A program made the translations under genes and the position numbers. A stretch of 64,000 nt of DNA. Source: Salarchaeum japonicum. GTDB taxonomy: Archaea > Halobacteriota > Halobacteria > Halobacteriales > Halobacteriaceae. How positions within the stretch are numbered: the first letter of the stretch is position 1; the number at the start of each line of letters is the position of its first letter. Shown here in pieces: positions 1 through 64,000 of the stretch. The notes beneath the pieces were generated by a model that was not told where the DNA came from, searched no databases, and worked only from the letters and a program-made list of their open reading frames with translations. The stretch spans positions 1,369,564-1,433,563 of the forward strand of contig NZ_CP085324.1 of NCBI RefSeq assembly GCF_020614395.1, given 5' to 3'.

Positions 1-247
1 TGCCGACGACCTTGTCCCGTGCGCCGATTTCCCACATCGTCTGGGTGCCGCTCGCGCCGACGACGACGACGCGTTCGGGCTCTTCGTCGACCGTCACTTC
101 GGTTCCGGTGGCGTCCGTCGCGGTGAACGGATAGCCACACGTGGCGGTTCCGGAGTCGTCCTGGGCGGCGACGGTGCCGCCGAAGGCCGGAACGCCCGCG
201 GTTGCGAGCAGTGCGACCATCACTACGGTAAAGAGGCGTCTGTGCAC
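1..247 (-). CDS. btuF: ABC transporter substrate-binding protein, cobalamin/iron type (5' part only)
   Basis: Only the first 82 codons lie in the window; the gene runs off the left edge. The reading frame opens with GTG at 247 and encodes a signal peptide: basic start MHRRLF, a hydrophobic stretch rich in V/A/L, then an Ala-rich end near VAAQ. An acidic linker follows, then 'EEPERVVVVGASGTQTMWEIGARDKVVG', typed here only in part as its hallmark EPERVVVVG, which opens periplasmic-binding-protein folds of the BtuF/FecB class. An in-frame ATG lies ten codons further in, but that start would shorten the signal peptide. The neighbours are a FecCD-type permease and an ATPase, so it should deliver cobalamin or an iron chelate to them. 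Haloarchaeal relatives often end in a PGF-CTERM anchor, which cannot be checked here. Confidence 0.82.
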   Translation of the reverse strand, partial: MHRRLFTVVMVALLATAGVPAFGGTVAAQDDSGTATCGYPFTATDATGTEVTVDEEPERVVVVGASGTQTMWEIGARDKVVG

Positions 248-307
248 GTCACCCCGTCCACGCTTGTTCAATAAATATTTACCTAACCCAAACCTGGTTG
301 TTCTCGT
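248..307. promoter_or_regulatory. Shared divergent promoter, btuF / btuC
   Basis: The 60-base gap holds a perfect 10-base palindrome, TAAATATTTA, at 272-281. Its centre is about 30 bases before both the GTG of btuF (247, minus) and the ATG of btuC (308, plus). That is the right distance for a TATA box of a leaderless transcript in each direction, so one palindromic TATA element may serve both genes. Confidence 0.6.
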
Positions 308-1429
308 ATGTCCGCCGCCCGCGTCAGAGTCTTCTCCGCGACGCTCGCCCTCGCCGCGCTCACCGTGGCGAGCGTCGTCGCGAGCGCGACCCTCGGCCCC
401 ATCTCCATCCCGCCCGCCGAGGTCGCGCAAGCCATCCTGAACGCGGTCGTCGTCCCCGTCGGCGCATCCCTCACGTCCGGCTTCCCCTACCTTGACGTGA
501 CGTGGGCGCACGTCTTCCACTTCGCCGTCCCCCAGCCGTACCCGTTCGTCGTCGTGAACCTCCGCCTCCCCCGCATCGTTCTCGGCGCGGCCGTCGGGTT
601 CGCGCTCGCCGTCGCCGGCACCGTCATGCAGGGCTTTTTCAGAAATCCGATGGCCGACCCCTCCATCATCGGCGTCTCGTCCGGCGCGGCCGCCGCCGCC
701 GTCGCCCTCATCGTCCTCCCGCTCACCGTCCCCGGCGGCATCCCCGCCGCGGCCTTCGTCGGCGCGCTCGCCGCCGCGTTCTTCGTCTACCTCATCGCCA
801 CCCAGAACGGCCACACGCCCGTCGCCACCCTCCTCCTCGCCGGCGTCGCCGTCCAGACCTTCCTCGGCTCCGTCGTCAGCCTCCTGATGGTGCGCTCCGA
901 CCAGCACAGCCTCCAGCGCGCCATCCACTGGCTGATGGGAAGCCTCGCCGACACCGACTGGGCGGAAGTCCAGCTCGTCCTCCCCGTCGCCCTGCTCGGC
1001 GGCCTCGTCCTCTACGCGTACAGCCGCGAACTCAACCTCCTCCTGCTCAGCGAGGAGGACGCGCACTCGCTCGGCGTCGAAGTCGAACGCACGAAACGCC
1101 TCCTGCTCGCCGTCGCCAGCGTCGTCACCGGTGCGGCCGTGATGTACGCCGGCGTCATCGGCTTTGTCGGACTCATCGTCCCGCACGTCCTCCGCCTCGT
1201 CGTCGGCCCCGACCACCGCATCCTCCTCCCGACGAGCGCGTTCGCCGGCGCGAGCTTCCTCGTGCTCGCGGACACGCTCGCCCGCGTCGGCGTGGACGGC
1301 CTCCCGCTCGGCGCGCTCGGCGTCACCGGCGTGTTCGGCGGCGGCCTCCCCGTCGGCGTCATCACGTCCTTCCTCGGCGCGCCCTTCTTCCTCTACCTCC
1401 TCCGGAAGCGCGAGGTGCACGAACTGTGA
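308..1429 (+). CDS. btuC: Cobalamin/iron-chelate ABC transporter permease (FecCD family)
   Basis: A 373-residue integral membrane protein with roughly ten hydrophobic segments, the usual size and topology for BtuC/FecD. Family motifs are present: LRLPRIVLGAAVGFALAVAG near residue 85, NPMADPSIIGVSSGAA near 113, and IGFVGLIVPHVLRLVVGPDHR near 282, which contains the region that contacts the ATPase. It should form the homodimeric channel for the BtuF-delivered ligand. Its stop overlaps the GTG start of the ATPase gene (1426-1429), so the two are translationally coupled. Cobalamin is the usual assignment for this haloarchaeal set, but sequence alone does not exclude a siderophore or heme ligand. 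Confidence 0.88.
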   Translation: MSAARVRVFSATLALAALTVASVVASATLGPISIPPAEVAQAILNAVVVPVGASLTSGFPYLDVTWAHVFHFAVPQPYPFVVVNLRLPRIVLGAAVGFALAVAGTVMQGFFRNPMADPSIIGVSSGAAAAAVALIVLPLTVPGGIPAAAFVGALAAAFFVYLIATQNGHTPVATLLLAGVAVQTFLGSVVSLLMVRSDQHSLQRAIHWLMGSLADTDWAEVQLVLPVALLGGLVLYAYSRELNLLLLSEEDAHSLGVEVERTKRLLLAVASVVTGAAVMYAGVIGFVGLIVPHVLRLVVGPDHRILLPTSAFAGASFLVLADTLARVGVDGLPLGALGVTGVFGGGLPVGVITSFLGAPFFLYLLRKREVHEL

Positions 1430-2613
1430 GACTCGACATCCAGAACGTCGAACAGTCGTTCGGCAGCCTCCGCGTGCTCGACGGCGTGAGCGCCACAATC
1501 GGCGAGGGGTCGCTCGTCGGCCTCGTCGGCCCGAACGGCGCGGGGAAGACCACGCTCCTCCGCACCATCACGGGCGGGCTGAGTCCCGCCGCCGGCACCG
1601 TGTCCGCGGGCGACGCCGCCGTCCACGACCTCTCCTCGCGCGCGGCGAGCAGGCGCATCGCCGTCGTCCCCCAGGAGACCACCATCTCCTTCGACTTCAC
1701 CGTCCGCGACGTGGTGGAGATGGGGCGTCACCCCCATCAGGCGCGCTTCGGCGCAGACCCCGACCCCGACATCGTGACGGAGGCGATGGAACGCACCGAG
1801 GTCGCGCAGTTCGCCGAACGCTCCATCACCGCGGTGAGCGGCGGGGAACGAAAGCGCGTGCTCCTCGCCCGCGCGCTCGCGCAGGACGCCCCGATACTCC
1901 TCCTCGACGAACCGACCGCGGGCCTGGACGTGAACCACCAGATTCGCACGCTCGACCTCGTCCGCGACCTCGTCTCCGAGGGCCGCACCGCGCTCGCCGC
2001 CATCCACGACCTCGACCTCGCCGCGCGCTACTGCGACGAACTGCTCGTTCTCTCCGACGGCGGCGTGCTCGCGTACGGCCCGCCCGACGAAGTGCTCACC
2101 ACGGACACGCTCCGGGCGGCGTTCGACGCGCGCACCGCCGTGAGCGAGAACCCGGTCACCGGCTCCCCGGCGGTGACGCCGCTCTCCGAACGGGCGGACG
2201 AGCGCCCCGAAACGGTTCACGTGCTCGGCGGCGGCGGCACCGCCGCGCCGCTCGTCCGACGGCTCGCGGACGCGGGGTTCCGCGTGACCGTCGGCCCCGT
2301 CGTGGAGGGCGACGCCGACCACCGGGCGGCGCGCGCGCTCGCCGCCGACTGCGTGACGGTCGAACCGTTCGCGGGCGTCGCGGGCGACGCGTACGACGCC
2401 GCGGGCAGGCTCGTCGCGGACGCCGACGCGACCGTCGTCGCGAGCGACGCGCTCGGCCTCGGGCGGAACCGCGAACTCCTGGCGGGCCACGTGCTCGTCG
2501 CGGGCGACCGAACGGCGCTCGACGCGCCGCACGTCGCCGCGGAGCGCGTCGCCGCCGCCGTGCGCGAGGGAGAACCGTGTCGGCCCGGCGCGGCGAGCGC
2601 GCGGACGGACTAA
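1426..2613 (+). CDS. btuD: Cobalamin/iron-chelate ABC transporter ATP-binding protein with C-terminal extension
   Basis: 395 residues from a GTG start overlapping the btuC stop. Residues 1-245 are a standard importer ATPase: Walker A GPNGAGKTT near residue 36, signature VSGGERKR near 138, Walker B ILLLDEPTAGLD near 157 and a switch His in IHDLD. The last ~140 residues are not part of a normal BtuD (about 250 residues). They start at the glycine-rich HVLGGGGTAAPLVRRL and look like a small Rossmann-like domain with acidic linkers. Haloarchaeal BtuD proteins of about 400 residues share this size, so the extension is probably lineage-specific rather than a recent fusion. It converges on the PAP2 gene with a 4-base overlap. 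Confidence 0.86.
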   Translation: MRLDIQNVEQSFGSLRVLDGVSATIGEGSLVGLVGPNGAGKTTLLRTITGGLSPAAGTVSAGDAAVHDLSSRAASRRIAVVPQETTISFDFTVRDVVEMGRHPHQARFGADPDPDIVTEAMERTEVAQFAERSITAVSGGERKRVLLARALAQDAPILLLDEPTAGLDVNHQIRTLDLVRDLVSEGRTALAAIHDLDLAARYCDELLVLSDGGVLAYGPPDEVLTTDTLRAAFDARTAVSENPVTGSPAVTPLSERADERPETVHVLGGGGTAAPLVRRLADAGFRVTVGPVVEGDADHRAARALAADCVTVEPFAGVAGDAYDAAGRLVADADATVVASDALGLGRNRELLAGHVLVAGDRTALDAPHVAAERVAAAVREGEPCRPGAASARTD

Positions 2614-3422
2614 TCGCGGACGCGAGCGACGAGCCGGCGGTAGCCCGGGAACGGGAGCACCGACTCGGGCGGAAGCCGGTGGGCGAGCGCGTACGCGACG
2701 CCCGCGATGAGCGTGGCGGCCGCGGCGTCCACGAGCCAGTGCATCCCGAGGTAGAACGTGGAGACGACGATGAGCGCTGTCGTGCCGCCGGCCGCGAGCG
2801 CGTACCGCCGCGTCGTCTTCCGCGCGTACAGCGCCGCGAGCACGGAGAGGCCGGTGTGGAGGCTCGGGAACGCCTTCAGCATCGAGTCCGTCGCGAGCAT
2901 CCCCGCCTCCACCTCGGGCGTGACGAACACGAGCGGTTCGACGCCCGCGGGCGGGTAGAACGCGGGGATGGAGACCGGGAACCGGAGGAAGAACGGGACG
3001 GCGAGCAGGACGACGAGGACGTAGGAGACGGCGTACCGCCGGGCGTCCCGGTCGGACGCGTACGACTTGAGGGCGAAGTAGGTGAGCGGGACGAGCACGG
3101 GGAACGCGACGAGGTAGACGACGGCGAGCGTCCACGTGAGCGGCGGACTGGCGACGGACTGGAGGACGGCGACCGTTCCGCCCTCTACGGCGTACACGGC
3201 GTCCGTGAACGTCCGTTCGACGCGGTTCGCCTCCGCGAGCGACGGGAGGTTCTCGGCGACCAGCCACGCGACCCCGATGTACTTCCAGTCGGACCGGAAG
3301 AACTCGCGGACGTACCACGACGGCGACCGGGGGAGGAAGACGACCGCGGACGCGAGGAGGCCGAGGCCTGTCGCGGCGGTGACGACGAGCATGTACTCGC
3401 GGGCGGGTGAGAGCGAGAGCAT
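2610..3422 (-). CDS. PAP2-superfamily phosphatase / phosphotransferase, membrane
   Basis: 270 residues with about six hydrophobic segments. Two catalytic motifs of the PAP2 acid-phosphatase fold are visible: PSLHTGLSVLAALYARK, the 'SxHxxxS' motif with its His, and YLGMHWLVDAAAATLIAG, matching the 'xHWxxD' motif with catalytic His and Asp. The SLH variant and the spacing resemble the AUR1/inositolphosphotransferase-like PAP2 subgroup more than soluble phosphatases. It probably dephosphorylates or transphosphorylates an isoprenoid lipid phosphate at the membrane. I chose the ATG at 3422 (MLSLSPAREY), just before the first membrane helix; an upstream ATG at 3476 would add 18 polar residues. Confidence 0.8.
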   Translation of the reverse strand: MLSLSPAREYMLVVTAATGLGLLASAVVFLPRSPSWYVREFFRSDWKYIGVAWLVAENLPSLAEANRVERTFTDAVYAVEGGTVAVLQSVASPPLTWTLAVVYLVAFPVLVPLTYFALKSYASDRDARRYAVSYVLVVLLAVPFFLRFPVSIPAFYPPAGVEPLVFVTPEVEAGMLATDSMLKAFPSLHTGLSVLAALYARKTTRRYALAAGGTTALIVVSTFYLGMHWLVDAAAATLIAGVAYALAHRLPPESVLPFPGYRRLVARVRD

Positions 3423-3508
3423 CCGTTGTCTGGTGGTAGGTCGCTCCGACCGGTATGTCGGTTTCCATCCGCCCACAGAGTAAAGCCCGCGGCGGCCGCA
3501 GGCCGGAT

Positions 3509-5512
3509 ATGGAACGCGCCACGGTTCTCGTCGCCGCGCTCGTCCTCGCGGCCGTCGCGCCCGCCGCGGTCGGCGGCGTCGCCGGTACTAGCGGGCCGGG
3601 AGCGGCCGCGGCGGACGCGAGCGCGACACAGCAGGCGAACGACCTCGTTCGGACGACGACGCTCCGCCTGACGCCGGACGACCCAGGGACGGTGGCGGCG
3701 GTGGTGGCGTACGACACGCCGTCGAACCTCGCGTCGCTCGACGTGCGCGCGGGGACGGGAACGGTGGTTTCGACGACCGGGTTCGCGGAGACGGAGAGCG
3801 GCCTCCAGTGGGACGAGGAGACGGCGAACCCGTCGTTCACGCTCTCAGTGGACGTGAACCAGACCATCTCGAGGTCGCGGGCGCTCCCCGGCGACGTGCA
3901 CACGACCCCGGACGCGGCCCAGGAGTCCGGCGGGTACTCGTTCGTTGACGTGGGCGAGTGGGCGATACTGCCCGTCCCCCAGTTCTCCTCGCAGTGGACG
4001 TGGTACGGGAGCGGGAGCGTGACGCTGTCCTCGGACGTGACCGTCGCGGGTGAGGGCGCGGTCGGCGGCACCATCGCCTACCTCGGCCCGGAGACGACGT
4101 ACACCGCCACCAGGAACGGCCAGGAGTTCCGGCTCGTCGTCCCTGCTTCGGCGTCGCTCGCCGAGTCGCCGGACGAGATTCTGGCGTCGCTCACGAACGC
4201 CTCCGCGCTCCTGCAGGTGGGCGCGCGCGACGAGCGCGTGCTGACGGTCGCCGCGCCGACGAGCGTGGACTGGGGGCCGGCGGGCCTGGAGTACGGCGGG
4301 AGCGACTCCTGGGTGCTCGCGGACAGCCGGCTCGACACGGCCGGGAACGTCTGGCTCCACGAGTACGTCCACACCCGCCAGGACTTCTCGACGACGAGCG
4401 CGACCCAGTGGGTGACGGAGGCGACCGCGGAGTACTACGGCGCGCTCCTCACGCTCCGGCAGGGCCGCATCGGGTTCGACGCGTTCGCGGAGCACCTCGA
4501 ACGCGGCACGCGGTCGCCGTACGCGAGCGCGGTGCTCGCGAACCCCTACACGTGGACGTACGCGAACTACGTGAAGGGGCCGCTGGTGTACGGGAACATC
4601 GACCGCGGCATCCGGCTCGTGTCGGACGGCGAGCACACGGCGGCGGACGTGCTCGGGCGGTTGAACGTCGATTCGGACGGGACGGTGACGCAGTCCGAGT
4701 TCCTGTCCGCGGTCGCGGCGGCGGGGTCTGACGACGTGGCGTCGTACGCCCAGCGGTACACGCAGACGCGCGCCGCGCCCGACGTGTGGAGTCGCGAGGA
4801 ACACGTGGAGGCGTTCGAGGGCGCGGTCGCGCGACTGGTCGCGTCCGTGGGGGGTGACGGCGTGCGCGTCACCGGCCCGTACCGGAACGCGACGACGGGG
4901 AGCGTGCCGACGCTCGTCACGGGCGAGACCGCCGCAGTCACGGTCGGCGTGACGAACGAGGGCGGTCAGGCCGGGACGTTCGCCGCGACGCTCGCCGGTT
5001 CCGACCGCACGCTCGACGCCGCCGAGGTGTCCGTCGCGCCCGGCGAAACCCGGCAGGTGACCGTCCGCGGGACGTTCAGCGAGCCGGGCGCGTACACGCT
5101 GACGTACGGCTACGAGACGACGACGATTCGGGTGCGGGAACCGGCGACGCCGAACGCCACCGTCGAGGTGGACGCCACGACGGTCGCGGCGGGCGACGCG
5201 GTGCGGGTCTCCCTCGACGCGTCGAACCCTGCCGAGTACCCGGCGAACGCGACCTACCCGGTCGTCGTGGACGGCGAGACGGTCGAGACGTGGACGGCCG
5301 CGCTCGACGCGAACGGGACGGCGTCCTTCGAGACGACGGTGACGTTCGACGAACCGGGCGCGCACACCGTCCGGGTCGGGGAGCGCACGTTCACCGTGAC
5401 CGCGGAGGAGACGGCGACGAGCACCGCCGAGGGCAGCACGCCCGGGTTCGGCGTCGCGGTGGCGCTCGTGAGCGCGCTCCTCGCCGTCGCGGTGGCGGTT
5501 CGGCGGCGTTAG
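3509..5512 (+). CDS. Secreted gluzincin-type zinc metallopeptidase with PGF-CTERM anchor
   Basis: 667 residues. An N-terminal signal peptide (MERATVLVAALVLAAV...) is followed by a beta-rich region, then a zinc site HEYVHTRQ near residue 283. About 20 residues later comes TEATAEYYGALL, whose Glu fits the third zinc ligand of M1/M61-like gluzincins. After the peptidase domain come two Ig-like/CARDB-like modules (about 475-560 and 565-640). The C terminus is a Thr/Glu-rich linker, TPGF, a hydrophobic helix and RRR, which is the PGF-CTERM signal that archaeosortase ArtA cleaves. The protein should therefore end up lipid-anchored on the cell surface. ATG 3509 is chosen because the upstream 18 residues would bury the signal peptide. 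The exact peptidase family is inferred. Confidence 0.8.
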   Translation: MERATVLVAALVLAAVAPAAVGGVAGTSGPGAAAADASATQQANDLVRTTTLRLTPDDPGTVAAVVAYDTPSNLASLDVRAGTGTVVSTTGFAETESGLQWDEETANPSFTLSVDVNQTISRSRALPGDVHTTPDAAQESGGYSFVDVGEWAILPVPQFSSQWTWYGSGSVTLSSDVTVAGEGAVGGTIAYLGPETTYTATRNGQEFRLVVPASASLAESPDEILASLTNASALLQVGARDERVLTVAAPTSVDWGPAGLEYGGSDSWVLADSRLDTAGNVWLHEYVHTRQDFSTTSATQWVTEATAEYYGALLTLRQGRIGFDAFAEHLERGTRSPYASAVLANPYTWTYANYVKGPLVYGNIDRGIRLVSDGEHTAADVLGRLNVDSDGTVTQSEFLSAVAAAGSDDVASYAQRYTQTRAAPDVWSREEHVEAFEGAVARLVASVGGDGVRVTGPYRNATTGSVPTLVTGETAAVTVGVTNEGGQAGTFAATLAGSDRTLDAAEVSVAPGETRQVTVRGTFSEPGAYTLTYGYETTTIRVREPATPNATVEVDATTVAAGDAVRVSLDASNPAEYPANATYPVVVDGETVETWTAALDANGTASFETTVTFDEPGAHTVRVGERTFTVTAEETATSTAEGSTPGFGVAVALVSALLAVAVAVRRR

Positions 5513-5886
5513 GCCGCGGCGACCGCGACGTACGTGGCGGCGGTGAGTGCGGCGGCGGCGAGGAGGGCGAGCGCGGTGAGTTCGACCGCGTGTCGGCGGT
5601 CGCGGCGGCGGGCGTCCGCGTCGCTCACGGTGCCGCGGTCGCCGCCGAAGGAGAACGCGCCCCGCCACGCGAGGCGCACGCAGAACGATTCGCGGCCCTG
5701 CACGTACCACTCGACCCCGACCGCGAGCGGCGCGAACGCGCCGACGACGAGGGCGGCGGGGACGGACGTGACGGCGACGACGAGGACGTACGCGGCGGCG
5801 AGCGCGAACGCGGCGTACGCGACGCGGTAGCGGCGGCGGCGTTCTCGCTCTCCGATGTTGCACGTCCCGGGGACGTACTCGCTCAT
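5509..5886 (-). CDS. Small membrane protein of unknown function
   Basis: 125 residues. The N terminus carries the short sequence TCNIGERERRRRYR, a Cys followed by a basic patch. Two hydrophobic segments follow (about 24-60, probably a tight hairpin), then a polar/basic cytoplasmic stretch, and a last helix (about 103-125) that runs to the C terminus. I recognise no family with certainty; short CNIG-starting membrane proteins occur in other haloarchaea. Its stop overlaps the stop of the peptidase gene on the other strand by 3 bases, which leaves no room for a terminator between them. Confidence 0.65.
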   Translation of the reverse strand: MSEYVPGTCNIGERERRRRYRVAYAAFALAAAYVLVVAVTSVPAALVVGAFAPLAVGVEWYVQGRESFCVRLAWRGAFSFGGDRGTVSDADARRRDRRHAVELTALALLAAAALTAATYVAVAAA

Positions 5887-5944
5887 GCGTCGTGGTAGTG
5901 GCGCGCGCGGGTAAGCGTCTCGGGCAGAGGCGACACCCGCCGGG

Positions 5945-6853
5945 TCACGGACGGGCGGCGTCGAGTTCGTCCTGCACGACCCCCCACGCTATCGGGGGTT
6001 CGAGGTCGCGCACCGCGGACGCGAAGGCCTCGACGCGGTCGCCGTGGGCGTCCCGCCACTCGCTGGTCGCGCTCGCGTCGATGCGGGCGGCGATGTCCGC
6101 GCGGCGGTCTGCGAGGGCGTCGAGCCGGTCGGCTTCGTCGTCGTAGCCGCCGTCCCACGCGCGGAGGTCGGCGAGTTCGGCGCGGAGGTCTGCGACGACG
6201 AGCGAGAGAACGTCGGCCTGCAGGGCGGCCCCGACCCACGTCGTCGCGTCCGCGTCGCCGCCGTCGAGGCGGTCGGCGGCGTCCGCGAGCGCGTCCAGGG
6301 AGTCCGCGGTGTCGTCGAGGTCGGCCGCGAACTCCTCGCGGCGGACAGCTGGGTCGGTGAGCCAGTCCGCGAAGGACTCGGCGTCGTCGGCGAGTTCGTC
6401 GGCGTTCCACTGCGCGGTGCTCGCGTCCTCCCGGAGGTCGTGGAGGGCGAGCGCCGTGTCCGCGAGCGAGCCCTCGCGCGTGTTCGACACGATGGACTGG
6501 AGGCGTTCTCCGAGGCCGGTGACGGTGGCTTCGAGCGCGCTCAGGCGGTCTTCGTACGTGTCGAGGCGGGCGGCGACGGTGTCGTTGTCGGGGGCGTCCG
6601 CGGCGGCGTCCCGGGCGTCCGCGACCGCCATCGCGGCGAGTTCGACGCGCGTCTCGGGGGTGGCGACGACCTTCGACGCCTCCGCGAGTTCGGCGTCCAC
6701 GCCGTCCCAGGTGACGCGGCCGTCCTCGTCCGCGATAGCGCCGAGCGCCGCCCGAACGACGGCGGGGTCGCGGTCGGTGTCGTCCGCGACCGCGTCGGCC
6801 GCGGCGTCCACCGGACGCCCGTCGATACCCTCGGTGTCCGCGCGTTCACGCAT
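5945..6853 (-). CDS. 'Halo transducer' family protein, soluble and helical
   Basis: 302 residues, very acidic and Ala-rich, with no membrane segment or signal peptide. The N-terminal ~100 residues (DPAVVRAALGAIADEDGRVT, then ASKVVATPETRVELA) match the layout of proteins annotated as 'halo transducer protein' in haloarchaea. Residues 100-290 look like long amphipathic helices suited to coiled coils. The name is historical: I see no methyl-accepting signalling domain or HAMP domain. It is probably monocistronic. A TTATAT element on the minus strand at 6880-6885 lies about 29 bases before the ATG, consistent with a leaderless transcript. Confidence 0.7.
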   Translation of the reverse strand: MRERADTEGIDGRPVDAAADAVADDTDRDPAVVRAALGAIADEDGRVTWDGVDAELAEASKVVATPETRVELAAMAVADARDAAADAPDNDTVAARLDTYEDRLSALEATVTGLGERLQSIVSNTREGSLADTALALHDLREDASTAQWNADELADDAESFADWLTDPAVRREEFAADLDDTADSLDALADAADRLDGGDADATTWVGAALQADVLSLVVADLRAELADLRAWDGGYDDEADRLDALADRRADIAARIDASATSEWRDAHGDRVEAFASAVRDLEPPIAWGVVQDELDAARP

Positions 6854-6930
6854 ACTCGACGGACTCGGACGCGCGAGGATATAATTTTCGACTGAGAGCG
6901 CCGCTACCGGCTGTTTACGCCGACTGTGGC

Positions 6931-6996
6931 GGACGTACGACTATATAGGTGGACGTACGGCTCGTTCGAGTATCGAGGGTACGGAGCCGTACGTCC
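6931..6996. promoter_or_regulatory. Inverted repeat and third half-site upstream of the pst operon
   Basis: GGACGTACGGCTC at 6951-6963 and its exact reverse complement GAGCCGTACGTCC at 6984-6996 form a perfect 13-base inverted repeat with a 20-base spacer. A third copy of the core GGACGTACG sits at 6931-6939, so the three cores spread over two to three helical turns. The site is 40-100 bases above the pstS TATA box, where a phosphate-responsive activator would bind. It also lies between two divergent genes, so it could act on the minus-strand gene instead. Confidence 0.6.
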
Positions 6997-7010
6997 GGGT
7001 ACGGGCACGA

Positions 7011-7039
7011 ATAGTAGACTATTATAAAGGGTCTTTATA
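7011..7039 (+). promoter_or_regulatory. pstS core promoter
   Basis: CTTTATAC at 7033-7040 is centred about 26 bases before the pstS ATG (7062), the spacing of a leaderless haloarchaeal TATA box. A second TATA-like element, TTATAAAG, lies at 7023-7030. A short inverted repeat ATAGT-AG-ACTAT (7011-7022) sits immediately upstream, where the TFB-recognition element or a repressor could bind. Confidence 0.55.
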
Positions 7040-7061
7040 CGGTACTCCAACCACTCAGGTG

Positions 7062-8243
7062 ATGCCTCAGGACTCAACGGGCACGGGAGCGGGCGTATCA
7101 CGGCGTAAGTTCATCGCGGCGACGGGCGCGGTCGGCGCGGCCGGCCTCGCCGGCTGTCAGACGGAGAGTTCGGGCGACGACACCACTCAGACGACGGAGA
7201 GCGGGAACGGCGACCAGAACACCCAGCAGACGACGCAGTCGTCCGGCAACGACACGTCGATGCTGACCGCCGAGGGGTCGTCCACGGTCTACCCCATCGC
7301 GAACACGGGGAGTTCGTACTGGAACTCGAACCCGCCGAACGACGACGGCGAGTACTGGGGGTCGAACGAGGAGTCCACCGTCCCCGGCTGGGACGACCTC
7401 GGAAGCCCCGACATGCGCCTCGCGGACTACTTCGCGAGCCTCTACGGCTTCGAGCCGACCGGCCAGCAGGCGACGCCGCCGTTCATGACGTCCATCGGCC
7501 TCAGCCACTCCGGCACCGGCTGTCAGTCCGTCTGGGACGGCCTCGTGGACATCGGGAACTCCTCCGGCCCCATCACGGCCGAACTCGGGTGGAGCGAGTC
7601 ACAGGCCGAGGAGCGCGTCGTCGACCACGTCGTCGGCCGCGACGGACAGCCGGTCGTCGTCAGTAGCGACATCTACGACGCGGGCGTCACCGAACTCACG
7701 GGCGAGGAGATCCGCCAGATCTACCAGAACGAGGTGTCGAACTGGAGCGAACTCGGCGGCCCCGACCAGGACATCTACGTCATCGGGCGCGCCGAGGGCT
7801 CGGGGACGGACACGTCGTTCCGCCTGAACATGCTCGGGAGCGCGGACGCGCCGATGCCGGGCGTGAACACGCGGTTCGGCCAGAACCAGCAGGTCGCGCA
7901 GGCCGTCTCGCAGAACGAGGGCGCGATCGCGTACATGGCGCTCGCGTTCACCGGCCCCGAGGTTCAGCCGATCGCCATCAACTTCGAGGGCACGACGTAC
8001 GTGCCCGACCGGGACGCGGAACACACCATCTTCGACAGCGACTACCCGCTGAACCGCGACCTCCACCAGTACACGAAGATAACGGACGACACGCCGAACG
8101 GCACGGACCTGCGGGAGGCGGCGTTCATCAACATGTTCCTCACGTCCTTCGGGCAGACGGTGTTCGTCGAGGGGAACAACTACATCCCGCTCCCGACGAA
8201 GGACATCGAGTCCGAGAAGGCGAAACTGCCCGAGCAGGCCTGA
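7062..8243 (+). CDS. pstS: Phosphate ABC transporter substrate-binding lipoprotein PstS
   Basis: 393 residues. The N terminus has a Tat signal (SRRKFIAATG) followed by a lipobox ending LAGC, so export is folded and Tat-dependent with a lipid anchor on the Cys. An acidic Thr/Gln/Ser linker follows. The binding domain begins with the phosphate-contact motif EGSSTVYPIA near residue 69. Later parts GRAEGSGTDTSFRLNM and QNEGAIAYMAL are the conserved second phosphate loop and hinge region of PstS. The first gene of the pst operon. GTG at 7059 directly precedes ATG 7062 in frame; I chose the ATG. Confidence 0.95.
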   Translation: MPQDSTGTGAGVSRRKFIAATGAVGAAGLAGCQTESSGDDTTQTTESGNGDQNTQQTTQSSGNDTSMLTAEGSSTVYPIANTGSSYWNSNPPNDDGEYWGSNEESTVPGWDDLGSPDMRLADYFASLYGFEPTGQQATPPFMTSIGLSHSGTGCQSVWDGLVDIGNSSGPITAELGWSESQAEERVVDHVVGRDGQPVVVSSDIYDAGVTELTGEEIRQIYQNEVSNWSELGGPDQDIYVIGRAEGSGTDTSFRLNMLGSADAPMPGVNTRFGQNQQVAQAVSQNEGAIAYMALAFTGPEVQPIAINFEGTTYVPDRDAEHTIFDSDYPLNRDLHQYTKITDDTPNGTDLREAAFINMFLTSFGQTVFVEGNNYIPLPTKDIESEKAKLPEQA

Positions 8244-8276
8244 CGCGGCCCCCAACCACCCGTATTTCATTCATTG

Positions 8277-9407
8277 ATGTCATCAGTAACAGACCGTGTG
8301 GCGGCCGTCTCGGCGGCGGCGTCCCGCGCGCTCCGGCGGAGCCGGGAGTTCGTCGCGGACACCGACCCCGTCGCGCTGGCCGTCGTCGGTATCATGACCG
8401 TTTCGTTGCTCGGCGCGCTCGTCGGGTTCCTCGCCGTCTCCGCGCTGACGGCGGTGCCGTTCGTCGTGTTCCTCGCGAGCGCGGCGTACGGCTGGGTGTT
8501 CCACCAGGAGCTCACGGCGCGCGCGCTGACGTTCGCGATGACCGCATCGACGATACTGATACTCCTGCTCATCATCGTCTTCATCTTCGCCGAGTCGATT
8601 CCGGTGATTCGGTACGAGAGCGCCACCGTGTTCGGCGTGAGCGTCCCCGGCCTCCGGCTGTTCGTCCAGCCGAACTGGGACGCGGTGTCGCCGCCGATTC
8701 GGTACTCGATGGTGCCGATGATTCACGGCACCGTGATGGTCACGGTGATAGCGACGCTGGTCGCGGCCCCGCTCGGGGTCGCGGCGGCGCTCTTCCTCTC
8801 CGAAATCGCGCCGCCGGCCGTCCGCGAGACCGTGAAGCCCGGCGTGGAAATCCTCGCCGGCATCCCCTCCATCGTGTACGGCTTCATCGGGTTCACGCTC
8901 CTCGGGCCGTGGGCGTCCGATAAGTTCGACATCCTCGGCCAGGGCACCTACCTGTTCGTCGGTATCGTCGTCGGCCTGATGGCGCTCCCGACCGTGGTGT
9001 CCGTCGCGGAGGACGCGCTCGCGGCCGTGCCGGAGTCGATGAAGTCCGGGTCGCTCGCCATCGGCACGACCGACTGGCAGACCATGACGAGCATCACGCT
9101 GCCCGCCGCGATTTCGGGCGTGTCCGCCGCCGTTCTGCTCGGCGTCGGGCGCGCAATCGGGGAGACGATGGCGGCGACCGTGATGCTCCGCGGCGTCCCC
9201 CGGCTCACCGACCCCATCTACAACGTCTTCTACGGCCAGGAGACGCTCACGTCCCTCATCGCGCGGAACTACGGGGAGGCCGACGGCCTCCAGATGGACG
9301 CGCTGTTCGTCGCGGGCGTCATCCTCTTCGTGACCGTGCTCGCCATCTCCATCGTCTCCCAGTACATCGAGGCGCGGATGCGGCACAAGCTCGGGGGTGA
9401 CGCCTGA
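8277..9407 (+). CDS. pstC: Phosphate ABC transporter permease PstC
   Basis: 376 residues, with about eight hydrophobic segments. The core six-helix MetI-like permease domain starts near residue 145 (STGTV-like SMVPMIHGTVMVTV). The EAA loop, which contacts the ATPase, reads PESMKSGSLAIGTTDWQTM near residue 255. The N-terminal ~95 residues add two further helices. In-frame TTG at 8274 precedes ATG 8277; ATG is preferred. The 33 bases after pstS carry no evident terminator, so it is cotranscribed. It pairs with PstA to form the inner-membrane phosphate channel. Confidence 0.93.
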   Translation: MSSVTDRVAAVSAAASRALRRSREFVADTDPVALAVVGIMTVSLLGALVGFLAVSALTAVPFVVFLASAAYGWVFHQELTARALTFAMTASTILILLLIIVFIFAESIPVIRYESATVFGVSVPGLRLFVQPNWDAVSPPIRYSMVPMIHGTVMVTVIATLVAAPLGVAAALFLSEIAPPAVRETVKPGVEILAGIPSIVYGFIGFTLLGPWASDKFDILGQGTYLFVGIVVGLMALPTVVSVAEDALAAVPESMKSGSLAIGTTDWQTMTSITLPAAISGVSAAVLLGVGRAIGETMAATVMLRGVPRLTDPIYNVFYGQETLTSLIARNYGEADGLQMDALFVAGVILFVTVLAISIVSQYIEARMRHKLGGDA

Positions 9408-11068
9408 TGGCGACCGAATCCCGCACGCCGCTCGTCGCGGGCGACACGTCCGGGACTGACGCCGTCGCCGCCGTCGCGGTCGGGGTCGCCGCCGCCGTGT
9501 TCGCGACCGCGGCCGCCGCGCTGTTCGGTCTCGTCAGCCTCACCGACACCGTGTTCGGTATCGACGTGCTCGCCGCGCTCGGCGGCCTGCTCGTCGCGCT
9601 CGGCCTCGCGGTTATCGCGTTCGGCGTCGGCTCCCGGCTCGGCTACGTCGAGACCCAGCCGCGGCCGAGCGCGGGCATCGTCGCCGGCGTCGCGTTCACC
9701 GCCGTCTGGTTCGTCGCGGGCGGCCTCGTCGCGTCCCAGACGCTCGGTTTCGGCACCGTCGGCTGGCTCGCCGTCGCGTTCGCGGTCGGCGCGGTCGCGT
9801 TCGCCGTCACCACGTTCACTCGGGAAGACATCGGCTCGACGCTCCCCGCGGGCGCGATAACCGTCTTCGCGGGCGTCGTCTTCCTCCTCGGCGTCATCGA
9901 CGCGTCGTGGGCGTGGAACCTCGGCTGGGAGCAGAAAGCGTCGTTCACGGCGGCGGTCGTGATTCCGTCCCTGGCGTTGTTCTGCGCGCTCGTCTCCGGA
10001 TGGGCGTCCGCGAAAGCATACGGCGGGTTCGGCGCGCGCGGCCGGCACGCCGGCGCGTACCTCCTCATCTACCTGAACGCGCTCGCCATCATCACCGTCC
10101 TGTTCGGCCTCGTCGCGTTCACCGCGTTCAAGGGCTTCCCCGGGCTCACGCGCGGGTTCGAGGTCGGACTCGGCGTCGGCCCGACGACCACCATCGCGTT
10201 CTTCCTCCACCTCCCCTTCCTCGACGTCGCGCCCGGCTTCGTCTTCAGCTTCGACTGGCCGGTCTCTCTGCCGTTCGTGATGAACGGCGTCGGCCTGCTC
10301 AACGACTTCAACGGCGTGCTCCCCGCCATCGTCGGCACCGTCTGGCTCGTCGTCGGCGCGTCGGTGTTCGCCATCCCGCTCGGCGTCGGCGCGGCCGTCT
10401 TCCTCACCGAGTACGCCGAACGCGGCCGGTTCACCCAGGTGGTGGAGATAGCGACGAACGGCCTCTGGAGCACGCCCAGCATCGTGTTCGGTCTGTTCGG
10501 GTTCGCGTTCCTCGTCCCGCGGTTCGGCGGGAACAAGAGCCTGCTCGCCGGGATGCTCACGCTCGGGTTCATGCTCCTCCCCCTGGTGCTCATCACGAGC
10601 CGGGAAGCGATGCTCGCCGTGCCGGACGAGTACCGTGACGCGAGCGCCGCGCTCGGCGTCTCCCGGTGGCAGACCATCAAGAGCGTCGTCATCCCGGCGT
10701 CGATACCCGGCATCGTCACCGGCGTCATCCTCGGCGTCGGCCGCATCGCCGGCGAAACCGCACCCCTGCTGTTGACGATGGCTGGCGGGACGTTCGTCCC
10801 GGGCGGCCAGACCGTCGACGTCATCGGCGGGTTCGCGTTCCAGGCGACGCCGCCGTTCGTCACGAACCCCGAGCTCCTGCAGGCGACCAGCGCGCTCCCC
10901 TACCAGCTCTGGGCGCTCATCGCCGCGGGCGTCGGCGTCTCCAGCAACGTCGGGGACGGCGAGGCGTTCAAGTGGGCGACCGCGCTCGTCCTGCTCGTCG
11001 TCGTCCTCGGCTTCTACGCCATCGGCATCGCGATGCGACAGTACTTCCGGCGGAAGATTCAGTCATGA
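9407..11068 (+). CDS. pstA: Phosphate ABC transporter permease PstA, long form
   Basis: 553 residues, nearly twice the ~290 of bacterial PstA. The last ~260 residues form the MetI-like permease, with EAA loop [19 protein letters not shown] near residue 405 and the typical [16 protein letters not shown] helix. The first ~250 residues hold about six additional membrane helices with short loops. This N-terminal block is usual for haloarchaeal PstA and is not a frameshift product, because the frame and composition are continuous. ATG 9407 overlaps the pstC TGA by one base and the stop overlaps pstB, so coupling is tight. Confidence 0.92.
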
Positions 11069-11961
11069 GCGAAACAACACAGCCCACGACCGACCAGCCC
11101 CTCGAAACGACGAGCGGCGAAACCACCGAAGCAGTACAGGACGAGTGGCGCAACCACAGTTTCGACGGCGCGACCAAGCTCGCCGTCGAAGACCTCGACG
11201 TCCACTACGGCGAGGAGCACGCGCTCAAGAACATCTCCATCGACATCCCCGAGCAGTCCGTCACCGCCCTCATCGGGCCGTCGGGCTGCGGGAAATCGAC
11301 GTTCCTCCGGTGTCTCAACCGCATGAACGACCGCATCAAGGCCGCCAAAATCGACGGGTCGGTGGAACTCGACGGCGAGGAACTCTACCAGGACGGCGTG
11401 AACCTCGTCGAGCTCCGCAAACGCGTGGGGATGGTGTTCCAGCAACCGAACCCGTTCCCGAAGTCGATTCGGGACAACGTCAGTTACGGCCCCCGCAAGC
11501 ACGGCGACCTGGACACGAGCCTGTTCTCGCGGTTGCTCGGGCGGAGCGACGAGGCGGCGGAAAACGAGCTCGTGGAGCGGGCGCTCCGGCAGGCGGCGCT
11601 CTGGGAGGAGGTCTCGGGCAGACTGGACGACAACGCGCTCGGGCTCTCGGGCGGCCAACAACAGCGCCTCTGCATCGCGCGGACGCTGGCAACGGATCCG
11701 GAAGTGATTCTGATGGACGAACCGGCGTCGGCGCTCGACCCCATCGCCACCGCCAAAATCGAAGACCTCATCGACGAGCTCTCCGAGCAGTACACGGTCG
11801 TCATCGTCACCCACAACATGCAGCAGGCCGCCCGGATTTCCGACCAGACGGCGGTCTTCCTCACGGGCGGCGAACTCGTCGAGTACGGCGACACCGACCA
11901 GATCTTCGAGAACCCCGAGAGCCAGCGCGTCGAAGACTACATCAGCGGGAAATTCGGATGA
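11065..11961 (+). CDS. pstB: Phosphate ABC transporter ATP-binding protein PstB
   Basis: 298 residues. A ~40-residue acidic N-terminal extension precedes the ATPase. Motifs in order: Walker [10 protein letters not shown] near residue 73, Q-loop [13 protein letters not shown], signature [10 protein letters not shown] near 193, Walker [14 protein letters not shown], switch [21 protein letters not shown] after Walker A is diagnostic for PstB within the ABC importers. Start ATG overlaps the pstA stop (ATGA), and its own stop overlaps phoU the same way. Confidence 0.96.
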
Positions 11962-12635
11962 CTCGGGAGAGCTACCAGGAGGAACTCGACGACCTCCGGC
12001 GGGACGTGCGGGAGATGGGCGACCTCGTCCTCGGGCGGCTGGACGACGCGCTGGCGTGCCTCGCGGGCGACGCGGGCGACGACCTGGCGCGCGAGGTCGT
12101 CCGGGGCGACGACGAGGTGAACGAGCGCTACCTCGCGCTCGAAGACGCCTGCATCGACCTCATCGCGCTCCAACAGCCGGTCGCGGGCGACCTCCGGTTC
12201 GTCGTCGCGTCCTTCAAGATACTCACCGACCTCGAACGCGTCGCCGACCTCGCCGTGAACCTCGCGGAGTACTCGCTCGCCGCGTCGGACATCGCGGTGC
12301 CGACCGACGACCTCTCGACCATCGGCGAGCGAGCGCGCGACCTCGTGGAACGCGCGCTCGACGCGTACATCGACACCGACCCCGTCGAGTGTCGCGCCAT
12401 CGCGGACGCGGACGACGAAATCGACGCGCTGTGCGCGCGGGCGAACGAGACCGTGGTTCGCGACCTCATCGAACGCGAGGCGGACGCGGACGCGTGGACG
12501 GTCGAGACCCTCATGGACGACGTGTCCCGCGTCCTGCTGACGGTTCGCGACCTCGAACGCATCGGCGACCACGCCGTGAACGTCGCGGCGCGAACGCTCT
12601 ACATGACCGAGAACGACCCCGAACTCATCTACTGA
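11958..12635 (+). CDS. phoU: Phosphate signalling protein PhoU
   Basis: 225 residues, all helical: two PhoU three-helix repeats. The conserved metal-binding signatures E/DxxxD are visible in [16 protein letters not shown] near residue 93 and [19 protein letters not shown] near 195. PhoU proteins in bacteria dampen Pst transport and the Pho response by contacting PstB. Archaea usually lack PhoR/PhoB, so here the partner is probably PstB itself, the following AbrB-PhoU protein, or both. Start overlaps the pstB stop; the stop overlaps the next start by one base. Confidence 0.93.
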
Positions 12636-13651
12636 TGGAGTCCCGGAAAGTCCAGTCCGTCGGCGGCGGCACGCTCACGGTCTCCCTCCCCCGCGAGTGG
12701 GCGGACGCGGCCGGCCTCGCGGCCGGGGACTCCGTGGACTTGCACGCGCACCTCGACGGCGTGCTCGTCGTCCAACCGGGCGCGAGCGAGGACGACGACA
12801 CCAGCCACGTCACCGTTCACGCGGAGGACGAAGACCGCCTCGGTACGGCCGTTCGTGCCGCGTACACCGCCGGATACAGGACGATAGCGCTCGACGCGTC
12901 CGGCGGCGTGACGACGGGCCAGCGGCGCGCGCTCGACCGCGCGGTGCGCGGCCTCCCCGGCCTGAACGTCGTGGAGGAGGGCGGCGACGAACTGCGGTTG
13001 CGGTACGTGCTCGACCCGGCGGAGGTGTCGGTGTCGCAGTCGGTGCGCCAGCTGGCGTTCGTCGCGCGGAGCGTCGGTCGGGACGCCGCGGACGCACTCG
13101 CGGACGGCCGCGATGTCTCGTTCGACGACCGGACGAGTCAGGCGAGTCGGTTGAGCGCGATGGTCGAACGGCACTTCTCGCGCGCGCTCTCCCGGCTGGA
13201 CGAGGTGGACGCGCTCGGGCTGACGCGCCCGCGGCTGGCGGAACTCCGGACGACGGCGCACGAACTCCGCGAGGTCACGGGGGACGCGGCCCGGCTCGCG
13301 TCCGTCGCCGGGGACGTGGACGCCAAGAGCGCGTCCACCCGGGAGGTCGTCGCGCTCGCGGGAACCGCCCGGGAGGCGGTGGACGGCGCGACCCGGAGCG
13401 TGCTCGGGGACGCGGACGCGACCGCCGCGCACGACGCGCTCGCGACCGTTCGCGGCCTCCGCGACGACCTCGACGCCCTCGACCGGCGGTTGTTCGAGGC
13501 GGCGGACGCGGACTACCGGCTCGTCCGCGCGGCGGACGCCGTGCGCGACATCGGCGGGCGCGCGGAGCGCATCGCGTCGGTCGGCGTTCAGCGCGGCCTC
13601 CGGGACGGCGCGTCGGTCGCGCCGACGGACGCGCCGGGGCCGCCGCAGTAG
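12635..13651 (+). CDS. phoU2: AbrB/SpoVT-domain PhoU-like regulator
   Basis: 338 residues. Residues 1-47 form an AbrB/SpoVT swapped-hairpin DNA-binding domain ([20 protein letters not shown], then GLAAGDSVDLH). The remainder is a divergent PhoU-like helical region, with FVARSVGRDAADALADGRDV and SAMVERHFSRALSRLDEVD where the helices repeat. The fusion of a DNA-binding domain and a phosphate-signalling domain, as last gene of the pst operon, marks it as the likely transcription factor of the local Pho response. It is probably autoregulatory at the repeat near 6951-6996. The DNA target is inferred, not shown. Confidence 0.88.
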   Translation: MESRKVQSVGGGTLTVSLPREWADAAGLAAGDSVDLHAHLDGVLVVQPGASEDDDTSHVTVHAEDEDRLGTAVRAAYTAGYRTIALDASGGVTTGQRRALDRAVRGLPGLNVVEEGGDELRLRYVLDPAEVSVSQSVRQLAFVARSVGRDAADALADGRDVSFDDRTSQASRLSAMVERHFSRALSRLDEVDALGLTRPRLAELRTTAHELREVTGDAARLASVAGDVDAKSASTREVVALAGTAREAVDGATRSVLGDADATAAHDALATVRGLRDDLDALDRRLFEAADADYRLVRAADAVRDIGGRAERIASVGVQRGLRDGASVAPTDAPGPPQ

Positions 13652-13672
13652 ATCCGTATTTTTGCCGGAACT
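13652..13672 (+). terminator. T-rich terminator after the pst operon
   Basis: GTATTTTTGCC begins about eight bases after the phoU2 stop (T run at 13658-13664). Archaeal termination commonly needs only such a T tract. It separates the pst operon from the acyl-CoA synthetase gene. Confidence 0.4.
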
Positions 13673-13712
13673 GGTGGGCTTACCTGCACGCCCCCTGTCG
13701 AATCCTTCACGA

Positions 13713-15323
13713 ATGAAGAAACAGTTACTCGTGACCGACTTCCTCGACCGCGCACGCGACTACTACGGCGACCGCGAGGGCGTCGTGGGCGCGGACGGGA
13801 GCCGGTTCACGTACGGGGAGTTCGGCGAGCGCGTGGACGCGTTCGCCGCCGCGCTCCAGGCGCGCGGTATCACGCCTGGCGACCGGGTCGCCGTCGTCGA
13901 TCCGAACACGCACTACCACCTCGAAGCCGCGTTCGGCGCGATGAGCGCGGGCGCGATTCACGTCCCGCTGAACTACCGGCTGACGCCCGACGACTACGAG
14001 TACCTCCTCACCGATTCGGGCGCAGACGTGGTGTTCGCAGACTACGAGTACGCGGAGAAGGTCGAGGCCGTGCGCGACGACGTGCCCGCGGACACCTTCG
14101 TGACGAACGACCCCGAGTCGGTGGCGGGCGACTGGCTGGACTTCGAGGCGTTCCTCGGCGACCCCGACGACTACGAGCGTCCCGAGATGCACGAGGACGA
14201 CCTCGCGACCATCAACTACACGTCGGGCACGACGGGCGACCCGAAGGGCGTCTGCCGCACGCATCGTACGGAGTCCCTGCACGCGCAGTTGGCGACGATT
14301 CACCACCACCTCGCGGACGACGACACCTACCTGTGGACGCTCCCGATGTTCCACGTCAACGGCTGGGGACACATCTACGCCGTCACGGGCCGGGGCGCGA
14401 CGCACGTCTGCACGCGCGGCGTGGACGCCGAGACGGTGTTCGACGCCATCCGGACGGAGGACGTGTCCTTCCTCTGCTGTGCGCCGACCGTGCTCACGCT
14501 CCTCCAGGAGTACGCGGAGGAGAACGACCCCGACTTCACGGGCGCGAACCCGATTCGCGTGACCGCGGCGGGGAGCGCGCCGCCGACCGCGACGATTCGC
14601 GCCGTGCAGGAGGAGTTCGGCTGGGAGTTCCTCCAGCTGTACGGCGCGACCGAGACCGGCCCGCTCATCGCCACGTCGGACGCCGAACGCCTCCTGCCCG
14701 ACTCGGGCGAGGAGCGCTACGCCACCCAGCAACGCCAGGGGGTCGCGCCGCTCGCGACCGACCTCCGCGTCGTGGACGAGGACGGCGAGCGCGTGCCGAG
14801 AGACGACAGCACCATCGGGGAGGTGGTGGTGGCCGGAAACCAGGTGATGGAGCGGTACTGGAACAAGCCCGAGCAGACGGAGGAGGCGTTCAGCGGACGG
14901 CTGGACGGGTTCTTCCACACGGGCGACCTCGCGACCGTGGACGAGAACGGCCTCATCTCCATCAAAGACCGGAAGAAGGACATCATCATCTCGGGCGGCG
15001 AGAACATCTCCTCCGTGGAACTGGAGGACACCCTGTTCGGACACGACGCGGTGGGCGAGGTGGCGGTGATTCCGTCGCCCTCCGAGAAGTGGGGGGAGAC
15101 GCCGAAGGCGTTCGTCGTGCCCGCGGACGGCACGCCCGAGAACCCGGGGGTGAGCGCGGCGGAACTCACCGCGCACACCAGAGAACGCCTCGCGGACTAC
15201 AAGACGGTGCGGGAGGTGGAGTTCGTGGAGTCGATTCCGATGACGGCGACCGGGAAGATTCAGAAGTACGAACTCAGGGAGCGCGAGTGGGACGACGAGG
15301 ACGGCATGGTCGGCGAGGGATAG
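13713..15323 (+). CDS. AMP-forming acyl-CoA synthetase
   Basis: 536 residues of the ANL adenylate-forming family. Motifs: TSGTTGDPKGVCRTHR near residue 171 (P-loop), YGATETGP near 310, FHTGDLATVDENG near 409, the hinge DRKKDIIISGGENISSVE near 424, and the catalytic Lys in TATGKIQKYELRE near 513. It activates a carboxylic acid as acyl-AMP and loads CoA. Substrate cannot be read from sequence; medium- or long-chain fatty acids are most likely. ATG 13713 (MKKQLLVTDF) is preferred to an upstream GTG that would add 17 unconserved residues. The next gene is on the opposite strand with a 4-base gap. Confidence 0.88.
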   Translation: MKKQLLVTDFLDRARDYYGDREGVVGADGSRFTYGEFGERVDAFAAALQARGITPGDRVAVVDPNTHYHLEAAFGAMSAGAIHVPLNYRLTPDDYEYLLTDSGADVVFADYEYAEKVEAVRDDVPADTFVTNDPESVAGDWLDFEAFLGDPDDYERPEMHEDDLATINYTSGTTGDPKGVCRTHRTESLHAQLATIHHHLADDDTYLWTLPMFHVNGWGHIYAVTGRGATHVCTRGVDAETVFDAIRTEDVSFLCCAPTVLTLLQEYAEENDPDFTGANPIRVTAAGSAPPTATIRAVQEEFGWEFLQLYGATETGPLIATSDAERLLPDSGEERYATQQRQGVAPLATDLRVVDEDGERVPRDDSTIGEVVVAGNQVMERYWNKPEQTEEAFSGRLDGFFHTGDLATVDENGLISIKDRKKDIIISGGENISSVELEDTLFGHDAVGEVAVIPSPSEKWGETPKAFVVPADGTPENPGVSAAELTAHTRERLADYKTVREVEFVESIPMTATGKIQKYELREREWDDEDGMVGEG

Positions 15324-15327
15324 CGGC

Positions 15328-16341
15328 TTAGAGCAGGTCGGCGAGGAGTTCGTGGGAGCGCATCCCGGTCTCGTGGTCGGGAACCGTGTGTTGAATCATG
15401 ATTTCTTCGACGCCGAGGCGCTCGGTGAGTTGGGAGAAGACGGATTCGAGGCGGTCGGGGGTGCCGGCGAGCGCGCGCGGCCACTCGTCCTCGGGGAGCG
15501 TCTCGGGCGTCGGGTCGGGGACGCCACCGAGTTCGTCGATGGCGTCGGGGACGGTCGGCGTGGCCGTGAGGTCGCCGCGGCGCAGGCGTTTGCGGGCGGC
15601 CATCGACACGGCGCGCAGGCGCGCGGCCTCCTCGTCCGTGTCGGCGGCGGCGGCGTTCACGGCGACCATCGACCGCGGGCTGTCGATACCCGCGGCGAGC
15701 GACGAGGCCTCGAAGTGCTCGCGGTAGGCGTCGAGCGCGTCGGGGGCCCACCCGGGGCGGATGAAGGACGCGAAGCAGAAGGGGAGGCCGAGTTCGCCCG
15801 CGATGGTCGCGCTCGCGGTGCTGGAGCCGAGCACCCACGGCTCCGGGGGCTGTGCGCCCGAGCGCGGCACCTGGAGGTCGGCGTACGCGTGGCCGGGCGG
15901 GTAGTCGTCGTAGAGGTGGTTCAGGACGGCCTCGATTTTCTCGCGGTGGTCGTCGTCGGGGTTCTCGACGTGGCGTTCGGTGCCGAGCGCGCGGTCGGCG
16001 GCGGGCGACCCGTTCGCGCGCCCGAGGCCGATATCGACGCGACCGGGGGCGAGGCCGTCGATGGCCCCGAACTGCTCTGCGACCTTGAACGGACTGTAGT
16101 GGTTCAAGAGCACGGCCCCCGACCCGAGGCGGATGCTGTCGGTGTGCGCGGCGAGGTGGCCGAGTAGGACTTCGGGCGTCGTGCCGGCGAGGCGGTCGGC
16201 GCGCCCGTGATGCTCGGCGACCCAGAACCGCTCGAACCCGAGGCGTTCGGCCTGCTGGGCGGCTTCGACGGTGTTCGCGTAGGCGTCGGTCGCGGTGCCG
16301 CCGCGCGGAACCGGCGAGAGGTCGACGACGGAGAGCTTCAT
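15328..16341 (-). CDS. LLM-class flavin-dependent oxidoreductase (luciferase-like)
   Basis: 337 residues. Starts MKLSVVDLSPVPRG, continues with RFWVAEHHG near residue 38, VLLGHLAAHTDSIRLGSGAVLLNHYSPFKVAEQF near 58 and PGRVDIGLGRANG near 105. These are the signatures of bacterial-luciferase-type alkanal monooxygenase-like proteins that use FMN or F420. Haloarchaea make F420, so either cofactor is possible. A TTATTCC element on the minus strand at 16364-16370 is 26 bases above the ATG. Confidence 0.85.
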   Translation of the reverse strand: MKLSVVDLSPVPRGGTATDAYANTVEAAQQAERLGFERFWVAEHHGRADRLAGTTPEVLLGHLAAHTDSIRLGSGAVLLNHYSPFKVAEQFGAIDGLAPGRVDIGLGRANGSPAADRALGTERHVENPDDDHREKIEAVLNHLYDDYPPGHAYADLQVPRSGAQPPEPWVLGSSTASATIAGELGLPFCFASFIRPGWAPDALDAYREHFEASSLAAGIDSPRSMVAVNAAAADTDEEAARLRAVSMAARKRLRRGDLTATPTVPDAIDELGGVPDPTPETLPEDEWPRALAGTPDRLESVFSQLTERLGVEEIMIQHTVPDHETGMRSHELLADLL

Positions 16342-16389
16342 GCCCGCAGTCGGGCCTTCGCGGGAATAACGGTTCGGTAAGGGGCGAGC

Positions 16390-17142
16390 CTATGTCCGAT
16401 TCATCCCGGAGTCCACGCCGGACTGCATGAACCGCGCGAGGATGCGGCCGATGCTGCTGTGCTCGGTCCACATCGCCTCCTCGCCGCTCCCGCCGTCGGT
16501 GGCGGCGGCGAGCAGGACGGTTTCGTCGTCCACCATCAGCGCGCGCCCCGCGAAGTCGGCGGGATGGTCGTCGTCCATCACGAGCACGCGAATCGGGGCG
16601 TCCGCGAACCGCTCGCGCGCGCTCGGTTCCGCGCTCAACACGGTGACGGCGAGGCCGTCGGCGGCGCGGTCGCGGAGCGCGGCCTCGATGCCGTCGGTGA
16701 CGGAGCGTTCGGCGGGCGCGACGAGGAACACGCTCTCCGTGGCGTCCTCGACGAGGTCGGCGATGCGGTCGCTGATGGGTTGGCGGCCGCGGAGGGTGGC
16801 GACCGCGCCGGTCGTCTCGCGGTTCGTGGCGGTGGCGCGGAGGTCTTCGAGGTGGTCGAAAGCCGCGTCGCGCTCGCGTTCGAGGCGCTCGGTGAGTTGG
16901 GTGCGGGCGGCGTCGAGGCTCACCGCGCGGTACTGTTTCGGCGAGGACTCCACGAGCTCCGCGAGGCCGCGTTCCACGAGGGCGTCGGCCGCGCCGTACA
17001 CCTGCGAGCGCGGCACCTCGGACGCGTCGCTCACCTCCTGGGCGGTGGCCGTGCCGAGTTCCTGGAGGGCGACGAACACGCGCGCCTGGTAGTTCGGGAG
17101 GCCGAGGCGTTTCAGCGCGGCGACTGCGTCTCGTGTGCTCAT
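16390..17142 (-). CDS. TrmB-family transcriptional regulator
   Basis: 250 residues. The N-terminal winged helix reads LKRLGLPNYQARVFVALQEL, then ASEVPRSQVYGAADALVERG for the recognition helix, the TrmB signature. A coiled-coil linker (about 80-105) leads to a C-terminal effector domain (about 110-250) of the TrmB sugar-binding or PLD-like type, with RALMVDDETVLLAAATDG near residue 205. It diverges from the RND exporter at 17262, and this pairing suggests it controls that exporter and itself. The small inverted repeat at 17214-17226 is a candidate operator. Confidence 0.87.
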   Translation of the reverse strand: MSTRDAVAALKRLGLPNYQARVFVALQELGTATAQEVSDASEVPRSQVYGAADALVERGLAELVESSPKQYRAVSLDAARTQLTERLERERDAAFDHLEDLRATATNRETTGAVATLRGRQPISDRIADLVEDATESVFLVAPAERSVTDGIEAALRDRAADGLAVTVLSAEPSARERFADAPIRVLVMDDDHPADFAGRALMVDDETVLLAAATDGGSGEEAMWTEHSSIGRILARFMQSGVDSGMNRT

Positions 17143-17208
17143 GGTGTCTCGCGGCAGATAGTGAGGGTTCGCGGGGCGGGTTCTTCAGTACCGCGCTCCC
17201 GGAGCGAT

Positions 17209-17257
17209 AGATATAGTAGAATACTACAATATTTATGTTCTCTCTGGGTGTAGGGAG
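17209..17257. promoter_or_regulatory. Operator candidate and ribosome-binding site, trmB / RND exporter gap
   Basis: TAGTA-GAA-TACTA (17214-17226) is a perfect 5-base inverted repeat inside an AT-rich stretch (17205-17235) in a GC-rich genome. GATATAG (17209-17215) may be the TATA box for the exporter. A Shine-Dalgarno-like GGGAGG at 17253-17258, five bases or so before ATG 17262, decides that start over ATG 17235. Confidence 0.5.
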
Positions 17258-17261
17258 GCGT

Positions 17262-19778
17262 ATGTCACCGGCAGACCGCTTCGCGAGGTTCGTCACGGCC
17301 CACAGCAAGGTCGTCGTCGCCGTCCTCCTCGTCGCCACGCTCGCGGTCGGCGCGGGCGCAGCGAACGTCGACGGCGGCCTCACCATCGCGGGGTTCACCA
17401 GCGACTCACCGGAGGCCGACGCGTACGACTACGCCCGTGAGAACTTCCGCACCGACGGCGAGAACACGACCGCCGTCCAGGTCGTCGTCCGCGACGAGAA
17501 CGCCCTCTCCCAGGAGAGCCTGCTCGCCAGCCTCCGCTTCCAGCGGGAGGCGAGAGCCGCCGCGAGCGTGAACCAGACCCTCCGCGACGACCGCGCGTTC
17601 GTCGACCTCGCGTCGGTCGTCGCGACCGCCGCCATCCACGCCGAAGACGGCGCGAACGCCACCGCCACTCCCTCGCTCGACGCCCAAATCGCCCAGCTCG
17701 ACTCGATGACGCCGGGCGAGGTCGAGGAGACGGTCGCCCGCGTGCTCGACCCCGACGCCTCGCTCCCCGGAACCGACCCCTACTCGCTCCTCCCGACCGA
17801 CTACACGCCGGGCGCGACGACCGCCGACGCCCGGGTCGTCTACGTCTTCCAGGACACCGCCGGCGCGACCGGCGACGACCTCCCCGACGCCGTCGCCGCC
17901 GCCCAACTCGACCTCAAAGCCATCGCCGCCGACGCGCTCCCCGGCGAGAGCTTCGTGTTCGGCGCGGGCATCGTGAGCGAGGAGAGCACGCAGGCCACGG
18001 GCGAGAGCTTCGCCATCATCTCCCCGGTCGCCTTCCTCCTCATCATCGTCGTCCTCGGCATCGCCTACCGCGACGTGGCGGACGTGCTGTACGGCCTGCT
18101 CGGCGTCGCGCTCACGCTCGTCTGGATGTTCGGGTTCATGGGCTGGGCGGGCATCGGCCTCACCCAGATACTCATCGCCGTCCCCTTCCTCCTCGTCGGC
18201 CTCTCCATCGACTACGCCCTCCACGTCGTGATGCGGTACCGGGAAGCCCGCGACGACGACCCCTCGCGCTCCCGCCGCAAGGCGATGCGGCGCGGCCTCG
18301 CAGGCGTCGTCGTCGCCATCGGCGCGGCGACGTTCACCACCGCCGTCGGCTTCCTCTCGAACGCCGTCAGCCCCATCGCGTCGATTCGGGACTTCGGCGT
18401 CGTGAGCGCGGCCGGCATCGCCGCCGCCTTCCTCGTGTTCGCCCTGCTCCTGCCCGCGCTCAAACTCGAACTCGACGGCCTCCTCGCCCGCGTCGGCCTC
18501 GACCGTCGGGCGTCCCCGTTCGGCCGCGGCGGCCTCGCGGGCCGCCTGCTCGGCGTCGGCGCGACCGCCGCCCGCCGCTCCCCGCGCGCGATTCTCGCCG
18601 TCGCGCTCGTCCTCACCGTCGCCGGCGGCGCGGTCGTCACCGACATCGACACCTCCACCGACCAGACCGACTTCCTCCCCCGCGACTCGCCCGACTGGAT
18701 GGACTCCCTCCCCGACGCGTTCCAGCCGAGCGACTACAGCCTCGTCGAGAACGCCGAGTACCTCCAGGACACGTTCGTCCAGGACCGCGAGCAGTCCACC
18801 GCCATCCTGCTCCTGCGGGGAGACGTGACGCGGGCGGGGACGCTCGACGCGCTCGCGGCGGGTCGCGCCGACCTCCGGAACGCCAGTTCCACCGTCACGC
18901 TCGCGGACGGCAGTCTCGCCGCGACCGGGCCGCTCGAAACCATCGACGCCGTCGCCGCCCGCAACGACACCGTCGCGGAACTCGTCGCGGACGCCGACAC
19001 CGACGGCGACGGCGTGCCCGACCGGAACCTCGACGCGGTCTACGACGCCGTGTACGCCGCCGCGCCCGACGACGCGGCCGCCGTATTCTCCCAAGAAAAC
19101 GGCGAGTACCGCGCGCTCCGCGTCGCCGTCTCCGTCGCCGGGAGCGCGGAACCCGAGACGGTCGCGGGCGACCTCCGCGGGGTGGCCGCGGTCGTGGAAT
19201 CCGAGAGCGGCGTTTCGACCATCGCCACCGGCCAGCCCGTCGTGAGCTACGTCGTCCAGCAGGGCGTGCTCCGGACGCTCGTCGAGGGCTTCCTCATCAC
19301 CGCGGGCGTCATCCTCGCGTTCCTCACCGTCATCTTCTGGACGCGCTACCGCTCGCTCACGCTCGGCGCGGTGGTGCTCGCACCCGTCGTCGCCGCGCAG
19401 GCGTGGCTGTTCGGCACGATGTACCTCGCCGGCCTCGCCTACACCACCGAGACCGCCATCATCGCCGCCATCGGCATCGGTATCGGCGTGGACTACGCCA
19501 TCCACATCGGCGAGCGGTTCGTGGACGAGTACGACGGCACGAACGCCACGGACGCGCTCTCCCGCACCCTCACGGGAACGGGCGGCGCGCTCCTCGCGAG
19601 CGCCACCACGACCGTCGCCGGGTTCGGCGTGCTCGCGCTCGCGCTCGTCCCGTCGCTCCAGCGCTTCGGGTTCGTGACGAGCGTCGCCATCGCGTACGCG
19701 TTCCTCGCGAGCGTCCTCGTCCTCCCCAGCCTCCTCACCATCTGGACGCGGTACACGGACGCCGCCGTCGCCGAGTGA
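17262..19778 (+). CDS. RND-superfamily exporter, MMPL type
   Basis: 838 residues in two matching halves, each with a large extracytoplasmic loop followed by a five-helix bundle, preceded by one leading helix: the 12-helix RND plan. Conserved helix-4 patches read FLLVGLSIDYALHVVMRY near residue 313 and GIGIGVDYAIHIGERF near 742, each with the Asp of the proton relay. This architecture matches MMPL/HpnN-type lipid or hydrophobic-compound exporters and archaeal RND proteins with no outer-membrane partner. Driven by proton or sodium gradient. ATG 17262 is chosen on its ribosome-binding site. Located divergent from the TrmB regulator. Confidence 0.87.
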   Translation: MSPADRFARFVTAHSKVVVAVLLVATLAVGAGAANVDGGLTIAGFTSDSPEADAYDYARENFRTDGENTTAVQVVVRDENALSQESLLASLRFQREARAAASVNQTLRDDRAFVDLASVVATAAIHAEDGANATATPSLDAQIAQLDSMTPGEVEETVARVLDPDASLPGTDPYSLLPTDYTPGATTADARVVYVFQDTAGATGDDLPDAVAAAQLDLKAIAADALPGESFVFGAGIVSEESTQATGESFAIISPVAFLLIIVVLGIAYRDVADVLYGLLGVALTLVWMFGFMGWAGIGLTQILIAVPFLLVGLSIDYALHVVMRYREARDDDPSRSRRKAMRRGLAGVVVAIGAATFTTAVGFLSNAVSPIASIRDFGVVSAAGIAAAFLVFALLLPALKLELDGLLARVGLDRRASPFGRGGLAGRLLGVGATAARRSPRAILAVALVLTVAGGAVVTDIDTSTDQTDFLPRDSPDWMDSLPDAFQPSDYSLVENAEYLQDTFVQDREQSTAILLLRGDVTRAGTLDALAAGRADLRNASSTVTLADGSLAATGPLETIDAVAARNDTVAELVADADTDGDGVPDRNLDAVYDAVYAAAPDDAAAVFSQENGEYRALRVAVSVAGSAEPETVAGDLRGVAAVVESESGVSTIATGQPVVSYVVQQGVLRTLVEGFLITAGVILAFLTVIFWTRYRSLTLGAVVLAPVVAAQAWLFGTMYLAGLAYTTETAIIAAIGIGIGVDYAIHIGERFVDEYDGTNATDALSRTLTGTGGALLASATTTVAGFGVLALALVPSLQRFGFVTSVAIAYAFLASVLVLPSLLTIWTRYTDAAVAE

Positions 19779-19781
19779 GCG

Positions 19782-20237
19782 CTACTCCGTCGCGAACGGG
19801 TCGAAGTGGCGGCCCGTGAGCGTCTCCGGTTCTAGCCAGAACAACCGCAGGACGGCGTCCTCGATGGGGACGCCGGACTCGTCGAGCGCGGTGAACACGG
19901 CGTTGTCAGCGAGCGCGTCCAGCGCCTGCGGCGCTTCTTCGTCCGCGACGGACGAGAGCGGGCCCTGCGCGACGACGCTCGTCGCCTCCAGCGTCTCCGT
20001 TAGCTCGAACACCGTGAACGAGGCGGTGCGCGTCGTCTCCACGAAGTCGCGCTTCCGGCTCCACGGCGCGTCCGCGAACTGGAGGCAGATGATGCGGTCG
20101 TCGCCGTCGTAGCCGTAGGATATCGGGAGGCCGTAGGCGTCGCCGTCGTCGGCGAGGGAGAGCACGCCGACGCCGTTCTCGCGGAGGAACGCGTCGACTT
20201 CGTCGTCACTCAGTTGAAGCGCGGGGCGGCGGTCCAT
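19782..20237 (-). CDS. Pyridoxamine 5'-phosphate oxidase-like flavoprotein
   Basis: 151 residues, a split-barrel FMN-binding fold. Features: LRENGVGVLSLADDGDAYGLPISYGYD at 18-44 and IICLQFADAPWSRKRDFV, matching PPOX-class haloarchaeal proteins of this size. Probably an FMN- or F420-dependent reductase rather than a true PdxH, since vitamin B6 motifs are not evident. It overlaps nothing and converges on the exporter with a 3-base gap. ACTATAC on the minus strand at 20261-20267 is about 27 bases before the ATG. Confidence 0.82.
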   Translation of the reverse strand: MDRRPALQLSDDEVDAFLRENGVGVLSLADDGDAYGLPISYGYDGDDRIICLQFADAPWSRKRDFVETTRTASFTVFELTETLEATSVVAQGPLSSVADEEAPQALDALADNAVFTALDESGVPIEDAVLRLFWLEPETLTGRHFDPFATE

Positions 20238-20277
20238 ACCCGGGACTGTGGTGGACGCGCCGTATAGTGGTTGGTAC

Positions 20278-21594
20278 CTAGCGGCCGGGCGTCCACTCGC
20301 CGTCGAACGCCTCGTGCGTGAACGGGCGGGCGTCCTCGCCGGAGTAGGTGGCGACGAGGTGGCCGTCGCCCTCCAGGTAGTACTTGTAGGTGGTGAGGCC
20401 GTCCAATCCGACGGGGCCGCGGGCGTGCGTCTTCCCGGTGCTGATGCCGACTTCCGCGCCGAGGCCGTACCGGTAGCCGTCCGCGAACCGCGTGGAGGCG
20501 TTGTGGAAGACGCTCGCCGCGTCGATGCCCTGCATGAACACCGCGGCGTGCTCGTCGTTCTCCGTGAGAATTGATTCGGTGTGCTTCGACCCGTGCGTGT
20601 TCACGTGCTCGACGGCGTCGTACACGTCCGCGACGACCTTGACGGCGAGTTCGAGGTCGCCGTACTCGCTGTCCCAGTCGTCCTCGGTCACGGGGTCGAT
20701 GTCCACGATGTCGCGTGTGTGTTCGTCGCCGCGGAGCGTCACGCCGGCGTCCCGGTAGCACTCCACCATCCCGGGCAGGAACTCGGACGCGACGGATTCG
20801 TGGACGAGCAGGGTCTCGACGGCGTTACACACCGCGGGGTACTGGACTTTCGCGTCGAACGCCACGTCCGCGGCCATGTCGAGGTCGGCGTCCTCGTCCA
20901 CGAACACGTGACAGATTCCCTCGGTGTGGCCGAGCACGGGAATCTGCGTGTTGTCCTGGATGTAGGAGACGAACTCGCTCGAACCGCGGGGCATCACGAG
21001 GTCGACGCTGTCGTCCATGTCGAGGAGTCTGTCCACGTCCTCGCGGGCCTCGATGAGTTGCGCCCACCCCGGGGACACGTCGTCCGCGACCTCGGTGATG
21101 ATGTCGTAGAGGACGCGGTTGGACTCGCTCGCCTCGCTCCCGCCCTTCAGGATGACGGCGTTCCCGGACTTCAGGGCGAGCGCCGCGATTTGGACGAGGG
21201 CGTCCGGCCGCGACTCGAAGACGGTGGCGACGACGCCGATGGGAACTGAAACCTTGTAGAGGTCGAGGCCGTCGTCGAGTTCGCGCGCGGAGAGCGTGCG
21301 GCCGAGCGGGTCGTCCTGGCCGGCGACGGACTCCACCATCCCCGCGATGTCCTCGACCTTCGACTCGTCGAGGCGGAGGCGGTCGACGAGCGCCGCGGAG
21401 TACTCGCCGCGCTCGTGCGCCTGTTCGGCCGCCGTCACGTCGGTCTCGTTCGCGTCCAGTATCTCGTCGGTGCGCTCGCGGAGCGCGTCCGCGATAGCGT
21501 AGAGCGCGTCGTTGCGTTCGTCCTCGGGGACGTTCGCGAGGTCGAGCGCCGCGCGCTCCGCCGCGTCCACCTTCTCGCGTGTGCTCTCAGTCAT
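20278..21594 (-). CDS. proA: Glutamate-5-semialdehyde dehydrogenase
   Basis: 438 residues, normal length for ProA. It reduces glutamyl-5-phosphate to glutamate-5-semialdehyde with NADPH. The catalytic Cys is in [16 protein letters not shown] near residue 276; cofactor-fold motifs [16 protein letters not shown] and [14 protein letters not shown] near 113-150 are standard. Third gene of the minus-strand proC-proB-proA operon; its ATG overlaps the end of proB by 8 bases. Confidence 0.95.
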
Positions 21595-22447
21595 CGTTCT
21601 CGATGGGGACGAATACGGTGCCCGTGGGCTTCCCGGTGGCGATTCTGTCGAGGACGTTCGGCGTCTCGGAGCCGGCGATGACCGCGGGGATGCCGTGCTC
21701 GGCGGCGGCGCGCGCCCGCTCGACCTTCGTCAGGATACCGCCGAACGACCCGGTCGCCGTCTCCTCGATGAGCTCCTGCACGTCCGCGTAGTTCTCGCCC
21801 ACGGCCTCGATGCGATGGGCGTTCGCGTCCCGCTTCGGGTTCCCCGTGTACACGCCGTCCACGTCGGTCAGCGTGACGAGGAGGTCGACGCCGACGCCGA
21901 TCGCGACCGACGAGGAGAGCATGTCGTTGTCGCCGATGCGGATCTCCTCCGTCGCCACGGCGTCGTTCTCGTTGATGATGGGGACGACGCCCCAGTCGAG
22001 CAGGGTCTCGACGGTGTTCGTGACGTTCGTGAACCGCTCGGGGTTCGAGAGGTCGTGTTCGGTGAGGAGGAGCTGGGCTATCTTCTGGTCGTATCGCTCG
22101 AAGCTCCGCGTGTAGTGCCGCATCAGGTGGCTCTGCCCGACCGTGGAGAGCGCCTGACTCTCCTCCAGCGTGTGACTCTCGCGGTCGGTGTCCTCGATGG
22201 CGTCGATGCGGCCGATACCCGCGCCGACCGCGCCCGACGACACCAGGAGCACGTCCGTCCCGCGCTCGCGGAGGTCGACGATGTCGTCCACGAGCTTGTC
22301 GAGTTTCCCGCGGTCGAGCCGCGAATCCTCGTCCGTGAGCGAGTTCGTCCCCGCCTTCACGACGACGCGCTCGGCGTTCGCCGCCCGGTCGCGCGCCCGC
22401 TCGACGTCCGCGGGGCTGACGCGCGCGACGGTTCGTTCCTCACTCAT
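21587..22447 (-). CDS. proB: Glutamate 5-kinase, without PUA domain
   Basis: 286 residues of the amino-acid-kinase fold: [16 protein letters not shown] near residue 29, [15 protein letters not shown] near 67, PIINENDAV near 154 and [15 protein letters not shown] near 172. The ~100-residue C-terminal PUA domain of E. coli ProB (367 residues) is absent, as in many archaeal and some bacterial enzymes. It phosphorylates glutamate as the committed, usually proline-inhibited step. Both ends overlap neighbouring genes by 8 bases, so the operon is coupled. Confidence 0.94.
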
Positions 22448-23213
22448 CGTAGTCGCCCGCGAGTTCCCGAGAGCGCTTCTCGGCCGCGTCGACCGCCGCC
22501 CGGACGGCCGCGTCGGCGTCGCTGTCCCAGAGAACCTCCATCCCCTCGATGGTGGTGCCGTTCGGCGAGCAGACGGCGTCGATGAGTTCGTCCACGCTCC
22601 GGTCGTCCCGGAGCACGGTCTCCGCCGCGCCCTTGAACGTCTGCGCCGCCAACACCTCGGCCTGCTCGGGGTCGAGGCCGCCGTCCACGCCCGCGTCCTT
22701 CACCGCCTCGATGAGGTAGAACGCGAACGCCGGCCCGCTCCCGTTCACCGCCGTCGCCGTGTCCATCAAGTCCTCGGACACCTCGACGTACTCGCCGAGC
22801 GCGTCCAGGATGTCGCGGACATCGTCGGTCACGCCCTCCTCGGTGACCGCCGCCGCCATGTCGCGGCTGGCGGCCGCGAGGTTCGGCATCACCCGCACCA
22901 CGTCCGCGTCCGTTCGCGCGTCCACGAACCCACGGGAAACGCCCGCGGCGAGCGTGACGAGCGTCTGGCCCGCGCGGAGGTCGAGGTCGTCGAGGACGTG
23001 CGGGACGGCGTCGGGCTTCACCGCGATAACCACGGCGTCCGCGTCCCGTGCCGCCGCGATGTCGGTGGTCGTCTCGGCCGCGAACGGCTCGACGTCGGCG
23101 AGCGCGTCCTCGTCGAGGTCGATAGCCGTGACGTGGTAGCCGTCCGTCCGTGCGAGTCCGCGGACGAACGCCCCGCCCATGTTTCCGCAGCCGATCACAC
23201 TCACGCGTGTCAT
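22440..23213 (-). CDS. proC: Pyrroline-5-carboxylate reductase
   Basis: 257 residues. N-terminal Rossmann motif [13 protein letters not shown], then [17 protein letters not shown] near residue 60. The C-terminal dimerisation helix bundle holds the family signature [34 protein letters not shown], quoted here by its core [10 protein letters not shown] near residue 220. It makes proline from P5C with NAD(P)H. First gene of the proCBA operon, preceded by a minus-strand CTATACT element (23236-23243) 27 bases above the ATG. Together the three enzymes give the whole glutamate-to-proline route. Confidence 0.95.
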
Positions 23214-23235
23214 AGGTAGGGAGAGGGGATAGACG

Positions 23236-23264
23236 AGTATAGGGACTGCGCTTAGCGCAAGCGC
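23236..23264 (-). promoter_or_regulatory. proC promoter and short hairpin
   Basis: Minus-strand CTATACT at 23237-23243 is the likely TATA box of proC. Just upstream (23248-23264) GCGCTT-AGCGC-AAGCGC forms a 6-base stem, ending 13 bases after the arginase stop. It could terminate arginase transcription or act as an operator for the pro operon. Confidence 0.45.
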
Positions 23265-23276
23265 GTGACGGCCTGC

Positions 23277-24197
23277 CTAGAGGATGCGTTTGCCGAGCGC
23301 GCTCGCCGCGAGTTCGGCCGCCATCTCCGCGGTTCGGTTGCGTTCGTCCAGAATCGGGTTCACTTCCACGAGTTCGAGGCTCCGCAGGAGGTCGTCGGCG
23401 CGGTTGCGGTCGGCGAGGCGTTCGAGCGCCGCGTGCGCCTCCCGGTACGTGACGCCGCCGCGAACCGGCGTTCCGACGCCGGGCGCTTCGTTCGGGTCGA
23501 GCCAGTCGAGGTCGAGGCTGACGTGCACGCCCTCGACGCCCCGGCTGGCGATGTCGATGGCTTCGTCCACGACGGTGAGCAGGCCGCGCTCGTCGATGTC
23601 GCTCATCGTGAACGCCGTCATCTCGCTCTCCAAAATGTCCGCGCGCTCGTCCGCGTCGAGCGACCGCAGGCCGACGAGCGCGACGTTCTCCTCGCGGAGA
23701 CCCGTGGCGTTCGCCCACTCCATGTCCGCGAAACCGTCCTTCCCGAGCGCGGCGGCGAGCGGCATCCCGTGGACGTTCCCGGACGGACTGGTCTCGGGCG
23801 TGTTGAAGTCGCCGTGCGCGTCGAACCAGATAGCGCCGACCTCGGCGTCGCGCGCGCTCCCGACGAGACTCCCGATGGCGATGGAGTGGTCGCCGCCGAG
23901 CGCGAGCGGGAGGTCGCCGTCCGCGATGGCGTCAGCGACCTCGTCCGCGAGTTCCTCCGCGACCTCCCGGGTCTCCCGGAGGAACTTCGCGCGGCCCGAC
24001 GCCGGACGCTCCCGGTCGGGGTCGCGCTCCTCCGCGCGCGGCACGGCGAGGTCGCCCGCGTCGGTCGTGCTCGCGCCGGTCGCCTCGATCTGGTCGGCGA
24101 GGCCCGCGTACCGGATGGCGGACGGTCCCATGTCGACGCCGCGTCGGTTCGCGCCGTAGTCGGAGGGCGCGCCGATGATGCGAACTGAACGCGTCAT
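23277..24197 (-). CDS. rocF: Arginase
   Basis: 306 residues of the ureohydrolase family. Start IIGAPSDYGANRRGVDMGPSA is specific for arginases. The dinuclear manganese ligands are visible: GGDHS near residue 120, DAHGDFN near 147 and SLDLDWLDP near 227, followed by APGVGTPVRGGVTYREAH, the arginase rather than agmatinase version. It makes ornithine and urea from arginine. Located directly upstream of proC on the same strand but with its own apparent end. Ornithine can be converted to P5C by an aminotransferase not present here, which would link it with the proline genes. Confidence 0.9.
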   Translation of the reverse strand: MTRSVRIIGAPSDYGANRRGVDMGPSAIRYAGLADQIEATGASTTDAGDLAVPRAEERDPDRERPASGRAKFLRETREVAEELADEVADAIADGDLPLALGGDHSIAIGSLVGSARDAEVGAIWFDAHGDFNTPETSPSGNVHGMPLAAALGKDGFADMEWANATGLREENVALVGLRSLDADERADILESEMTAFTMSDIDERGLLTVVDEAIDIASRGVEGVHVSLDLDWLDPNEAPGVGTPVRGGVTYREAHAALERLADRNRADDLLRSLELVEVNPILDERNRTAEMAAELAASALGKRIL

Positions 24198-24222
24198 GCG
24201 GCAAAAAATGCGGGACGCGGGT

Positions 24223-25140
24223 TTAGTCGTTCTTGTACGGCTCGCAGACGAGTTCGACGCCCTCGCTGAACTCGACTTCGGGCTCCCAGCCCGTCGCGTC
24301 CTTGAACTTCGAGGGGTCGGCCTTCGTGTGGTAGACGTAGTTCTCGATGGGGACGGGTTCGTACTCGGGTTCCACGTCCGTGCCGAGTGCGTCGTTGATC
24401 ATCTCGACCATCTCGTTGAACGAGTAGGCGTCGCCCGTGCCGAGGTTGTAGACGCCGTCGAGTTCGTTCTCCGCGGCGAGTTCGAGGCCGCGCACGATGT
24501 CGCTGACGTGCGTGAAGTCACGGGTCTGACTGCCGTCGCCCCAGAGAACCGGGGGTTCGCCGCTCGCTATCTGGTCGGCGAACTGACTGATGGTGTTCGC
24601 GTACTCGCCCTTGTGCTCCTCGTTCCCGCCGTAGCCCTGGTAGACCGAGAAAAAGCGCATGCCGGCGAGCGTGAGGTCGTGGAAGTTCGAGAAGTACTCG
24701 GCGTAGCGCTCCCGGCCGAGCATCGACGCGTCGTAGCCCGTCGAGGCCTCTATCTCCATGTCCTCCGGACACGGCTCCTGCTGGCTGCCGTAGATGGAGG
24801 ACGTAGAGGCGTAGACGAACGTCTCACAGCCGTCGTCGCGCGCCTGTTCGACGGTGTTCACGAACCCTTCGATGTTCACGCGAGCGCCCTCGCGGGGGTT
24901 CTCTTCGAGCATCTGTCGGCTGGAGAGCGCGGCGAGGAAGAACACGACATCGACGTCGGTCGGGAGGTCGTCGTCCAGCACGTCCGCCTCGACGTACTCC
25001 ACGTCGTCGCTGAGGTTCTCGGGCGTCCCGAGGTACTCGTTGTCCACCGCTATCACGTCGTTCTCCGCGGCGAGGTGGTTCGCGAGGTTCGAGCCGATGA
25101 AGCCCGCGCCACCCGTCACGAGAACACGCTGTCCCTGCAT
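24223..25140 (-). CDS. NAD-dependent epimerase/dehydratase (UDP-glucose 4-epimerase-like)
   Basis: 305 residues of the extended short-chain dehydrogenase family. MQGQRVLVTGGAGFIGSNLA carries the Rossmann motif; STSSIYGSQQ near residue 112 gives the catalytic Ser/Thr. The usual Tyr-x-x-x-Lys appears altered: the region reads YDASMLGRERYAEYF, so Lys is replaced by Arg (YDASMLGRE). Later motifs GDGSQTRDFTHVSDIVRG and YNLGTGDAYSFNEM fit GalE-like enzymes. Start ATG 25140; an upstream start would add 46 unconserved residues. Minus-strand TTTATCC at 25163-25169 is 26 bases above that ATG and confirms it. Confidence 0.85.
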   Translation of the reverse strand: MQGQRVLVTGGAGFIGSNLANHLAAENDVIAVDNEYLGTPENLSDDVEYVEADVLDDDLPTDVDVVFFLAALSSRQMLEENPREGARVNIEGFVNTVEQARDDGCETFVYASTSSIYGSQQEPCPEDMEIEASTGYDASMLGRERYAEYFSNFHDLTLAGMRFFSVYQGYGGNEEHKGEYANTISQFADQIASGEPPVLWGDGSQTRDFTHVSDIVRGLELAAENELDGVYNLGTGDAYSFNEMVEMINDALGTDVEPEYEPVPIENYVYHTKADPSKFKDATGWEPEVEFSEGVELVCEPYKND

Positions 25141-25162
25141 ACGCGAAGCCACCCGGTCGGGC

Positions 25163-25209
25163 GGATAAAGCCCGTCGATTTCTGGACGTACGTGGGTCGC
25201 GGGTTTTAT
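25163..25209. promoter_or_regulatory. Two divergent TATA boxes, epimerase / winged-helix regulator
   Basis: Minus-strand TTTATCC at 25163-25169 serves the epimerase (ATG 25140), and plus-strand TTTTATG at 25204-25210 serves the regulator (ATG 25235). Both spacings (26-28 bases) mean leaderless transcripts. Confidence 0.6.
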
Positions 25210-25234
25210 GCGCCGGCTGTGCGAAACAGGTTCC

Positions 25235-25768
25235 ATGTCGAGCATCGAGCTAACACCCAGCCAGAAAACAATCCTCACGGCGCTCGTGAACCTCTACTCG
25301 GAGCGCGAGGAAGCCATCAAGGGGGAAGCTATCGCCGAGGAGGTAAACCGGAACCCGGGCACCATCCGGAACCAGATGCAGTCCCTGAAAGCCCTCCAGC
25401 TCGTCGAGGGCGTCCCCGGACCGAAGGGCGGCTACAAGCCCACGTCGAACGCGTACAACGCGCTCGACGTACAGGAGATAGAGAGCGCCGCCGAGGTTCC
25501 CGTCACCCACGAGGGCGAGAGCGTCGCGGACGCGAACGTCCAGGAGATCGACCTATCGAGCGTCCACCACCCCGACCTCTGCCGGGCCGAAATCCACATG
25601 CGCGGCAGCCTCCGGGAGTTCCACGAGGGCGACCGAGTCATCGTCGGCCCCACCCCGCTCTCCAAACTCGTCATCGAAGGCATCGTGGACGGCGTGGACG
25701 ACACGAACAACGTCCTCATCCTCAAAATCGAGTCGATGGAAGCGCCCGCGGAACCGCCCGAACACTAA
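25235..25768 (+). CDS. Winged-helix transcriptional regulator (haloarchaeal Rrf2/TrmB-like)
   Basis: 177 residues. Residues 1-75 are a winged helix: LTPSQKTILTALVNLY, GEAIAEEVNRNPGTIRNQMQ as recognition helix, then QLVEGVPGPKGGYKPT as the wing, which in Rrf2 proteins inserts in the minor groove. The C-terminal ~95 residues (VQEIDLSSVHHPDLCRAEIH, then GDRVIVGPTPLSKLVIEG) form a beta-rich domain. It holds one Cys and a His pair, and may sense a ligand or metal. Haloarchaea carry well-conserved homologues, but no regulon can be read here. Start supported by the TATA at 25204-25210. Confidence 0.78.
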   Translation: MSSIELTPSQKTILTALVNLYSEREEAIKGEAIAEEVNRNPGTIRNQMQSLKALQLVEGVPGPKGGYKPTSNAYNALDVQEIESAAEVPVTHEGESVADANVQEIDLSSVHHPDLCRAEIHMRGSLREFHEGDRVIVGPTPLSKLVIEGIVDGVDDTNNVLILKIESMEAPAEPPEH

Positions 25769-25807
25769 TCCAAAGGCTTTGTATCGGTGGGCGTCGGATC
25801 TTCGAAT

Positions 25808-26977
25808 ATGTCACCGACCGTCGCAGTTCTCGGTGCCGGGTACGCCGGCGCGGGCGCGATCCCCGAACTCGAAGACCGTCTCGGGGACGACGCCGACCTC
25901 GTCTGGATCTCCGACACCGACTACCACCTCGTGCTCCACGAGGCCCACCGCTGCATCCGCGACCCCGCCGTCCGGGAGAAGATAACGATTCCCGTCACGG
26001 ACATCAAATCGCCGAGCACGCAGTTCGTGCAGGCGGAAGTCACCGGCCTCGACACGGACGACCGGGTCGTCGAACTCGACGGCGCGGACGACGTCGCGTA
26101 CGACTACGTGCTCGTCGCGCTCGGCTCCCAGACCGCGTACTACGGCATCGACGGGATGGCCGAGAACGCGCTCACCCTCAAGAGCCTCGACGACGCGCTC
26201 GACATCCACGAACGCGTCAAGGACGCCGCCCGTGAGGCGACGCGCGAAGACCCCGCGACGGTCGTCATCGGCGGCGCGGGCCTCTCCGGCATCCAGAGCG
26301 CCGGCGAAGTCGCCGAGTTCCGCGACAAACACAACGCGCCCGTCGAAGTCTACCTCGTCGAAGCCCTCCCCGAAATCTTCCCGCCGGGCGACGCCGAAGT
26401 CCAGGGCGCGCTCCGCCACCACCTCGAAGAAGCCGACGTGAACATCCTCACCGACGACCCCATCACGTCCGCCGACGACGAGGAAATTCACTTCGACGAG
26501 CGCGACAGCCTCGACTACGACGTATTCGTCTGGACGGGCGGCATCACCGGCCGCGACGCCCTCGACGACACCAGCCTGGAGAACGAACACAACCGCCTCA
26601 ACACCGGCCAGGACTTCCAGACCAGCGACGACCGCGTGTTCGCCATCGGCGACTCCGCCATCGTCGAACAGCCCGGCGAGCACCCCGCACCCCCCACCGC
26701 GCTCGCCGCCTGGCAGGCCGCCGAAGTCGCCGCGAAGAACGTCGCGAACGCCATCGACGACCACCCCCTCGAAACCTGGACGTACCACGACGAAGGCACC
26801 CTCATCAGCATCGGCGAAACCGCCATCGCCCACGAAGTCACCGTCTACGGCATCGACGCCCCCGTCCGCACCTTCAACGGCCTCCCCGCCAAGATGCTGA
26901 AGAAAGGCGCCGCCGCCCGCTGGATCGCCAAAATCACCAGCCCCACCCGCGCCATCAAAGCCTGGGACGCGCTCTAG
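25808..26977 (+). CDS. FAD-dependent NAD(P)H dehydrogenase, NDH-2-like
   Basis: 389 residues with two dinucleotide folds. FAD site VAVLGAGYAGAGAIPELE near residue 4; NAD site VVIGGAGLSGIQSAGEVAEF near 153; second FAD contact DRVFAIGDSA near 276, followed by a Pro-rich APPTALAAWQAAEVAAKN, typical of NDH-2. The C-terminal helix (about 350-389, KMLKKGAAARWIAKITSP) is amphipathic and basic, as expected for peripheral membrane attachment. It should pass electrons from NADH to menaquinone without pumping. ATG 25808 chosen because the Rossmann motif begins right after it; TTTGTAT at 25778-25784 is the likely TATA box. Confidence 0.87.
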   Translation: MSPTVAVLGAGYAGAGAIPELEDRLGDDADLVWISDTDYHLVLHEAHRCIRDPAVREKITIPVTDIKSPSTQFVQAEVTGLDTDDRVVELDGADDVAYDYVLVALGSQTAYYGIDGMAENALTLKSLDDALDIHERVKDAAREATREDPATVVIGGAGLSGIQSAGEVAEFRDKHNAPVEVYLVEALPEIFPPGDAEVQGALRHHLEEADVNILTDDPITSADDEEIHFDERDSLDYDVFVWTGGITGRDALDDTSLENEHNRLNTGQDFQTSDDRVFAIGDSAIVEQPGEHPAPPTALAAWQAAEVAAKNVANAIDDHPLETWTYHDEGTLISIGETAIAHEVTVYGIDAPVRTFNGLPAKMLKKGAAARWIAKITSPTRAIKAWDAL

Positions 26978-27161
26978 GCCCTTTTTCTTCGTCGGGTTCG
27001 CGCTGCGCGCGAACCGCTCCTCGAAAAATCGCCCCCAAAAAAGGCCGCGAGCGCCGGCGGCGCTCGCGGTACGACTCGGTGCAACTCCGCAACTGCACCG
27101 CCGCCGCGACCGCACCGCCGCCGCATCGTAGCAATCGATCCAGATGGCTTCGTCGAAACGG
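26978..27161. repeat. Intergenic stretch with three successive hairpins
   Basis: The 184-base gap begins with CCCTTTTTC (26979-26987), a T tract suited to terminate the NDH-2 gene. It then contains three inverted repeats. At 26995-27015 a 9-base stem GGTTCGCGC/GCGCGAACC has loop TGC. At 27045-27069 an 11-base stem CCGCGAGCGCC/GGCGCTCGCGG has loop GGC. At 27077-27100 a 7-base stem CGGTGCA/TGCACCG has a 10-base loop. Between the first two lie A-rich tracts (GAAAAATC, CAAAAAAGG) that read as T tracts on the minus strand. No gene was found. Could be a double terminator for convergent genes or a structured RNA. Confidence 0.6.
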
Positions 27162-27428
27162 TCATTGGTGGGTTTGCGTGTCAGTCGTCGATACCGCTCG
27201 TGGGAGGGTGGGTACTCCCGTGGAAATCGTGTACAGTAGCGCGGTGAGCAGGGTGGTGTATTCGAGTACTGTGACGAGCGTGTCCTCGACACCGTAGAGG
27301 AGTTCGACCCCAAGTGCGTCGACACTGACAGCAAATAGGTGGGCGAGCAGGAATCCCGTTAGGACAATGGCCGCGATTCGGATGCTCGCGGTCAGGAGCC
27401 ACGAAACATCGACGTGCGTGTCACTCAT
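27162..27428 (-). CDS. Small membrane protein, unknown
   Basis: 88 residues with two hydrophobic helices (about 13-32 and 47-70) and a polar C-terminal tail. Base composition is clearly more AT-rich than in surrounding genes, so this may be a recent or fast-evolving gene. Minus-strand AATAATC at 27452-27458 lies 24-30 bases before the ATG and looks like its own TATA box. No family recognised. It converges on the NDH-2 gene from the other side of the hairpin region. Confidence 0.55.
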   Translation of the reverse strand: MSDTHVDVSWLLTASIRIAAIVLTGFLLAHLFAVSVDALGVELLYGVEDTLVTVLEYTTLLTALLYTISTGVPTLPRAVSTTDTQTHQ

Positions 27429-27527
27429 ACCATCCTATTTGTCGGCTAGACGATTATTGTTCGGGTCGCACGCAGCGAGTTACACGAATCGTCGGAAAAC
27501 CGCGGGTCTCCGAGAAAAGCCGAGGGG

Positions 27528-31930
<4,403 letters not shown>

Positions 31931-32007
31931 TCACTTAAGAAGGCTCGCACACGCACGCGCGCGAGTCCCCCCAACTGTCAACACAGCCGACCGTGTACGG
32001 TGCCGTG

Positions 32008-32217
32008 ATGTCCGAGTCCTCCACCGACGCGAGCCGACTGACTCGCACCGAACTCTACGCCGCGCTCACGCTCTGGTTCGCCGCGTTCGTCTTCCTCGAC
32101 ACCACGAGCGGGAGCGGGGTGTTCCCCACCGCGGCCAGTATCGTCGCCGCCATCGTCATCTACCTCCTCCCCGTCGTTCTCGTTGTTGACGTGGCGTTCC
32201 GATTCTTCCGGCTCTGA
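32008..32217 (+). CDS. Small membrane protein between gyrBA and top6BA
   Basis: 69 residues from ATG 32008 (MSESSTDASRLTRTELYAAL); an upstream in-frame GTG at 31993 would add five residues. Two hydrophobic helices (about 18-34 and 44-65) are joined by a Ser/Gly loop. The conserved-looking polar N terminus and its placement suggest the gene is real. Haloarchaeal genomes commonly have a small membrane ORF at this site. Function unknown. Confidence 0.65.
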   Translation: MSESSTDASRLTRTELYAALTLWFAAFVFLDTTSGSGVFPTAASIVAAIVIYLLPVVLVVDVAFRFFRL

Positions 32218-32257
32218 GCGGGACAGTCACGTTTTCACTTTCACCGTGCTACCGGGA

Positions 32258-32268
32258 GTGTTTTATCC
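32258..32268 (+). promoter_or_regulatory. top6B core promoter
   Basis: GTGTTTTATCC carries TTTTATC at 32261-32267, about 31 bases before the top6B ATG at 32295. That is right for a TATA box with a leader of only a few bases. Confidence 0.5.
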
Positions 32269-32294
32269 GCGAAGGGGATAGGGTCGGGCACTGA

Positions 32295-34712
32295 ATGACG
32301 TCCTTCCAGTCTACGCTCGGCGAGGAGGAGGGCATCGCGGAGGAGCTGGCGGAGAGCCAGCGGGAGATCTCCATCGCCGAGTTCTTCGAGAAGAACAAAC
32401 ACATGCTCGGGTTCGACTCGGGCGCTCGCGGGCTGGTCACGGCCGTGAAGGAGGCCGTGGACAACGCGCTCGACGCGACCGAGGAGGCCGGCATCCTCCC
32501 CGACATCTACGTCGAAATCCAGGAATCCGGGGACTACTATCGGCTCATCGTGGAGGACAACGGCCCCGGTATCACGAAGGAGCAAGTGCCGAAGGTGTTC
32601 GGGAAGCTCCTGTACGGGAGTCGGTTCCACGCGCGAGAGCAGAGCCGCGGCCAGCAGGGTATCGGGATTTCGGCGGCCGTGCTGTACAGCCAGCTCACGT
32701 CCGGAACGCCCGCGAAAATCACGAGTCGGACGAAAGGGAGCGAGACGGCGAAGTACTTCGAACTCACCATCGACACGGACTCGAACGAGCCCGTGATTCA
32801 GGACGAGGCGGAGACGACGTGGGAGCGCTCGCAGGGGACGCGCATCGAACTGGAGATGGAGGCGAACATGCGTGCGCGCAGCCAGCTCCACGATTACGTG
32901 AAGCACACGGCGGTCGTGAACCCGCACGCCCGCCTCGAACTCCGCGAGCCGAACGACCACTTCAAGTTCGAGCGCGCGGAGGGCGCGGAACTCCCCGCCG
33001 AAACCGAGGAAATCCGCCCGCACCCGCACGGCGTGGAACTCGGGACGGTCATCAAGATGCTGAACGCGACCGACTCCCACAGCCTCCGCGGGTTCCTCCA
33101 GGAGGAGTTCACGCGCGTCGGCGCGAAGACCGCGGACTCGATTCTCGACGCCTTCCGCGACCGACACTACGGCCGCGAGATGAGTTGGAGCGTCGCGACG
33201 ACGGAGTCGTCGCGTGACGGAGGCGGCGAAGCCGCCGGAGCGAGCGGTTTGCGGGACGCCGTCACGGACGCCGTTTCGAACAAGTCGGGCGCGGACACGG
33301 ACGCGTTCGCGGACGCGCTCAGCGACGAACTCGCGGAGTTCGACCGCGTCTCCTTCACCGACATCGAGAACGCGGTCGCGGCGGCCGCGGACGACGCGAG
33401 CGAGACGACGGGGACGACGTTCGGCGAGACGGTTCGCGAGAACGTCGTGGACGCCGTCTGGGCGGTGGTGACGGCGAACCGCGACGACGACCTGTACGGG
33501 TTCGTGGACGACGCGACGAGCGTTCAGAAGGACGACGCCACGGTGGCGGGCCTCGCGCGACGCATCGGCGAGAAGTTCGGCGACGACACCCCGCGCGACC
33601 GACTCGTTCGCGACGACCTCCGGCAGTTCGTCGTGCGCGCCGCCGAAACCACCGAGGATGTGGACGATGCGACCGTCGGCGAGACTTCGCGGGAGAACAT
33701 CACCGACCGGCTCTGGGAGGCGATGCGGCGCGTCGAGGACGACGTGCCGCTCGCGCGCGAGGTCGCGTCCGACCGGGACGCCGCCCGCGACCTGCTCGAC
33801 GCGATGACCACGGTGGACGTCATCGCGCCGCCGACGAACTGTCTCGCACCCATCACGCCCGACCTCATCGAGGCCGGCCTGCGCAAGGAGTTCGACGCCG
33901 ACTTCTACGCGGCGGCGACCCGGGACGCGGACGTGCACGGCGGCGACCCGTTCGTCGTCGAGGCCGGTATCGCGTACGGCGGCGACATCCCCGCCGACGG
34001 CACCGTCCAACTGATGCGGTTCGCGAACCGCGTGCCGCTCGTCTACCAGCGCGGCGCGTGCGCGACGACCCAGACGCTCAAACAGATCGGGTGGCGGAAC
34101 TACGGTCTCGACCAGCCGGGCGGGAGCGGCCTGCCGAGCGGGCCGTGCGTGATTCTGGTGCACGTCGCGTCCACGAACGTGCCCTTCACGAGCGAGTCGA
34201 AGGACGCGCTTGCGTCCGTCCCCGCAATCGAGGACGAAATCGAACTCGCGGTTCGGGAGGCCGCCCGCGACCTCAAATCCTACCTGAACAAGAAGCGCTC
34301 GATGCAGAAGCGCCGGGAGAAGCAGAACGTCATCGCGGACATTCTCCCGAAGATGGCGCGGAAGGTGAGCGAGATGACCGAGCGCGACGACCTCGTCATC
34401 GAGGACTCGCTCGCGCGCATCATGAACAACGTCCTCGTCGAGTCCGAAGTCGAGGACGGCGCGCTGACCGTGACCGTGGAGAACCACGCGGACGCGAACG
34501 CCGACCTCGACGTGACCGCCATCGTGGACGCGGAACCCACCGACCTCTCGGCGGGGAGCGTCGTGGAGATGGACGGCGAGTACTTCGTGACGTGGGAGCC
34601 GACGGTGTCGGGCGGCGAGGACGCGACGTTGACGGCGAGCGTTCCCGACGGAGCCGAGTGTGAACTGAGCGTGGACGGCGTGGAGGCGGAGAAACTCACG
34701 GTGAACCAATGA
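32295..34712 (+). CDS. top6B: DNA topoisomerase VI subunit B, with large insert
   Basis: 805 residues against ~530-620 in many archaea. The GHKL ATPase is intact: [15 protein letters not shown] near residue 50, [13 protein letters not shown] near 92, and lid [17 protein letters not shown] near 118. The extra length is mainly an acidic, Ala-rich segment of about 180 residues (roughly 300-480), with repeats like [20 protein letters not shown], between the ATPase/H2TH core and the transducer. The transducer resumes with [18 protein letters not shown] near 515. Residues 725-805 form an added C-terminal Ig-like domain. The enzyme relaxes and decatenates DNA. Its stop overlaps top6A by four bases. 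Confidence 0.95.
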
Positions 34713-35800
34713 GCGACATCACTGACGCGAAGGCGCGAGAGCGCCTCATCGACATGGCGGCGGAGTTCTACGACCAGTTCGCGGACGGCGACATCCCCCA
34801 CATGGACGTGCCGACGCGCTCGAAGTCGAACATCGTGTTCGACGAGGACGCCGGCGTCTGGGTGTACGGCGACCGCACGAGCACGCGGAGCGCGAACAGC
34901 GTGCGGGGCGCGCGGAAACTCCTGAAGGCGGTGTACACGATGGAGTTTCTCGCCCAGCAGTTAGAGGAGAACCGCTCGTCCACCCTGCGTGAACTCTACT
35001 ACCTCAGCGAGTCCTGGGACGAGGAGGAAGCCCAGTTCAACACGCAGTCCGAGTCGAACAAGCTCGTCGAAGACCTCGAAATCGTCTCCGGCGTCAAGCG
35101 CGAGGACTTCCACATGCGGCCGGAGGAGTCCGGCGCGAAGGTGATGGGGCCGCTCCTCCTCCGCGAGCAGACCCGGCGGGGCGACCGCGACATCCACTGC
35201 CAGGAGGACGTGGGGCAGGGCGGCTACCAGATTCCGAACGACCCGGACACCATCGAGTTCCTCGACAACGACGCCGAGTTCGTGCTCTGCGTGGAGACCG
35301 GTGGGATGCGCGACCGGCTCGTCGAGAACGGGTTCGACGACGAGTACGACGCGCTCGTCGTCCACCTCGGCGGCCAGCCCGCCCGGGCGACCCGCCGGCT
35401 CACGAAGCGTCTCCGGGACGAACTCGACCTCCCGGTCGTGGTGTTCACTGACGGCGACCCCTGGAGTTACCGCATCTTCGGGTCTGTCGCATATGGTTCC
35501 ATCAAGTCCGCGCACCTCTCCGAGTACCTCGCGACGCCGGACGCGCAGTTCGTCGGCATCCGCCCCGAGGACATCGTGGAGTACGACCTCCCGACCGACC
35601 CGCTCAGCGACTCCGACGTGAACGCCCTCGAAAGCGAACTCGAAGACCCCCGGTTCCAGACCGAGTACTGGACCGAGCAGATAGAACTCCAGCTCGACAT
35701 CGCCAAGAAGGCCGAACAGCAGGCGCTCGCCTCCCGCGGCCTGGACTTCGTCACCGACACCTACCTCCCCGAGCGCCTCGACGCGATGGGCGTCATCTGA
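34709..35800 (+). CDS. top6A: DNA topoisomerase VI subunit A (Spo11-like)
   Basis: 363 residues. The catalytic Tyr lies in the CAP domain, [17 protein letters not shown] near residue 97. The TOPRIM domain shows [18 protein letters not shown] with its Glu near 196 and [19 protein letters not shown] with DxD near 249. It cuts both strands with a covalent phosphotyrosine. Start ATG overlaps the top6B TGA, so the two subunits are coupled. The 3' end meets the metallo-hydrolase gene on the other strand with no gap. Confidence 0.96.
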
Positions 35801-36481
35801 TTACTGCTGGGTCGGAGAGAGCGCGACCCCGATTTCGCGTCGCGCCACGTCGGTGACGAACGCGTCGGCGTCGGTTTCGAGCGCGTCGAACGTGTCGTAG
35901 TGCACGGGCACGACGAGGTCGGGTTCCATTCGTTCCGCGAGCGCGGCGGCTTCCTCGCGGTTCATCGTGAACGACCCGCCGATTGGCGGGCAGAGCACGT
36001 CCGCGTCGATGTCGTCGTGGTGGGAAAGCGCGTCCGAGTCGCCCGTCCAGAGCACGCGCGAGTCGCCGAGGGTGACGAGGTAGCCGACGCCGAACCCGGG
36101 CGGGTGGTTGTCGCGGGGGCCGTCGGGCCGGTTGTACGCGGGAAGCGACTGCACGCGCACGCCGTCCACCGTGACGGTCTCGGACTCGCCGACGCGCACC
36201 ACGTCGTAGTCGAGGTCGGCGACCGGCGTCACGTCCCGGCCGATGTTCTCGGCGTTCACGCCCTCGTAGACGACGATTGTCGCGCCCGGCTTGGCGACGC
36301 GCCGAATGCCGTCCGGGTCGTAGTGGTGGTCGTGCGTGACGCAGACCACGTCGCCGTCCCGGGCGTCGTAGCCGTCGAGGACGCCGTACCGGCCGGGGTC
36401 GAGGTAGACCGTTCGGTCGCCGCGGACGCGTATCGTCGCGTAGCCGAGCCAGGAGAGGGCGATGTCGCGGTAGCGAACCAT
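35801..36481 (-). CDS. Metallo-beta-lactamase-fold hydrolase (UlaG-like)
   Basis: 226 residues. The metal motif reads VCVTHDHHYDPDGIRRV near residue 46, a HxHHxD form of the MBL signature. VLWTGDSDALSHHDDID near 135 and VPVHYDTFDALETDADAF near 194 give the further His/Asp ligands. The GYATIRVRGDRTVYLDPGRY start is typical of UlaG/YtnP-type hydrolases that act on small phosphoesters or lactones. Substrate unknown. The gene abuts top6A at its 3' end. Confidence 0.82.
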   Translation of the reverse strand: MVRYRDIALSWLGYATIRVRGDRTVYLDPGRYGVLDGYDARDGDVVCVTHDHHYDPDGIRRVAKPGATIVVYEGVNAENIGRDVTPVADLDYDVVRVGESETVTVDGVRVQSLPAYNRPDGPRDNHPPGFGVGYLVTLGDSRVLWTGDSDALSHHDDIDADVLCPPIGGSFTMNREEAAALAERMEPDLVVPVHYDTFDALETDADAFVTDVARREIGVALSPTQQ

Positions 36482-36511
36482 ACCCGAGCGTCGGGCGGCG
36501 CGCGGAAAAAG

Positions 36512-37288
36512 TTAGAGGAGGTCGCGGGCGTCCGCGAGCGAGTCCCGGACGTAGTCGGGCTGCACGGGGCTCGCGGCGAGCGTCTCGTCGTCGGTGACGC
36601 CGGTGCGGACGAGCACCGTCGTCATCCCTACGCGGTTCCCCATCGCGATGTCGGTGTCGAGGCGGTCGCCGACGAGCACGCACTCGGCGGCCGGGAGGTC
36701 GAGGCGGTCGAGCGCGAGGCGGGCGGTCACGTCCGAGGGTTTGCCGAGGACGGCGTCGGGGTCGCGCTCCACGACGTTCGCGACCGCGTCGATAATCGCG
36801 CCGGAGCCGGGAACCGGGCCGTCGGGCGTCGGCACGGTGATGTCGGGGTCGGTGCCGACGAGCGCGTCCGCGCCCGCGTCGAACGCGCGGAGCGCCGCGA
36901 CCATGTCGTCGTACGCGAACTCGCGGTCGTAGCCGACGACGACCGTGTCGGCGCGCCGGGCGTCAGCGACGAGTGACACGCCGGCGTCGCGGAGCTGGTC
37001 AGTTACGGACGCCTCGGCGATGGCGAACACGGACTCGTCGGCGTGGTGCTCGCGGAGGTAGTCGATGGTCGCGCTCGTCGCGGTGAGCACCTCCTCGGGG
37101 CGGGCGTCCACGCCGAGGCCTGTGAGCCGCTGGGCGTACTCGGCGGGCGGCCGCGTGGGGTTGTTCGTGAGGAAGAGCACGCCGCGGCCCGCGTCGCGGA
37201 CGGCGGCGAGCGCGTCCGCCGCGCCGTCCAACAGCGAGTCGCCGGAGAGAACGGTACCGTCGAGGTCGACGACGACGCCGCGAGTCAT
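36512..37288 (-). CDS. HAD-IIA hydrolase, NagD/AraL type sugar phosphatase
   Basis: 258 residues. Motif I VVVDLDGTVLSGD near residue 5 contains the nucleophile Asp and the acid-base Asp. Motif II LFLTNNPTRPP near 38 has the Thr/Asn signature of HAD-IIA proteins; motif III/IV is VLGKPSDVTARLALD then ECVLVGDRLDTDIAMGNRVG near 196. Likely dephosphorylates a small sugar or nucleotide phosphate. ATG 37288 overlaps the mscS stop by four bases, so the two form an operon with the channel first. Confidence 0.88.
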   Translation of the reverse strand: MTRGVVVDLDGTVLSGDSLLDGAADALAAVRDAGRGVLFLTNNPTRPPAEYAQRLTGLGVDARPEEVLTATSATIDYLREHHADESVFAIAEASVTDQLRDAGVSLVADARRADTVVVGYDREFAYDDMVAALRAFDAGADALVGTDPDITVPTPDGPVPGSGAIIDAVANVVERDPDAVLGKPSDVTARLALDRLDLPAAECVLVGDRLDTDIAMGNRVGMTTVLVRTGVTDDETLAASPVQPDYVRDSLADARDLL

Positions 37289-38133
37289 CGCTCGCCCTCC
37301 ATCGACACGTCGAGCGTGCCGCTGACCGCCTGCTGGCTCGCGGGCGCGAGCGACACGTCCGCGGCCTGCAGTCGGCGTTTCACGCGCCTGGCGAACGCGC
37401 TGTCCACGTTCGCGACGTTCGCGGAGCGCGGGTCGTCCACCCAGACGCGCGCCGAGAGCTCTATCGCGTTCTCCCCGAGCGACGTGACGTGCACGGCGGG
37501 TGCGGGCTCGCTCGCGAGGCGGTCGTCGTCGCTTGCGGCGTCGAGGATGACCTCGGTGGCGGCGTCGAGGTCGGTGTCGTACCCGACGAGCACGCGCTCG
37601 GTGAGCCGGTACTTCCCCCTGGAGAAGGGGTTGCGGATGGCGTTCGTGGAGAGCTGGGTGTTCGGGACGGTGAGGACTTCGTCGGCGGGCGTGCGGACGC
37701 GGGTGACGCGGAGGTCGATGCGTTCGACCGTGCCCGCCTCGTCGTTCCACTCGATGTAGTCGCCGACGTTGAAGTCGGGGTCGGCGACGAGGAAGAGGCC
37801 GCTCACGAGGTTCCCGATGACGTCCTGGCCGGCGACGCCGACCGCGAGCGTGCCGGCGGCGACGATCATCGTGGAGCCGGCGACGAGGCCGCCGAACCCG
37901 GCGGCGGCGGTGGCCAACGGTATCGCGGCGACGACGAACAACACGGTCGTGTACTGTTCGAGCGCGTTCACGAGCGTCGGGTTGTTCCGGTTGCGCGCGG
38001 CGACGACGCGACTCACCATCGGCCTGACGACCAGGTGGCCGAGCAGGGAGACGGCGAGCAGCGTCCCGCAGAAGAGGGCGGCGCTCTCGAACCACTCGCT
38101 GTACTGTGAGAGCAGTGATCCGAGCGTCACCAC
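37285..38133 (-). CDS. MscS-family mechanosensitive ion channel
   Basis: 282 residues, three helices then the beta domain, the minimal MscS plan. The pore helix TM3 reads TMIVAAGTLAVGVAGQDVIGNLVSG near residue 88, a Gly/Ala-rich packing helix; the MscS beta domain starts at FLVADPDFNVGDYIEWND near 118, and TVPNTQLSTNAIRNPF near 158 is diagnostic. It opens under membrane tension and should release solutes on hypo-osmotic shock. The start codon is GTG (38133, with a second GTG next to it). Coupled to the HAD phosphatase that follows. Confidence 0.87.
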   Translation of the reverse strand: MVTLGSLLSQYSEWFESAALFCGTLLAVSLLGHLVVRPMVSRVVAARNRNNPTLVNALEQYTTVLFVVAAIPLATAAAGFGGLVAGSTMIVAAGTLAVGVAGQDVIGNLVSGLFLVADPDFNVGDYIEWNDEAGTVERIDLRVTRVRTPADEVLTVPNTQLSTNAIRNPFSRGKYRLTERVLVGYDTDLDAATEVILDAASDDDRLASEPAPAVHVTSLGENAIELSARVWVDDPRSANVANVDSAFARRVKRRLQAADVSLAPASQQAVSGTLDVSMEGER

Positions 38134-38190
38134 CGGTCTACACTCCTGTTCATACCCGGGGTTCGGGGGCGGACGGGGTAACTCTCCCGG

Positions 38191-39846
38191 CTACTGGGTG
38201 TCGGCGAGCCGGCGGACGCGCTCGATGGTGTCCGCGTCCGCGGGGTCTTTGTCGTCGCGCACGCCGAGGAAGCGGGGGAAACGGAGGGCGTAGCCCGCGG
38301 AGTACGTGGGGGACTCCTGTATCTCCTCGTACCCGACCTCGAAGACGACCGCGGGTTCGAGGTCGACGTCCTGGCCGTCCTGACTCCGGATGTGGGGTTC
38401 CAGGCGGTCGGTGAGGTCTGCGAGTTCCGCGTCCGTGATGCCGGTCGCGACCTTTCCGAGCGTCTCGTACGCTTCGGTCTCGCTGTTCCACGCGGAGAGG
38501 AGGAAGGTTCCGAGGAAGGAGGCTCTGCGGCCTTCGCCCCACTCCGCGCCGGTGACGACGAGGTCGAGGGTCTCCACGTCGGGCTTGCGCTTCAGCCAGT
38601 TCTTCCCGCGCTTTCCGGGCGAGTACGCGGAGTCGGGGTTCTTGAGCATGATGCCCTCGTGGCCGGTTTCGAGCGCGCGCGCTTCGATGTCGCCGATTTC
38701 GTCGGGGTCGTCGGTGAGCGCGAGGTCGGAGACGCCCGCGGAGAGCGCGTCCGCGAGTCGATCGTGGCGCTCGGTGAGCGGCCGGTCGAGCAGGTCGTCG
38801 CCGTCGTGGTGGAGGCAGTCGAACGCCCGCAGTTCCACTTCGACCTCCTCGCGCATCCGGTCGACGTCGTGCTTCCGGCGGAACCGCCGCAGGATCTCCT
38901 GGAACGGGAGGGGGTCGCCGTCCTCGTCGGTGGCGATGACCTCGCCGTCGAGAATCGCGGGGGCGTCGAGTTCGTCTTCAGCGAACTCTACGACCTCGGG
39001 AAGCGCGCCCGTGACGTCCTCCATGTTCCGCGAGTAGAGCGACACCTCGTCGTCGTAGTGGAGTTGGACGCGCGCGCCGTCGAACTTCGTCTCCACCGCG
39101 ACCGTCCCCCACTCCGCGACGGCGTCCGTGATGGTGCCGGCCTGCGCGAGCATCGCCTGCACGGGCCGCCCGACTTCGAGGTGGATGTCGTCCAACCCCG
39201 CCTCGCCGTCGTCGCGCGCGGTCTCGGCGACGAGGCCGTAGTCGTTCGACACCTGGAGCGCGCGCTCCACCGACTCGACGGGCACGTCGAACGCCTCGGC
39301 GATGCCGTCGCGAACGGTGCCTTCGCCGACGCCGATGCGCATCTCGGAGAGCACGAGGCGGGCGAGGTAGCGCGCCTCCTCGCTCGAACACCGATTGAAG
39401 AGGCCGAAGAGGACGGTTATCTTCTCGTCCTGACTGCCCGCGCCCTCGGCCGCCGCGAGCGCCGCGAGTTCGTCGTACACCTCGCGGACGGTCAGGGCGT
39501 CGCGGCCGCCGCCGCTCGTGAACGCGCCGAGTCCCTGCTGGCCGCCGAGGTCGTAGGACGCCGCGACCGCGCCGATGTCGCCCGCGTCGGCGAGCGCGGC
39601 CTCCACGTCCTCTCTGTCCGTGTTCGGGCCGGCGGCGCGCGCGATGGCCTCGTAGCAGTAGTTCGGGCCGATGTCGAGTTTCGTCTCGCTGTACGCCGGG
39701 AACACGCGTCCCTGCACGAACCGCGCGACCACCGCGAGGTCGTCGCCCGCCGCCGCGAACAGGTCGGCGACGAGGGAGACGACGTCGAGGTCTGCGGGTT
39801 CGGCCTCGATGGCGGACGCGCGCTCGGCGAACTCCGCGAACTCCAT
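38191..39846 (-). CDS. lig: ATP-dependent DNA ligase
   Basis: 551 residues, normal for archaeal/eukaryal ligase I type. An N-terminal helical DNA-binding domain (1-205) precedes the nucleotidyltransferase domain. The adenylation motif is VETKFDGARVQLHY with the AMP-binding Lys near residue 254; further motifs are LDGEVIATDEDGDPL near 305 and EGIMLKNPDSAYSPGKRGKNWLKRK near 400 (motifs IV-V), here cited by core GIMLKNPDSAY. The OB domain closes the protein with the terminal arginine-rich RALRFPRFLGVRDDK motif. ATG 39846 confirmed by minus-strand TTTAAG at 39873-39878, 29 bases upstream. Confidence 0.95.
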   Translation of the reverse strand: MEFAEFAERASAIEAEPADLDVVSLVADLFAAAGDDLAVVARFVQGRVFPAYSETKLDIGPNYCYEAIARAAGPNTDREDVEAALADAGDIGAVAASYDLGGQQGLGAFTSGGGRDALTVREVYDELAALAAAEGAGSQDEKITVLFGLFNRCSSEEARYLARLVLSEMRIGVGEGTVRDGIAEAFDVPVESVERALQVSNDYGLVAETARDDGEAGLDDIHLEVGRPVQAMLAQAGTITDAVAEWGTVAVETKFDGARVQLHYDDEVSLYSRNMEDVTGALPEVVEFAEDELDAPAILDGEVIATDEDGDPLPFQEILRRFRRKHDVDRMREEVEVELRAFDCLHHDGDDLLDRPLTERHDRLADALSAGVSDLALTDDPDEIGDIEARALETGHEGIMLKNPDSAYSPGKRGKNWLKRKPDVETLDLVVTGAEWGEGRRASFLGTFLLSAWNSETEAYETLGKVATGITDAELADLTDRLEPHIRSQDGQDVDLEPAVVFEVGYEEIQESPTYSAGYALRFPRFLGVRDDKDPADADTIERVRRLADTQ

Positions 39847-39872
39847 TACGCGGTCGTTCACGGCGTCCGTGC

Positions 39873-39904
39873 TTAAACCGACCGAAGGCCCACCGCCTTT
39901 TATA
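39873..39904. promoter_or_regulatory. Divergent promoters, lig / GCS2-like gene
   Basis: Minus-strand TTTAAG (39873-39878) lies 29 bases before lig ATG 39846. Plus-strand TTTTATA (39898-39904) lies 27 bases before ATG 39928. Both transcripts should be leaderless. Confidence 0.6.
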
Positions 39905-39927
39905 CGCTCGCTCACGAACCCTCGCGC

Positions 39928-41460
39928 ATGACTCGCTCGGACCTCGCAGCCGCGGTCGACGACGTCCTCGACGTGGACGCCGAGGCGTTCCAGTCGCGCG
40001 TCCGGGAGGACGCCGACGTCATCAAGGAGGAACTCGCGGCCGGGACGTTCGACAACCCCCAGGCCATCGTCGGCCTGGAGTACGAGTTCTACGCGGTGAG
40101 CGACGAGGGGTCGCTCGCCCGACTCCCCCGTCGCCTCCTCGAGTTCGTGGGGTTCGAGAAGGAACTCGGCCTGCACAACGCGGAGATGACGACCAGCCCC
40201 CAGCCCCTCAACGAGTACGGCCTCGACGCGCAGGAGTCCGAGGTGCAGGCGCGCCTGAAGGCCGCCTACGAGCCGATGGACGCCGAAGGACTCCACCTCG
40301 TCAGCGACGGCATGTGGACGATACCGCCAGAGGGCGAGACCGCGGAGGAGTACCTGACGGACAGCGTCTCGGACGCGGGCATCGACCTCGCGACGAACAT
40401 GAGCGCCTCGACGCGGTACCACGCGATGGCGAACACCGACCAGCCGGCGGGGATGACGCTCGACGCACCCCACGTCTCGCTCGAAGCGAACACGGTGATG
40501 CCGGAGGCGCTCATCACGTCGATTCAGCCGCACTACCAGGTTCCGCAGGCGGTCGACCTCCCGACGTACTTCCGGTACGCGCTCCGGTTCGCCGGCCCGC
40601 TCGTCGCGCTCGGCGTGAACTCGCCGTTCTACCCGCCCGACCTCTACGACGACGACGCGACCCCGGCAGAGATTCTCGCGGACAGCCACGACGAACACCG
40701 CGTCGGCGTGTTCGAATCCGTGCTCAACGTTCCCGGCGAACAGGAGAAAGTGCGGTTCCCCCGGGATATCGAGAGCATCGAGGAGGCGGTCGACCGCATC
40801 GTCGAGGACAACACCATCGTTCCGATGCCCGTCGAGCAAGGCGGGCGGTTCGACGACGAGTTCGCGCACTTCCGGATGAAACACGGCACGTACTGGCGGT
40901 GGATGCGGCCCGTGCTCGGCGGGAGCAGTCGGGAGTCCGCGAACGCCCGCATCGAGTTCCGGCCGCTCCCCGGCCAGCCCACCGTGCGGGACACCGTCGC
41001 GTTCCAGGCGATGCTGGCGGGCCTCCTGCAGTCGATGGTGCGCCGCGACCACGACCTCTACGCGCTCGACTGGGCGGACGCCCGCGACAACTTCTACGCC
41101 GCCGTCGAGGACGGCCTGGACGCCGACTTCACGTACGTCACCGCGGACGGCGACGAGACCACGGACTCGCAGGCGATTTACGAAGACTTGTTCGAGCACG
41201 CAGAACGCGGCCTGCTCGACTGCGGCCTCGGCGAGGAAGCCGCCGCGAAGTACCTCTGGCCGCTCCGCCAGCGCGCCCGCCACGGCGTCACTCCCGCCGA
41301 CTGGAAGCGCGACCGCGTCCGCGACCAGCTCGACGACGGCGACACCTTCCAGAACGCCGTCTACGCGATGCAGTGCGAGTACATCGAGAACCAGCGCGAG
41401 ACCATCCTCGAAGGCAGCTTCGCCGACTGGGTCGGCCGCGGCGACGGCTTAGAGAAGTAA
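39928..41460 (+). CDS. GCS2-family glutamate-cysteine ligase-like protein
   Basis: 510 residues. The conserved catalytic-site region of carboxylate-amine ligases is visible: IVGLEYEFYAV near residue 47 (metal-binding Glu), HNAEMTTSPQPLNEYGLD near 87, NMSASTRYHAM near 160, HVSLEANTVMPEALITSIQPH near 183, FAGPLVALGVNSPFY near 219 and ANARIEFRPLPGQPTVRD near 338, the equivalent of the substrate arginine loop. Haloarchaea use gamma-glutamylcysteine as main thiol, made by GshA, but GshA is about 360 residues. This longer protein may be a paralogue with another substrate. It is set apart by a strong leaderless promoter. Confidence 0.75.
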   Translation: MTRSDLAAAVDDVLDVDAEAFQSRVREDADVIKEELAAGTFDNPQAIVGLEYEFYAVSDEGSLARLPRRLLEFVGFEKELGLHNAEMTTSPQPLNEYGLDAQESEVQARLKAAYEPMDAEGLHLVSDGMWTIPPEGETAEEYLTDSVSDAGIDLATNMSASTRYHAMANTDQPAGMTLDAPHVSLEANTVMPEALITSIQPHYQVPQAVDLPTYFRYALRFAGPLVALGVNSPFYPPDLYDDDATPAEILADSHDEHRVGVFESVLNVPGEQEKVRFPRDIESIEEAVDRIVEDNTIVPMPVEQGGRFDDEFAHFRMKHGTYWRWMRPVLGGSSRESANARIEFRPLPGQPTVRDTVAFQAMLAGLLQSMVRRDHDLYALDWADARDNFYAAVEDGLDADFTYVTADGDETTDSQAIYEDLFEHAERGLLDCGLGEEAAAKYLWPLRQRARHGVTPADWKRDRVRDQLDDGDTFQNAVYAMQCEYIENQRETILEGSFADWVGRGDGLEK

Positions 41461-42267
41461 AATTACGAGCCCAGCGCTCAAAGCAGCTATCAAGTAGATA
41501 ATCGCGAGTGTCGGACTAAATAGAACAACGATAGTTGCCATCCCAAAGAGAGCCGAGTAGATGTATACTGACCCCATTAGAACCCAAATAAGGCGCCCCA
41601 CACCGGCCACCAGCGGAAATCCAATCAGAAGAAAGACCGAGATAAGGAAACTAGCCCAGGTAGGGAGGGGAAGGGAAAATGAATGGGTAGTAGAACCGAA
41701 GAGGGAGAGAAAGAACCCAATAGCAATCAGAAGAGCCCCGATTATTCTCCAAGAGATTAGCTCAAGCTCAGCGATTTTGTCCCGCGTCTCTTCGTACTCG
41801 TATAGTTCAGAAAGGCGATCTTGGACTCCGCTTAATTCACCCACTGCCAAAAGAAGACTACCGAATCCCTGAATGATAGTGACGGCTGTTGAACCGCGTA
41901 TCTGATCCCCGGCATTACTGTAGATAGCAATAACTAGGAAGAGTAGTGGTGTGAACAGCGCGAAGGCAGCCATCGGGAGGACCTCCTCTAAATCCGATTC
42001 TGGAACGGGTGTTTTGCGAGCAAGACGTGCCGAAATATACGATGACCCCCTCTCACGAATACGATTAGATGGAACAGGAAATAATCGATGGCGTATATCG
42101 TTCTCGGAGGGTTGCGAACTCAGTAGATAATACAGACCGATGACGAGCGTTAGGACTGGCCCGATGTACAGAGGGAGAGACGCATGAAGCGCTAACGCAC
42201 CTCCGGCCCCCACTATTCCTACGCTAACCGCATAAAGACCGATTAGGTTACGTTTCAGAAAATCCAT
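41449..42267 (-). CDS. Polytopic membrane protein, AT-rich ORFan
   Basis: 272 residues with seven or eight hydrophobic segments (about 8-28, 31-50, 95-118, 124-145, 170-193, 200-222, 226-245, 248-271) and a 45-residue basic loop (50-95). Base composition is near 45-50% GC in a region otherwise around 65-70%, and codon use differs sharply (ATA, AGA, TTA). That points to horizontal gain. No family recognised. The last 12 bases overlap the end of the GCS2-like gene on the other strand. A TTATAAATA element (42297-42305, minus strand) about 30-38 bases above the ATG may be its promoter. Confidence 0.65.
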   Translation of the reverse strand: MDFLKRNLIGLYAVSVGIVGAGGALALHASLPLYIGPVLTLVIGLYYLLSSQPSENDIRHRLFPVPSNRIRERGSSYISARLARKTPVPESDLEEVLPMAAFALFTPLLFLVIAIYSNAGDQIRGSTAVTIIQGFGSLLLAVGELSGVQDRLSELYEYEETRDKIAELELISWRIIGALLIAIGFFLSLFGSTTHSFSLPLPTWASFLISVFLLIGFPLVAGVGRLIWVLMGSVYIYSALFGMATIVVLFSPTLAIIYLIAALSAGLVILLL

Positions 42268-42293
42268 CCCTGTGAGGATGAATTATCCGCTCA

Positions 42294-42310
42294 ACCTATT
42301 TATAATAGGT
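42294..42310. repeat. Inverted repeat at the ORFan / psmB junction
   Basis: ACCTATT-TAT-AATAGGT is a perfect 7-base inverted repeat with a 3-base loop. It spans the psmB stop codon and is the point where base composition changes from GC-rich to AT-rich. It may be part of the ORFan promoter, a psmB terminator hairpin, or an old integration junction. Confidence 0.5.
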
Positions 42311-43031
42311 CGTCGAAGTCTTCGTGGCCGACGATGTCGACGTTGTTCTCGGTGATGCGGGTGATGTGGATGCCGTTGCCGGAGGCGGCGTCGCGTTCGC
42401 TGGCGGCCTTGACGGCTTTGGCGGCGACGGTTTCGGCTTCGTCCATGGTGAGGCCGTCCTCGTAGTTGTTTTCGAGGCTGCCGAGGGCGTACGGCATGCC
42501 GGAGCCCTGTGCGGTGTAGTCGTCCTGCATGCTGCTTCCGCCGGGGTCGAGGCTGTAGACGTGGGAGCCGTCTTCGTCGACGCCGCCGAGGATGGGGACG
42601 ACGACGAAGAAGGGGCCGCCGCGGAGCATGTTCGCGGAGATGGTGGCGAGGGCGTTGATGCTCATCTTCTCGCCGCGGCGGGCCTCGTAGAGGTTCGCTT
42701 CGGCGCGGAGGCTTCGGATGAAGGACTGTGCGCCGCCGACGCTGCCGGAGATGGCGAGCGCGGCGTTCTCCTGGATTTCTTCGACTTTCTGGACGTCCTT
42801 GTTGTAGATGACGCGGCCGCCGAGGCTCGCGCGCTGGTCGGACGCCATGATGACGCCGTCGTCGGCGGCGATGCCGACGATGGTGGTCTCGGATTCGATC
42901 TGGTTGACCTCTTTTTCGGTCATGTCGTTCTGGGGGAGTTCCCCGACCTGGGGTTCGTAGGGGTTCTGCGTGGCGTCCTCGAATTTCGCGGTGTTCCGCG
43001 CGAAGTCGGAGCCTCTGCTCGGGTTATACAT
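42300..43031 (-). CDS. psmB: Proteasome beta subunit
   Basis: 243 residues. The mature protein should begin at Thr49: the junction reads NQIESETTIVGIAADDGVIM, which aligns with TTTVGI of other archaeal beta subunits. Conserved catalytic positions follow: Asp in ASDQRAS (Asp17 equivalent) and Lys in NKDVQKVEEI (Lys33). SGSGMPYALGSLE and MDEAETVAAKAVKAA match the family. The 48-residue propeptide is longer than the usual, and the residue before the Thr is Glu, not the Gly otherwise conserved for self-processing. The subunit forms the inner rings of the 20S core. Minus-strand TTTTATAAG at 43055-43063 is its promoter. Confidence 0.94.
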   Translation of the reverse strand: MYNPSRGSDFARNTAKFEDATQNPYEPQVGELPQNDMTEKEVNQIESETTIVGIAADDGVIMASDQRASLGGRVIYNKDVQKVEEIQENAALAISGSVGGAQSFIRSLRAEANLYEARRGEKMSINALATISANMLRGGPFFVVVPILGGVDEDGSHVYSLDPGGSSMQDDYTAQGSGMPYALGSLENNYEDGLTMDEAETVAAKAVKAASERDAASGNGIHITRITENNVDIVGHEDFDDLL

Positions 43032-43054
43032 TACCAGTTCGTAGACGCGGCCGA

Positions 43055-43063
43055 CTTATAAAA
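43055..43063 (-). promoter_or_regulatory. psmB TATA box
   Basis: Minus-strand TTTTATAAG centred 28 bases above the psmB ATG (43031). It indicates a leaderless transcript and lies in the 52-base gap between psmB and the next small gene. Confidence 0.65.
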
Positions 43064-43083
43064 CCAGTCCTTGCGGCGGTCTG

Positions 43084-43248
43084 TTAGCGCGCGTTCTCGT
43101 AGGCGTGTTCGGTGCGGGCGACCAGCCGGTGAATGGGGAGGGTGACGCCGAGTTTGCTGGTGAGCACCGCGAGCGGGAGGAGCGCGATGCCGAGGGCGAG
43201 CGTCGTCTGGTACGCGGCGGCGGTCGTGATGCGCGTGAGCGCTGTCAT
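43084..43248 (-). CDS. Short membrane-hairpin protein, 54 residues
   Basis: A short open frame runs ATG 43248 to TAA 43084: MTALTRITTAAAYQTTLALG, a hydrophobic Leu/Ala core (IALLPLAVLTS), then KLGVTLPIHRLVARTEHAYENAR. It has one amphipathic or membrane helix, a well-ordered polar C terminus and haloarchaeal codon use (GC-rich third positions). Support from outside the frame: minus-strand CTATATAG at 43276-43283 sits 31 bases before the ATG, and the gene is in the same direction as psmB. Function unknown; below the usual length cut-off and easily missed. Confidence 0.6.
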   Translation of the reverse strand: MTALTRITTAAAYQTTLALGIALLPLAVLTSKLGVTLPIHRLVARTEHAYENAR

Positions 43249-43499
43249 CTCGATAGCCGTCCTGAACGCCGCCCCCTATATAGATGTTACTCCTGCCGGG
43301 TGGCGTGAAGGGCGGCGCAGTCGTGCGATTACACTCGGGTAGTGGTGAGTGCAACTCGACTTGGGTTCGCGCGACAGGACGCGGTAGGCGGGGGCTGGCT
43401 TCGGCGGTGGTGAGCGCTAAGTTATGCGAATACTCGGCGTAACGTCCGCACCGCGGGGCGAACCACAAGACACGACTACCCGGCGCGAAATCTCTACGT
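43249..43499. other. Gap of 251 bases, little seen
   Basis: The left end holds the TATA box of the 54-residue gene (CTATATAG, 43276-43283). The rest has no tRNA-like or repeat structure that I can see and no likely ORF. The right end should contain the promoter of the UPF0212 gene, for which I find no convincing TATA box. Confidence 0.5.
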
Positions 43500-43865
43500 A
43501 TGAGCAACTACGTCGTGGCGATGGAGGCAGCGTGGCTGGTTCGTGACGTCGATAACTCGGACGACGCCATCGGTGTCGCGGTGAGCGAGGCAGGCAAGCG
43601 CCTGAACCAACAGGACCTCGATTACGTCGAGGTCGAAGCCGGGCTGACGAGCTGTCCCGCGTGCGGGGAGCCGCTGGACGCGGCGTTCCTCGCGGCGGGC
43701 ACCGCGCTCGTCGGGCTCGTGCTGGAGCTCACCGTGTTCAACGCGGACTCCGAGGAGCACGCGTCGCGCATCGCGAAGTCCGAGGTCGGCGGCGCGCTCC
43801 GCGACGTTCCCCTCGAAGTCATTGAGGTCGTCGAGGAGGCCGAGGACGCCGACGAGGACGCGTAA
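43500..43865 (+). CDS. UPF0212 (DUF555) protein
   Basis: 121 residues. The family marks are MSNYVVAMEAAWLVRDVDN at the start and one CxxC in LTSCPACGEPLDAAFLAAG near residue 52, which may bind zinc. The sequence continues with ALVGLVLELTVFNADSEEHA and ends with a strongly acidic tail (EEAEDADEDA). UPF0212 is a small, widespread archaeal family with unknown role. Not coupled to the next gene (79-base gap). Confidence 0.86.
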   Translation: MSNYVVAMEAAWLVRDVDNSDDAIGVAVSEAGKRLNQQDLDYVEVEAGLTSCPACGEPLDAAFLAAGTALVGLVLELTVFNADSEEHASRIAKSEVGGALRDVPLEVIEVVEEAEDADEDA

Positions 43866-43913
43866 GCCCGCGTACGTCTGCGGTCGGGCGCGTCGTCGCG
43901 CGGACAGCCAAAC

Positions 43914-43920
43914 CTTTATT
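43914..43920 (+). promoter_or_regulatory. TATA box of HTH-CBS gene
   Basis: CTTTATT at 43914-43920 is 27 bases before ATG 43944, which is why that start is preferred to the in-frame ATG at 43935 nine bases upstream. Confidence 0.5.
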
Positions 43921-43943
43921 GATAACCTCGGGTAATGACGAGT

Positions 43944-44483
43944 ATGCACCTCCCGACCCCCCAGGACTTGCGGGAGCGTCGGACCGCGCTCGAACTCACG
44001 CAGAGCGAACTCGCCGACCGCGCGGGCGTCTCCCAGCCCCTCATCGCCCGCATCGAGGGCGGCGACGTCGACCCCCGCCTCTCGACCCTCCGCCGCATCG
44101 TGGACGCCCTCAACGAGGCGGAAGGCGACGTGGTTCGGGCGCGCACACTGATGCACGACGAGGTCGTGCACGTCGGCCCCGACGACCCCGTGAAGCGCGC
44201 CGTCGAGAAGATGCAGGACGCGGGGTACAGCCAGCTTCCCGTCATCACGAACGGCGTGCCCGTGGGGAGCATCAGCGAGAGCGACATCGTGCACGCGGGC
44301 GAGAACGTCGGCGACCAGCCCGTGCGCGACGTGATGAGCGAGAGCTTCCCGACCGTCTCGCCGGACGCGACCCTCGAAGAGGTGTCGAGCCTCCTCGACC
44401 ACTACACGGCCGTCATCGTCACCGAGGAGGGATCCTCGGTCGGCATCATCACGCAGGCCGACGTGGCGGCCCGCATCTCCTGA
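43944..44483 (+). CDS. XRE-type HTH plus two CBS domains, transcriptional regulator
   Basis: 179 residues. Residues 1-65 form an XRE/Cro helix-turn-helix (LRERRTALELTQSELADRAG, then VSQPLIARIEGGDVDPRL). Two CBS repeats follow: LMHDEVVHVGPDDPVKRAVEKMQDAGYSQLPVI, quoted by core KRAVEKMQDAGYSQLPVI near 88, and RDVMSESFPTVSPDATLEEV near 128. CBS pairs bind adenosyl nucleotides such as AMP/ATP or SAM, so the regulator may sense energy charge. The next gene, a TVP38 protein, starts two bases after its stop and is probably its cotranscribed partner. Confidence 0.86.
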   Translation: MHLPTPQDLRERRTALELTQSELADRAGVSQPLIARIEGGDVDPRLSTLRRIVDALNEAEGDVVRARTLMHDEVVHVGPDDPVKRAVEKMQDAGYSQLPVITNGVPVGSISESDIVHAGENVGDQPVRDVMSESFPTVSPDATLEEVSSLLDHYTAVIVTEEGSSVGIITQADVAARIS

Positions 44484-44485
44484 AA

Positions 44486-45175
44486 ATGCGGTCGCTCCGG
44501 CTGTTCCGCTCGCACGAGGCGCGGCGGAGCGCGCTCGTCGCGCTCGTCGGGCTTCTCGCGGCCCTCCTCGTGCTCGCGGCGGTGTTCGCGCGCCTCGACG
44601 TGTTCTCGACGCCCGCGGAGCTCCGCGCGTTCCTCGACTCGTTCGGCCGCGCGACCCCGGTCGCGTTCGTCCTCCTGCAGGCGATGCAGGTCGTCGCCGC
44701 GCCCGTTCCCGGCCAGGTGCTGTCGTTCGTCTCCGGCTACCTCTTCGGGCCGCTCTGGGGTACCGCGTACAGCGTGCTCGGCGCGAGCATCGGGAGTTAC
44801 GCCGCGTTCTGGCTCTCCCGGCGGTACGGCCGGCCGTACGTCGAGCGCATCGTCGCCGACGACGCCTTCGAGTGGTTCGAGACCGTCACCGCCGAGAACG
44901 GCCTGCTCGCGCTCTTTCTCGTCTTCCTGATTCCCGGGCTCCCGGACGACGTGCTGTGTTTCGTCGCCGGACTCACCGACCTCGACCTGAAGAAGATGAC
45001 CGTCGCCGCGGCGCTCGGCCGGATTCCCGGGTTCTTCTTCGCGGCGCTCGCCGGGTCGAACGCCGCCGCGGGCGACTACGCGAGCGCCATCGTCATCGCC
45101 GCCGCGCTCGGTCTCGCCGGTCTCGTCTGCTGGGTGTACCGCGAGCGGGTTCGGGCGGCGCTCAGTCGAGTGTGA
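44486..45175 (+). CDS. TVP38/TMEM64-family membrane protein (VTT domain)
   Basis: 229 residues, about six hydrophobic segments. The VTT domain hallmark is FVLLQAMQVVAAPVPGQVLSFVSGYLFGPLWGT (core VVAAPVPGQVLSFVSGYLFG near residue 70), with a re-entrant Pro-Gly motif, and a second half FLVFLIPGLPDDVLCFVAGLTDL near 152, which repeats the IPGLP pattern. DedA/VTT proteins are lipid scramblases and undecaprenyl-phosphate translocases; TVP38 members may have related roles. Its start is two bases after the HTH-CBS gene, and its stop overlaps purM on the opposite strand by 14 bases. Confidence 0.85.
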   Translation: MRSLRLFRSHEARRSALVALVGLLAALLVLAAVFARLDVFSTPAELRAFLDSFGRATPVAFVLLQAMQVVAAPVPGQVLSFVSGYLFGPLWGTAYSVLGASIGSYAAFWLSRRYGRPYVERIVADDAFEWFETVTAENGLLALFLVFLIPGLPDDVLCFVAGLTDLDLKKMTVAAALGRIPGFFFAALAGSNAAAGDYASAIVIAAALGLAGLVCWVYRERVRAALSRV

Positions 45176-46136
45176 GGCCGCGCACCGCAACGCCCTCACC
45201 CTCTTCGACGGAGCCGATGACGCGGCCGTCCGTCGCGTCCGCCAGCGACTCCGCCTCCTCGGGCGGGAGCGCGACGACGAACCCCGTGCCCATGTTGAAC
45301 GTGCGATGCATCTCCGCGTCGGAGACCGACCCGCGCTCCTGCACGAACGCGAAGACGTCCTGGGCGTCGAAGGGGTCGAGAATCGAGTACCGGTAGTCGC
45401 CCATCCGGGAGAGGTTCGTCCACCCGCCGCCGGTGACGTGCGCGGCGGCGTGCACGTCGTGTTCGTGCAGGTCGTCGAGGAGGTACGTGTAGAGCCGGGT
45501 CGGTTCGAGGAGCGCCTCCCCGACCGTGTCGTAGCCATCGTAGGGGTAGGGGTCGGTGTAGTCGCCGTCGCGGGTCGCGGCCTCGCGGGCGAGCGTGAGG
45601 CCGTTCGAGTGGATGCCGGAGGACTCGAAGCCGACGAGCACGTCGCCCGCCTCGGCCTCCCCGGGGAACACCTCGTCCTCGGTGGCGAGGCCGGCGGCCG
45701 TTCCGGCGAGGTCGAGACCGGACACGACTTCCGGCATCACGGCGGTCTCGCCGCCGACGAGCGCGACGCCGGCGTCCTCCGCGCCCCGGGCGAGTCCCGC
45801 GCCTATCTGTTCGGAGAACGTCTCGCTGGGTTCGTCCACCGCGAGGTAGTCCACGAACGCGACGGGGGTGACGCCGGCGGCGACGAGGTCGTTGACGTTC
45901 ATCGCGATGCAGTCGATGCCGACCGTGCTGTAGTCGCCGAGCGCCTCGGCGACGAGGAGTTTGGTGCCGACGCCGTCAGTGGCGAGCGCGAGGTACTGGT
46001 CGCCGATGTCGATGAGGCCGGCGTACTCGGTGGTGTCGTTCCCGCCGACCTGGGAGACGAGCGCGGCGGTCGCGGCCTCGCTCGCGTCGATGTCGACTCC
46101 GGCGTCGGCGTACGTGAGTTCCTCCTCGTCAGTCAT
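45162..46136 (-). CDS. purM: Phosphoribosylformylglycinamidine cyclo-ligase
   Basis: 324 residues; ATP-dependent AIR synthase, fifth step of purine synthesis. Motifs: DGVGTKLLVAEAL near residue 55, IDCIAMNVNDLVAAGVTPVAFVDYLA (core AMNVNDLVAAGVTP) near 78, GGETAVMPEV near 128, SSGIHSNGLTLAR near 172, HVTGGGWTNLSRM near 237. All are standard. The enzyme ends in the glycine-rich barrel typical of PurM/PurL. No other purine gene is near. TVP38 converges on its end with a 14-base overlap. Confidence 0.95.
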   Translation of the reverse strand: MTDEEELTYADAGVDIDASEAATAALVSQVGGNDTTEYAGLIDIGDQYLALATDGVGTKLLVAEALGDYSTVGIDCIAMNVNDLVAAGVTPVAFVDYLAVDEPSETFSEQIGAGLARGAEDAGVALVGGETAVMPEVVSGLDLAGTAAGLATEDEVFPGEAEAGDVLVGFESSGIHSNGLTLAREAATRDGDYTDPYPYDGYDTVGEALLEPTRLYTYLLDDLHEHDVHAAAHVTGGGWTNLSRMGDYRYSILDPFDAQDVFAFVQERGSVSDAEMHRTFNMGTGFVVALPPEEAESLADATDGRVIGSVEEGEGVAVRGLTLD

Positions 46137-46199
46137 ACACGACGGTGGGTATGACGTGGCGAAAAACCCACCGGTGTATGCACGAGCGCGCCGAGATGT

Positions 46200-46784
46200 T
46201 TAGACGAATCCGAGCAGGCGGAGCGCGAGCAGGATGGAGGGCGCGGCGACTGCGACGTAGACGCCGAGGTTCCACTTTCTGACGGTGTTGCCGTCGAGCG
46301 GGCCGAACGGGAGCATGTTGAAGCCCGCGAGTAGGACGTTGATGAGGACGCCGTACTCGGCGACGGCGGAGAGCGGGGTGAGCGCGAAGAAGACGGCGGC
46401 CATCGCGAGGTTCGCGACGGGGCCGGCGAGCGCGACGAGGCCGCGCTGACGGCTGGTGATGCGGCCAGCGTGGTGAACCGCGCCGGGCGCGGCGAACAGG
46501 AAGCCGGCGAGGCCGCCCGCGATGGCGAGCAACAGCATCCCGTAGTCCGCGCGGAACTCGGCGTGCTGGCCGAAGTGGACGGCGACGGCCTTGTGCGCGA
46601 GTTCGTGGCCGAGGAAGCCGACGCCCGCCGTCACGAGACTGACGACGAACAGGAGCAGGAACTCCGTCGAAACCACTACGTCGAGGCGGGTGGCGCTGAT
46701 GGGGGAGAGCAGGAGGCCGAACGCGAGCCCGAGCGCGAGCCAGGCGACGGCGAGGTCTCTGAGTTCGCGTCGGCTGTAGTTCAT
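46200..46784 (-). CDS. Site-2-protease-like M50 membrane metallopeptidase
   Basis: 194 residues, with about five to six hydrophobic segments. The zinc site is GFLGHELAHKAVAVHFGQ near residue 58 (HExxH). The third ligand motif is GFNMLPFGPLDGNTVRKWN near 160, an exact NxxPxxPLDG S2P signature. It should cut within or next to membrane helices. ATG 46784 overlaps the stop of the TraB gene by four bases, so the two membrane proteins are coexpressed. No PDZ domain. Possible targets include anti-sigma-like or membrane regulators, none of which is near. Confidence 0.88.
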   Translation of the reverse strand: MNYSRRELRDLAVAWLALGLAFGLLLSPISATRLDVVVSTEFLLLFVVSLVTAGVGFLGHELAHKAVAVHFGQHAEFRADYGMLLLAIAGGLAGFLFAAPGAVHHAGRITSRQRGLVALAGPVANLAMAAVFFALTPLSAVAEYGVLINVLLAGFNMLPFGPLDGNTVRKWNLGVYVAVAAPSILLALRLLGFV

Positions 46785-48253
46785 AGGAGGGAGACGATGA
46801 GGTCGATGCTGTTCGCGATACCCGCTCTCATCGCGGCGGTGAGTTCGCCGAGGGAGTCGAAGGGGCCGCCGAGGTAGGGGAGGACGACGAACGGGAAGAG
46901 GAAGCTCGCTATCATGCTCCCGACGTTGGTGAGCGCGACGACGGCGATGAGTTTGAACAGCGGCACCTCCCGCATCCGCGCGAGGAGGTCGCCGATGGGG
47001 GCGTCCTCGTCGGCCATGATTTCGTTGAGCGTGCTGATGTCGCCGATGGAGACGGGCGTGTACCGGAGTTCGACGTAACCCGCGAACCACCCGGGCGCGA
47101 GCAGGGGGTTGAGGCTGGTGAGCCACGCGACGAGGCCGCCGACGGTCGCGCTCCGGATGCGTGCGCCGCCGACGAGCGCGAGCGTGAACGCGAACGCGCC
47201 GTTGAACACGACCCACGCGAGGAACACGCGGAGGAGGTCTTGGTTGCTGATACCGCTCATCAGCAGGAGGAGGAAGAACACGAGGAAGCCGACGGTGAGC
47301 AGGAAGCCGAACAGTTTCGCGAGCGAGAACCGCTTCTCCTCGCGGCCCTGCAGGCTCTCCATCGGCGGCAGGGTCTCGGGGTTGTCGAGGTAGCCCTTGA
47401 CGCCCTCGACGTGGCCCGCGCCGATGACGGCGAGCACGTCCTTGCCCTGCTGGCGGAGCGCGAGGATGTTGTGCGCGAGGTAGGCGTCGCGTTCGTCGAT
47501 GAGGGCTTCCGCGCCCCGGGGGCTGAACCGCCGGAACTCCTCCATCATCGCGCTCACCACGTCCGTGTCGGTGAGGTCCTCCATGTCGAGTTCCTCGTAC
47601 TCCTCCTCGCCGCCGGTGCGCGCGAACAGCAGTCCGAGGACGGTGCCGACGACGAGCGCGACGGCGGCGGCGATGGCGACGACTTCGACGAGCATCGTGA
47701 GCACGCCGAGCAGGCCGCCGCCCGCGAGCACGAACGGCCCCGCGAGCAGTTCGACCACGAGGCCGAGCAAGCCGCCGCCGGTGAACCCGAGCGCCAGCCC
47801 GAGCGTCCACGGGTCGGCGAGGCCGAACGCGAGCCCGCCGACCATCCGGAGTTTCTCCACGAACCCCATGCGCGTCCAGAACCGCTGAATCGTCACCTGG
47901 ATGTTCCGGTCTACCAGGGCGACGTCGATGCCGAGCGCTTCCGCGGTGTCCACGGCGGCGAGCATGTCCGCGCCCGGGCTCACGTCGAAGCGCTCGCCCA
48001 TGCGTTGCTGGACGTAGGAGAGGAGCCAGTACGCGAGGAACTGGAACGCCATGCTCCCGCGGAGGAGGTCTTTGGGGTCGATGTCGTCGGGCGCGTCGCC
48101 CTTCATCTGTCGGTACCGGCCCTCGTCGAGTTCGACGGCGACCACGTCCGGGTCGCGCTCCTCGATTTCGCGCTCGACGGTTTCGACGGACTCCGAGGAG
48201 ACGTGCGCGGTGCCGACGAGGTGAACCGACCCCTCGCGGGACTCGTCGCTCAT
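46781..48253 (-). CDS. TraB/PrgY-family membrane protein
   Basis: 490 residues. The N-terminal 220 residues are the TraB/PrgY domain: HLVGTAHVSSESVETVEREI near residue 12, DVVAVELDEGRYRQM near 35, LGIDVALVDRNIQVTIQRFW near 107, then YLAHNILALRQQGKDVLAVIGAGHVEGVKGYL (core VLAVIGAGHVEGVKGYL) near 272. GxxH and E..R positions match the TIKI/TraB superfamily, members of which are metal-dependent proteases. A Leu/Val-rich helical hairpin (about 150-205) interrupts this domain. The C-terminal half (310-490) has several membrane helices. Overlaps the M50 gene. Confidence 0.86.
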   Translation of the reverse strand: MSDESREGSVHLVGTAHVSSESVETVEREIEERDPDVVAVELDEGRYRQMKGDAPDDIDPKDLLRGSMAFQFLAYWLLSYVQQRMGERFDVSPGADMLAAVDTAEALGIDVALVDRNIQVTIQRFWTRMGFVEKLRMVGGLAFGLADPWTLGLALGFTGGGLLGLVVELLAGPFVLAGGGLLGVLTMLVEVVAIAAAVALVVGTVLGLLFARTGGEEEYEELDMEDLTDTDVVSAMMEEFRRFSPRGAEALIDERDAYLAHNILALRQQGKDVLAVIGAGHVEGVKGYLDNPETLPPMESLQGREEKRFSLAKLFGFLLTVGFLVFFLLLLMSGISNQDLLRVFLAWVVFNGAFAFTLALVGGARIRSATVGGLVAWLTSLNPLLAPGWFAGYVELRYTPVSIGDISTLNEIMADEDAPIGDLLARMREVPLFKLIAVVALTNVGSMIASFLFPFVVLPYLGGPFDSLGELTAAMRAGIANSIDLIVSLL

Positions 48254-48338
48254 TAGCGTGGAGTAGTCGGCCGGCGGGCCTTACAGGTGTCGGTCGGGGG
48301 TCGGCACGTTCTTCCCGCCGACGCCAGTACGTCGAGGT

Positions 48339-48779
48339 ATGCCTTCGGTGATGGAAACGTACGTGGAGAACCGGGAGATGGTGCAGCCGAACCACGCGAA
48401 CACGCACGGCACCGCGCACGGCGGGAACGTGATGAAGTGGATGGACGAGATCGGCGCGATGAGCGCGATGCGCTTCGCGGGCGAGGAGGTCGTCACGGCG
48501 CGCATGAACCAGGTGAACTTCGACCGCCCGATTCCCGTGGGGGACACGGCGCTCATCGAGGCGTACGTGTACGCGGCGGGGTCGACGAGCATGCGCGTCC
48601 GCCTGCGGACGTTCCGGGAGAACCCGCGGACGGGCGAGCGCGAGCAGACCACCGAATCCTTCTTCGTGTACGTGGCGGTGAACGACGACGGCCGTCCGAC
48701 CACCGTCCCCGACCTCACGGTCGAGAGCGAGGAGGGCGAGGCGTACCGGGACGCGGCGCTGGAGGGCGAGGACGAATGA
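48339..48779 (+). CDS. Acyl-CoA thioesterase (hotdog fold, YciA-type)
   Basis: 146 residues. Hotdog helix and catalytic Asp lie in ANTHGTAHGGNVMKWMDEIGA near residue 20-40, with the key NxxHxxxHGGxxMxxMD pattern of acyl-CoA hydrolases. VTARMNQVNFDRPIPVGDTALIEA near 53 gives the acyl-pocket strand. It hydrolyses a fatty acyl-CoA to free acid and CoA. ATG 48339 follows AGTACGTCGAGGT with no clear Shine-Dalgarno motif. Its stop overlaps the next gene by four bases. Confidence 0.88.
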   Translation: MPSVMETYVENREMVQPNHANTHGTAHGGNVMKWMDEIGAMSAMRFAGEEVVTARMNQVNFDRPIPVGDTALIEAYVYAAGSTSMRVRLRTFRENPRTGEREQTTESFFVYVAVNDDGRPTTVPDLTVESEEGEAYRDAALEGEDE

Positions 48780-49243
48780 GCCTCGACATCTCGACAGGCG
48801 AGGTGCCCGACCCGCCGGAACTCGACACGGAGGCGAGCGTGGAGGACTACGAGGACCTCGACGTGGGCGGGAACGACTACCACCGCGACGACCTCGAAGC
48901 CTTCCTCCGGGAGGGCGCGTGGGAGGAGGCGTTCGTCGAGTGGGCGGACGACACCGACCTCACCGAGGAGGACTACGAAATCGTTCTCGACCTCGACCTC
49001 CTCGCGAACTTCGACTTCTTCTGGGACGACTTCGCCGACCGCGTCGGCTACCACGCGCCCGGCCTCCCCGAGGACTGGAAGGAACGCGACCTCCACCCCG
49101 CCCTCGACTCGTGGAGCACTGTCTCCGCCATCAACGCGTCGCTCACGGAACTCGGACGCACGGTGTCGGACAGGCTGAAGGCGGACTACGTGCACTGGGA
49201 CGCGGAGTACGAAGCCCCGGACGACCTGCCGGATTTCGACTGA
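48776..49243 (+). CDS. Highly acidic conserved protein, unknown
   Basis: 155 residues, with over a quarter Asp/Glu and no hydrophobic segment. Recognisable stretches are FLREGAWEEAFVEWADDTDL near residue 44 and LLANFDFFWDDFADRVGYHAPGLPEDW (core FDFFWDDFADRVGYHAPG) near 80. I know no function; haloarchaeal genomes carry such proteins next to hotdog thioesterases. Its ATG overlaps the stop of the thioesterase gene (ATGA), so they should be a two-gene operon. Confidence 0.72.
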   Translation: MSLDISTGEVPDPPELDTEASVEDYEDLDVGGNDYHRDDLEAFLREGAWEEAFVEWADDTDLTEEDYEIVLDLDLLANFDFFWDDFADRVGYHAPGLPEDWKERDLHPALDSWSTVSAINASLTELGRTVSDRLKADYVHWDAEYEAPDDLPDFD

Positions 49244-49410
49244 CGCGAAAATCGCCCGATCGGGGGGAGCGGGCGCGGATGTACCAATGGTTGACGGGTG
49301 CGGACGCCCCGGGGGAGGCGATCTCGCACGCCGTACCTGATTGTGGTTCCTTCCAGTTTAAGCGTCTTCTGGGAGTATAGGTAAATCGCGTCTAGCGTTC
49401 CCGTATGTCC
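49244..49410. other. Gap of 167 bases, no clear content
   Basis: The middle (49325-49400) is somewhat AT-rich, with GTTTAAGCG at 49357-49365 and GTATAG at 49374-49379 that could be TATA elements, but no gene follows in either direction at the right spacing. A 33-codon frame from ATG 49279 is not convincing. Probably the 3' regions of the two converging transcripts. Confidence 0.4.
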
Positions 49411-50928
49411 TTAAGGACTCTCGGTCGCCCAGTCGCGCGACCGTTCGACGGCGTCCTGCCAGCGGTCGTACTTGGCGTCCCAGTCGCCGTCCCGCGGGGT
49501 GAACGCGCGGTCGGTGCGGCGGTTCTCGCGGAGGGCGTCGAGGTCGCGCCAGTAGTCGGCGGCCAGGCCGGCGGCGTACGCCGCGCCGAGCGCCGTCGTC
49601 TCGTCCACGACGGGCCGGTCGATGTCGGTGTCGAGCACGTCCGCGATGAGCTGGCAGAGGAAGTCGTTCTTCACCGCGCCGCCGTCCACGCGGAGGGTGG
49701 AGAGGGACACGTCGCTGTCCGCGAGCATCGCCTCCGCCACGTCACGGGTCTGGTAGGCGATGGCTTCGAGCGTGGCGCGCACGACGTGTTCGCGGCGGGT
49801 GCCGCGGGTGAGGCCGACGATGGTGCCGCGGGCGCGCGGGTCCCAGTGCGGCGCGCCCAACCCGGTGAAGGCGGGGACGACGTAGACGCCGTCCGTGCCG
49901 TCCACGGCGCGCGCGAGCGACTCGGTCTCGCCTGCGTCCTCGACGAGTGACACGTCGTTCAGCCACTCGATGGCCGCGCCGGTCGCGAAGATGGAGCCTT
50001 CGAGCGCGTACTGCACGGGTTCGCCGCGCCGCTGGAAGCCGATTGTGGTGAGGAGGCCGTGCGTGGACTCGACGGGCGTCTCGCCGGTGTTGAGGAGGAA
50101 AAAGGAGCCGGTGCCGTAGGTGTTCTTCGCGTCGCCGGGGTCGAAGCACGCCTGCCCGAAGAGGGCGGCCTGCTGGTCGCCGAGCGCGCCCGCCACGGGA
50201 ACCTGTGCACCGAGGAAGCCGCCGGGGTCGGTGTACCCATAGTACTCGTCGTCGGAGGACGGCCGGACATCGGGGAGGCAGGCGCGCGGCACGTCGAACT
50301 CCGCGAGCAACCGGTCGTCCCACGCGCAGTCGTGGATGTCGTACAGCATCGTCCGACTCGCGTTCGTGACATCGGTGACGTGCTCACCGGTGAGCTTGTA
50401 GATAAGCCACGAATCGATTGTGCCGAACAGCACCTCACCCGACTCGGCGCGCTCGCGGACGCTCCGGGTGGCCGAGCGCGTCGGTTCGATGGGGTCTGCG
50501 TTCTCCAACAGCCACTCCAGTTTCGACGCGGAGAAGTACGCGTCCGGCTCCAGGCCCGTCGTCTCCTGCACGTACGCGCTGAGGTCGTCGCTCAGCCCCT
50601 CGATGCGTTCGGTGGTTCGGCGGTCCTGCCAGACGATGGCGTCGTGAACCGGGTCGCCGGTCTCCGCGTCCCAGAGCACCGTCGTCTCGCGCTGGTTCGT
50701 CACGCCGATAGCCGCGAGGTCGGCGGGCGCGATACCGGCGTCCGCGAGCGCCGACTCCACCACCGACTGCGTGTTCGCCCAGAGCTCGCCCGGGTCGTGC
50801 TCCACCCAGGCCGGCTCCGGATAGTGCTGCTCGTGGGTCTCGTACGCGCCCGCGACCACGGACGCGTCCCGGTCGAACACCAGAAACCGAGTGCCCGTCG
50901 TTCCCTGGTCTATCGCCCCGACGTACAT
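49411..50928 (-). CDS. glpK: Glycerol kinase
   Basis: 505 residues of the FGGY family. MYVGAIDQGTTGTRFLVFDR begins the ATP site; GVTNQRETTVLWDAETGDPV near residue 78 and VWQDRRTTERIEGL near 98 bind glycerol; YGTGSFFLLNTGETPV near 265 and the glycine-rich LRVDGGAVKNDFLCQLIADVL near 410 are also standard. It makes sn-glycerol 3-phosphate, the entry to catabolism of glycerol, common in hypersaline ponds. ATG 50928 chosen; minus-strand CTTATG (50953-50958) is its TATA box. No glpABC operon is adjacent; only a short GlpA-like gene lies at 52873. Confidence 0.95.
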   Translation of the reverse strand: MYVGAIDQGTTGTRFLVFDRDASVVAGAYETHEQHYPEPAWVEHDPGELWANTQSVVESALADAGIAPADLAAIGVTNQRETTVLWDAETGDPVHDAIVWQDRRTTERIEGLSDDLSAYVQETTGLEPDAYFSASKLEWLLENADPIEPTRSATRSVRERAESGEVLFGTIDSWLIYKLTGEHVTDVTNASRTMLYDIHDCAWDDRLLAEFDVPRACLPDVRPSSDDEYYGYTDPGGFLGAQVPVAGALGDQQAALFGQACFDPGDAKNTYGTGSFFLLNTGETPVESTHGLLTTIGFQRRGEPVQYALEGSIFATGAAIEWLNDVSLVEDAGETESLARAVDGTDGVYVVPAFTGLGAPHWDPRARGTIVGLTRGTRREHVVRATLEAIAYQTRDVAEAMLADSDVSLSTLRVDGGAVKNDFLCQLIADVLDTDIDRPVVDETTALGAAYAAGLAADYWRDLDALRENRRTDRAFTPRDGDWDAKYDRWQDAVERSRDWATESP

Positions 50929-51006
50929 ACGCCGAGACGCACGCCGAACCCACATAAGCGCGGAGGAAGAGGAAGCAGACTTGTATCGTCCCCGCCAGGG
51001 TCGCGT

Positions 51007-51300
51007 ATGGAGACGTTCAGCGCGGAAGTCATGCACGTCGTCGGCCCCGAGGAGCGCGACGACCACGACCTCACGCCGTACCTCGAACGCATCAGCGAGG
51101 ACCGCTACGTCCTCGTCGTTCGCAAGGGCGGCGCTCCATCCTGGCTCGACCGCGTCGTCGCGTTCCTCCGCCGCGACTCCATCGAAGCCGTCACCGTCGT
51201 CGCGGACGACGAGTACGAGGAAGGCGACGAACTCCACGTCACCGCCACGGAAACCGAGATGGCGGGCGTGTTCGACGCGACCGAGATACGGGAAGAATAG
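51007..51300 (+). CDS. Small conserved haloarchaeal protein, unknown
   Basis: 97 residues, no membrane segment. METFSAEVMHVVGPEERDDHDLTPYLERI, quoted by core HDLTPYLERISEDRYVLVVR, then a basic patch (GGAPSWLDRVVAFLRRDSIEAVTVVADDE). This looks like a compact alpha/beta fold, perhaps the haloarchaeal DUF7526 family (low certainty). Divergent from glpK with a 78-base gap. An acidic C terminus matches its surroundings. Confidence 0.6.
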   Translation: METFSAEVMHVVGPEERDDHDLTPYLERISEDRYVLVVRKGGAPSWLDRVVAFLRRDSIEAVTVVADDEYEEGDELHVTATETEMAGVFDATEIREE

Positions 51301-51389
51301 AGGCGGCGAAGACGGGCAGTCCGCAGGACGGGAGCGCGTGCGTTCCGGACGAGTACGCCTATCAGGGTCGCGTTCGAACCCGTGTTCGA

Positions 51390-52847
51390 ATGAGCGACGA
51401 GGGCGACATCGCGGACGCCGCGTTCGGCGTGCAGGCCGGGTTCGGGTTCGCGGGGAAGGCCGCGACGGCGGTCGTGGGGTTCGTCGGGTCGGTGGTGCTG
51501 GCGCGCGCCCTCGGACCGAGCGACTACGGCCTGTTCTACGTCGCGCTCTCCGCCGCCGCGTTCTTCGTGAACCCCGTGACTGGATGGGCGACGGCGTGCA
51601 AGAAGCGGCTGACGGAACCGGAGTTTGCGGTGGACGAGGCGGTGGGGTCGCTCGCGGTCGCGGTCGCCGTGCTCGCCCTTGTCGGCGTGCCGATGGGGTA
51701 CGTCGTGGTGGACGCGGTGACGGCGAACCCGGTGTTGCCGCTCGCGGTTCCCGTGCTGTTCGTGCCGCTCGCGGCGTACCGGTCGTCCACGACCCTGCTC
51801 TCGGGGCGTGCGAATTTCGCGCTCGCGGACTGGGCGGTCGTCGTCGAGACCGCCGTGACGACGATTGCGCAAGTCGTGTTCGTTCTCCTCGGGTTCGGCC
51901 TCTGGGGAATGATTGGGGGTGCCGTGACGGGTGCGCTGGTCGTCCTTCCCGTCGTGTACCGGTGGCTCGGCGTCCGGGCGCGTCTTCCCTCTCGGGAGTC
52001 GCTGCGGTCGGTCGCGGCGTTCTCGAAGTGGTCGATTCCGCGCGGGTTCGTCGGCACCGGTCTCTCCCAGATGGACGTCCTGCTCCTCGGGTGGCTGGCG
52101 GCGTCGAGCGCGGCGGGCGACTACCAGGTCGCGCTGAAGGTGTCGATGCCGGCGACGTTCGTCTCCGGCGCGATCACGGCGGGGTTGATGGGGCGGGTGT
52201 CGGCGCTCGCGGGCCGGTCGGGCGGCGACTGGACGCCGGACTTCCGGAACGCGCTCTCGACGGGGAGCGTGCTCGCCGTCCCCATCTTCGTCGGGAGTCT
52301 CGTGCTCGCGGAACCCATCGTCGTGACGGCGTTCGGCGGCGCGTACGCGGGCGCTGGCGCGTTCCTCGTCGGTCTCGCGGCGTACCGATTGCTCGAAACG
52401 CAGACCGCGCCCCGCGGGGCCGTGCTCGGCGGGCTCGACCGCCCCGACCTCGGTTTATGGGTGTCAGCCGCCGAACTCGCTATCAACGTCGCGCTCGGGC
52501 TCGCGCTCTGGTACGCGTACGGCCCGCTCGGAATCGTCGCCGCAACCGTGGTGACGCAGTCGTTCGCGTACGCCGCGAACACGCTTCTCGTCCGCCGCCT
52601 CACCGACGTGGACGTCGTCGTGACGCGGCCGTTCCTCGCGCAACTCGGAGCCGGCGCGGTGATGGGCGGTGTCGTGCTCGCGGCGAAATCCAGCGTCGGC
52701 CCCGGCGGCTGGCTCCCGGTTGTCGGCGTCGTGGCGCTCGGCGCGCTCGTCTACTTCGTCGTGCTGTTCGCGGTCTCGACCTACCACCGCGAGACCGTGC
52801 GCGGCATCTACGCAGACCTCGCCGGGTCGCGTGACGGCGGCCTCTAA
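51390..52847 (+). CDS. Polysaccharide/oligosaccharide flippase, MOP superfamily
   Basis: 485 residues with about 12-14 hydrophobic segments. Wzx-like motif VLARALGPSDYGLFYVALSAAA near residue 37 marks this family, and AAYRLLETQTAPRGAVLGGLDRPDLGL near 331 is another. Wzx-type proteins flip lipid-linked sugars or teichoic units across the membrane. It lies upstream of and in line with the GlpA-like gene (25-base gap). A second flippase sits at 62784. Confidence 0.84.
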   Translation: MSDEGDIADAAFGVQAGFGFAGKAATAVVGFVGSVVLARALGPSDYGLFYVALSAAAFFVNPVTGWATACKKRLTEPEFAVDEAVGSLAVAVAVLALVGVPMGYVVVDAVTANPVLPLAVPVLFVPLAAYRSSTTLLSGRANFALADWAVVVETAVTTIAQVVFVLLGFGLWGMIGGAVTGALVVLPVVYRWLGVRARLPSRESLRSVAAFSKWSIPRGFVGTGLSQMDVLLLGWLAASSAAGDYQVALKVSMPATFVSGAITAGLMGRVSALAGRSGGDWTPDFRNALSTGSVLAVPIFVGSLVLAEPIVVTAFGGAYAGAGAFLVGLAAYRLLETQTAPRGAVLGGLDRPDLGLWVSAAELAINVALGLALWYAYGPLGIVAATVVTQSFAYAANTLLVRRLTDVDVVVTRPFLAQLGAGAVMGGVVLAAKSSVGPGGWLPVVGVVALGALVYFVVLFAVSTYHRETVRGIYADLAGSRDGGL

Positions 52848-52872
52848 GGTGCTGGCAGTTCCAGCAGTCGGT

Positions 52873-54078
52873 ATGGACACCGAAGTACTGGTCGTGGGCG
52901 GCGGCGCGACCGGCGTGGGGGTGGCTCGCGACCTCGCGATGCGCGGCGTGGACGTGGTGCTCGCGGAACGCAGGGGGTTGAACGCGGGGACGAGCGGGCG
53001 GTCGCACGGCCTCCTGCACTCGGGCGCGCGGTACGCCGAGCACGACCCCGATGGCGCACGCGAATGCATCCGGGAGAACCGCGTGCTGAAGGACATCGCG
53101 GGCGAGGCCGTACGGGACACCCGGGGGTTGTTCGTCCAGCTGGCGGGGGATGACCCCGACTTTTTCGACGAGAAGCTCGCGGCGTGTCGCGACCTCTCGA
53201 TTCCCGCGACCGTCTACGACGGCGAGGACGCCCGCGACCTCGTCCCGGGCCTCCCCGACACTGTTGAGCGCGCGATGGACGTGCCGGACGCGGTCATCTA
53301 CCCGTCGCGTCTCGTCGCCGCGACGGCCGCGAGCGCGCGCGAGCACGGCGCGACGGTTCTGACGCACACGCCGATAGAGGGCTTGCTCACCACCGGGGAG
53401 GGCGTTGTCGGCGCGTACACGCCGGACGAGGAAATCCGGGCCGACCACGTGGTGAACGCCGCGGGCGCGTGGGCGGGCGGTCTCGCGCGAACCGCGGACA
53501 TCGACCTGGAGATGACGCCGACGAAGGGCGCGATGGTGACCGTCGAGTACGACGACCTCGACACCGTCCTGAACCGGTGTCGGCCGCCCGCGGACGGCGA
53601 CATCGTCGTTCCGCACGAGGACACGGTCGTGTTGGGGACGACGAGCGTCGAGGTGGACGACCCCGACGGCGACCTGGAGAATCAGGCGGAAGTCGAGCGG
53701 ATGCGCGCGGAGTGTGCGAACCTCCTGCCCGGGGTCGCGGACGCCGCGTTAGACCACGCGTACTGGGGGGTGCGGCCGCTCTACGAACCGAGCGGCGTCG
53801 CCGAGGGCCGCGGCATCAGCCGCGGGTTCTTCGTGCTCGACCACGCGGAACGCGACGGCGTGCCCGGGTTGACGAGCGTCGTCGGCGGGAAGCTGACGAC
53901 GTATCGGTTGATGGCGGAAGCGACCGCCGACCACGTCACCGACCGATTGGGCGTCGAGGCGGACTGTCGGACGGCCGAGGAGCGCCTGCCGTGCGCGGAC
54001 GACGCGGAGGAACTGGATTCGCTCGTGCGGGAGTTCGACGCGGGCGGGCCGGCGGACGCCGACGTGCTCAGTACGTGA
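52873..54078 (+). CDS. GlpA-like FAD-dependent glycerol-3-phosphate dehydrogenase, short form
   Basis: 401 residues. FAD motif VLVVGGGATGVGVARDLAMR at the start, SGRSHGLLHSGARYAEHD near residue 43, HVVNAAGAWAGGL near 194 and GGKLTTYRLMAEATADH near 337 are all standard for GlpA/GlpD. E. coli GlpA has 542 residues, and haloarchaeal GlpA about 560-580; the extra C-terminal part is a BFD-like iron-sulfur domain, which this protein lacks. The stop is 11 bases inside DUF368's 3' end on the other strand. No GlpB or GlpC gene follows. It may be an alternate G3P oxidase or another amino/hydroxy acid oxidase. Confidence 0.78.
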   Translation: MDTEVLVVGGGATGVGVARDLAMRGVDVVLAERRGLNAGTSGRSHGLLHSGARYAEHDPDGARECIRENRVLKDIAGEAVRDTRGLFVQLAGDDPDFFDEKLAACRDLSIPATVYDGEDARDLVPGLPDTVERAMDVPDAVIYPSRLVAATAASAREHGATVLTHTPIEGLLTTGEGVVGAYTPDEEIRADHVVNAAGAWAGGLARTADIDLEMTPTKGAMVTVEYDDLDTVLNRCRPPADGDIVVPHEDTVVLGTTSVEVDDPDGDLENQAEVERMRAECANLLPGVADAALDHAYWGVRPLYEPSGVAEGRGISRGFFVLDHAERDGVPGLTSVVGGKLTTYRLMAEATADHVTDRLGVEADCRTAEERLPCADDAEELDSLVREFDAGGPADADVLST

Positions 54079-55000
54079 TGTCGCCGGTGGCGCGTTCGAG
54101 CGCGACGACGGCGAGCGCGCCGACACCGCCGACAGCAAGCAGCGCGAGCGCGGTTTCGGGCGTCCACGCGGCCGTTTCGTCGAGCACGACTTCGCCCGGC
54201 GCGCGTAATGCGCCCGCCATCAGCATCACGAGGAAGGTGAGGGTGGCGGCGCGGTAGGCGTCGAGCGCCCACGCGACGACGCGCGCGAACGACACGATGC
54301 CGACCGCCGCGCCGACCGAGAACGCCGCGAGCGTCGTCACCGGGTCGGTGGCGTTCCCGAGGTTCGCGTTCAGGACGGCGTCCGTCGCGGCCCCGACCGC
54401 GCCCGTGATGACGTGGTACTGGCCGAGCGTGAGGAGGAGGAGGCTGCCGGAGACGCCGGGGAGTACCATCGCGCAGATGGCGATAGCGCCGGCGACGAAC
54501 ATCGTGGCGAGTCCCGTCGGGAGGGTCGCGGAGGCCTGGCCGCTCACGGCGAACGCGAGCGCGAACCCGAGCAGGGCGACGAACTTCCGGTTCGGCGTGC
54601 TGATGTCGAGTTCGCTCCACAGGACGACCACGGACGCCGCGATGAGGCCGAAGAAGAACGCGTACGTCAACGCAGGGGCGGAGGCGCGCGCCGCCTCGAC
54701 GAGGTTCGCGACCGTCACCGCGGCGGACACGACGCCGAGTCCGAGCACGACGAGGAAGGGGACGTCGAGGACGGCGAGGCCGGCGCGGAGTTCCGCGCGC
54801 GCGTCGTCCTGGTGGACGCGCGCCAAAAACGGCAGGAGCGCCCACGCCTCCCGGGGGTCGAGGCCGGCGAGCGCCCCGATGAGGCGGTCGTAGATGCCGG
54901 TGATGAGCGCGATTGTGCCGCCGGAGACGCCGGGCACCGCGTCAGCGGCCCCCATCCCGACGCCCTTCAGGTAGACGGCGACCCAGTCGCGCGCGGACAT
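54068..55000 (-). CDS. popT: DUF368 protein, predicted polyprenyl-phosphate translocase
   Basis: 310 residues, about eight to ten hydrophobic segments. The duplicated family motif is intact: GMGAADAVPGVSGGTIALITG near residue 14 and AICAMVLPGVSGSLLLLTLG near 174, each giving a PGVSG turn. DUF368 (PopT) proteins were shown in bacteria to return undecaprenyl phosphate to the cytoplasmic side. In archaea the equivalent carrier is dolichyl phosphate. The gene starts at the base right after the aglB stop (TAG-ATG, zero gap) on the same strand, so it is translated in step with AglB. The function in glycosylation is inferred from this placement. Confidence 0.87.
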   Translation of the reverse strand: MSARDWVAVYLKGVGMGAADAVPGVSGGTIALITGIYDRLIGALAGLDPREAWALLPFLARVHQDDARAELRAGLAVLDVPFLVVLGLGVVSAAVTVANLVEAARASAPALTYAFFFGLIAASVVVLWSELDISTPNRKFVALLGFALAFAVSGQASATLPTGLATMFVAGAIAICAMVLPGVSGSLLLLTLGQYHVITGAVGAATDAVLNANLGNATDPVTTLAAFSVGAAVGIVSFARVVAWALDAYRAATLTFLVMLMAGALRAPGEVVLDETAAWTPETALALLAVGGVGALAVVALERATGDITY

Positions 55001-58000
55001 CTATGCGGGGCGCGCGACGAACCCGGTGGTGGTATCGACGGACGCGACCGGGGTCGTAGTCGATGCGTCACCGGTCTCGAACGCGTCGAGCGTGCCGGGC
55101 GAGACGAGGCTGGACGTGTTCGTGCTGTCGTTCTCGCTCGTGTCGTTCTCCGCGCCGCCGGGCACGTCGAGGACTTCCTTCGTCAGTTCGACCTCGACGG
55201 TCTCGTCGGTCTCACCGATGACCGCGCCCTCGGAGACGTCCGCGGTCGCGTTGTACGTCACCGTGTACGCGGAGTCGTTCACGCTCGCGGGCGTGCTGAA
55301 CGTGTACGGGCCGGCCGCGCGAACGCTGACGTTCGTGTGGCCGTTCTCCGGCCCCCACTCGTCGTAGCCCGTCGTCGAGTAGGGGAGCGTCATCGTGAAC
55401 TCGCCGTTCTCGTCCGTCGTGACCTGCTGGGTGTACGTCGTCTGGTTCCCGATGAGCTGGTTGCCCTGGTAGGTCGTCGCGTTCAGCGTCACGGACGCGG
55501 TCACGGTCGTGTTCGCCGGGCCGGTGCCCTGGACGGTCGCGCCCGGCACCTTCTCGAACAGCTTCACCGCGCTCGGGACGTTCGTGAACTGCGACCCGCG
55601 GAGTATCTGCTGATAGCTCACCGAATCCTCGCTCGTGCCGACGAGCCGGTAGTGCTCTAAGGCCTCCACGTCCTCGACGGGCGTGCCGCCGAGTCCGCCG
55701 ATCTGGCTGGTGGGCTGGCCCTGGCTCGTCGAGTCGTTCGCGACGAACGCCTCGGCTTCGGCGCGCGTGTCGAACGACCGCGTCACGGAGTCGTTCGCGC
55801 CGTCGGGTTCGTACACGCGGAGGTAGCCGCCGTCGGACAGCGGGATGTTACGATCCCAGTCGATGACCGTGGTGCCGGTCGCTTCGACGCGGCTGCCGTG
55901 GTAGCGGTAGAGCCGCACCATCAGGCTCTCGTAGTACGCCTGACTCCGAATCTGGGTCTGCTGCTGAACCGCGCCCTCGCTGTTCAGGACGTAGAAGGGA
56001 CTGTAGAAGTCGTAGGCGGTGGTGTTGGTGGCGAACACCGTGGGCGCGCTGAACTTCGCGCTCAGGGACGCCATCTGCCAGTCCACCGCGACGTACCGGG
56101 TCTCCTCGCCGTCGCTCCCGAGGTCGTCGAGGATGCCGTTCGCCTCGGATTCCGTCTGACTCAGGAGGTAGTTCGCGGCCGTGCCAGCGCCCTCCTGGAA
56201 CGGGTTCGCGTTCGGGATGCGTTCGCCCTCAACGGTTATCCAGTGGCCGTAGTCCCACCAGCTCATCACGCCGTACGCGCCATCCGGATACTCGTAGTCG
56301 TCCGTCTTCGCGTACGTGCCGTAGTAGTCGAGCTGGTCGGCGTTCTCGGCGTCACCGAAGTTGCCCTCGGCGGGCGTGTTGTTGTTCATCCAGTCGAGGA
56401 GGTCGTCCCACGCGAGCATGGACGAACTCGGCGTGGTGTCGCCCGTGGAGACCGCGGTGCTGGAGGAGACGTTCCCGTACGTCGTGCTCTGGAACGTGAA
56501 CGGCACCGCGAGCGGGACGACGAGGAGGAGCAGGACGAGCGCGACGGCGAACACCTGGCTCGCGTCCACGTCTTCGAGTTTCTGGGTGACGCTCGCGTTC
56601 GCGCCGACCAGCCGGAGGATTTCGACCGCCGCGAACCCGCTCAGGACGGCGACGGGAACGGCGAGGTAGTAGTTGAACCGCACCTGCGTGAACGCCGCGG
56701 ACGTGAGGAACACGCCCCAGACGACGATGAGGAGGTGTTCTGCGGGCCGGTCGTCCATGATGGCGGAGACGGCGATGACGAGGCCGACCACGGCGACGCC
56801 GATGAGCTGGGAGTTCACGCTGACGAGGTCGCCGAGTCCCTGCATCGCGCCCGGGAACGCGAGGATGCCGAGTACGACGACCGCCGACCCGACGACGAAC
56901 CCGACCCGGTTCAAGTTCCGGTCGCGGAACGTCGGCCGCCACAGCAGCCACGCGCCCGCGAGCACCGCGATGAAGAACGTCAGGCCGTAGTCGAGGAAGA
57001 CGACCGCGAAGTCACTGATGCCGTACCGGGACGCCTGCGAGAGGAACGGCTGGGCCTCGCTGATGGTGCGCTGGGCCGCGCCGGCGCTGAACCCGACGAA
57101 CCGCAGGAGGTTCGACTGCACCATCGAGAACAGGCTCGGGAGCGCGACCGCGACGAGTCCGCTGCCGACGAGGATGACGCCGCCGACCGACACCGGGTAC
57201 AGCGACGCGTCGAGGTTCTCGGCGTCCCACTTCCGGGCGAGCCACGCCATGAACACCGCGCCGAACGCGACCGCGAACGCGAACAAGGGCTGGAGGAGGG
57301 ACGGCTGGGACGCGCTGAAGCCCGTCTGCCCGAAGGAGAGCAGGGAGAGCAAGCCCGTCGTCGTCATGCTCACCGCGCCGACGAACGCGACGTGATCCGG
57401 GCTCGTGTCGTTGTAGTAATCGGAGGAGAGCTGCACGACGAAGAACGCGCCGAAGATACCGACGAGGAGGACGCCCGGCGGCCACACGAACAGGTAGAAC
57501 GCGGTCGCGACACCTGCCAGAACACTCCACCCGAGCGGTTTGCGGAGCGCGGCGAACTCACGCTCGGCGACTTGCTCCCAGACGGGGCGTTCGCGCTCCG
57601 CGACGGACAGCGCGACCATCATCGCGAGCACCGCCAGCGACATGAACAACGGCTCCGCGACGTTGTGGTCAGCCGACCCGACGAGAGAGCGTGAGAGGAA
57701 GAGGCCGGGCAGGAGGCCGAGCACAACCGCCGAAATGACGCCACCGAGCCGGCCCGAGAGGCGCTTCCCGATGAAGTAGGTGGGGATGGCGATGAGCGTC
57801 CCGAACACCGGCGGCGCGAACAACAACGTCATCGCGACCGTGTTCTCGCTCGGACTACCGAGACCGAGTACCAAGGCCGCCGTCGCGATGAGCTGGTCGA
57901 ACAACGTCCCGAACTGCCCCACGGACGTCCCGAACGGGAAGTTCGTCCACGGGTCGAACGGCATCGTCGACGGCCAATTACTCACCGTGTACTGAACCTC

Positions 58001-58192
58001 CCGGAAATGATACCACGCGTCGTTCCCCGAGAAGTACACCTCACCACTCCGCGTGAACGCATCCCACGACTTCGCCCGCACCCAGAACATGAACGCAAGC
58101 ACCAGTGCGAGCGCAGGATACTGATAATACTGTTTGAGCCAGTCCCCAGCGCGCTGGAGGGCCTCGCCGGACTGGTCGTCGTCGTCGCTCAT
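55001..58192 (-). CDS. aglB: Dolichyl-phosphooligosaccharide-protein glycosyltransferase AglB
   Basis: 1063 residues, STT3 family. An N-terminal block of 13 or so helices (about 20-575) includes the first catalytic Asp in YFSGNDAWYHFREVQYTV near residue 57. The C-terminal globular domain (about 600-1063) has the sequon-recognition motif MSWWDYGHWI near 644-648. It transfers dolichol-linked glycan to Asn of Asn-X-Ser/Thr on surface proteins such as the S-layer. Part of a six-gene run transcribed with sugar nucleotide genes. Minus-strand CTTATCC at 58217-58223 lies 28 bases above its ATG and may give an additional internal promoter. Confidence 0.95.
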   Translation of the reverse strand: MSDDDDQSGEALQRAGDWLKQYYQYPALALVLAFMFWVRAKSWDAFTRSGEVYFSGNDAWYHFREVQYTVSNWPSTMPFDPWTNFPFGTSVGQFGTLFDQLIATAALVLGLGSPSENTVAMTLLFAPPVFGTLIAIPTYFIGKRLSGRLGGVISAVVLGLLPGLFLSRSLVGSADHNVAEPLFMSLAVLAMMVALSVAERERPVWEQVAEREFAALRKPLGWSVLAGVATAFYLFVWPPGVLLVGIFGAFFVVQLSSDYYNDTSPDHVAFVGAVSMTTTGLLSLLSFGQTGFSASQPSLLQPLFAFAVAFGAVFMAWLARKWDAENLDASLYPVSVGGVILVGSGLVAVALPSLFSMVQSNLLRFVGFSAGAAQRTISEAQPFLSQASRYGISDFAVVFLDYGLTFFIAVLAGAWLLWRPTFRDRNLNRVGFVVGSAVVVLGILAFPGAMQGLGDLVSVNSQLIGVAVVGLVIAVSAIMDDRPAEHLLIVVWGVFLTSAAFTQVRFNYYLAVPVAVLSGFAAVEILRLVGANASVTQKLEDVDASQVFAVALVLLLLVVPLAVPFTFQSTTYGNVSSSTAVSTGDTTPSSSMLAWDDLLDWMNNNTPAEGNFGDAENADQLDYYGTYAKTDDYEYPDGAYGVMSWWDYGHWITVEGERIPNANPFQEGAGTAANYLLSQTESEANGILDDLGSDGEETRYVAVDWQMASLSAKFSAPTVFATNTTAYDFYSPFYVLNSEGAVQQQTQIRSQAYYESLMVRLYRYHGSRVEATGTTVIDWDRNIPLSDGGYLRVYEPDGANDSVTRSFDTRAEAEAFVANDSTSQGQPTSQIGGLGGTPVEDVEALEHYRLVGTSEDSVSYQQILRGSQFTNVPSAVKLFEKVPGATVQGTGPANTTVTASVTLNATTYQGNQLIGNQTTYTQQVTTDENGEFTMTLPYSTTGYDEWGPENGHTNVSVRAAGPYTFSTPASVNDSAYTVTYNATADVSEGAVIGETDETVEVELTKEVLDVPGGAENDTSENDSTNTSSLVSPGTLDAFETGDASTTTPVASVDTTTGFVARPA

Positions 58193-58244
58193 TGCATTGA
58201 GGGTTGAGGAAGACGAGGATAAGGTTTGTGAAAGAGCGGGCTTC

Positions 58245-59552
58245 CTACCAGGTCAGCCCTTCGTAGGTCATGCCGTCGCGGGGCGTGATGCAGTGGCGGC
58301 CGTCGATGACGAGTTGGCGCGCCATCGCGTCGAACTCGTCGTCGAGCGCTTGGAACTCATCCCAGTCCGTGACGACGAGCGCGGCGTCCGCATCCTGAAT
58401 GGCGTCGCCGGCAGTGGCCGCGTATTCGAGGTTCGGGAAGTACTCGCGCATGTTCTCGACCGCGACGGGGTCGTACGCGACGATATCGGCGTTTCGGGAC
58501 TGAAGGCCATTGATGACGGGTATCGCGCGGGAGTTCCGAACGTCGTCAGTGCCGGGTTTGAACGCAAGCCCGAGGACAGCGACGCGCTGACCCGCAACGT
58601 CGAGATGCTCGTCAAGGAGGTTGAGGAAGCGCTCGGGCTGGCGGTCATTGACTTCCACGGCGGCGTTCAGCATCGGGGGTTCGTACCCCTCTGATTCCGC
58701 GGCGGCGATGATGGCGTTCGTGTCCTTCGGGAAGCAACTTCCGCCCCAGCCGAGGCCGCTCCGGAGGAACTTCGCGCCGATGCGATCGTCCAGTCCGATG
58801 GCGTCCGCGACCTCGTATGCGTCGATTCCGAATTCCTTACAGATGTTTCCGATGTCGTTGATGAGGCTGACTTTCGCCGCGAGAAAGCCGTTATTCGCGT
58901 ACTTGACCATCTCCGCCGTCTTCGTGTCCGTCTCGACCACGGGCGGATCGTCGGCGTGTTCGACGAGCGGAGCGAACACGTCACTCATCACGTCGCGCGT
59001 GCGCTCGTCGTCCGCGCCCAGAACGACCTTGTCCGGATTCAGGAAATCAGCGACCGCCGTTCCTTCTCGAAGGAACTCGGGGTTCATTCCAATGCCGAGC
59101 CCCTCGCCCACGGTCTTTCTGGAAGCATCTTCGAGTATCGGCGTGAGCGTGTCGACGGTTGTCCGCGGAACGACCGTGCTCTTGACGATAACCGTGTGGA
59201 ACTCTTCTTTCTCGGTGAGCGTCTCTCCGAGTGTCTCTGCGCCCGCTTCCATGATCGAGAGGTCGATGCTCCCGTCGTCGTTCTGCGGCGTCGGCAAACA
59301 GAGGAACGTCGCGTCCGTATCCAGAACGGCCTCGTAGTCCGTCGTCGCACGGAGCCGGCCGGTGCCGTCCGGCCCCGCGTGCCTCGAAACCAGCTCGGGA
59401 AGCCCCTCCTCGTGAATAGGGGCGTTGCCTCCGTTGAGAGTGGTGACAACCTCTTCGTCGATATCGACGTTTACCACATCGTGACCGAGATCCGCGAAGC
59501 AGGCAGCGATAGTCGTCCCGACGTAGCCCGAGCCAATAACGGAGAGGTGCAT
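58245..59552 (-). CDS. aglM: UDP-glucose 6-dehydrogenase (AglM type)
   Basis: 435 residues. Rossmann motif VIGSGYVGTTIAACFADLGH at the start, catalytic Cys in GLGWGGSCFPKDTNA near residue 257, substrate loop FLREGTAVADF near 159 and VLGLAFKPGTDDVRNSRAIP near 321. It oxidises UDP-glucose twice with NAD+ to UDP-glucuronate, a usual residue of haloarchaeal N-glycans. The UDP-glucuronate decarboxylase-like gene two positions upstream in the operon could use its product. Spacing to aglB is 52 bases. Confidence 0.93.
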   Translation of the reverse strand: MHLSVIGSGYVGTTIAACFADLGHDVVNVDIDEEVVTTLNGGNAPIHEEGLPELVSRHAGPDGTGRLRATTDYEAVLDTDATFLCLPTPQNDDGSIDLSIMEAGAETLGETLTEKEEFHTVIVKSTVVPRTTVDTLTPILEDASRKTVGEGLGIGMNPEFLREGTAVADFLNPDKVVLGADDERTRDVMSDVFAPLVEHADDPPVVETDTKTAEMVKYANNGFLAAKVSLINDIGNICKEFGIDAYEVADAIGLDDRIGAKFLRSGLGWGGSCFPKDTNAIIAAAESEGYEPPMLNAAVEVNDRQPERFLNLLDEHLDVAGQRVAVLGLAFKPGTDDVRNSRAIPVINGLQSRNADIVAYDPVAVENMREYFPNLEYAATAGDAIQDADAALVVTDWDEFQALDDEFDAMARQLVIDGRHCITPRDGMTYEGLTW

Positions 59553-59602
59553 TTCTGTCTGAGGATGGCTCGGCCACTACCAAGTATCTCGTGGGTTCGG
59601 GC

Positions 59603-60658
59603 CTACTTCGTCTCGTACCAGTTAAGGAAACGCTCGATACCTTCCTCGAAGTCAACCTCGGGTTCCCAGTCGAGTTTGTTCCGAGCGCGGGAGATATCGG
59701 AGACGTACACTTTCTGGTCGCCTTCACGCCACTCGTCAAAGCTGATGTCCGTTCGCTTCCCTGTTTTCTCTTCGAGAAGGTCCAAGAACTCCAGGAGACT
59801 AGTTGTGTTGTTCTTCCCGCCACCGATGTTGTAGACGGCTGGCTTCCCACTGGGGTTGGAGAGGAATGCGTCGTATGCGCGGATGAGATCCTTCACGTAG
59901 AGCACGTCCCGAACCTGCTTCCCATCCCCGAATATCGTGAGAGGTTCGTCCCGGAGCGTGCTGAGAGCGAAGTGCGCGACCCATCCCTGATCCTCGTTTC
60001 CGAACTGGCGCGTCCCGTAGATGCAACTCATCCGGAACGCGGCGGCGTCAACCTCGTTCCGCTCCGCGTAGTCCTGCACGTAGAGGTCGGCTGCCAGTTT
60101 CGAAACACCGTACGGTGTGTGTTCGCAGTCGTCGATGGAGAGCGATTCCGGAACACCTTCTACGTACTCCGGGTCGTCGTACCAGTACCGGGTTTCCTCT
60201 TCACGTACGGGAATCTCGTTCACGTTATCACCGTACACCTTGTTCGTCGATGCGATAACAATTGCAGGGTCGCTCTCGGCCGTACGTGCAGCTTCGAGGA
60301 CGTTGAACGTCCCCTCTGCGTTGACCTCAAAGTCAGTCCGAGGATCCTGAATAGAGGCGGTTACTGCCACCTGACCGGCAGTATGAACGATGGCATCGTG
60401 TCCCTCAACGATGTCTTCCAGCCGGTTTTCGTCACGGATATCTGCTTCAACGAGAGTGACCTCAGGATAGTTCTCCGAAATATGCTCCCAGTTGTATGCC
60501 GCCGTGTTTCGACTTTCATCCGCGGTTTCGAGCGTCTCAACGCGACTGAGGTTGTCGAGCGCAGTGACATCCGCGCCTCGTTCGGCGTAGTATTCGACAG
60601 CATGGCTGCCGACGAAACCCGCACCACCAGTCACGAGAACTCGGTCTAGAGAGGTCAT
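59603..60658 (-). CDS. NAD-dependent epimerase/dehydratase, UDP-sugar
   Basis: 351 residues. VLVTGGAGFVGSHAVEYYAERG at the start (cited by core GGAGFVGSHAVEYY), ASTNKVYGDNVNEIPV near residue 136, YGVSKLAADLYVQDYAE near 186 with Tyr-x-x-x-Lys, and GDGKQVRDVLYVKDLIRAY near 247. The longer loop between the last two (CEHTPYGVSK, ETRYWYDDPEYVEG) resembles CDP-paratose/UDP-galacturonate-type epimerases. It probably makes one of the glycan sugars. GC content here is lower than in the rest of the window. Confidence 0.85.
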   Translation of the reverse strand: MTSLDRVLVTGGAGFVGSHAVEYYAERGADVTALDNLSRVETLETADESRNTAAYNWEHISENYPEVTLVEADIRDENRLEDIVEGHDAIVHTAGQVAVTASIQDPRTDFEVNAEGTFNVLEAARTAESDPAIVIASTNKVYGDNVNEIPVREEETRYWYDDPEYVEGVPESLSIDDCEHTPYGVSKLAADLYVQDYAERNEVDAAAFRMSCIYGTRQFGNEDQGWVAHFALSTLRDEPLTIFGDGKQVRDVLYVKDLIRAYDAFLSNPSGKPAVYNIGGGKNNTTSLLEFLDLLEEKTGKRTDISFDEWREGDQKVYVSDISRARNKLDWEPEVDFEEGIERFLNWYETK

Positions 60659-60703
60659 ACGTTCACACAGTAAACGACTGTGTTAATTCGTTTCTCTTCT
60701 TCT

Positions 60704-61678
60704 CTACTGGCGGGTGTCAACGGACACGTCAAGTTCGTCCTCAAACTGAGGGAGTGTTCGTTCGAGGCCTGCTTCGAGGGAGACTGTCGGTTCCCAGCCA
60801 AGTAGTTGCTTTGCGCGAGTGATGTCCGGTCGGCGAACTTGTGGATCGTCTTCCGGGAGATCCTGATGAACGATCTCGGAATCCGCGTCCAGAACGTCGA
60901 GGATAGTTTTAGCGAGCGTTCGGATCTCTATTTCTTCGGTGCTTCCGAGATTGAGGACTTCTCCGGAAGCGGTATTGGGGTCAGCGTCGGCGAATTCCCG
61001 AATCCCTGTCACGAGGTCGCTCACGTAGCAGAAACTCCGGGTCTGTGTTCCGTCACCGTACACTGTCAGGTCTTCCCCACGTAGCGCCTGTGAGAGGAAG
61101 TTCGGGATGACGCGGCCGTCGTCGGGACGCATCCGCGGCCCGTACGTATTGAAGATGCGAACCGTCCGGATGTCGATGTCGTACTGCTGTTGGAATGCGA
61201 CCGCGAGCGCTTCCGAGAACCGCTTGCTCTCGTCGTAGGGCGCACGCGGCCCACGGATGTTCACACTCCCGTTGTACTCCTCGTGCTGGGGATGTACTTC
61301 CGGGTCGCCGTAGACCTCGCTTGTCGACGCGAGAATCGCGCGAGCGTCGTTGTCGCGAGCATACCGGAGTGCGTTGTGCGTTCCCTCACTGTTCGTCAAC
61401 GCGATTTCGACGGCGTGGGATTCGAAGTCTTTTGGGCTCGCACGGGATGCGAAGTGAAAGACGTAATCCACGTCGCCGAGGTCGGGAAACGGTTCGCGGA
61501 CATCGTGTTCGAGCGAATCGAACGCGTCGGACTCGATGTGCGCGAGGTTCTTCGGCCGACCGCTTCCGAAGTTATCGAGCGAGGTTACCTCGAAGCCGTC
61601 TTCGAGGAGTGAGTCGACGAGATGGCTACCGACGAATCCCGCACCACCCGTGACTACTGCATGGGGTTTCGAACTCAC
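60704..61678 (-). CDS. UDP-glucuronate decarboxylase-like NAD-dependent epimerase
   Basis: 324 residues. VVTGGAGFVGSHLVDSLLED, FASRASPKDFESHAVEIALTNSEGTHNALRYA (core ASPKDFESHAVEIALTNS near residue 80), STSEVYGDPEVHPQHEEYNG near 117 and the catalytic YDESKR near 147 match UXS enzymes, as do RIFNTYGPRMRPDDGRVIPNF (core RIFNTYGPRMRPDDGR) near 172 and the end motif LPEDDPQVRRPDITRAKQLLGWEP. It would convert UDP-glucuronate to UDP-xylose, or be a close relative with altered product. Start overlaps the preceding gene's stop (61675-61678). Confidence 0.84.
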   Translation of the reverse strand: MSSKPHAVVTGGAGFVGSHLVDSLLEDGFEVTSLDNFGSGRPKNLAHIESDAFDSLEHDVREPFPDLGDVDYVFHFASRASPKDFESHAVEIALTNSEGTHNALRYARDNDARAILASTSEVYGDPEVHPQHEEYNGSVNIRGPRAPYDESKRFSEALAVAFQQQYDIDIRTVRIFNTYGPRMRPDDGRVIPNFLSQALRGEDLTVYGDGTQTRSFCYVSDLVTGIREFADADPNTASGEVLNLGSTEEIEIRTLAKTILDVLDADSEIVHQDLPEDDPQVRRPDITRAKQLLGWEPTVSLEAGLERTLPQFEDELDVSVDTRQ

Positions 61679-62685
61679 AGTTCGATGGTGCTGTTGTCCC
61701 CGACGTTCAGCTGGTTCGCCTCGCTCCGGACGGTCGCGCCGTCGCCGACGATGCTGCCTTCGAGATTGACACTCTCCAGGGTGGCGTTCTCACCGACGAT
61801 GCTGTTCCGAACGATGCTGTCCGTGATGCGAGCGTTGTCGTCGACGCTCACGTTCGGGCCGACGATGCCCTCTTCCACCACGACGTTGTCCCCGAAGTCG
61901 ACTGGCGGAACGACGACCGCGTTATCGAGGGAGTCTGCGGCGTTCGTCTCACCCTTCGCCAGGAGGACGCGGTTCGCTTCGAGAAGCGTTTCGGGCCGCC
62001 CGCAGTCGTACCAGTCCTCGACCTCGAAAACGTCGATGCGGGCGTCGGACTCGATCATGCGCTGGAGCGCGTCCGTGAGCTGGTACTCGCCGCCAGCCCC
62101 GCGAATGTCGTTCTCGACCAGGTGATTGAGCGTGTCGAACAGGAGATCCGTGTTCTCCACGATGTACACGCCACTAATCGCGTAGTTCGACTGAGGATTG
62201 TCCGGCTTCTCGACGAGACGCTCGACCCGACTGCCTTCCGAGAGTTCTGCGACGCCGTAGTGCTGGGGTTCGTCGACGGTCTTCACGCCGATACTCGCGT
62301 CCGGGTCGTCGAGCGAATCGTGCGCGTCGAGGAACGTCCCGTACCCGTTCTCGAACAGCATATCGCCGAGCGCGATGAGTGCGGGTTCGCCGCGAACAAC
62401 TTCCTCAGTCTGGTAGATGCTATGACCGAGTCCCTCCGCACTCTCCTGTTCGACGAACTGGAAAGTGAACTCGTCGCCGAACGATTCTTCGGCGTACTCG
62501 ACAATCTGATCCTGCATCGGGCCACCAACAACGAGGACGACCTCGTCGACTCGAGTTTCTGCGAGGCTGGAGAGAATATGGCCGAGGATGGGACACCCCG
62601 CCAGACGAACCATCGCCTTCGGCTTCGTATGGGTCTGTGGGTATAAGCGTGTACCCTGTCCTGCGGCAGGAATGACTGCCTTCAT
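61675..62685 (-). CDS. aglF: Sugar-1-phosphate nucleotidyltransferase (AglF type)
   Basis: 336 residues. MKAVIPAAGQGTRLYPQTHTKPKAM holds the nucleotide-binding signature GxGTRLxPxTxxxPK. Catalytic part includes GDMLFENGYG near residue 104 and VEDWYDCGRPETLLEANR near 218. Residues 250-336 form a left-handed beta-helix (NVVVEEGIVGPNVSVDDNARITDSIVRNSIVG), which in relatives adds oligomerisation or acetyltransferase functions. It makes UDP-glucose or dTDP-glucose from the sugar phosphate. First gene of the operon, supported by a minus-strand GACTATAC (62711-62718) 27-30 bases above the ATG. Confidence 0.9.
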   Translation of the reverse strand: MKAVIPAAGQGTRLYPQTHTKPKAMVRLAGCPILGHILSSLAETRVDEVVLVVGGPMQDQIVEYAEESFGDEFTFQFVEQESAEGLGHSIYQTEEVVRGEPALIALGDMLFENGYGTFLDAHDSLDDPDASIGVKTVDEPQHYGVAELSEGSRVERLVEKPDNPQSNYAISGVYIVENTDLLFDTLNHLVENDIRGAGGEYQLTDALQRMIESDARIDVFEVEDWYDCGRPETLLEANRVLLAKGETNAADSLDNAVVVPPVDFGDNVVVEEGIVGPNVSVDDNARITDSIVRNSIVGENATLESVNLEGSIVGDGATVRSEANQLNVGDNSTIEL

Positions 62686-62783
62686 CTTATCTAAGAGGGA
62701 ATTACAGAGTCGTATAGTCTTTGTTGTCTTCCCGAGCAGACACAGCGGACTTATGGGGGCGGTGACGGAAGGATGAGTAACTG
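62686..62783. promoter_or_regulatory. Divergent promoter, glycosylation operon / flippase
   Basis: Minus-strand GACTATAC (62711-62718) fits as TATA box for the nucleotidyltransferase (ATG 62685), and plus-strand ACTTATG (62749-62755) for the flippase (ATG 62784). The 98-base gap is the single divergent control region of the locus. Confidence 0.45.
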
Positions 62784-64000
62784 ATGAGCCAGGCGGGGAA
62801 CATAAACATCCGCAAGCAAGCCACGATTTCCTTCGCTGGGAACATAGTGGATACAGGGATCAGTTTTCTTGGTCTGGTGGCGATGGCGTACGTTCTCGGT
62901 GCGACAGGGCTCGGGCAGTACTACCTGATTCTCGCCGTCGTGAACGTCGCACTATTCCCGATCACTGGACTCGGACAAGCCGTTCTCAAACGCGGGAGTG
63001 AAGAGCCACACGACCCCGCGAAGATATTCGGAACCGGACTCTCAATGGCGTTCCTGTACGTCGCGACAATCGTCGTTATCCTCGCGGGTATTATGATATC
63101 GGGCGTAATCCCGATTCGATTCGGGCCGAACGTCATCTTCGCTGCAACGACGGTCTTCGTAACTCGAGCTGCGCTCACTATTCAGATTGACGCATACCGC
63201 GGATACGGTCACACAGGATACGCCACGCTTGTCGACAACGCGTACGGAATCCTCCAAACGATACTACAACTCGGAGTTCTCGTACTCGGATTCGAGATTT
63301 TCGGACTCCTCGCGGCGACCACACTCGCGACACTCGTGACGGTCGTCGGCCACTACCTCGTTTCGGTGGTCTCAATTTCACGCCCGCAACTCTCTTCCGC
63401 GCGATCGTTGATTGCGTACGGACGGTGGAGCGTCCTCTCGTCCGGTATTTCGACTATCTATCAGCGTCTCCCGGTTCTCGTACTCGGGTTCGTTGGGTTG
63501 GACGCCGCTATCGGATACTACACGTCTGCGAACCGACTCCTTATGCTCGGAAGTTACGTTGGGGGAAGCCTCGCACCCGCACTGATGGCGAAAACTAGCT
63601 CTCAATCGGGTGGAGAAACCACCGGGGAGCTGTTTCAAGAGTTCCGGAACGTCCACCACCACGTCTCGATTCTCGCAGTCGCGTTCGCCTTCGGGAGTTA
63701 CGCACTCTCCGAGCCCCTCATGGCCACCTTCTTCGATATGACTGACCCCCTTGCTGCCACAGCGCTGGTTGGGTTGACATTCTACCACCTAATTCGAACG
63801 CTAACGAGAGTCGAATACGCATTCCTCGATGGTCTGGATATGCCCGAATTAGGAACTCGAAGTATAGCGGTCGGCCTTGTTGTTCAGGCGGTTCTTATCC
63901 CCGTATTACTCTCACTATACGAATTCATTGGAATCGTCATAGCGATTGTGCTCGCTCATTTCGTAACACTCGTCATCGCTCAGTTGGTTTTCTGGAGGGA
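62784..64000 (+). CDS. Oligosaccharide flippase, Wzx/AglR type (3' end beyond window)
   Basis: At least 405 residues are encoded before the right edge, in frame from ATG 62784 (MSQAGNINIRKQATISFAG). About 11 hydrophobic segments are present. The family motif is ISFAGNIVDTGISFLGLVAMAYVLGATGLGQYYLI, here by core AYVLGATGLGQYYLI near residue 35. RWSVLSSGISTIYQRLPVLVLGF near 213 matches the Wzx second-half motif. It probably flips the dolichol-linked glycan made by the neighbouring enzymes, as AglR does in Haloferax. GC content here is lower (about 50-53%) than in the first part of the window. Confidence 0.86.
   Translation, partial: MSQAGNINIRKQATISFAGNIVDTGISFLGLVAMAYVLGATGLGQYYLILAVVNVALFPITGLGQAVLKRGSEEPHDPAKIFGTGLSMAFLYVATIVVILAGIMISGVIPIRFGPNVIFAATTVFVTRAALTIQIDAYRGYGHTGYATLVDNAYGILQTILQLGVLVLGFEIFGLLAATTLATLVTVVGHYLVSVVSISRPQLSSARSLIAYGRWSVLSSGISTIYQRLPVLVLGFVGLDAAIGYYTSANRLLMLGSYVGGSLAPALMAKTSSQSGGETTGELFQEFRNVHHHVSILAVAFAFGSYALSEPLMATFFDMTDPLAATALVGLTFYHLIRTLTRVEYAFLDGLDMPELGTRSIAVGLVVQAVLIPVLLSLYEFIGIVIAIVLAHFVTLVIAQLVFWR

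Follow-up and report, generated by a model that had tools for sequence, protein, structure and literature searches.

How archaea sense phosphate and respond to it without PhoR-PhoB is little understood, and the pst operon of Salarchaeum japonicum raises the question of which sites upstream of pstS, and which protein, could serve such a response. The window analyzed here, i.e., the whole stretch of 64,000 nucleotides, contains this operon in the order pstS-pstC-pstA-pstB-phoU-AbrB/PhoU (Table 1), its control region being flanked on the other side by a divergent minus-strand gene (ATG 6853) without a Pfam match. The sequence-only reading of this locus had proposed a perfect 13-base inverted repeat with a third half-site as the operator, the AbrB-PhoU fusion encoded last in the operon as the protein binding it, and thus a Pho-type circuit without PhoR/PhoB. 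The lack of PhoB was supported, as a search of the S. japonicum genome for the PhoB-type DNA-binding domain (PF00486) remained empty, with positive controls in 10 genomes. Likewise, the last gene indeed encodes an AbrB-type DNA-binding domain joined to a PhoU fold. Its product (class 1) matches PF04014 with 35.0 bits (cut-off 24.7) and, having no PF01895 match itself, is 34% identical to a class-2 protein which features this domain. In addition, its predicted C-terminal bundle matches the PhoU structures 4q25/1t72, the N-terminal part being poorly modelled. For residues 60-125, Foldseek aligned ~71-75 columns with small SepF-like domains (E about 0.5-1), which suggests that a middle domain separates the AbrB part from the PhoU part.

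Table 1. Features of the pst locus of S. japonicum, with positions counted from the first letter of the window.
Feature	Position	Strand	Remarks
Third half-site GGACGTACG	6931..6939	+	GTAC core 6935-6938; GTAC changed to GTAT in the same-genus genome
Distal element CTATATAG	6941..6948	.	-121 from pstS ATG, between half-sites 1 and 2; in 22/56 promoters, position quantised in 10-bp steps
Left arm of inverted repeat	6951..6963	+	GTAC core 6955-6958; same-genus genome: core kept, 3/13 arm bases changed
Three GTAC cores (6979, 6989, 6999)	6979..7002	.	start-to-start exactly 10 bp; 10/20-bp GTAC pairs overrepresented across promoters
Right arm of inverted repeat	6984..6996	-	GTAC core 6989-6992; same-genus genome: core kept, 3/13 arm bases changed
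Proximal box TATTATAAAGGGTCTTTATA	7020..7039	+	7+7 dyad (TATAAAG/CTTTATA), overlaps predicted BRE/TATA; at -42, unchanged in the same-genus genome; -42 fixed across the order
pstS, phosphate-binding protein	7062..8243	+	Tat/lipobox-like signal; start ATG 7062
pstC, permease	8277..9407	+	
pstA, permease	9407..11068	+	
pstB, ATPase	11065..11961	+	
phoU, stand-alone PhoU protein	11958..12635	+	
AbrB-PhoU, class 1	12635..13651	+	N-terminal MazE/AbrB domain, C-terminal PhoU-like helical bundle

The inverted repeat itself is present as described, with the left arm GGACGTACGGCTC, its exact reverse complement after a 20-base spacer and the additional half-site further upstream, and it lies in the pst control region at a distance of 66-111 bases from the pstS ATG. 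Within the 64-kb window, 6951-6963/6984-6996 stands alone: no other perfect inverted repeat reaches 13 bases when spacers of up to 40 are allowed. Dinucleotide shuffles produced ~0.2 such repeats per 64 kb (5 in 25 shuffles) and, for the 208-base intergenic region alone, one in 3000 shuffles; thus, what makes the repeat notable is its location, and over the entire window it would not stand out. Taken by itself, the half-site carries little information since CGTACG is common in this genome (56 occurrences in the window, with 47 GGACGTACGNC sites genome-wide). Directly adjoining half-site 1, the sequence CTGTTTACGCCGA(C/T)TGTGGCGGA (6911-6933) is nearly unchanged in the same-genus genome.

A specific operator of the AbrB-PhoU protein would agree with the linkage of site and regulator gene and with the rarity of a perfect 13-base dyad in the intergenic region, and a dimer, as formed by AbrB-type proteins, would suit a dyad site. 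Still, the dyad did not prove to be conserved. In the only other genome of the genus (pstS 84%, AbrB-PhoU 85% identity), 6 of the 13 pairs no longer match, without any compensating change, although the regulator is kept; the CGTACG cores survive. In the same comparison, 43 of the 208 bases of the whole region are changed, but none of the 8 bases of CTATATAG and none of the 20 bases at 7020-7039. Moreover, the pattern GGACGTACG-N4..34-CGTACGTCC matches a single site in the S. japonicum genome and was encountered in 7 of 392 haloarchaeal genomes, with no other pst promoter found among the matches. The exact dyad was thus rejected as a conserved operator. As GTAC is, besides, not tied to the in-operon AbrB-PhoU gene (see below), it is quite unlikely that dyad and third half-site form a specific operator of this protein. 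CGTACG dyads elsewhere in the genome give no evidence of a regulon either: 54 pairs were found at 8-38 bp, counted irrespective of coding status, and CGTACG is common through TAC codons.

An RNA or DNA hairpin, or a functionless chance repeat, is even less probable. The ~0.2 repeats expected per shuffled window would fit the latter, but transcription is predicted to start, leaderless, near 7060 and would thus include neither arm, and the GTAC cores with their spacing recur across the order. The inverted repeat is rather the GTAC pair 6955/6989 of a larger array, with flanks happening to match in S. japonicum.

This array became apparent from pstS upstream regions aligned on the ATG, which comprised 30 loci, the second pstS of S. 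japonicum and loci of Haloferax, Halobellus, Halorubrum, Halorussus, Halosimplex, Haloarcula, and others. Dropping pairs with >70% ungapped identity resulted in a non-redundant set of 56 pst1-type promoters. The control region in the window features GTAC cores at 6935, 6955, 6979, 6989, and 6999. Taking all 55 regions together, the enrichment of GTAC is mild (100 vs. 79), the pst1-type promoters with the -42 box described below showing 65 instead of 38.9±5.2 expected occurrences and the larger non-redundant pst1-type set 110 instead of 65.4±7.2. In contrast, GTAC counts equalled expectation in the remaining pstS promoters (12 vs. 12.0) and were not raised in promoters of AbrB-PhoU genes outside class 3 (20 vs. 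22.7). GTAC pairs at exactly 10 or 20 bp were counted 16 times, compared to 1.0 in shuffles or 2.65 in position permutations (p<2e-4), this and the following p-value being optimistic even after thinning because the promoters share descent and thinning was based on ungapped identity. The most common place of GTAC is 3 bases before the proximal box (19 in 56 promoters), followed by that 10 bp further up (9). Hence, the core of the proposed half-sites represents a real element, enriched and helically spaced in pst1-type promoters. Its supposed pairing with the in-operon AbrB-PhoU gene was not confirmed, since GTAC counts among pst1-type promoters are similar with or without that gene; neither GTAC nor the proximal box tracks the in-operon class-1 AbrB-PhoU. 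Elsewhere in the window, a second cluster of five GTAC within ~110 bases was observed at 60110-60235.

The proximal box was identified as TATTATAAA(C)-NNN-TTTA, starting exactly 42 bp before the pstS ATG. The form TATTATAAAC-NNN-TTTA or a close variant is located at exactly -42 in the large majority of the aligned upstream regions, and an unbiased pattern scan of 146 genomes for TATTATAAACNNNTTTA revealed 24 exact matches, of which 22 precede a pstS-type ATG by 42 bp. In the S. japonicum genome, the box occurs as a single copy at pst1 with up to one mismatch allowed, ruling out a wider regulon via this element in this organism. Its interpretation as a strict dyad was left as suggestive, the arms covarying only partly (C-G 22, C-C 22, G-C 5).

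The distal element CTATATAG, a full palindrome with little conserved flank, was found in 22 of the 56 non-redundant pst1-type promoters (0.35 expected), and the shorter TATATAG in 36 (1.5 expected). The best match per promoter, assessed in 48 of the 56, is situated at -83, -91/-92, -111/-113, -120 to -122, -130 to -133, -152, or -161, corresponding to a phase coherence of R=0.88 at a 10-bp period (p<2e-4, for promoters related by descent). An independent scan of 392 genomes for CTATATAG-N55..85-ATTATAAA, which allowed any gap from 55 to 85, gave 21 matches with gaps of solely 62 (3), 64, 72 or 73 (14), 82 (2), and 84; pst promoters accounted for 18 of the 21, and the reversed control pattern reached only about ten matches. 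Three genomes of a single genus carry CTATATAG and ATTATAAA with the same helical spacing (gap 73) and have no pstS downstream of them. Five genomes of one genus feature CTATATAG at -111 together with another proximal sequence (TATTATAGTTCATATAG), and lack the GTAC array and an in-operon class-1 AbrB-PhoU. The S. japonicum genome contains five copies of CTATATAG, two of them at its two pst promoters (pst1 and pst2). Of the others, one looks coding, one represents a basal TATA (window 43276) and one (genome ~228100) is placed between the mcm gene and a gene for a secreted nuclease-like protein, 51 bp before the ATG of the latter, where a link to phosphate scavenging is possible.

As TATATAG is TATA-like, it could be a basal element instead of an operator, and CTATATAG might serve as TATA box to an additional pst promoter located upstream, which would yield a leadered transcript and leave the GTAC sites as downstream DNA. 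The copy at 43276-43283, in basal TATA position before a leaderless gene, fits this explanation, which nevertheless does not account for a distance to the downstream box that keeps to 10-bp steps in different families, nor would a full palindrome with little conserved flank be expected from it; it is considered unlikely. The sequence-only reading thus stood insofar as its repeat is part of a phased phosphate control array, and fell short insofar as the most conserved elements, CTATATAG and the TATTATAAAC box, were missed within the very stretch it covered.

With regard to the protein, AbrB-PhoU genes were found in all 59 genomes searched, with one to five per genome. S. japonicum possesses three: class 1 in the pst operon, class 2 divergent from the second pstS and class 3 alone. 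The promoters of 59 such genes were read; 39 of the 49 outside class 3 carry TATATA at -50 to -44, ~20 bp upstream of the TATA box, and none of the 10 class-3 genes does so at this position. Class-2 genes are usually divergent from pstS-like genes and carry TATATA in their own promoter. Accordingly, TATATA/CTATATAG, and not the inverted repeat, is the element joining pst1, pst2, and the AbrB-PhoU genes, and it is a better operator candidate than GTAC, which is untied to the in-operon gene. Among phosphate genes, the carriers of these elements appear to be pst and AbrB-PhoU genes. Since GTAC is unenriched in AbrB-PhoU promoters, one protein need not bind both TATATA and GTAC. Two regulators are therefore conceivable, in which case AbrB-PhoU would occupy CTATATAG and possibly also the proximal box, leaving the GTAC array to an unrelated transcription factor. 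The restriction of GTAC enrichment to pst1-type promoters, with TATATA shared by AbrB-PhoU and pst promoters, speaks for this division, as do the pst promoters of one genus that keep CTATATAG without GTAC. However, the second regulator is hypothetical and the 10-bp spacing is common to GTAC and the other elements, so that this arrangement is possible but doubtful.

The survey demonstrates three elements, their specificity for pst promoters and their helical phasing. The preferred explanation, held with slightly better than even confidence, is that 6931-7039 constitutes a phosphate-responsive pst1 control region of three site types in whole-turn spacing, with an AbrB-PhoU-type protein as the putative reader of CTATATAG. 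In this arrangement, the proximal box at -42 overlaps or abuts BRE/TATA, the GTAC cores are one or two helical turns apart, and the distal CTATATAG is separated from the proximal box by complete helical turns, in 10-bp steps. As all sites keep to the same face of the helix, bound regulator molecules probably touch each other as well as the TBP/TFB complex at the core promoter. The reader of CTATATAG would most likely be a class-2 AbrB-PhoU protein, whose PhoU part would sense the state of the transporter or of phosphate, and pst would accordingly be expressed under phosphate scarcity. A positive role is favoured because pho-boxes are described as essential for upregulation in Halobacterium salinarum (PMC6560208); repression would be compatible, too, with a proximal box that overlaps BRE/TATA. 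A more far-reaching form of this reading is put forward tentatively: AbrB-PhoU as a one-protein sensor and regulator may act from a remote CTATATAG at whole turns from the core promoter, with the phased GTAC array in between. If true, the whole order would possess an archaeal counterpart of PhoR-PhoB, with control over distance resembling that of enhancers or looping repressors. The pst-specific, order-wide, and helically phased sites offer exact bases and spacings to test, along with the best candidate protein class.

Compared to the bacterial PhoR-PhoB Pho regulon, the locus likewise features a pst operon under presumed phosphate control and the presence of PhoU, but differs in that no PhoB-type DNA-binding domain was found in the genome; tandem 7-base CTGTCAT-like repeats with an 11-bp period are absent from 6854-7061 by reading. 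The haloarchaeal bop (Bat) and gvp (GvpE) promoters possess one upstream activator site close to BRE. They are similar in having an upstream site next to BRE/TATA which acts on the core promoter, whereas the pst array includes a remote palindrome at whole-turn distances and would clearly exemplify remote control at an archaeal promoter that depends on the face of the helix.

Among haloarchaeal systems, Haloferax PhoU2 (HVO_2374) is a PhoU protein with an N-terminal DNA-binding domain, encoded beside pstS1 and predicted to regulate phosphate uptake (PMC6267482). It resembles the present case as an AbrB-PhoU-type protein beside pst; in S. japonicum, however, class 1 ends the pst operon and the class-2 homologue is divergent from the second pstS. 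Another close system is that of H. salinarum, where both pst promoters (pst1 and pst2) were described to carry pho-boxes essential for upregulation, and PhoU-type regulators acting on the pho-boxes of haloarchaeal pst promoters were already reported (PMC6560208, citing Furtwaengler et al. 2010). Pho-boxes in haloarchaeal pst promoters are thus already known and the present array is a variant of them: according to that citing description, the two have in common cis-elements in pst promoters, PhoU-type regulators (putative for the present array) and a need, here presumed, for upregulation, and CTATATAG is, like a pho-box, common to both pst promoters of the genome. This likeness refers to the citing description and not to the box sequence, and part of the elements described here may match the published H. 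salinarum pho-box; the present analysis contributes the helical phasing, the array of GTAC cores, and the survey across the order.
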